Shown: piece after piece, positions 1 through 21,975 of the stretch
Numbering within the stretch: position 1 is the stretch's first letter
How the letters are laid out: each line of letters opens with the position of its first letter
IMG/VR virus record: IMGVR_UViG_3300038701_001565
Location: 1-21,975 of that record
Strand: one strand, 5' to 3'
DNA length: 21,975 nt
DNA from: a virus
Notes under the pieces: model-generated
Told to the model about the DNA's origin: nothing
Databases searched by the model: none
Seen by the model: only the letters and a program-made list of their open reading frames with translations
Made by a program: the position numbers and the translations under genes

Positions 1-59
1 TAATTTGAATGACAACCTAGGGACGCGCAACGCGCCCAAAGCGAAGGAGGGCCAGACCG

Positions 60-365
60 ATGCGGACGCCTGAGCAGATCATAGGCCAAGATGCCCTGAC
101 GCAGCTTATATTCGAGGGCTACAAAGTTGAGCGCGATTTGGATGCGATATCTATCGGCGATCACGTCGCCGAAAATCAAGACGGCAGATGGCAGGGTGTT
201 GTCATCGGCATAAGGCGGATCTCAGGAGGCGTCGCGTATCCTGGTATTGCGGTTTGTGACACCGGGCGCGGAAGTCCGAGGGAGTGGAATCTGACGCGCT
301 TAATCCGCTCGGTGAAACCTGATTTTGTAGATTGGCCTATGCCATTAAGGGAGCCGGAAGCATGA
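60..365 (+). CDS. Hypothetical phage protein, 101 aa
   Basis: A strong ribosome binding site (AAGGAGG, about 9 bases before the ATG) fixes the start. The 101-residue product is soluble, with no signal peptide or membrane segment. Residues about 30-60 alternate short beta-type stretches with glycines (IGDHVAENQDGRW and GVVIGIRRISGG), as in a small KOW/SH3-like barrel. That fold guess is weak and I do not recognise a family. The stop overlaps the next start as ATGA, making this the first of five translationally coupled small genes on the plus strand. The 59 bases before it contain only the ribosome binding site and no recognisable promoter, so the transcript probably enters from outside the window. 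Confidence 0.75.
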   Translation: MRTPEQIIGQDALTQLIFEGYKVERDLDAISIGDHVAENQDGRWQGVVIGIRRISGGVAYPGIAVCDTGRGSPREWNLTRLIRSVKPDFVDWPMPLREPEA

Positions 366-574
366 GCCACGCGAAGTTTGCCCGCCACCTAGCCAACCTA
401 ACTGCGGAGGCCGCCCGCGCCGCCAGTGAGGCAGCGGACATGATCGAAATAGACGAAGGTGGAGCACCAGAAATTGCGAATGTGCTGGCAGTCACCGGGA
501 AGCTGCGTGATCGCCTGTTGTGGATAGAGCGCAGCCTTGCAGGCGTTGCACAGAAGGAGCAAGATCATGGGTGA
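362..574 (+). CDS. Hypothetical small helical protein, 70 aa
   Basis: I chose the ATG at 362 because it overlaps the previous stop (ATGA) and follows GGGAG at good spacing. The in-frame ATG at 332 lies inside the upstream gene and has no ribosome site. The product is 70 residues, alanine-rich and probably all helical: the first half is Ala/Glu-rich (LTAEAARAASEAADMIEIDE) and the second an amphipathic helix (LRDRLLWIERSLAG). No family is recognised. Its organisation resembles the start of the ORF at 1284, which also opens with a short MS-x-H-type sequence and Ala/Arg-rich helices; this could reflect distant duplication or just composition. The gene overlaps the next one by 8 bases. Confidence 0.7.
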   Translation: MSHAKFARHLANLTAEAARAASEAADMIEIDEGGAPEIANVLAVTGKLRDRLLWIERSLAGVAQKEQDHG

Positions 575-749
575 AATAGTCAAGGCGATCAATGACAGGT
601 TGTCGCATTTGGATGGTATTTGCGCCACGGCAGAGCGGCGCGGCCCCTCTCATAAGGGCTATGTCACCGACGCCACATTTCATCACTGGTGCGGGGAGCG
701 CGATGGATTGCGTCAGGCGCTACGCATCATAGAAAAGGAGCCGTCATGA
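567..749 (+). CDS. Hypothetical protein, 60 aa
   Basis: The start at 567 is supported by GAAGGAG seven bases upstream and by coupling to the preceding gene. An earlier in-frame ATG at 537 has no ribosome site. The 60-residue product is charged, with an N-terminal helix (IVKAINDRLSHLDGICATAE), a central His/Cys/Trp patch (FHHWCGERDG) and a C-terminal helix. The isolated Cys and His residues do not form a convincing zinc motif. No family is recognised. The gene ends in an ATGA overlap with the next. Confidence 0.7.
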   Translation: MGEIVKAINDRLSHLDGICATAERRGPSHKGYVTDATFHHWCGERDGLRQALRIIEKEPS

Positions 750-1060
750 GACTTTCAGATGATGCATATATTTTGGGGTTTGCTCACTTCCCAAGCGCGG
801 GATCAACACTTTCCTTCGGTGGAGATCACGCGAAGATGGAGATTACAGACCGCGCTCGGTTAGCGCTTGACGAACTTATCGCCGCTGGCTTCGTCGCGCC
901 CTGTGATCCTTTGGACGGATACCCGAACCGCGAACACTACCGTGGGCGAAAGTCGGTTCTCCCATTTCCCAAGGACCGCCCACACCTCAACCCTTGGTTG
1001 GCGGGGGCGGCGGACGTGATGGGTTGGACTACATTCAAAGCCAAGGAGCAAAGCGAATGA
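746..1060 (+). CDS. Hypothetical protein, 104 aa
   Basis: The ATG at 746 overlaps the previous stop (ATGA) and follows AAAAGGAG, so it is preferred to the in-frame GTG/ATG codons further upstream. The 104-residue product has an N-terminal half that could fold as a small winged helix (ITDRARLALDELIAAGFVAP), where 'ALDELIAAGFV' looks like the recognition part of many small DNA-binding proteins. The C-terminal half is rich in Pro, His and Arg. This is only a resemblance and I do not assign a function. The gene ends in an ATGA overlap with the following gene, within the same coupled series. Confidence 0.7.
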   Translation: MRLSDDAYILGFAHFPSAGSTLSFGGDHAKMEITDRARLALDELIAAGFVAPCDPLDGYPNREHYRGRKSVLPFPKDRPHLNPWLAGAADVMGWTTFKAKEQSE

Positions 1061-1287
1061 TAGACCCAATGCCGCGTCAAGATGAGAGATTACCACCTAC
1101 ACCGCGCGAGGCCGAGTTGATCACCGAGATCGAGCGGCTGCGGGCTGCGCTGGAAGAAATCGCGTTCATGGGCTTTGATATGCCCGCAACGTTAGAAATG
1201 ACCGACGATGCATGGCGACGACGCAGGACCGCGCTTATGCAGCACTGCGCCAAACAAGCGCTAGCACCAAAGGAGCCGAAAGCATGA
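1057..1287 (+). CDS. Hypothetical helical protein, 76 aa
   Basis: The start at 1057 (ATGA overlap, AAGGAG upstream) replaces the longer frame that opens at 994 inside the previous gene. The 76-residue product has a heptad-like helix near its middle (AELITEIERLRAALEEIAF), the pattern of small phage proteins with a leading coiled coil, then a Met-rich stretch and an Arg-rich helix (DDAWRRRRTALMQHCAKQAL). No family is recognised and no catalytic motif is visible. The gene overlaps the next ORF as ATGA. It is the last intact member of the rightward small-gene series before the rearranged integrase. Confidence 0.7.
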   Translation: MIDPMPRQDERLPPTPREAELITEIERLRAALEEIAFMGFDMPATLEMTDDAWRRRRTALMQHCAKQALAPKEPKA

Positions 1288-1496
1288 CGGGGCCAAAGAT
1301 GTCGGAACACGTCGCGTCTCTTGCGCGCAGAGCGCAGGCTATCGAGGACCACGCGTTGAAGTCCATGGCGCTGCAAATCATCGCTGACATGGATTTTACG
1401 CTCGGTGAGGGCTGGAAAGACGAGTTCCCCACTTTGGATAGTCGCGTCACCCAACGCGAACGGCACTCTTTTAGCAGCGCCACCGCTTGGGTTGAG

Positions 1497-1682
1497 GCGC
1501 TTCTTGGGGCTTTCGGCTTCGGCATACCTGCGCAAAACATCGCCAAGGGTGCCGGGACCAAACTTGCCCTCGCCCTCAAGGATCAGGTTCTCTTGTCGCG
1601 CCGCCCAATCCTGAGCCTCTCGCTTTGTGGGGAATGTCCTGGACGTGCGGACGCCGCGCTTGGCGATTTGCGCCCGGATGAC
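1497..1682 (-). pseudogene. Tyrosine integrase N-terminal fragment (inverted)
   Basis: Reading leftward from 1682, the translation is a typical integrase arm/core-binding N-terminus: RAQIAKRGVRTSRTF, then PTKREAQDWAARQENLI, then TLGDVLRRYAEAESPKKR. In Rhodobacterales phage integrases these blocks occupy about residues 12-75. The frame stays open past 1497, but the sequence stops resembling integrase and becomes the shadow of the plus-strand ORF. The usual first ten residues and a proper start are missing; the ATG at 1709 precedes unrelated residues and has no clear ribosome site. The 5' end of this fragment abuts the 5' end of the plus-strand catalytic fragment, with fewer than ten bases between. 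Confidence 0.7.
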
Positions 1683-1691
1683 GTTGTGGGG

Positions 1692-2015
1692 GCTGTTGCG
1701 CGGCTCCACACGTCCAAGACGGGCAAGCGGCGCGATGTGCCCCTGTCCAGCGCTGCACGCGCCCTGTGGGCGGAACTACCGGACGGGTGGTTTAACCTGG
1801 CCCCGGCGCAGATCGACGCTAATTTTCGCAAGGTTCGCGCTGCTGCGAAGATCGAGGGGCTAACCTACCACGATTCCCGGCATAGAGCCCTAACCGATTT
1901 GGCGAAACTGGTGCACGTTCTTGATTTGGCGCGGATCGCAGGACATGACAACGTGAGCCAGCTTCTTACCTATTACAACGAAAGCGCGGCGGATATCGCT
2001 ACGCGCCTCGGATGA
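1692..2015 (+). pseudogene. Tyrosine integrase catalytic C-terminal fragment
   Basis: The last 107 residues of the chimeric frame carry the tyrosine-recombinase signature in order: the beta-hairpin lysine region (TSKTGKRRDVPLSS), the H-x-x-R box (HDSR, about 1869-1880), the second histidine (IAGHDN), and the nucleophile tyrosine nine residues after it (LLTYYNESA, first Tyr at about 1971). The upstream part of the catalytic domain, with the first conserved Arg (the TGxRxGE box), is absent. This part is therefore well preserved but cannot act alone. It ends convergently, overlapping the end of the helix-turn-helix gene on the other strand by 17 bases. Confidence 0.75.
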
Positions 2016-2250
2016 TTTCAGACCGCCGGAACATAAGGTTCTTGCCGCCTGGTCGATGTGCGGGAAGGTGCCCGTCCTTGACCCTCTTGCGGACGGTTTC
2101 GACGCTGCATTTCAGCACGTCAGCCGCCTGTTTCGTTGTCAGCCATTCGTCGGCGCTGTCCATTCGGGCTTCTATGCGCGACAGGGCTTCCCGCATTTCT
2201 GCGATTTGCGTTTCCAGTTGCGCAGGCAGGCCGATTTCAATCTTGGTCAT
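1999..2250 (-). CDS. Helix-turn-helix protein, excisionase-like (HTH_17 type), 83 aa
   Basis: The start at 2250 is set by AAGGGAG eight bases upstream and the ATGA overlap with the preceding gene; the frame opens earlier (2331) without a ribosome site. Residues about 8-33 form a short amphipathic helix or coiled coil (LETQIAEMREALSRIEARM). Residues 36-80 are a MerR/excisionase-type winged helix (WLTTKQAADVLKCSVETV, then RKRVKDGHLPAHRPGG). Proteins of this type bind DNA as excisionases or small regulators. It is the last gene of the leftward operon and converges on the integrase remnant, the place expected of a recombination directionality factor, but regulation of other genes is equally possible. 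With the integrase broken, an excisionase role may be lost. Confidence 0.8.
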   Translation of the reverse strand: MTKIEIGLPAQLETQIAEMREALSRIEARMDSADEWLTTKQAADVLKCSVETVRKRVKDGHLPAHRPGGKNLMFRRSEIIRGA

Positions 2251-2426
2251 TTCGGGTCTCCCTTGCTCAAGCCGGGGCAGTTGGGATGCACGGCCCCATC
2301 GGGGCACCCGCAGACCGGATAGTCGGGGCAATGAAACGTCGGCTTGCCCTCGCTCAGGATTGCCTCAAGCGTGCGGCACTGAAATGCAGCGCGGGCACGG
2401 GCAAGGTCTGTAAGTAGGTCGGTCAT
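2247..2426 (-). CDS. Cys-rich microprotein, 59 aa
   Basis: A complete small gene read leftward from the ATG at 2426, preceded by GTGGAGG at about seven bases and ending in an ATGA overlap with the helix-turn-helix gene. The product starts MTDLLTDLARARAAF and has an N-terminal helix. A compact Cys-rich tail follows (FHCPDYPVCGCPDG, then VHPNCPG): one isolated Cys near residue 17 and then four Cys with a His. The spacing C-x5-C-x-C-x8-C could bind one zinc ion. No family is recognised. Its place between the DUF1364 nuclease-like gene and the regulator suggests an accessory early function only in the broadest sense. Confidence 0.65.
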   Translation of the reverse strand: MTDLLTDLARARAAFQCRTLEAILSEGKPTFHCPDYPVCGCPDGAVHPNCPGLSKGDPK

Positions 2427-2451
2427 TCGGTGGCCTCCACGGCGTTTTGGA

Positions 2452-2784
2452 TCATTCCCCAGGCAAGCGAATAAGCCCTGCCTGCCATCGGTTAATCAAT
2501 GTTTCGATCATGGCGCGGAGAAGTTCCCCGTCGCCCGCGCCGTGCTTCTCTTGGAAGTCATGGCAAGCTGCACACATGTTTGCGCCGATTAATTCGGGCG
2601 GCTTTTGCCCCATGCCCGCCACGCCAAAGCGGCGGTAATGCGCAAAGATAACGGTCTCCGCGTCATGAAGGCACACACCAGGCTCACGCAAAGTGCATTC
2701 CTGCTTGGCGGCGCTATCCCTAAGCACCTTGTTGGGCTTGAGGGGCTTTCCCTTGGGTCGCACGGGTTGGCCTGTCAGGTTCAT
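2452..2784 (-). CDS. DUF1364-type putative nuclease, 110 aa
   Basis: The start at 2784 is chosen for the ATGA overlap with ninB and the purine-rich site AGAGGGGG upstream; the frame opens at 2811 inside ninB. The sequence has the DUF1364 pattern known from lambdoid phages: a basic N-terminus (RPKGKPLKPNKVLRDSA), then ECTLREPGVC, VIFAHYRRFG and NMCAACHDFQE. Together these give four Cys and at least two His that could build a zinc-stabilised HNH/beta-beta-alpha fold. In lambda-like phages this family is found beside nin-region and recombination genes and is thought to be a nuclease, without firm biochemistry. Here it directly follows ninB in the recombination block, which agrees. Confidence 0.75.
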   Translation of the reverse strand: MNLTGQPVRPKGKPLKPNKVLRDSAAKQECTLREPGVCLHDAETVIFAHYRRFGVAGMGQKPPELIGANMCAACHDFQEKHGAGDGELLRAMIETLINRWQAGLIRLPGE

Positions 2785-3176
2785 GCGCGCCCCCTCTCCG
2801 GCTCTGACCAAGCAACGCCGTGGCGGTCCCCGTATTCCTGAATGACGGTGATCAAGTCAGCCATCTGGGCCACTGTCAGGCGAGACGTGCGAAAGCCAAT
2901 GGGGAACGGCCCCGATCCATCCAGCCCCTCGGCAAAAGCGCACTGGTGCCCAAGGGAGTGCATAAACGCCGCCTTCCATGCGTCTGTGGTCCACTGACGG
3001 CCTTCCGGCTTGGCGCGCGACACGTCCGACAACATTGCCCACATGCGCGCATTCTGATCCGCATTCCGGGTAGCCTCGCGAATGTTGACCACGGCGTTAT
3101 CCGGTGCCTTCTTGATCCACTCTATGGCCAAGAGACGCTGTGAGCCGCCGCGCAGGATGCAGGTTTGTCCCGCCAT
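2781..3176 (-). CDS. ninB: NinB-family recombination protein, 131 aa
   Basis: The ATG at 3176 overlaps the previous stop (TGATG), which decides the start against the in-frame ATG at 3200. Recognisable NinB features are the central block RNADQNARMWAMLSDVSR, then WTTDAWKAAFMHSLG, and the C-terminal block SRLTVAQMADLITVIQEYG with a final WSEPE. The lambda homologue (Orf/NinB, about 146 residues) binds SSB and single-stranded DNA and helps RecA-type or annealing recombination load on SSB-coated DNA. In this operon it lies two genes after the ERF annealing protein, and the phage has its own SSB in the right operon, so a mediator role between them is a reasonable inference. Confidence 0.85.
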   Translation of the reverse strand: MAGQTCILRGGSQRLLAIEWIKKAPDNAVVNIREATRNADQNARMWAMLSDVSRAKPEGRQWTTDAWKAAFMHSLGHQCAFAEGLDGSGPFPIGFRTSRLTVAQMADLITVIQEYGDRHGVAWSEPERGRA

Positions 3177-3868
3177 CAATAAGCCGCCTTTTCTGTCCAC
3201 ACCCGCAAGCCATCGGCGTGCATATCAAGGCTGTGGTTCTTGCGCGCCCATTCTTCAATAAATGCGGTCATTGCATCGCGGTCATTGGCTGCGATCCAGT
3301 GCAACAGCTTTCGGTGGTCTTCAATAGCGTAGAGCGTCTTTGTCTTGAGGCCCTTAACGGTATCTTTGGACGCTGCAACGGCTTTGGCTTGCGCCTCCTT
3401 CGCGGCCTCCATGGCGGCTTGCGCCGCGCGCTGTTCTTCGATGTTGGCGGCATTGGCTTCACGGGCTGCGCGTTCTGCGGCCTCCTGGGCTTTGCGTGCC
3501 TCGGCGCGGGCGGCCGCCTCGGCGCGCTCTTTCTTGGCTGCAAGTTCGCGCTTGAACCCATCGACTAGAGCAACAAGGCCATTTTCAATGGTCTGCGTGT
3601 CTTCAATCGTGGGCTTCCAGCGGTCGCGTTCGCGGTTGGTGGCGTCCAGCAGAGGAGCAACGGCGTCCTTCTGCGCTGCGACGAGATCAAGGCGACACTT
3701 GCGCATGTCTTTGCGCAAAGCGTCCACGGCGTTCATCTGGTCTTCGGTCGTGACCGCTTGCCCATCAAGCCAGTTTTCGGCCTCAAGGCGGGCATCCTCG
3801 TATTGGGCGGGGATGGTTTCAAGCAGGTCGGGCGGGTTGTTGTGGCCCACTGGTGAAAGGTTGTTCAT
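3176..3868 (-). CDS. Coiled-coil recombination-operon protein, 230 aa
   Basis: The start at 3868 follows GAAGGAG and overlaps the erf stop as ATGA. The product is highly charged. It has a short N-terminal segment rich in Asn/Pro (VGHNNPPDLLETIPAQYEDA) and a helix carrying many acids. A long Ala/Glu/Arg/Lys heptad region follows at about residues 108-170 (KKERAEAAARAEARKAQEAA and on), certainly a coiled coil. A compact C-terminal domain (DRDAMTAFIEEWARKNH) closes it. Genes of this type commonly sit beside ERF or RecT genes in alphaproteobacterial prophages, but their biochemistry is not known to me. The coiled coil suggests self-assembly. It could be an annealing-protein partner or a nuclease-inhibitor-type factor; I do not choose. 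Confidence 0.7.
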   Translation of the reverse strand: MNNLSPVGHNNPPDLLETIPAQYEDARLEAENWLDGQAVTTEDQMNAVDALRKDMRKCRLDLVAAQKDAVAPLLDATNRERDRWKPTIEDTQTIENGLVALVDGFKRELAAKKERAEAAARAEARKAQEAAERAAREANAANIEEQRAAQAAMEAAKEAQAKAVAASKDTVKGLKTKTLYAIEDHRKLLHWIAANDRDAMTAFIEEWARKNHSLDMHADGLRVWTEKAAY

Positions 3869-4443
3869 TGCGCGGCTCCTTCGTATGGGATTTGGTCTCC
3901 GCCAAGATCGGCGTTGGCCAGTTCGGCCTTGCGGGCAGCGCCAGCAGCAGCAACTTCTTTGCTCTTCCGAGCGCTATCGGGGAGGCTTTTGAAGCGGGTG
4001 TTGAGATCATCCAGACTTTCCGCTTCCTTGAGGCGGTCAACGGCAAAGGTGAAGTCTTCCTCGTAAGCCTTCTTTGCACCGTCAGGATCAGCGGACCCAT
4101 CATCCAGCGCTACAAGCCCGGCCAAGGCATACTTGCGGGCGTAGCTAGAAGCGGCTCCGGTGATCTGCGACGGGTCCATGCCTTTCTTGCTAAGAGGATG
4201 CATCGCGTGGCCTTGGGCCTCGTGCTTCGTGCCATCGGCAAAGGTCACAATGGCGGTTGCAGTCACGAAAATCTGGCCCGCGAGTTCCTGCATCGTGTCG
4301 GTCACGACGATGTGCGCACCGTCAGGCAGGGCGGTTTTGATCGCGGCAAGGATGCCCTCTGCGGTGCGGTAGTTGTACCCGCCAAAATCGTTGCGCTTGT
4401 CCTTGCCAACGTGGACACGGGTTTGCAGGTCATGCAGGCTCAT
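3865..4443 (-). CDS. erf: ERF-family single-strand-annealing recombinase, 192 aa
   Basis: The start at 4443 is supported by GGGAG about eight bases upstream and the ATGA overlap with the gene before. ERF-family motifs are clear: an N-terminal block (VGKDKRNDFGGYNYR, then TAEGILAAIKTAL), a beta-sheet core (HIVVTDTMQELAGQIFVTAT) and the diagnostic GAASSYARKYALAGLVALDDG, with a DPD acidic run after it. The family founder is P22 Erf, a ring-forming protein that anneals complementary single strands and circularises terminally redundant phage DNA. The P22-type packaging genes in this window make the same need likely. The C-terminus (about residues 135-192) is a variable charged helix, as usual. Neighbours NinB, the DUF1364 protein and the distant SSB and RusA complete a recombination set. 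Confidence 0.9.
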   Translation of the reverse strand: MSLHDLQTRVHVGKDKRNDFGGYNYRTAEGILAAIKTALPDGAHIVVTDTMQELAGQIFVTATAIVTFADGTKHEAQGHAMHPLSKKGMDPSQITGAASSYARKYALAGLVALDDGSADPDGAKKAYEEDFTFAVDRLKEAESLDDLNTRFKSLPDSARKSKEVAAAGAARKAELANADLGGDQIPYEGAAQ

Positions 4444-4667
4444 TGGTGGTACTCCCAAACGGTCTTGGCGTGTTCATAGTCAGCGCGGGCACGGCTAAAC
4501 CGAAGGCGCGCGGCGGTGCGTGCAAGGTCACAAACGTGCGCGGCCCCAAAGGCGTCGTGCGCAACGTCGCCCATTTCATTCATGGCAACCTCCATCCTGA
4601 TGCGGGCAACGGCGGGTTGGCCGATGTTGAATTGATCTTCCAACGTGGGAATAACGGCGTGTTTCAC
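4440..4667 (-). CDS. Hypothetical helical protein, GTG start, 75 aa
   Basis: The GTG at 4667 is taken as the start: it follows TTGGAGG at about nine bases and overlaps the previous stop as GTGA. A later ATG at 4595 has no ribosome site and would break the coupling. The 75-residue product has a middle helix rich in His and Ala (VAHDAFGAAHVCDLARTAAR) and an Arg-rich C-terminal helix ending WEYHQ. No family is recognised. It directly precedes erf in the coupled chain. Confidence 0.65.
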   Translation of the reverse strand: MKHAVIPTLEDQFNIGQPAVARIRMEVAMNEMGDVAHDAFGAAHVCDLARTAARLRFSRARADYEHAKTVWEYHQ

Positions 4668-4795
4668 TTAGCGGCCTCCAATTTCTCCAGCATCGCGCAC
4701 AGAAGCGCGTCACAGTAATGCATTGCGTGTTTAGTTGGGGTGCGAGGATCTGCCATAAGGCTTGCATAGTGGGCGGCACCGACAGGGCGGGTCAT
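4664..4795 (-). CDS. Hypothetical microprotein, 43 aa
   Basis: A 43-codon gene read leftward from 4795. It shares four bases with the gene before (ATGA) and ends in a GTGA overlap with the gene after, the same coupling used by all its neighbours; this is the main evidence that it is real. The ribosome site (CGGGGTGG) is weak, so translation probably relies on coupling. The product (MTRPVGAAHYASLMADPRTP, then a helix with two Cys, HYCDALLCAMLEKLEAAK) has no recognisable family. Confidence 0.55.
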   Translation of the reverse strand: MTRPVGAAHYASLMADPRTPTKHAMHYCDALLCAMLEKLEAAK

Positions 4796-4929
4796 TGCAG
4801 CCACCCCGCCGCGTCACGCATGGCGGAAAGAAGGACCTCAAGTTCAACAAAGCCCCAGATCGCGAGTGCAACGGCAATCCACGCCCAATAGTCGCGCTTG
4901 AACTCGCGCCATCCTTCACGGGAAATCAT
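4792..4929 (-). CDS. Single-span membrane microprotein, 45 aa
   Basis: Read leftward from the ATG at 4929, this 45-codon gene overlaps both neighbours by four bases (ATGA at each end) and is preceded by TGAGGCC. The product has a charged N-terminus (MISREGWREFKRD) followed by a hydrophobic, Trp-rich segment (YWAWIAVALAIWGFVELEVL). That segment is long enough for one membrane span with the N-terminus probably inside. A short tail ends AAGWLQ. Early-operon membrane microproteins of this kind can act in exclusion or host takeover, but nothing in the sequence shows a particular role. Confidence 0.6.
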   Translation of the reverse strand: MISREGWREFKRDYWAWIAVALAIWGFVELEVLLSAMRDAAGWLQ

Positions 4930-5153
4930 GTTGCGGCCTCATTGGGGACTGCAACATATCCCCAATCGTCCTCCCGATCGGCAGGCATGCGGGCTTTTTC
5001 AACTACCGCATATTCAATGCGCCGATGCCGCACCATGTTACCACAACACGTTGTGGCCGTTGTGGCCGCCCCTCCATAGGCCAAAACGTTGACCTCAGCA
5101 TGATGGTGCGCCAACTTCAACGCTTTACCGCAGTGGGGGCACTCTTCAATCAT
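4926..5153 (-). CDS. Zinc-ribbon-like protein, 75 aa
   Basis: The start at 5153 follows AAGGAGA, a good ribosome site, and overlaps the stop of the gene before. The N-terminus begins MIEECPHCGKALKLAHHHAE with a C-x2-C knuckle, and a second Cys pair follows at TTCCGNM. Two Cys pairs about 28 residues apart plus several His would give a zinc ribbon, as in small single-domain phage proteins whose first residues are a CPHCG knuckle. The C-terminal part (EYAVVEKARMPADREDDWGY) is acidic. Zinc ribbons of this size bind nucleic acid or protein; the target is unknown. It is the third gene of the leftward operon. Confidence 0.7.
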   Translation of the reverse strand: MIEECPHCGKALKLAHHHAEVNVLAYGGAATTATTCCGNMVRHRRIEYAVVEKARMPADREDDWGYVAVPNEAAT

Positions 5154-5356
5154 AGGAAATCTCCTTCTGCAAAGGTCACGGAATAGGTTCCGATCACGTT
5201 CTCCGCGAAGGCGTCGGCTGCATCGCTCATGGCCTCCTCGGTTTCATAACCGTTGCTGACGTAGGGCGTGCCGCCCCCGCCGTTGAACATGATGAACCAG
5301 CGCGTGATTTTGGCGGTGTCAGACGGGGCGGGAATAGCGGGCACGACACGCAACAT
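5150..5356 (-). CDS. Hypothetical protein, 68 aa
   Basis: Two start codons stand side by side, GTG at 5359 and ATG at 5356. The GGAGG ribosome site lies seven bases from the ATG but only four from the GTG, so the ATG (TGATG overlap with the previous stop) is preferred. The 68-residue product has an aromatic beta-type stretch (ITRWFIMFNGGGGTPYVSNG) and then an acidic helix and strand (ETEEAMSDAADAFAENVIGT). It resembles small single-domain phage proteins of alpha/beta type, but no family is recognised. Confidence 0.65.
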   Translation of the reverse strand: MLRVVPAIPAPSDTAKITRWFIMFNGGGGTPYVSNGYETEEAMSDAADAFAENVIGTYSVTFAEGDFL

Positions 5357-5742
5357 CACAGCACCTCCAACATTGCGCGTTCGTCGGCTTCATGCTGGTC
5401 CAGCGAGTACCCGTATTCGTCAGCTTCGCGCATGTAGTCCTGCGCTGCTTGGCTGGCGCGCACTGCGTCTTGCAGCATGTCGTGCAGGAAGTCAGAGAAG
5501 CTGTCGCCAAACTGGTTGGGGTAGATTTCCCCGTCTTGGATTTCAGCACCCCAGCCGAGAAGCTGGCGACAGATTTCCTCCATCACCGCGTCGTCGCTGC
5601 CGATCCCGGTGGCATCGTCAACGTGGGCGGCAAGTTCCAAAACGTCCTTCGCCAGTTGCTTTGCGTCGATGCACTGCAACACGCGGTCAATGCCGCTGTC
5701 GGTCTCGATGGTGGCGGTGTAGGTTTTGATGGGGGCGGTCAT
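5356..5742 (-). CDS. First gene of the leftward early operon, hypothetical acidic protein, 128 aa
   Basis: The ATG at 5742 follows ATAGGAGA at ideal spacing and lies 26 bases after the -10 element of the leftward promoter, so this is the promoter-proximal early gene. The 128-residue protein is strongly acidic. After an N-terminal beta segment (TAPIKTYTATIETDSG) come helices with many Asp/Glu, Gln and Met residues (QFGDSFSDFLHDMLQDAV, then YMREADEYGYSLDQHEADE). No family is recognised. Acidic, promoter-proximal early proteins of phages often mimic DNA to block host nucleases, but this is only an analogy. Confidence 0.75.
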   Translation of the reverse strand: MTAPIKTYTATIETDSGIDRVLQCIDAKQLAKDVLELAAHVDDATGIGSDDAVMEEICRQLLGWGAEIQDGEIYPNQFGDSFSDFLHDMLQDAVRASQAAQDYMREADEYGYSLDQHEADERAMLEVL

Positions 5743-5768
5743 GGCGTGTTCTCCTATCTGTTGAGGAG

Positions 5769-5797
5769 ACTATGGCAGGGACAAACGTCCCCGTCAA
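5769..5797 (-). promoter_or_regulatory. Leftward early promoter (pL-like)
   Basis: On the minus strand, TTGACG (5797-5792, five of six matches to TTGACA) is followed by a 17-base spacer and CATAGT (5774-5769, four of six matches to TATAAT). The spacer is almost wholly occupied by a palindromic operator (5778-5791). The first gene of the leftward operon starts 26 bases after the -10 element. This gives a strong sigma70-type promoter expected to be shut by the repressor, equivalent in place to lambda pL. Confidence 0.75.
5778..5791. promoter_or_regulatory. Operator OL1 inside the leftward promoter spacer
   Basis: A 14-bp palindrome GGGACAAACGTCCC whose five-base arms are perfect inverted repeats. 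It lies between the -35 and -10 elements of the leftward early promoter and shares its arms with three other sites (5807, 6385, 6409). The repressor at 6028-6348, or the Cro-like protein at 6434, is the likely ligand. This inference comes from position, not from binding data. Confidence 0.75.
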
Positions 5798-5806
5798 CAC
5801 AAAGAT

Positions 5807-5820
5807 AGGACTATTGTCCC
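5807..5820. promoter_or_regulatory. Operator OL2 upstream of the leftward promoter
   Basis: The 14-bp site AGGACTATTGTCCC has the arms of OL1 with one mismatch at the first base. It begins 29 bp from OL1, nearly three helical turns, which would allow two repressor dimers on one DNA face. It lies nine bases upstream of the -35 element of the leftward promoter. Confidence 0.65.
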
Positions 5821-6027
5821 CTCAATAGCGGAATCACTGTAGGGAAAGATTGCGCGCCGATCCTCTCCGGTATGTAGGGACAGCTATATGTAGGTGAAAT
5901 CATTCGCATCCAGCCACAGTATAGTGGCTTGATCTGACCGCAGTGTTCGCGGATTGTTCTTATTTAGAGAGGATTAATGGCTTGGAAAAAGAACTAGTCG
6001 AAGTTGAGGAAAGGCTAAGGCAAATCG
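5821..6027. other. Intergenic region between leftward operon and repressor gene
   Basis: I see no well-supported gene in this stretch. It holds a lone operator half-site (GGGAC at 5877-5881) and a short perfect inverted repeat: AGCCAC at 5912-5917, a six-base loop, GTGGCT at 5924-5929. The repeat could end the repressor transcript, but no U-run follows on either strand. A plus-strand frame opens with GTG at 5943 and runs antisense into the repressor gene (see findings). The AT content is higher than in the surrounding genes, as usual for a control region. Confidence 0.5.
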
Positions 6028-6348
6028 TTAACTTGCCTTTTGGTCCCCAGAGGCAAAGCCTCGTGCAGCAGCTAACAAAAGCGCCCGCTCTCCGTCACTT
6101 AGTCGGCTGTATAGATCAACAATCTCATTCCGATGGGCCTGCGTATCATCCCCGATGAACTCATCCAGGCTCATCCCAAAATGGTTGGCTATCAGAACGG
6201 CGTCGTCAACGTTGGTAGATCCCGTGTCGCGTTGCTTCAGCTTCTTTAGCTGCTCATAGGAAACACCCGTTTCTTTAGCAACGTGAGATAAGCTTTCACC
6301 CGTTGCATCCAAGGCGGACAATAACGCTGTTCTGAACTTCTGGCGCAT
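6028..6348 (-). CDS. CI-like phage repressor, short form without peptidase domain, 106 aa
   Basis: Residues about 1-55 are a Cro/CI-type helix-turn-helix domain (LLSALDATGESLSHVAKETG, then VSYEQLKKLKQRDTG, with the closing LIANHFGMSLDEFIGDD). A C-terminal helix (NEIVDLYSRLSDGERALLLA) probably mediates dimerisation. I chose the ATG at 6348 because the domain begins there; the longer open frame (to 6567) would read through both rightward operators and the divergent gene. No ribosome site precedes this ATG, while a TACAAT -10 element ends six bases before it, so the message may be leaderless. The protein lacks the LexA/S24 self-cleavage domain of lambda CI, so induction must use another route, such as an antirepressor. 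It probably binds the four GGGAC-N4-GTCCC operators. Confidence 0.8.
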   Translation of the reverse strand: MRQKFRTALLSALDATGESLSHVAKETGVSYEQLKKLKQRDTGSTNVDDAVLIANHFGMSLDEFIGDDTQAHRNEIVDLYSRLSDGERALLLAAARGFASGDQKAS

Positions 6349-6354
6349 GTCGAA

Positions 6355-6360
6355 ATTGTA
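6355..6360 (-). promoter_or_regulatory. Possible -10 element for the repressor gene
   Basis: On the minus strand, TACAAT (five of six matches to TATAAT) ends six bases before the repressor ATG, so transcription would start at or next to the first codon. No good -35 hexamer stands at 16-18 bases upstream. As with lambda pRM, activation by repressor bound at the nearby operators (6385-6422) could replace it. This is a sequence guess with no data behind it. Confidence 0.4.
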
Positions 6361-6384
6361 CGGCACGCGACGCAATGCCGTAAG

Positions 6385-6398
6385 GCGACGATTGTCCC
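6385..6398. promoter_or_regulatory. Operator OR2, upstream of the rightward promoter
   Basis: The 14-bp site GCGACGATTGTCCC matches the operator arms with one mismatch in the left arm and abuts the -35 hexamer of the rightward promoter. It begins 24 bp from OR1. It also lies 37 bases before the repressor start, where a bound repressor could touch polymerase at its own promoter. Confidence 0.7.
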
Positions 6399-6428
6399 TT
6401 GCTATGTCGGGACGATTGTCCCTATATT
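6399..6428 (+). promoter_or_regulatory. Rightward early promoter (pR-like)
   Basis: TTGCTA (6399-6404, four of six matches) and TATATT (6423-6428, five of six) are separated by 18 bases, 14 of which are operator OR1. The first ATG of the rightward operon begins five bases after the -10 element, so the transcript should start at, or within a base or two of, the initiation codon. The geometry mirrors the leftward promoter: one operator fills the spacer and one lies just upstream. Confidence 0.7.
6409..6422. promoter_or_regulatory. Operator OR1 inside the rightward promoter spacer
   Basis: The 14-bp site GGGACGATTGTCCC has perfect five-base inverted arms and ends directly against the -10 hexamer of the rightward promoter. 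Binding here would exclude polymerase. Its core (GATT) is identical to that of OR2, while the leftward operators have AAAC and TATT cores, so the four sites may differ in affinity. Confidence 0.75.
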
Positions 6429-6433
6429 GCGCC

Positions 6434-6727
6434 ATGACATCCGAACAACTCATATCAGACATCCGCAACTTCGCAGTTTTGCAAGGAATTGCCCCTGCGA
6501 CGGTCACGAGTCGGGCGGTCGGGAATAGCCGATTGTTCAGTAGGCTTGAGGCTGGCGGCAGTTGCACACTGGCAATCGCGCATAAGGTGCGGTGCTATAT
6601 CGATCAACATTCGTCTCCGTCTGCTTTGCCCGACGGAATTGCCTCGTCTGAAAACGTGGACACGGCAAAACCAGCTTTCAAGGGGAAATCGCAAAAGACC
6701 GTACCCCACGACCGGGGCGCAGCATGA
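6434..6727 (+). CDS. Cro-like small DNA-binding protein, 97 aa
   Basis: The first gene of the rightward operon. I take the ATG at 6434 because it stands where the promoter would start transcription; the frame is open back to 6347, but that would cross the promoter. Residues about 1-60 look like a divergent helix-turn-helix protein (LISDIRNFAVLQGIAPATVT, then SRAVGNSRLFSRLEAGG and CTLAIAHKVRCYIDQH). This pattern is common in small regulators of alphaproteobacterial prophages. The C-terminal 35 residues are polar and probably disordered. By position, divergent from the repressor with shared operators, it is the Cro or CII counterpart. No ribosome site precedes it, so the message is probably leaderless. 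It overlaps the next ORF as ATGA. Confidence 0.75.
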   Translation: MTSEQLISDIRNFAVLQGIAPATVTSRAVGNSRLFSRLEAGGSCTLAIAHKVRCYIDQHSSPSALPDGIASSENVDTAKPAFKGKSQKTVPHDRGAA

Positions 6728-7074
6728 CTTGTGCCCCTTCCCAGATCTGCGAAGGCGTGCCTCTCCACGCCCGCCGCAGCGCGCGGCCCGCCCCCTCCCA
6801 GAACGTGGGCCGCGCAACTTACACGAGTGCCCCTCTCGCTTGGAGGCGAGTGTTACCGTCTCTCGCTTGCAGGCGAGTGTTACCGCCTCATAATTGTGCT
6901 GCGGGAGGCGGGGGCACTTCGTCCGCAGCACACACTTATTCCCATGCGGAGTGCGCCCGCGACCGCGCACAGTCCTACCTCCTTGGCAAGGGCGGCACTG
7001 TCATGGATGCCGCCCCAACTCACCCGCTGGCGTCTAACGGCGTCGGCGGGGCTTTTCCGGGGGTGTCGGAATGA
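6724..7074 (+). CDS. Uncertain protein, 116 aa, with internal 9-residue repeat
   Basis: This frame is favoured among several open ones here because it has four-base ATGA overlaps at both ends, with the Cro-like gene before and the 44-residue gene after. The protein is unusual: Arg/Pro/Ala-rich in its first 60 residues, with two 9-residue repeats (LAWRRVLPS and LACRRVLPP) from a 27-bp tandem DNA repeat. The C-terminal part looks more ordinary (CARDRAQSYLLGKGGTVMDA). The ribosome site is poor (GGGGCG). Part of the stretch could instead be an untranslated regulatory element like lambda nutR/tR1, which lies just after cro, with only a short downstream gene (for example from 7003) being real. No family is recognised. 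Confidence 0.4.
   Translation: MTCAPSQICEGVPLHARRSARPAPSQNVGRATYTSAPLAWRRVLPSLACRRVLPPHNCAAGGGGTSSAAHTYSHAECARDRAQSYLLGKGGTVMDAAPTHPLASNGVGGAFPGVSE
6835..6888 (+). repeat. Two tandem 27-bp hairpin-forming repeats
   Basis: Units at 6835-6861 and 6862-6888 differ at only two positions. Each begins with a self-complementary stretch, CTCGC-TTGGAG-GCGAG in the first and CTCGC-TTGCAG-GCGAG in the second. As RNA each would form a five-base-pair stem with a six-base loop, followed by a conserved TGTTACCG single-stranded stretch. They lie about 400 bases after the rightward promoter, within an uncertain ORF. Position and form recall antitermination (nut/put) elements, but the 27-bp period also fits a coding repeat. 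Confidence 0.7.
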
Positions 7075-7205
7075 CTGACCAAGAAAAAGTCATCACCTAC
7101 CTGCGTTCCATAGCCCGCGACCAAAGCCTCGCCCGTGCGCAGAAGACGGCACGTTGTGCGCTGCGCATTCTTGGCGTGGATCTGAGCAAGGAGAGTGGCC
7201 AATGA
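7071..7205 (+). CDS. Hypothetical microprotein, 44 aa
   Basis: A 44-codon gene with ATGA overlaps at both ends. The product (MTDQEKVITYLRSIARDQSL, then an Ala/Arg helix ARAQKTARCALRILGVDLSK) is probably two helices and has no recognised family. The stretch before the ATG (GGGGGTGTCGGA) gives a modest ribosome site, and coupling to the previous frame may help. Confidence 0.6.
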   Translation: MTDQEKVITYLRSIARDQSLARAQKTARCALRILGVDLSKESGQ

Positions 7206-7411
7206 CCCCCAACGAAACACTGCGCGTATGCATTGAAGACGCCGCCGCCGCCCGAGAGGTAGAGCGCGCGCAACGCAGCATGGACACTCGGCGCATCGCC
7301 CGCGCCATAGAGCGCCGGAAAGCCACCACACACGCCCTCATTGCCTTGCAGCTACGTCAGGGCCGGAAGGAACGCGAGAACGCCAGGGCAATGGGGTGGG
7401 CGGCGGAGTGA
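7202..7411 (+). CDS. Hypothetical Arg/Ala-rich helical protein, 69 aa
   Basis: The ATG at 7202 follows AAGGAGAG at good spacing and overlaps the stop before it; the in-frame ATG at 7154 lies inside the previous gene. The product is basic and helical throughout (EDAAAAREVERAQRSMDTRR, then IARAIERRKATTHALIALQL). This suggests contact with nucleic acid or another protein, but no family is recognised. It directly precedes the RusA-type resolvase and overlaps it as GTGA. Confidence 0.65.
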   Translation: MTPNETLRVCIEDAAAAREVERAQRSMDTRRIARAIERRKATTHALIALQLRQGRKERENARAMGWAAE

Positions 7412-7785
7412 GTGTCTACGTTCGTGAAATCACGCTTCCATGGCCAAGCACTGACCTAACCCCTCACGCCAAGGGGGGCTGGAAGAAGAAGGCCCGCGCA
7501 ACCAAAGATGCCCGCAATATGGCGTGGTCCGTGGCGATGGAAAAGCCGCGCGTTGAGTGCATTCCTGACGCCGTGATTTTCGTTGAGTATTGGCCCAAGG
7601 CCCGCCGTGGCGACGTGCATAACATGCATGGCCGCATGAAGGCCTACATCGATGGAATCGCCGACGCTATGGGGTGCGACGACAAGGCCTTCCAGGTTGA
7701 TTTTCCGACTGTCTGGGCAGGAACATCACCGCAGGGAAAGGTTGTGTTTCGCGTGGTTCGCCCGGTTGGGAAGGATGCCGCATGA
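7408..7785 (+). CDS. rusA: RusA-family Holliday junction resolvase, 125 aa
   Basis: The product begins with the typical RusA strand (YVREITLPWPS) and has the signature RRGDVHNMHGRMKAYIDGIA, then DAMGCDDK. Its conserved acids (Asp about 69, 82 and 91) correspond to the metal-binding Asp residues of E. coli RusA, a dimeric endonuclease that cuts four-way junctions. I prefer the GTG at 7408, which overlaps the previous stop as GTGA; the GTG at 7396 is also possible and adds four residues. In a phage that replicates by recombination and packages concatemers, the enzyme would remove branches before packaging. It belongs functionally with ERF and NinB on the left and SSB downstream. Confidence 0.88.
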   Translation: MSVYVREITLPWPSTDLTPHAKGGWKKKARATKDARNMAWSVAMEKPRVECIPDAVIFVEYWPKARRGDVHNMHGRMKAYIDGIADAMGCDDKAFQVDFPTVWAGTSPQGKVVFRVVRPVGKDAA

Positions 7786-7910
7786 GAGCGCAAAACCCCT
7801 TGGAAATCAACGCGCAATGCGGTAGAAATGATCAGGCCGAGAAGCTGTTGACGCAGCGACCCGGCCCTAACCAGAGCGACCCTGTCGAAGGAGGATCGAG
7901 CAATGGCTGA
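7782..7910 (+). CDS. Hypothetical microprotein, 42 aa
   Basis: A 42-codon gene starting in an ATGA overlap with the RusA gene and ending eight bases into the next gene. No strong ribosome site precedes it, so it would depend on coupling. The product (MRAQNPLEINAQCGRNDQAE, then KLLTQRPGPNQSDPVEGGSS) is polar and lacks obvious structure. Its last codons also contain the strong ribosome site (GAAGGAGGA) of the next gene, so the stretch could be mostly a translated spacer. No family is recognised. Confidence 0.45.
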   Translation: MRAQNPLEINAQCGRNDQAEKLLTQRPGPNQSDPVEGGSSNG

Positions 7911-8043
7911 TTTCAGTCAATATGGCGAGTCTACGCCTGTTATCAAGACCAATCAAGAACAACCCGATACATGGCAGCCTATTGGCGCGCTTGTCGCGGC
8001 TGATGTGGAGCGCATCCGCGCCGCTATGGGTGAGCGCAAATGA
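7903..8043 (+). CDS. Hypothetical microprotein upstream of the helicase, 46 aa
   Basis: A strong ribosome site (AAGGAGGA, about eight bases before the ATG) and an ATGA overlap with the helicase gene mark this as a real 46-codon gene. The product has a polar N-terminus (MADFSQYGESTPVIKTNQEQ) and an amphipathic C-terminal helix (LVAADVERIRAAMGERK). No family is recognised. Its tight linkage to the helicase could mean a loader or partner, but the sequence gives no proof. Confidence 0.6.
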   Translation: MADFSQYGESTPVIKTNQEQPDTWQPIGALVAADVERIRAAMGERK

Positions 8044-9434
8044 ACGCCCACGCCCCCATTTTCAACCCAGAGGCAGAGCAGGCCATTCTGGGGGCTTTCT
8101 TGTACTCTACCGCCAACCTTGACCGGGTGGCGCACCTCATTCGCAAGGAACACTTTGCGGACCCGGTGCATGGCGAGATTTTCCGCGTGATCGAGTCGCG
8201 CTATCGCAACGGCCATGTGTCTGACGCGGTGGCGGTTGCCGTTCACATGCAGGACCACGAGGGGCTGAAACAGCTTGGCGGTAAGGAATACATCGTCAAG
8301 CTGAACCTTGCGGCCCCCCCTTCCACGCTGGTGGAGGGGTACGTTGACCTTCTACGCGAATTGAAGGCCAAGCGCGACATTTCCGAGGCTATCGCAGAGG
8401 CGCAAGCAGGCCTGACGGACAGTGACGTGCCAGCGCAAGAGGTGGCAGGACGCCTAGAGGCCGCGCTGATGGGCCGTGAGGAGGGCAACAAGCCGCCGCT
8501 GGTGTCTATGCGGTCCGCAGCCCTTAACGCGGCGCAGGAAGCCGCCGATGCGCGAGACCGTGACGGCTACGCGGGTGCCTCTACAGGCATTGGCGGTCTG
8601 GATGCGATGATGGGCGGACTATTCCCCGGCGATCTGGTGATTATTGGCGGGCGTCCAAGCATGGGCAAAACCGCCGTTGCCTTGTCAATCGCATTGGGGC
8701 AGGCGCGGGCTGGTGGCGGTGTCGCTATCGCCTCTCTGGAAATGACCGCAAGCAGCTTGGCCACGCGGGCGGCGTCTGAGGCGTCAGCACAATCCGGGCA
8801 TGGCGTTGCCTATTCGGATATCCGCAAGGGTGTCGCAACCGTGGCGCAGGTGGACACGTTTATCAATTCCGCGCAACAGGTGGCAGAACTTCCAATGATG
8901 ATTATTCCGCCTTACGTGCGTGACATCGGGGCGCTCTATTCAGCAGCCAAGCGGGCCAAGTCGATGTTCGACGGTCGCGGGATCGGGCTAAAGGCGTTGG
9001 TCGTCGATTACCTGCAACTTATCCGTTCCTCCAAGCAAAGCCGCATTGATCAAATCAGCGAAATCAGCATGGCCCTAAAGGGGCTGGCGATGCAGTTGGA
9101 AGTTCCTGTTATTGCCCTTTCTCAGCTTTCCCGTGCCGTTGAGAGCCGTGAAGACAAGCGCCCGGTTATGTCGGACCTGCGCGAGAGTGGCCAGATTGAG
9201 CAAGACGCCGATGCGATACTGTTTTGTTACCGGGATGAATACTACGCGATCCGCGAGGAACCGAAGCTAGGCGACCGCGACGAGAAGCACGAGGAATGGG
9301 TGCGGCGCATGGACGCTTGCCGCAACCGCCTGGAAATTATCGTGGCCAAGCAGCGCATGGGCGAAGTTGGCACGGTCAACGTGGGCTTCAACCCGGCGTT
9401 CAACCTCGTTTGGGACGCGGAGGCGCGCAGATGA
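8040..9434 (+). CDS. dnaB: Replicative DNA helicase, DnaB family, 464 aa
   Basis: Full-length DnaB-type helicase. The N-terminal DnaB domain (about residues 8-105: FNPEAEQAILGAFLYS, then HFADPVHGEIFRVIESRY) is followed by a linker and a RecA-like motor. The motor has Walker A GGRPSMGKT at about 203-211, the SLEM block near 232, Walker B VVDYLQL at about 321-327, the sensor/Q-loop region PVIALSQLSRAVESR, and DLRESGQIEQDADAILF. The 464 residues are close to bacterial DnaB length. It would form a hexameric ring unwinding DNA 5' to 3' at the fork. The initiator gene follows with an ATGA overlap, so the two form a replication pair like lambda O/P or P22 18/12 (P22 gp12 is itself DnaB-like). No helicase-loader gene is recognised. 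Confidence 0.95.
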   Translation: MNAHAPIFNPEAEQAILGAFLYSTANLDRVAHLIRKEHFADPVHGEIFRVIESRYRNGHVSDAVAVAVHMQDHEGLKQLGGKEYIVKLNLAAPPSTLVEGYVDLLRELKAKRDISEAIAEAQAGLTDSDVPAQEVAGRLEAALMGREEGNKPPLVSMRSAALNAAQEAADARDRDGYAGASTGIGGLDAMMGGLFPGDLVIIGGRPSMGKTAVALSIALGQARAGGGVAIASLEMTASSLATRAASEASAQSGHGVAYSDIRKGVATVAQVDTFINSAQQVAELPMMIIPPYVRDIGALYSAAKRAKSMFDGRGIGLKALVVDYLQLIRSSKQSRIDQISEISMALKGLAMQLEVPVIALSQLSRAVESREDKRPVMSDLRESGQIEQDADAILFCYRDEYYAIREEPKLGDRDEKHEEWVRRMDACRNRLEIIVAKQRMGEVGTVNVGFNPAFNLVWDAEARR

Positions 9435-10153
9435 GCAATGTGATTACTGGCCAAGTGCGCCGCCGCAAGGTGGGGTCTCCAACACGCAAGGCCGTTTTGA
9501 TGTTCATGGCAGATTGTGCCAGCGACGATGGAAGCGGCATCTGGACGAGCAAGTCAAACATGGCTGCCGACTTGGAAATGGGTCGCCGGACTGTTCAAAA
9601 CTCCATCGATGATTTGGCCGCTGATGGGCTGATTTCGGTCGCTGGCCACAGGAAGTGCAAGAACGGTTTCACGGTCGAATATCGCATCAATCTGGACGCG
9701 GTTTTGATGCTGGAAAAGACCCGTTCAAGCGGCGTGACCCGTGCGGGAGATGCACATGTGGAACCCGTGCAGGAGGTGCACACGTGCAGCACCGACACGG
9801 CAAGACGTGCAGGACGTGCACCCCAAGACGTGCAGGACGTGCACATAAACCATCCTAGAACCATCCATGAACCATCCAATGCGCGCGATGTGCTTCTAAG
9901 CATTCTTCGTGCCGATACCGTGGATGCCTTCCTTGAACTGCGAAAGGCGAAGCGTTCGCCCATGACAGTGAAGGCGGCGGAACTGATCGCGAAGAAGCTG
10001 GCAGGCCATACCGCGCCGGACGCCGTTGTTGAGCGGTCAATCGAAAGCGGATGGACGGGCGTGTTCCCAGACAAGGTGCAGGGCGCAAAGCCCTCAGTGC
10101 AAATCCCCAAGGGCCAGACTGGCCTAGACCTACCATTCGAAATTGTGAGGTAG
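9431..10153 (+). CDS. Winged-helix replication initiator-like protein, 240 aa
   Basis: The start at 9431 overlaps the helicase stop (ATGA); the much longer open frame upstream (from 9296) is a shadow of the helicase. Residues about 15-90 are a winged helix-turn-helix typical of phage replication proteins (RKAVLMFMADCASDDGSGIW, then NMAADLEMGRRTVQNSIDDL and AADGLISVAGHRK). Residues about 100-150 are low in structure and encoded by the repeats described at 9740-9880. The C-terminal domain (LLSILRADTVDAFLELRKAK, then AELIAKKLAGHTAPDAVVE) resembles the C-terminal helical part of such initiators. By analogy with lambda O and P22 gp18 it should bind the iterons within its own gene and bring in the helicase. 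It could instead be only a transcription regulator. Confidence 0.75.
   Translation: MSNVITGQVRRRKVGSPTRKAVLMFMADCASDDGSGIWTSKSNMAADLEMGRRTVQNSIDDLAADGLISVAGHRKCKNGFTVEYRINLDAVLMLEKTRSSGVTRAGDAHVEPVQEVHTCSTDTARRAGRAPQDVQDVHINHPRTIHEPSNARDVLLSILRADTVDAFLELRKAKRSPMTVKAAELIAKKLAGHTAPDAVVERSIESGWTGVFPDKVQGAKPSVQIPKGQTGLDLPFEIVR
9740..9844. repeat. Four iterons inside the initiator gene: candidate replication origin
   Basis: Four 16-bp copies of CGTGCAGGANGTGCAC stand at 9740-9755 (two mismatches), 9766-9781, 9806-9821 and 9829-9844; the last two are identical. Each is a near-perfect inverted repeat, GTGCA-N5-TGCAC, as expected of a dimer binding site. A fifth, half copy (CGTGCAG) stands at 9783-9789. 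They lie in the linker-coding part of the replication initiator, as in lambda and lambdoid phages, where the origin iterons lie inside gene O. The 11-bp tandem repeats follow immediately. Confidence 0.7.
9848..9880. repeat. Three tandem 11-bp repeats next to the iterons
   Basis: AACCATCC recurs at 9848, 9859 and 9870 with a period of 11 bp, close to one helical turn. It is followed each time by three variable bases rich in A/T. The block directly follows the fourth iteron. In lambda and many plasmid origins an easily melted tract lies beside the iterons; these repeats take that place, although their AT content is only moderate. The encoded residues (NHPRTIHEPSNA) show no matching protein repeat, so selection may be on the DNA. 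Confidence 0.6.
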
Positions 10154-10158
10154 CCGAT

Positions 10159-10200
10159 ATGACCACCCCACGCACTCACACACAGGGAGAGACCCAATGA
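10159..10200 (+). CDS. Possible 13-codon leader ORF before the homing endonuclease
   Basis: A tiny frame ([13 protein letters not shown]) begins seven bases after GAGGT and ends in an ATGA overlap with the endonuclease gene. The stop/start geometry matches every other junction in this operon, so it may couple endonuclease translation to the initiator gene or be a relic of a gene cut short by the endonuclease insertion. Chance is not excluded at this length. Confidence 0.25.
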   Translation: MTTPRTHTQGETQ

Positions 10201-10805
10201 CCGAGACACAGACAAGCTACGCCGTCACCGCTGGCGAGTTGCGCCAATTCATTGAACCTGTCCCCGTTTCTCAACTTTTTCTTCTGTTAAGATATTCACC
10301 TGAAACGGGCGAATTCTCGTGGCGAACGCGATCTGTAAGTTCCTTCTCGCCAACGGGCAGGGGAGGTCAGGCGGGAACCGCTGCAAGATGGAACGGTAAA
10401 TACGCGGGTAAGCCTGCCTTTTCTGCTGACGTGCAGGGCTATCGCCATGGCCGGGTAAATGGGGTCTTGGTCCGTGCTCATAGAGTGGCTTGGGCTATGC
10501 ACTATGGAGAGTGGCCCAATGGTCAAGTTGATCACATAAACGGTGACCGTTCAGACAACCGGATAGCGAACTTGAGGGTTGTCGACGCGCATGGCAACGC
10601 GCGCAACGCAAAGCTGCGCTCGGACAACTCCACGGGAGTCTCTGGCGTCTATAAAAATGCCCACGGCTCTTGGGTCGCACAGATTGGGTCCGGCCCTAAC
10701 CGGAAATACTTGGGGTCGTTCGGGTCCATCCGCCAGGCATCTATAGCACGAAAGACGGCCCTCTCCACTGCGGAATATCACCAGAACCACGGAAGGGTCT
10801 CTTAA
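10197..10805 (+). CDS. HNH homing endonuclease with AP2-like DNA-binding domain, 202 aa
   Basis: The start at 10197 follows AGGGAGAG. The product has the HNH_3 pattern at about residues 92-130: [17 protein letters not shown], then [19 protein letters not shown], with the paired His and the Asn of the beta-beta-alpha-metal site. A C-terminal AP2-like DNA-binding domain follows at about 145-190 ([20 protein letters not shown], then [19 protein letters not shown]). Such free-standing HNH-AP2 enzymes are common mobile genes in phages and cut alleles lacking them. It stands as a free gene between the initiator and ssb, not inside an intron. Codons for its first 45 residues include more AT-rich ones (TTTTTCTTCTGTTAAGAT) than its neighbours, which fits separate acquisition. 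Confidence 0.88.
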
Positions 10806-10806
10806 C

Positions 10807-11283
10807 ATGGCCGGGTCAGTTAATCGCGTAATCATCATTGGCAACCTGGGGCGCGACCCGGAAGTGCGCAATTTCCCTAACGGTGGCAAGGTCTGCAACC
10901 TACGGATCGCCACATCCGAGACGTGGAAGGACAAGGCCACTGGCGAACGCAAAGAGCGCACAGAATGGCACAGCGTTTCAATTTTCTCGGAGCCGCTTGT
11001 GCGTGTGGCCGAGCAATATCTGCGCAAAGGCTCCAAGGTCTATATCGAGGGCCAGCTTGAAACGCGGAAGTGGCAGGACCAAAGCGGCCAAGACAAGTAC
11101 AGCACCGAGATTGCCTTGCGTCCATATCGCAGCGAGTTGACCATGCTGGACGGCAAGCAGGACGGCGGCGGCCAGGACCGCACGGGCGGCGGCTATGACA
11201 ACGGCGGGCAGGGCGCAGGGGGCGGCGGCTTTGGCAACGACATGGACTCTGAAATTCCGTTCGCCCCGGAGGTGCGCATCTGA
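10807..11283 (+). CDS. ssb: Single-stranded DNA-binding protein, 158 aa
   Basis: An OB-fold SSB. It begins with the classic block [17 protein letters not shown], then [20 protein letters not shown], and the C-terminal part of the OB fold ([19 protein letters not shown]). A glycine-rich linker follows (about residues 120-145), then a tail containing SEIPF. In bacterial SSB the acidic tip ends with IPF; here six more residues (APEVRI) follow, so the usual free C-terminal Phe that partner proteins bind is not at the end. It would coat forks and recombination intermediates together with DnaB, ERF and NinB. The ribosome site is GGAAGGG; the gene lies one base after the endonuclease stop. Confidence 0.93.
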
Positions 11284-11453
11284 TGGGGCGCTATATATTT
11301 CAGGTTTCCGTCCCGTTTGTTCTTGGCCTTGGTACATATGACCAGATTGTCCGAGCGGGCGATTATTTCGGGGCCGCATCGTTTGTCGGATGCGCCGCTT
11401 TTTTCGCTTGGGCCTGCTGGAAAGATGATCAACAGGAGAACCCACATGACTGA
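11283..11453 (+). CDS. Two-span membrane microprotein, 56 aa
   Basis: The ATG shares a base with the ssb stop (TGATG). The 56-codon product ([20 protein letters not shown]) has a first hydrophobic segment at about residues 4-19. A second lies at about 28-46 (YFGAASFVGCAAFFAWACW), joined by a short charged loop, with a charged tail (KDDQQENPHD). It should be an inner-membrane hairpin protein with both ends in the cytoplasm. Possible roles include superinfection exclusion or a holin-like function, but it lies in the early operon far from any lysis gene, so I do not assign one. Confidence 0.6.
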   Translation: MGRYIFQVSVPFVLGLGTYDQIVRAGDYFGAASFVGCAAFFAWACWKDDQQENPHD

Positions 11454-11757
11454 CACAAGCACACCCCCGGAGCGGATCTGGGTCGACGCATGGCGCGGCG
11501 ACTGGTCGCCTGTGTCCGGCGGCACCAAAGATACCGCCTACGTCCGCGAAGACCTCACAGGCTGGCGGGATATCGAGAGCGCGCCGAAGGATGGTTCCGA
11601 GGTGCTTTGCTTCGTGGGGCCGGGATATGTCGGCGGTGTCATTATGCTGCGTTGGGAAATGCACGATGGCCATTGGGCGTGGAACGATTGGGATTATGAC
11701 ACATGGGAGCCCACCCACTGGATGCCCCTGCCCACACCCCCGGAGGCAAAGCCATGA
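11446..11757 (+). CDS. DUF551-type protein, 103 aa
   Basis: The start at 11446 follows ACAGGAGA and overlaps the membrane microprotein gene by eight bases. The product has the DUF551 pattern: LTGWRDIESAPKDGSEVLCF at about residues 38-57, a Trp-rich middle (WEMHDGHWAWNDWDYDTWEP) and the closing PTHWMPLPTPPEA. This family is frequent in phage early operons and has no established function. The aromatic-rich short fold suggests binding, not catalysis. Confidence 0.8.
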   Translation: MTDTSTPPERIWVDAWRGDWSPVSGGTKDTAYVREDLTGWRDIESAPKDGSEVLCFVGPGYVGGVIMLRWEMHDGHWAWNDWDYDTWEPTHWMPLPTPPEAKP

Positions 11758-11969
11758 CTTACCAGCACCCCCACGACACCGACGACGCTGGGAAAACCAT
11801 TGCGGACCTGTGCGCCCCGATATCGGCCAGGCAAATGCCTCACAGCGCATTGCGCACCCGAAACGGCGACGACAGCCAAGAGGTTGCCATAAGGGCGCAG
11901 CGCAACGTGCGACCGCAAGGCGTGGCCAAAGGCGGCGGCTGGCGCAACATCAAGATCAGGAAGGACTGA
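11754..11969 (+). CDS. Hypothetical basic protein, 71 aa
   Basis: The start at 11754 follows CGGAGG and overlaps the DUF551 gene as ATGA. The 71-residue product has an N-terminal His/Asp-rich segment (YQHPHDTDDAGKTIADLCAP) and a basic C-terminus (AQRNVRPQGVAKGGGWRNIK) that could touch nucleic acid. No family is recognised. Confidence 0.65.
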   Translation: MTYQHPHDTDDAGKTIADLCAPISARQMPHSALRTRNGDDSQEVAIRAQRNVRPQGVAKGGGWRNIKIRKD

Positions 11970-11970
11970 C

Positions 11971-12252
11971 ATGGGAATTCATCCGAGCTTGTGTGGGTCG
12001 GCTGGCGCAATGTGGCAGCAAAAACAGGATTTGGAAGCGCGTCAGATGCAAATGCGTTTTGCCCAGTATCAGGGCGGTATAAACAACACCGCAGCCTTTT
12101 TGGGGAATTCGCTATTGGCAAGCAGTCAGCATTGTTACAGGCCGCCAAACCCGCACCGCGAAAGGGTGAAGGTGGCGCAATGCCAAGGTTGTGGAGCGTG
12201 GGGCGATACAAGCTGCCGCTACTGCGGCAATCCAATCAAGAGGGCAGGATAA
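11971..12252 (+). CDS. Protein with C-terminal zinc ribbon, 93 aa
   Basis: The gene starts one base after the previous stop, with AGGAAGGA upstream. The N-terminal half is Gln/Met-rich and helical (MWQQKQDLEARQMQMRFAQY). The last 25 residues form a small zinc ribbon with two knuckles (CQGCG and CRYCG, nine residues apart), ending NPIKRAG. Such domains bind DNA, RNA or polymerase. It stands two genes before the NusG-like gene, so a role in transcription is conceivable but unproven. Confidence 0.65.
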   Translation: MGIHPSLCGSAGAMWQQKQDLEARQMQMRFAQYQGGINNTAAFLGNSLLASSQHCYRPPNPHRERVKVAQCQGCGAWGDTSCRYCGNPIKRAG

Positions 12253-12497
12253 TGCTGGAAAAATTCTACAGGTGGAAAAAGTTTGACAGCGGGAGGCACA
12301 CTGGAGGCGTGTCCCCGGTAAGGTTTCGGATCAGGCCAGATCAAGGAGGCTGGCTGGTGTCGGTTGGCCGAAGTTCCGCGCCAGTGGCTTGGGGGCCACC
12401 CGCCACAATCTCGAAAGGCAAAGAGATATTCCGACACCTTGAGGACGAATACTGGAGACGCGCTAAGGCGAAGCGCCCCAAGGCGAGGGTTAAGTAA
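12252..12497 (+). CDS. Hypothetical basic protein, 81 aa
   Basis: The ATG at 12252 shares a base with the stop before it (TAATG) and follows AGAGGGC. The frame is open from 11991, but that part is antiphase to the zinc-ribbon gene. The product is basic, with a beta-type middle (PVRFRIRPDQGGWLVSVGRS) and a C-terminal basic helix (FRHLEDEYWRRAKAKRPKAR), which suggests nucleic-acid binding. No family is recognised. Confidence 0.65.
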   Translation: MLEKFYRWKKFDSGRHTGGVSPVRFRIRPDQGGWLVSVGRSSAPVAWGPPATISKGKEIFRHLEDEYWRRAKAKRPKARVK

Positions 12498-12521
12498 TGT
12501 CTAGAAAAGGGGCAAGCTGAC

Positions 12522-13037
12522 ATGACGACTTATCTACTCTATGCCAAGGCGGGCAAGGAAATGCAGGTCGCGGACGACTTGCGGCTTCTTGGCATCGACA
12601 CATGGTGCGGACGTGTCATTCATTGGGAGCGCCGTGGCAAAAAGCGCCAAGCGGAGCCGCGCGAAGAGCCCATGCTGCCCAACTACATCTTTGCGGAAAT
12701 GGCCCCCTATGACTACCACCGCGCAATGGGGGTCAAGCACCTCCACCCAACAGCAACAGTTATTGGGCACAAGGAATCACTGATCGTGCGAAAGTTCCAG
12801 AACGATGTGGACGCCGCCTATCAAGAGCAGGCCGCAATCCGCGCCAAGGCCGACACCCCACTGCCTGAGTATGACCCACAAGCGCCGTTGCGGATTATTT
12901 CGGGGCCATTCGCTGACAAGCTGGTGAAATTCCGCAGGCTTGTTGACGCGCATGATCCACTTGCCGTGCGCATTGAAGCAGATGGGCCAATGGGCGTGAT
13001 GAAGCTAGACCCGCTGGACGTGAGGGCGGCTGAATGA
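12522..13037 (+). CDS. NusG-like transcription elongation factor (candidate late antiterminator), 171 aa
   Basis: A NusG/RfaH-type protein. The NGN domain at about residues 1-90 starts with MTTYLLYAKAGKEMQVADDL and has the typical EEPMLPNYIFAEM block. A linker follows, then a KOW domain at about 121-166 (LRIISGPFADKLVKFRRLVD, ending GVMKLDPLDVR). It is close to the 181 residues of bacterial NusG. NusG paralogues bind the clamp of RNA polymerase and suppress pausing, and RfaH and LoaP do so as operon-specific antiterminators. Here the gene is the last of the early operon and is followed within ten bases by a strong promoter and long leader, the place of Q in lambda or gene 23 in P22. I infer that it licenses late transcription. 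No Q-type gene is seen. The ribosome site is AAAAGGGG. Confidence 0.85.
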   Translation: MTTYLLYAKAGKEMQVADDLRLLGIDTWCGRVIHWERRGKKRQAEPREEPMLPNYIFAEMAPYDYHRAMGVKHLHPTATVIGHKESLIVRKFQNDVDAAYQEQAAIRAKADTPLPEYDPQAPLRIISGPFADKLVKFRRLVDAHDPLAVRIEADGPMGVMKLDPLDVRAAE

Positions 13038-13043
13038 GGTGGC

Positions 13044-13072
13044 TTGCCAATACCTGAAAACCACGCTATCTT
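13044..13072 (+). promoter_or_regulatory. Late promoter candidate (pR'-like)
   Basis: TTGCCA (13044-13049, five of six matches to TTGACA), a 17-base spacer, and TATCTT (13067-13072, four of six). It begins seven bases after the nusG-like stop, with transcription expected from about 13079. The whole morphogenesis operon lies downstream in the same direction. The hexamers are the best promoter match I found between 6430 and 21975. Confidence 0.65.
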
Positions 13073-13185
13073 GCGAACGCAAGCCCCATATAGGGGAATT
13101 GGCGGCACTGGGCACAATCAGGCCCACGTCCTGGCATCATGGCCGGAAGTCGCGGCGGGCCTCGGTGGAATAGTCCGGGGCCAAA

Positions 13186-13320
13186 GTGCTACGCTATAGC
13201 CGCTTTGATGTGGTGTTCTGGTGCCCGTCTTGTGGCGGGATCGTAAGGGTCGCACGAATACGGCAAAAGTATCCCGGTCATCGGGCTTTAAGACCCTGGC
13301 CACAGGGCCACGCAGGTTAA
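13186..13320 (+). CDS. Possible microprotein with one CxxC knuckle, 44 aa
   Basis: A GTG-initiated frame of 44 codons lies inside the late leader, after CCGGGG. The translation is VLRYSRFDVVFWCPSCGGIV followed by a basic tail (RVARIRQKYPGHRALRPWPQ). The WCPSCGG knuckle looks protein-like, but there is no second Cys pair, the ribosome site is weak, and the frame does not overlap its neighbours. It may be the remnant of a larger zinc-ribbon gene. Confidence 0.3.
   Translation: MLRYSRFDVVFWCPSCGGIVRVARIRQKYPGHRALRPWPQGHAG
13273..13310 (+). terminator. Possible leader terminator: two close hairpins
   Basis: CCCG-GTCAT-CGGG at 13273-13285 is followed by CTTTA, and CCCTG-GCCA-CAGGG at 13294-13307 follows closely. 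Each stem is short (four or five base pairs) and the U-run is only three bases. They would be weak intrinsic terminators or pause sites, consistent with a leader that needs an antiterminator to read through. The evidence is structural only. Confidence 0.3.
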
Positions 13321-13373
13321 ACGCCGCGTGAAGGCTACTCACCACATACACACAGACAGCAGGAGCCATTATC

Positions 13374-13670
13374 ATGGCAACAGTCTATATCCGCTTTGGT
13401 GGAGCAATGGGGGGCGGCGCGCCTGTCTTGGCCACGATCCCGAACGCCACAGCAACGGTCACGAGTTCCGGCACAAGCCAGGTCGCGCCCATCGTTGCCA
13501 CGAGCGGCGATTATCTTCGGGTGTCTGCGACGGGCGGCGTTGTTAGGCTTGCCGTTGGGGGAAGCCCGGTTGCCGAGAATGACGCAGGCGATTGGGTCTT
13601 GGACGGTCAGACTGTTGACCTTGGTCCGTTGTCCCAAGGCGACCGCATCGCCGTTATCGACGCAAGCTAA
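13374..13670 (+). CDS. Hypothetical beta-rich protein, first late gene, 98 aa
   Basis: The ATG follows GCAGGAGCC. The 98-residue product is rich in Gly, Ala, Thr and Val in alternating pattern (VYIRFGGAMGGGAPVLATIP, then SGDYLRVSATGGVVRLAVGG and LGPLSQGDRIAVIDAS), the composition of small beta-sandwich virion proteins such as decoration or fibre-tip proteins. There is no signal peptide or membrane segment. Small virion genes do occur just before terminase in podovirus late operons, so a head-decoration role is possible but unproven. No family is recognised. Confidence 0.7.
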   Translation: MATVYIRFGGAMGGGAPVLATIPNATATVTSSGTSQVAPIVATSGDYLRVSATGGVVRLAVGGSPVAENDAGDWVLDGQTVDLGPLSQGDRIAVIDAS

Positions 13671-13718
13671 TCTACACCACCAGCAGAGGCGACCCAAGGT
13701 TGCCCGGAAGGTTTCACA

Positions 13719-14186
13719 ATGGCAGGCGGATTGACCGAAAAGCAGCGCGCGTTCGCTGTTGCCTATGTTCAGACCGGAAACGCCGCCGAGGCATACCGCA
13801 CCGCCTATGATGTGGCCGAAAACGCCCGCGATTCATGGCTCTATGTCGAGGCCCACCAGCTTCTGGACCACCCTAAGGTGCGCCCATATATCGATTTGCT
13901 TCAACAAGAGGCCAAGGAGCGCAACCAATTCACGGTAATGCAAGCAGCCGCCGAGTTGGAAGAAGCCCGCGCCATGGCCATGATGGAAAAGCAGGCAAGC
14001 GCTGCAATCTCAGCAGTGGCGGCCAAGATTAAACTGTTTGGTGTCGATAAGCCGACCAGGTTCGAACACACGGGCAAGGACGGCGCACCAATCAAGACCG
14101 AAGAAACCGGGCAAGCCGCAACAAAGCTGGCCGCATATATTCAGACCATTGCAGAGCGTAGCAGAGAAACTGGCGCGCCTGAGTGA
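13719..14186 (+). CDS. terS: Terminase small subunit, 155 aa
   Basis: The ATG follows CGGAAGG. The N-terminus is the typical small-terminase DNA-binding helix set (LTEKQRAFAVAYVQTGNAAE, then AYRTAYDVAENARD). A central helical part follows (AHQLLDHPKVRPYIDLLQQE), then a long helix likely used for oligomer formation, and a C-terminal tail (KPTRFEHTGKDGAPIKTEET). The protein recognises the packaging site on concatemeric DNA and controls the large subunit. P22 gp3 does the same job but with a different sequence; this one looks like the Terminase_2 family. The gene overlaps the large-subunit gene by 38 bases. Confidence 0.88.
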   Translation: MAGGLTEKQRAFAVAYVQTGNAAEAYRTAYDVAENARDSWLYVEAHQLLDHPKVRPYIDLLQQEAKERNQFTVMQAAAELEEARAMAMMEKQASAAISAVAAKIKLFGVDKPTRFEHTGKDGAPIKTEETGQAATKLAAYIQTIAERSRETGAPE

Positions 14187-15483
14187 CGCCGAAAGGGCAG
14201 AGGCCCTAGGCGCACTTACAGACGCAGAGGCCGACGCTATCCTATACGATTGGCGCGGCTTCCTTGCACGTCCTGACCAAATGGCCCCGGAAGGCGATTG
14301 GGACATATGGCTTGCGCTGGCTGGTCGCGGTTGGGGAAAGACAGAAGCGGGCGCGCAATGGGTCCGTGAGTTGGTCGAGACAAACCAAGCGGGCAAGATC
14401 GCGCTGGTCGCAGAGACCGCAGCAGACGCCCGCGACGTTGTTGTCAGCCGCATTCTAAGCATATTTCCACCAGACAAGCGGCCCGTTTATGTAAAGTCAA
14501 ACCGTCTGATAGAGTTCCAGAACGGGGCGAAGGCGTGGACGTACAACGCGACTGAGCCAGACCAGCTTCGCGGCCCAGAGCATGACGCGGCTTGGTCTGA
14601 CGAAATCGCAAAATGGAAGTACGCCCGCGAGACCTGGGACATGCTGCAATTTGGTTTGCGCCTTGGGGATCATCCTCGCCAGTGTGTGACAACAACGCCC
14701 CGGCCAATTGAGTTGGTCAAGGCAATGGTTGCGGGACAAGAGGGCAAGGTTATCGTGACCAGGGGTCGCACGATGGACAACAGGTCCAATCTGGCGGCGC
14801 GCTTTTTGGATCGCATTCAAAAGAGATACGCTGGAACGCGCCTAGGCAGGCAGGAACTTGAGGCCGAACTATTGGGCGATCTGCCCGGTGCGCTTTGGCG
14901 TCAGTCAACTATCGATACGTATCGGGAAGCGCGCTGGCCAGAAATGGACAAGGTGGTTGTTGCGGTTGATCCGGCGGTGACAAACACGGAAGACAGTGAC
15001 GAGCACGGCATTATCGTGGCGGGTGCGCAGGGCGAGAGCGGCTACGTTGTCGAAGACGCCAGCATATCGGGCAGCCCTACGGAATGGGCAGAGGCCGCAA
15101 TCATGCGGGCGAACAAGTACGCCGCAAAAGGCATCGTGGTAGAGATCAATCAAGGTGGAGACATGGTTGCCCATGTGATCCGCACGTTGGCTCCAAATAT
15201 GAACGTTATCGAGGTCCGCGCCACCAAGGGTAAGCACGTTCGGGCAGAGCCAGTTGCCGCGCTATACGAGCAGGGCCGCATCAGACACATTGGGCAATTC
15301 CCTGAGTTGGAGGCCCAAATGACGCAAATGACAAATGAGGGCTATCAGGGCGAGGGTTCGCCGGATCGCTTGGATGCGCTGGTTTGGGCTTTCACAGAAC
15401 TGTTTCCTGACATGGTGCGTCCTGTTGCGGATGCGTCAAAGTATTTTCCGAACGCAGCTTCGGGTGGATGGATGGGCCGATGA
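14149..15483 (+). CDS. terL: Terminase large subunit, 444 aa
   Basis: ATPase and nuclease of DNA packaging. Motifs (numbered from the chosen start): Walker A GRGWGKT at about 59-65, Walker B with catalytic acid AAWSDE at about 147-152, coupling motif TTTPRP near 181. The RNase H-like nuclease domain has acids at VAVDPAV (about 274), VVEINQGGD (about 332) and SPDRLDALVW (about 409). The frame is open from 14038, but residues typical of this family begin at SVAEKLARLSDAERAEAL, so I take the TTG at 14149. It has no ribosome site and must depend on coupling to terS. The protein ends with an ATGA overlap into the portal gene, the P22 order. Confidence 0.9.
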   Translation: MQSVAEKLARLSDAERAEALGALTDAEADAILYDWRGFLARPDQMAPEGDWDIWLALAGRGWGKTEAGAQWVRELVETNQAGKIALVAETAADARDVVVSRILSIFPPDKRPVYVKSNRLIEFQNGAKAWTYNATEPDQLRGPEHDAAWSDEIAKWKYARETWDMLQFGLRLGDHPRQCVTTTPRPIELVKAMVAGQEGKVIVTRGRTMDNRSNLAARFLDRIQKRYAGTRLGRQELEAELLGDLPGALWRQSTIDTYREARWPEMDKVVVAVDPAVTNTEDSDEHGIIVAGAQGESGYVVEDASISGSPTEWAEAAIMRANKYAAKGIVVEINQGGDMVAHVIRTLAPNMNVIEVRATKGKHVRAEPVAALYEQGRIRHIGQFPELEAQMTQMTNEGYQGEGSPDRLDALVWAFTELFPDMVRPVADASKYFPNAASGGWMGR

Positions 15484-17441
15484 AGAACGAAGACATCCTT
15501 GACGCGGCCCGTGATCGCTTGGCGGAAGCCATTGACGCTGACATGGAAAACCGCCTTGAAGCGCTTGACGACATGGAACACCTCGCAGGTGAGCAATGGC
15601 CCGAAGAGGTTATTGCGGAGCGGGAGGCAGACCATCGCCCCATTATCACCATCAACCGTCTGCCACAGTTTGTTCGGCAGGTCACAGGTGACATTCGGAA
15701 GCTGAACCCCGCAATAAAGGTCACGCCGTCAGATAGCGAAGCCAGCGAAGAGGTTGCGGAAATCATCGAGGGCCTGACGCGTCAGATCGAATATTCCTCT
15801 GATGCATCTTCGGTCTACGAGAGCGCAGCGGAACAGGCCGCGCAGTGTGGCATGGGGGCGTTTCGCATTCGCAACGACTACGCGGACGAAGACAGCTTCG
15901 AGCAAGAGTGCCGTATTGAGCGAATCCACAACCCGTTTTCGGTTTACTGGGATTGCGCCGCCAGGATGCCAACGCGAGAAGACGCAAAGTATTGCCTGAT
16001 CACTGAACAAATCGAGGCGAAGGCATTCAAGGAATTGTACCCCGACGCCAGCGCCGTTTCGGTTGACCACGATCAGCAGACCGACGCTTTGTTGCATTGG
16101 TACAAGGGTGGCGACGTGATTGTCGCAGAGTATTTCTGGGTTGAGCGCAGAAAGGTCAAGATTGCGCGGGGTTTTGACGGCGTTGTCGTTGAAGACCCGG
16201 AGGATGAAAGCCTATTCGAGACCGTTCGGGAGACCGAGCGCGTAGAAGTCATGTGGGCCAAGATCACGGGAACCGACATTCTGGAAGGCCCGCAGCGGGT
16301 TCCGGGCAAACATATTCCGGTCGTCGCGGTCATGGGCGAGGAACTGTATTCGGGTGATCGGATCGTGCGCACGGGCGTTATTCGCCACGCGAAAGACCCG
16401 CAGCGCCTGTACAACTACTGGACGACAGCCCACACCGAGCAGGTCGCTTTGCAGCCCAAAGCGCCATACATGGTCACGACAAGTGAAATCGCTGGACTGG
16501 AAGACATCTGGAGAACGGCAAACGATAAGAACCTGCCGTTCCTTCCGTACAACCCTGATCCAAAAGCCCCTGGGCGTCCGCAGCGAATGCCGCCGCCACA
16601 GCCGTCAAGCGGCATGATGCAAGAGGCCATGAAGGCCGCAGACGACATGAAGGCCACGACGGGCATTTATGATGCAGGCCTAGGCGCGGCGTCGAATGAA
16701 AAGTCTGGTGTCGCGATCCGGCAAAGGCAGATGGAAGCGGACGTTTCCACATCGATCTACACTGACAACCTCGCCAAAAGCATTGCCCACTGCGGGCGTA
16801 TTCTTCTTAGCATGATGCCAGAGGTCTATGACACCAACCGCCTGATTCAGGTCATGACCCAAGAGGGCAAGCCGCAGATGGTCGAAGTCAACGGCATGGC
16901 AATGGATGAAAACTTTGGTCCACTGCCATTTAACCCGCTGACCAAGGGCAAATACTCGGTCCGCGTGAGTGTCGGCCCCAACTATTCCACGCGTCGCCAA
17001 GAGACAGCGGAAAGCATGATGCAGTTTGTGCAGGCTTTCCCGGCGGCGGCGGCTCTTGCGGGTGATCTGATCGCAAAAGCGATGGATTGGCCGGATGCTG
17101 ACAAGCTGGCAGATAGGTTGGCGAAGGCCCTTCCGCCTGGGATGCGAGATCCAGAGGACATGCCCCCCGAGGAAATGCAACAGATGCAGCAAATGCAGCA
17201 GCAGCAGGTGCAGCAGCAGCAGATGCAAGAGCAGATTGGCCAGCAATCGGCGATGCTTGATCTGCAAGAGAAGCAGGCAGGCGTTACAGAAGCCCAAGCC
17301 GATGCCGAAAAGGCGCGGTTTGAGGCCATAGAGCAACAGCTACAGGTTGCGGCCCAAACGGGCCAGCTAGACGCCCTGATCCAACAGGCCGTCTCCCAAG
17401 CGCTTATGGGCGCATTTCAACAGGGCATTCGCCCAAACTGA
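15480..17441 (+). CDS. Portal protein, P22-like, 653 aa
   Basis: The ATG at 15480 overlaps terL as ATGA; an in-frame ATG at 15468 is less likely. P22-type portal features are VIAEREADHRPIITINRLPQ, then VRQVTGDIRKLNP, and further FSVYWDCAARMPTREDAKYC and YNPDPKAPGRP. The crown/stem region carries ATTGIYDAGLGAASNEKSG and IRQRQMEADVSTSIYTDNL. P22 gp1 has 725 residues and forms a dodecamer with a long C-terminal barrel. Here residues about 560-650 are strongly Gln/Met-rich (MQQMQQMQQQQVQQQQMQ) and helical, which fits such a barrel. The portal is the DNA gateway, the seed of head assembly and the attachment point for the gp4-like factor. Confidence 0.9.
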   Translation: MKNEDILDAARDRLAEAIDADMENRLEALDDMEHLAGEQWPEEVIAEREADHRPIITINRLPQFVRQVTGDIRKLNPAIKVTPSDSEASEEVAEIIEGLTRQIEYSSDASSVYESAAEQAAQCGMGAFRIRNDYADEDSFEQECRIERIHNPFSVYWDCAARMPTREDAKYCLITEQIEAKAFKELYPDASAVSVDHDQQTDALLHWYKGGDVIVAEYFWVERRKVKIARGFDGVVVEDPEDESLFETVRETERVEVMWAKITGTDILEGPQRVPGKHIPVVAVMGEELYSGDRIVRTGVIRHAKDPQRLYNYWTTAHTEQVALQPKAPYMVTTSEIAGLEDIWRTANDKNLPFLPYNPDPKAPGRPQRMPPPQPSSGMMQEAMKAADDMKATTGIYDAGLGAASNEKSGVAIRQRQMEADVSTSIYTDNLAKSIAHCGRILLSMMPEVYDTNRLIQVMTQEGKPQMVEVNGMAMDENFGPLPFNPLTKGKYSVRVSVGPNYSTRRQETAESMMQFVQAFPAAAALAGDLIAKAMDWPDADKLADRLAKALPPGMRDPEDMPPEEMQQMQQMQQQQVQQQQMQEQIGQQSAMLDLQEKQAGVTEAQADAEKARFEAIEQQLQVAAQTGQLDALIQQAVSQALMGAFQQGIRPN

Positions 17442-17452
17442 GGTAATCGAGA

Positions 17453-18298
17453 ATGACAGACGAGCAAAACCCTGCCCTTGAGGCGGGTGATGAAGTCGTG
17501 GACGCGGTAGAAGTTGAAGAAGCCGCAGAGGTTGCAGAAGAAGATGTTGAGGCGGAAAGCCCCGACACTGAAACCGAAGAGCAACCTTCGGAGGCTGACG
17601 AAAAGGTCAGCAAGTCCAAAGAACGCCGGGAGCGCCGCAAGCGTGAACTTGATGGCATGCGAGAGCAAGTCAAAGCCGCCGAGCAGTCGGCGCGCGAAGC
17701 TGCGGAAAAGCTGGAACATCAAAAAAAGGTATTGGCGGAGTTGCCGCTACCGAAGCCCGAAGATTACGGCAAGGATTACGAGCGGTATCAAGCGGCCTTG
17801 AGCGCGTATCAAACGTTGAACGTGATCGATGGCCGGGAGGTTCAGCGCCTTCAATCCGATGCCGAACGTGCCAAGCAAGCCGCCGCCGAGGCCGCAAGGC
17901 TTCAACAGGCGGAGACTGCAAAAAGCTGGCAGGATCACATGGCCGATGGCCGCGAGAAATATGCTGATTTCATGGAGGTTGTTGTTGAAAACGCAAACCT
18001 GCCTATCAGCGCAGAAGTTGCCGAGATGGTCGCGACAAGCGACATCGGCGCAGACGTTGCCTATTTTCTTGGCAAAAACCCCGACAAGGCCCGCGAACTT
18101 TCGTCCCTGGGAGCGCTAGAGCGCGCCCGAGCGTTTGGCCGCATCGAGGCCGTGGTGTCCGCACCAAAACCCAAAACCGTAACCTCAGCCCCCAAGCCGA
18201 TCCGGCCCGTCAATGGCAGCGCAACGCCCGCCAAAGACGTAGAGCGCATGTCGCCAAGCGAATATCGCGAATGGCGCGCTAACGGGGGCACCTTTTAG
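17453..18298 (+). CDS. Scaffolding protein, 281 aa
   Basis: Placed between portal and coat genes like P22 gene 8. The first 50 residues are extremely acidic (EAGDEVVDAVEVEEAAEVAE, and on). A long helical, coiled-coil middle follows (ERRERRKRELDGMREQVKAA, then AERAKQAAAEAARLQQAE). The C-terminal part has a proline-rich spacer (PKPKTVTSAPKPIRPVNG) and a short final helix (SPSEYREWRANGGTF). That last segment resembles the coat-binding C-terminus of such scaffolds, where a short helix carries the contact residues. It directs procapsid assembly and is released before packaging. The ribosome site is GAGGTAATCGAG. The similarity is of architecture; I did not recognise sequence identity to P22 gp8 (303 residues). 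Confidence 0.85.
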   Translation: MTDEQNPALEAGDEVVDAVEVEEAAEVAEEDVEAESPDTETEEQPSEADEKVSKSKERRERRKRELDGMREQVKAAEQSAREAAEKLEHQKKVLAELPLPKPEDYGKDYERYQAALSAYQTLNVIDGREVQRLQSDAERAKQAAAEAARLQQAETAKSWQDHMADGREKYADFMEVVVENANLPISAEVAEMVATSDIGADVAYFLGKNPDKARELSSLGALERARAFGRIEAVVSAPKPKTVTSAPKPIRPVNGSATPAKDVERMSPSEYREWRANGGTF

Positions 18299-18309
18299 GA
18301 GCCTAACCA

Positions 18310-19542
18310 ATGGCTAACACCTTCCTCACACCTTCTGTGTTCGCACAGGAGGGCCTGATGCAACTCGAGAACGAGCTTGTTTTGGGCAACAAGGTCCACA
18401 CGGACCACTCGAAAGAATTCGCCATGAAGGGCGATACGATCAACATCCGCCGGCCCACCCAATACCAAGGTCAGATGGATAACCTTGACGTGACTTCCTA
18501 CTCGGAAGACATCACCCAGGGCAAAACCACCATCGTGATGGACAAGACCATGACCATCAAGATGGACGTGGGCGCAATCGACGGCACCTTGTCGTTCGAC
18601 CGCGTGCAGGAGGATATCATCCGCCCTGCGGTCATCAAGATGCGCGACGAAATCGAGGTCAACTTGGCATCGCTCTATACGAACCTGTATCACTTCACAG
18701 GGACGGCGGGCACGGTTCCATCAACCTTCAAGTCGTTGGCCCAAGGCGGCGCGATCATGACCGATGGCGCGGTCCCGCAATCGGATCGGTTTGCCGTTCA
18801 TGGCACCGACGCGACCGTGGAACTGGCGGACGGCCTTAAGGGTGTGTTTGTCCAAGACAAGGCGAAGACGGCCTTCGAGCAGGCGGAAATCGGGCGCTAC
18901 GGCGGCTTCATGAACTATGAGAGCGTTCACGCGCCAACGCACGTTGTTGGTGTCGCCACCGGAACGCCTCTGGTCAATGGCGCAAGCCAGAACGTGACCT
19001 ATGCGGCCTCCAAAGACACGTGGTCGCAAACGTTGAACACCAACGGCTGGACAAACAGCACCACGGGCATTCTCAAGGCTGGTGATGTGTTCACGATTGC
19101 CGGGGTGAATGCGGTGAACCCGATCAGCAAGGCGGACACGGGCCGCTTGCAGACCTTCACGGTCCTGGCCGATGCCGATTCCGGTGCTTCCACTGGCCCG
19201 GCTGCACTGACCATTTCTCCGCCCATCATCACGGATGGGGCCTACAAGACCGTTACGGCGGTTCCGGCGGATGACGCGGTGATCACTGTGAAGACGGGTG
19301 CGAGTGGCGCGATCCACAAGCAGTCGCTTCTGCTGCATCCGAAGGCTTTTGCGCTGGTGTCTCGCCCGCTCAAGGTTCCGGCGGGCGCTGGTGTGAAGAC
19401 ATCCACCAAGTCGGGCAACAAGGTCACGATTTCCTGCACCGAATGGGTGGACGGCAACACGCTGCAACACAACTTCCGCTTCGACATGCTGTTCGGCGTG
19501 AAGTGTCTTGACCCCCGCCTCGGCGCGCGTCTGACCAACTAA
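18310..19542 (+). CDS. Major coat protein, P22 gp5-like, 410 aa
   Basis: The ATG follows TTAGGAGCC. The product begins MANTFLTPSVFAQEGLMQLE with the P22-coat family pattern: KGDTINIRRPTQYQGQ, then TTIVMDKTMTIKMDVGAIDG and LSFDRVQEDIIRPAVIKMRD. A large variable insertion domain occupies about residues 210-320 (the I-domain in P22). The C-terminal block HPKAFALVSRPLKVPAGAG, then HNFRFDMLFGVKCLDPRLGA, is typical. Its length, 410, compares with 430 in P22 gp5. It forms the icosahedral shell (HK97 fold). A strong intrinsic terminator follows, separating coat-level expression from the tail genes. Confidence 0.92.
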   Translation: MANTFLTPSVFAQEGLMQLENELVLGNKVHTDHSKEFAMKGDTINIRRPTQYQGQMDNLDVTSYSEDITQGKTTIVMDKTMTIKMDVGAIDGTLSFDRVQEDIIRPAVIKMRDEIEVNLASLYTNLYHFTGTAGTVPSTFKSLAQGGAIMTDGAVPQSDRFAVHGTDATVELADGLKGVFVQDKAKTAFEQAEIGRYGGFMNYESVHAPTHVVGVATGTPLVNGASQNVTYAASKDTWSQTLNTNGWTNSTTGILKAGDVFTIAGVNAVNPISKADTGRLQTFTVLADADSGASTGPAALTISPPIITDGAYKTVTAVPADDAVITVKTGASGAIHKQSLLLHPKAFALVSRPLKVPAGAGVKTSTKSGNKVTISCTEWVDGNTLQHNFRFDMLFGVKCLDPRLGARLTN

Positions 19543-19548
19543 CAAATA

Positions 19549-19579
19549 GGCGGGGTCGAAAGGCCCCGCCTTACTCTTT
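19549..19579 (+). terminator. Intrinsic terminator after the coat gene
   Basis: A seven-base-pair GC stem (GGCGGGG at 19549-19555, CCCCGCC at 19564-19570, loop TCGAAAGG) is followed by TTACTCTTT. It begins six bases after the coat stop. It probably reduces transcription into the tail genes or protects the 3' end of the coat message. The broken U-run implies partial termination. Confidence 0.75.
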
Positions 19580-19591
19580 GGGGATGTTCAA

Positions 19592-19981
19592 ATGACAAAA
19601 GTGCGCGACATTGTTCAATCAGCTTTCCGCAAAATTGGCGTAACGGCACTTGACGCCCCGATGTCCGCAGCCGAAGGTTCAGTAGGCGTGGATGCTTTCA
19701 ACATCATGGTGTCCGCTTGGAAGCTGCAAGGCGTTGATATCGGTCATACTGACCTGACCGTAAATGACGACTTCCCGCTTGCAGACGAGTTTCGCGAAGG
19801 CACGATTTACTTGCTTGCCGAGCGCCTCTCCCCCGACTTCATGGTTCCTGCCAGCTTTGACGCTGATGCATGGTTCCGTACATTCCAAGCCGCATATGCC
19901 CAAGACAACGAAGTCAGCATGAACCTTGCGCTGCGCACCATGCCCTCTCAGCGCGTGCGCCGGAGCGTTACAAGTGCCTGA
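19592..19981 (+). CDS. Head-completion/tail accessory factor, P22 gp4-like, 129 aa
   Basis: Position (directly after coat) and sequence fit P22 gp4, which binds the portal and closes the packaged head. The N-terminal helix is TKVRDIVQSAFRKIGVTALD; the core (AFNIMVSAWKLQGVDIGHTD, then DFPLADEFREGTIYLLAERL) is typical of this connector family. At 129 residues it is shorter than P22 gp4 (166), missing part of the C-terminal extension. The ribosome site is poor (GGGGATG before the start). The stop overlaps the next gene, which opens with GTG. Confidence 0.8.
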   Translation: MTKVRDIVQSAFRKIGVTALDAPMSAAEGSVGVDAFNIMVSAWKLQGVDIGHTDLTVNDDFPLADEFREGTIYLLAERLSPDFMVPASFDADAWFRTFQAAYAQDNEVSMNLALRTMPSQRVRRSVTSA

Positions 19982-21467
19982 CATTGAATTCGTCGGCCCG
20001 TCTGCGCAGAACGCGGACCACATCCAGGCGAACACGTCAAAGCTGGTGAACCTCTACCGTGAGCCAGTCGGGCCGGGTGGGCGCACCTCCTACATCCTGC
20101 GTCCGGTTCCGGCAACGGAGACCTACAAGACGCTGGATGATCTTTTCATTCGCGACATGCGGAACGTTGGCGGCACGCTCTATGTGCTGAACGGGTCCAA
20201 GCTGCGATCCATCGCCCCTTCTGGGGTTGTGGCTGACCTTGGCGACATCACAGGCGCACCCCTCGGGCATCTGTTTGGAGAGACAGGCGGCGTGGGCTTG
20301 GTTTCTGGTGGCCGCTATCAGGTGTGGGACGGAACGACGCTTTCAGAGCCTGACGTAACGCCATTCATCCCGGCTACGGGCAACGTGGGGTCTGGTGCCT
20401 ACCTGAACGGCTACACCATCCTGACGGAAAAGAACGCCCGCACATTCGCGTGGTCCGGCATTCTTGACCCGAAGACGTTTCCCGGCACCAACATCGCGAC
20501 GATTGAGGCGACCGAGGACAAAATCCTGCGGGTCATCGCATTCAACGGGCAGCTTTGGTTCTTCAAGGAAAACAGCAGCGAAATTTGGTATCTGACGGGT
20601 CAGGCCGGGGCCAACGCGTTTGCACGTGTTCCCGGCGGTGTGGTCAACACGGGCCTAAAATCTGAGGATCTGGTCACGGTCTTGCGCGACGTGCTGATGT
20701 GGGTGGGGTCCGATGGGATTGTTTACCTGTCGGACGGGCAGGGTAGCCGCCCGATTTCAACGCCTGCGGTCAACCGCAACATTGCCAATGAACAAGTAGA
20801 CCGATGCTTTGCGTATGAGCAGGAGGGTCACAAGTTCTTGGCTATCAGGTATCGTGGACGCCCCGCAGACGTCTTTGATATCGCATCGGCGGAATGGCAT
20901 GAGCGTGCTTCTGGCCCATTGCAGAACGCATGGACGCCGCGCGCGTCGGCCAACTTCGGCGGCGATTGGTACGTGGGCGCGGATACAGGCGACATTTACA
21001 AGCTAGGCAGTGGTTCCGTTGATGCAGATGGTCCACTGATTTGCGAAGCGACCAGCGCCACGTTGAAAATCGAGAACCGCCTTACGCGCCTAGCAGAGGC
21101 AGAGATTTACGCCGACATGGCCCCTTTGGATCAGTCGAATATCCCCGGCGACGACACGGTGTTGCTGTTGTTTGTGGATGGCGCACCGGATGGGATGATC
21201 GAAGGCACCGAAATCATAGACGGTGATGATTATTTCGACTTCCTGATTAATGAGGAACGTTCACCTAAAATCGAGATGTCTTTGTCTGGAGACTACGGGC
21301 GCACGTGGGGGCCCTACAGGACCGCCTCCCTTGGCCGGGTGGGTCAGTACGACAACAGGGTGATATTCCGCGCCCTTGGGCAGTACAGGCAGATTACGGT
21401 GCGCATTCGGGTCTCTGACAACGTGAAGCGCGCGATCAACAGCCGAATGACGGTGCGGACAGCATGA
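19974..21467 (+). CDS. Tail accessory factor, P22 gp10-like (packaged-DNA stabilisation), 497 aa
   Basis: The GTG at 19974 overlaps the previous gene by eight bases and follows GCCGGAG; the frame is open from 19926, but those residues do not belong. The N-terminus VPDIEFVGPSAQNADHIQAN, then SKLVNLYREPVG, is diagnostic for the P22 gp10 family. Repeated beta-blade segments follow (GQLWFFKENSSEIWYLTGQA, DVLMWVGSDGIVYLSDGQGS, WYVGADTGDIYKLGSGSVDA), as in the hexameric gp10 ring. In P22 gp10 (472 residues) joins gp4 to the needle and tailspikes and keeps DNA inside. Length and order agree well. Confidence 0.9.
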   Translation: MPDIEFVGPSAQNADHIQANTSKLVNLYREPVGPGGRTSYILRPVPATETYKTLDDLFIRDMRNVGGTLYVLNGSKLRSIAPSGVVADLGDITGAPLGHLFGETGGVGLVSGGRYQVWDGTTLSEPDVTPFIPATGNVGSGAYLNGYTILTEKNARTFAWSGILDPKTFPGTNIATIEATEDKILRVIAFNGQLWFFKENSSEIWYLTGQAGANAFARVPGGVVNTGLKSEDLVTVLRDVLMWVGSDGIVYLSDGQGSRPISTPAVNRNIANEQVDRCFAYEQEGHKFLAIRYRGRPADVFDIASAEWHERASGPLQNAWTPRASANFGGDWYVGADTGDIYKLGSGSVDADGPLICEATSATLKIENRLTRLAEAEIYADMAPLDQSNIPGDDTVLLLFVDGAPDGMIEGTEIIDGDDYFDFLINEERSPKIEMSLSGDYGRTWGPYRTASLGRVGQYDNRVIFRALGQYRQITVRIRVSDNVKRAINSRMTVRTA

Positions 21468-21685
21468 CCGGGCGACTTAGAGACGCCCAATTCGGGCAAA
21501 CGCAGTGGGTCGATAGCAACGGCAGGGTGACGCTGGAGGCTGCGGAGATTTTAGGCCGTATCACCGACACAATTCGCGGCCCGGTTTATCCGAACGGAAC
21601 GGGGCCGATCCTGACCAGCCCTGACGGCACGCAATACCGCCTGACGGTGGCAAACGGCGGCGCACTTACGGCCACGGCGGTCTAA
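21464..21685 (+). CDS. Hypothetical protein in the P22 needle-gene slot, 73 aa
   Basis: The ATG overlaps the gp10-like stop (ATGA). The 73-residue product has a helix (DSNGRVTLEAAEILGRITDT) and a beta-type C-terminal half (GTGPILTSPDGTQYRLTVAN), ending GGALTATAV. In P22 this position holds gene 26, a 233-residue trimeric coiled-coil needle. Nothing here resembles it: the protein is too short and has no heptads. It may be a short plug, a needle-adaptor fragment or an unrelated virion protein. The stop overlaps the next start as TAATG. Confidence 0.7.
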   Translation: MTGRLRDAQFGQTQWVDSNGRVTLEAAEILGRITDTIRGPVYPNGTGPILTSPDGTQYRLTVANGGALTATAV

Positions 21686-21975
21686 TGCGAATCCCGGTAG
21701 ATGAGGCGCGGGAGTTCTTCGCGCACCCTTCGCAACACTTGATGGGTTTGACGCCTGACAACTTGCCCGATGAGGGCTTCGAGTATTGGGCTTCTGGTCC
21801 GGTTTGCGGCGTCTTTCATCGGTCAGCTTGGCCCGGCGTATTTATGGGGCATTACGGCGTGAAGCCCGAAGGGTGGGGCAAAGCCGTTACCCCTGCCAAG
21901 CAGATACTAACCGCGTTCTTCAAGGCCCACGATGCGGAGCGCATTATTGGGTGGACGCATGAGGGAAACCGCGCG
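21685..21975 (+). CDS. Partial gene, P22 gp14/DUF2824-like acetyltransferase-fold protein
   Basis: The gene begins at the ATG at 21685 (TAATG overlap) and runs off the window after 97 codons. The visible part (RIPVDEAREFFAHPSQHLMG, then VCGVFHRSAWPGVFMGHYGV and FFKAHDAERIIGWTHEGNRA) has a GNAT-like C-terminal pattern: the KAHDAERIIGWTHEGNRA segment is the kind of acetyl-CoA-site end found in P22 gp14 and DUF2824 proteins. In P22 gene 14 follows 26 in the same position. Its biochemical role there is poorly known. Length and the last residues cannot be seen. Confidence 0.6.
   Translation, partial: MRIPVDEAREFFAHPSQHLMGLTPDNLPDEGFEYWASGPVCGVFHRSAWPGVFMGHYGVKPEGWGKAVTPAKQILTAFFKAHDAERIIGWTHEGNRA

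Follow-up and report, generated by a model that had tools for sequence, protein, structure and literature searches.

Evidence for a lambda-like, two-sided phage immunity region controlled by a short repressor and four operators

A repressor gene between two pairs of operator-like sites

The window analysed here, the whole 21,975-bp record, contains two pairs of short inverted repeats placed at two divergent promoter-like sites, with a single gene, that of the predicted repressor P0001, between the pairs. The features of this region, as predicted from the sequence, are the following.

5356..5742, minus strand: first leftward early gene, 128 aa, no assigned function
5769..5797, minus strand: promoter-like hexamers of PL, TTGACG (5797-5792), 17 bp, CATAGT (5774-5769)
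5778..5791: OL proximal operator, GGGACAAACGTCCC, perfect GGGAC-N4-GTCCC, in the PL spacer, directly against the -35
5807..5820: OL distal operator, AGGACTATTGTCCC, one mismatch, 29 bp centre to centre from OL proximal
6028..6348, minus strand: repressor P0001, 106 aa, Cro/C1-type HTH, recognition helix at about 31-39, short helical tail
6355..6360, minus strand: -10 of the repressor promoter (PRM-like), TACAAT, 6 nt ahead of the ATG
6385..6398: OR distal operator (OR2-like), GCGACGATTGTCCC, one mismatch, abutting the PR -35
6399..6428, plus strand: promoter-like hexamers of PR, TTGCTA (6399-6404), 18 bp, TATATT (6423-6428)
6409..6422: OR proximal operator (OR1-like), GGGACGATTGTCCC, perfect, in the PR spacer, directly against the -10; spaced by 24 bp from OR distal
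6434..6727, plus strand: Cro-like gene P0002, 97 aa, four helices within residues 3-59

Leftward, the 128-aa gene is followed by Erf, exonuclease-like, NinB and YbcO-like genes. Rightward, the Cro-like P0002 is accompanied by RusA-like, DnaB helicase, O-like, SSB and NusG-like antiterminator genes and by those for terminase, a P22-like portal and capsid. This gene order is the one expected of a lambda/P22-type early region. The NusG/RfaH-like protein (12522-13037, plus strand; Pfam NusG; PHROG transcription antiterminator), encoded ahead of the packaging genes, is a candidate late-gene antiterminator replacing lambda Q. Downstream of the Cro-like gene, at 6838-6890, the sequence CTCGCTTG(G/C)AGGCGAGTGTTACCG occurs twice at a distance of 27 bp, with a 5-bp stem in each copy; the position of these hairpins is nut-like, but they were not seen in the four relatives inspected, and we set aside the idea that they are nut-like elements. 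Near the start of the record, the plus strand carries the catalytic part of an integrase (Pfam Phage_integrase, aa 199-258 of ORF 1212-2015), and the beginning of a minus-strand ORF (1709-1077), itself free of any family match, resembles by eye an integrase N-terminus. The tyrosine integrase (1077-2015) thus looks broken or rearranged in this record and, since it does not look intact, the temperate state of the phage is one that we infer.

Operator sites and early promoters

An earlier note on this DNA had listed four 14-bp GGGAC-N4-GTCCC sites in two pairs, one pair on each early promoter. The coordinates and the pairing stand (scan and coordinates place the OL pair at PL and the OR pair at PR), whereas the exact consensus holds for 5778 and 6409 and is missed by one letter each at 5807 and 6385. 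Nor does the motif occur at random elsewhere: over the 21,975-bp record a scan allowing up to one mismatch returns four matches only, and these are the four operators. With up to two mismatches allowed, the motif falls to chance level in the window (10 found against 11.5 expected). The distance from OL to OR is 631 bp.

PR and PL are the only two promoter-like sites recovered by a consensus scan of 4500-7800, a count near shuffle level (1.2 expected). One site of each pair does lie in a -35/-10 spacer, as had been proposed, but without filling it exactly: of the 18 spacer positions at PR it takes up 14, and of the 17 at PL likewise 14. The arrangement is also less symmetrical than had been supposed: the pairs are spaced by 24 bp at OR and 29 bp at OL, and the promoter register differs, the spacer site being flush with the -10 at PR and with the -35 at PL. 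Both registers are kept in relatives, as is the TTGAC that abuts the proximal OL site.

Recurrence of the layout in related phages and prophages

A repressor search yielded a first relative at 52% identity, a prophage of Palleronia caenipelagi (L003/L004). Its anatomy is that of the window in diverged letters, with the OR sites spaced by 24 bp and the OL sites by 29 bp, a PR -35 abutting the distal OR site and a PL -35 abutting the proximal OL site. When IMG/VR viral contigs were scanned blindly for a loose OR pattern, six hits were returned, representing about four distinct phages. All six are OR regions adjoining a related repressor; the OL pair is present wherever the fetched stretch extends that far. 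Further loci were gathered through repressor profiles from phage contigs and Rhodobacteraceae genomes, and a single detection procedure was applied to all (best-scoring pair, -35-like hexamer rewarded, spacings limited to those reported). Among 49 loci encoding a related repressor, 47 have an OR pair, 24-26 bp apart, in the interval that separates the repressor from a divergent Cro-like gene. After removal of DNA-binding domains more than 85% identical, 37 non-redundant loci remain, in which the OR spacing is 24 bp (23 loci), 25 bp (13) or 26 bp (1). In 32 of these an OL pair lies beyond the repressor, 0.6-3.3 kb away, spaced by 28 bp (16 loci) or 29 bp (16), and all 37 have a P0002 homologue at the same place, divergent from the repressor. 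Among 300 random places used as a control, 45 pass the OR score, mostly at threshold, and only five also pass the OL score, three of which turned out to be true OR sites met by accident. An earlier pass with wider spacing limits had the same outcome. By sequence, the layout is shared by 36 or more relatives, phages as well as prophages; the operator pair is not clearly seen at L034, L036 and L075, which are distant or partial.

Two of the loci show particularities of their own. L040, a distant relative, has GTGCC-N4-GGCAC operators in a four-site layout upstream and downstream of 1501, with spacings of 26 and 29 bp. In L018 extra genes are found between the repressor and OL (6892-8625), and two neighbours among them (7573-7842 and 7839-8231) resemble by eye a HicA/HicB toxin-antitoxin pair; the position of this cargo can be likened to that of lambda rex.

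This recurrence bears on whether the repeats are operators at all. As chance inverted repeats, or as terminator hairpins near promoters, they could in part be understood, given that 5807-5820 scores terminator-like on the minus strand. However, the region contains no more terminator-like hits than shuffled sequence does (4 found, 4.0 expected), the geometry of the pairs is kept over dozens of diverged loci, and of 400 dinucleotide shuffles of the sequence two contained at least four sites with up to one mismatch and none contained a tandem pair. We therefore give such an origin hardly any credence.

The nearest identifiable relatives of the repressor reside in Rhodobacteraceae genomes and in phage contigs. 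Searching P0001 against the phages collection gave only two half matches at 42% identity and blastn of the immunity region gave no match, which leaves this immunity without a named phage among those searched. A distant XRE gene, at about 30% identity, is present in Sulfitobacter phage NYA-2014a. A class-wide genome search at E 1e-15 returned nothing beyond the Palleronia genome. In the literature searched, which took in few subscription papers, there is neither a report of a GGGAC-N4-GTCCC operator nor any defined phage operator for Rhodobacteraceae.

The repressor, its promoter and the Cro-like protein

P0001 matches a PHROG transcriptional regulator profile (E 1e-6), with Pfam HTH_3 and HTH_26 below the cut-off, and its 106 aa contain no Pfam match to an S24 peptidase domain. 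Its AlphaFold2 model is all helical (pLDDT 86), with helices 20-27 and 31-39 predicted to form the HTH. The modelled HTH aligns with XRE domains with a TM by target of up to 0.83, but with E values of 0.003 or worse, and a sequence search for solved relatives returned designed repeat proteins and unrelated chains only. The model of P0002 is likewise HTH-like, its fold match being weak (best E 0.64).

In 25 of the 37 non-redundant loci a -10 of the form TANNNT precedes the repressor start by 11-14 nt, against a background of 1.7%, and a search for a Shine-Dalgarno-like 5-mer found none. With the -10 so near the start codon and such a 5-mer missing, the repressor mRNA is probably leaderless, as is that from lambda PRM. 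A similar condition is predicted for the Cro-like mRNA: in the window the ATG lies 5 nt past the PR -10. The distance from OR1 to the Cro-like start codon, read by eye, is about 10-14 nt, for which reason we regard this transcript as near-leaderless. By inspection the -35 of the repressor promoter is poor, as would be expected under activation or if the promoter were miscalled. From the presumed start of the leaderless repressor mRNA, the centre of the distal OR site lies 43.5 bp upstream, and this closeness to the place of lambda OR2 at PRM makes it likely that the repressor, when bound there, activates its own gene. Over the repressor promoter itself (6361-6382), an inverted repeat ACGGCA-N10-TGCCGT was considered as the site of a second regulator and discarded, not being conserved in relatives.

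Covariation of repressor and operators

The operator arms vary by clade, and include GGGAC, GGGAC/T (GGGAY), GGGTA, GGGGA, GGGAA, TGGAC and GTGCC. In 325 comparisons between repressor residues and operator positions, the two highest scores (z 14 and 12) belong to residue 36, paired with operator positions 4 and 5 respectively; residue 35 paired with position 1 comes next. Both residues fall within the modelled recognition helix, and residue 40 falls just past it. Loci with R40 have C at position 5 in every half-site (12 of 12), as against none of the 25 loci that lack this arginine; the window has R40 and C at position 5 throughout, whereas its nearest relative, L060, has G40 and a mixture of C and T. 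On the repressor tree the R40 trait and the position-5 trait change seven times each, and of the independent pairs on well-supported branches there are only three, all in agreement (sign test p 0.25). The covariation is thus partly phylogenetic, which weakens the statistics, while the pattern at residue 40 is without exceptions.

Because operator letters covary with residues 35 and 36 and with R40, P0001 is almost certainly the reader of the operators, and the same covariation supports one protein acting at all sites and both promoters. The central 4 bp of the operator, A/T in 97% over 138 sites, suggest by analogy with phage 434 an indirect readout of the centre. Two other readers were considered. 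The sites might be operators read mainly by the Cro-like P0002, with the repressor reading something else: the Cro-like gene is present at every one of the 37 loci, and the region presumed to serve its protein for recognition is altered as well in the GGGTA, GGGGA and GGGAA clades. Yet the operator letters covary specifically with repressor residues 35, 36 and 40, and it is at repressor residue 40 and operator position 5 that the window and L060 jointly differ, so that we regard this possibility as very unlikely. The sites could also belong to a host regulator borrowed by the phage, in the manner of the host or host-like LexA that serves some phages; a fixed host protein, however, would not account for operators that differ from clade to clade in step with the repressor that the phage itself encodes, and the probability of such borrowing is close to nil.

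An imperfect OR site, and a third operator in relatives

The mismatch of the distal OR site, at 6386 in the window, falls on base 2 of the half-site nearer to the repressor promoter. The same base deviates in 29 of the 37 loci, while the other half-site positions 1-4 of the OR pair deviate in at most five loci each, and the OR2-like imperfection is therefore a conserved feature.

An OR3-like third site near the repressor start is found in 17 of the 37 loci, comprising 11 of 15 with a long repressor and 6 of 22 with a short one; in one long relative, L080, an S24 peptidase domain is matched. The window has no such site near the repressor start, the best candidate agreeing at 6 of 10 letters. 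The two-plus-two arrangement might accordingly be a reduced lambda set from which the third OR site has been lost, with no self-shutoff of the repressor at high dose. The distribution of the third site and its absence from the window point this way; against it, the ancestral state is not established, and a link of third-site loss with repressor length or S24 loss had to be given up, not being independent of phylogeny on the tree. We put this forward tentatively, as somewhat less than an even chance, and as a refinement of the explanation proposed below instead of an alternative to it.

Proposed control of the lysis-lysogeny decision

Taking together the observed sites, gene neighbourhood, conservation and repressor-operator covariation, we consider it very probable that the window holds the immunity (lysis-lysogeny) region of a temperate phage of the P22-portal type, controlled by the 106-aa repressor through four operators. 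A dimer of this protein would bind the 14-bp sites through their GGGAC arms and AT-rich centre, covering the spacer and -10 (6409) and the -35 edge (6385) at PR, and the spacer (5778) and the upstream site (5807) at PL. So bound, it would shut off the rightward operon (Cro-like, RusA-like, O-like, DnaB, SSB and NusG-like antiterminator) and the leftward operon (Erf, NinB and YbcO-like). The distal OR site, presumably weakened at its one conserved base on the side of the repressor promoter, probably serves to activate the repressor gene, its position being almost that of lambda OR2 relative to PRM, and the Cro-like protein is probably a competitor of the repressor for the operators; looping of OL to OR, if any, would be conjectural.

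The operator specificity, the unnamed family of mini-repressor and Cro-like proteins and the natural series of co-evolved operators are all new. We further propose, with the balance evenly poised, that they represent an unnamed and widespread immunity family of Rhodobacteraceae phages, possibly extending to other hosts, in which a scaffold (OR of 24-25 bp, OL of 28-29 bp, near-leaderless repressor and Cro-like mRNAs, and the broken OR2-like base) is kept while operator specificity shifts with few repressor residues. If so, the OR2 lesion would have a function, such as balancing activation against the preference of Cro. Dozens of natural repressor/operator pairs are available on one conserved scaffold, and from them one could predict, for Rhodobacteraceae, the immunity groups that decide against which phages a given prophage protects. 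The OR2-like defect and the short S24-less repressors, often without a third site, could also serve as tests of what a minimal working lambda-type switch needs.

Comparison with known systems

In lambda, control is two-sided, with sites that overlap PR and PL and an OR spacing of about 24 bp; OR2 lies about 43 bp upstream of the start of the repressor gene, whose mRNA is leaderless. The window agrees in these respects, with a repressor mRNA that is probably leaderless, a repressor gene flanked by two operator regions which overlap two divergent early promoters, and a divergent Cro-like gene that opens the rightward operon. A lambda-like two-sided immunity control is strongly supported by the recurrence of the layout in relatives. 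The differences are nonetheless considerable: the sites of lambda are of 17 bp instead of 14 and of different sequence, three per side where the window has two, its repressor includes an S24 domain, and OL and OR are about 2.4 kb apart instead of 0.6 kb. The earlier equation with the OL/OR logic of lambda in an unrelated sequence thus survives as regards two-sided control and an operator sequence of its own, both upheld by the gene setting and by the conserved layout and repressor/operator pairing, and fails as regards symmetry. Phage 434 has a 14-bp operator whose outer arms are read directly and whose centre favours AT. These traits are paralleled in the window, and residues 1-69 of the 434 repressor (1pra) are among the HTH domains aligning with the P0001 model (E 0.05); the arm sequence is unrelated, however, and no homology is established by sequence.

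The closest parallel in layout is provided by Rhizobium phage 16-3, in which OL1, OL2, OR1 and OR2 are annotated (NC_011103; PMC12429752). Two sites per promoter, which the earlier note had set against the arrangement of lambda, are consequently known already. In phage 16-3, too, the repressor gene stands between two divergent early promoters that have two operators apiece. An OL site falls within the PL spacer, an OR site sits just ahead of the Pr -35 and adjoins the -35 of the repressor promoter, and, like the relatives of the window, the phage belongs to an alphaproteobacterial host group. In contrast, its operators read ACAA-N4-TTGT (OL) and ACAA-N6-TTG(A/T) (OR), with OL sites 17 bp and OR sites 26 bp apart, and its C repressor is of 264 aa, with a C-terminal half that is S24-like by eye, against 106 aa in the window. 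Compared with the DNA-binding profile of the window's repressor family, this C repressor scores 10 bits over 40 residues only, too little by the criterion applied for it to count as a homologue. The region described here would therefore work like those of lambda and 16-3 while being by sequence a member of neither, and by the measure of lambda it represents a reduced form.
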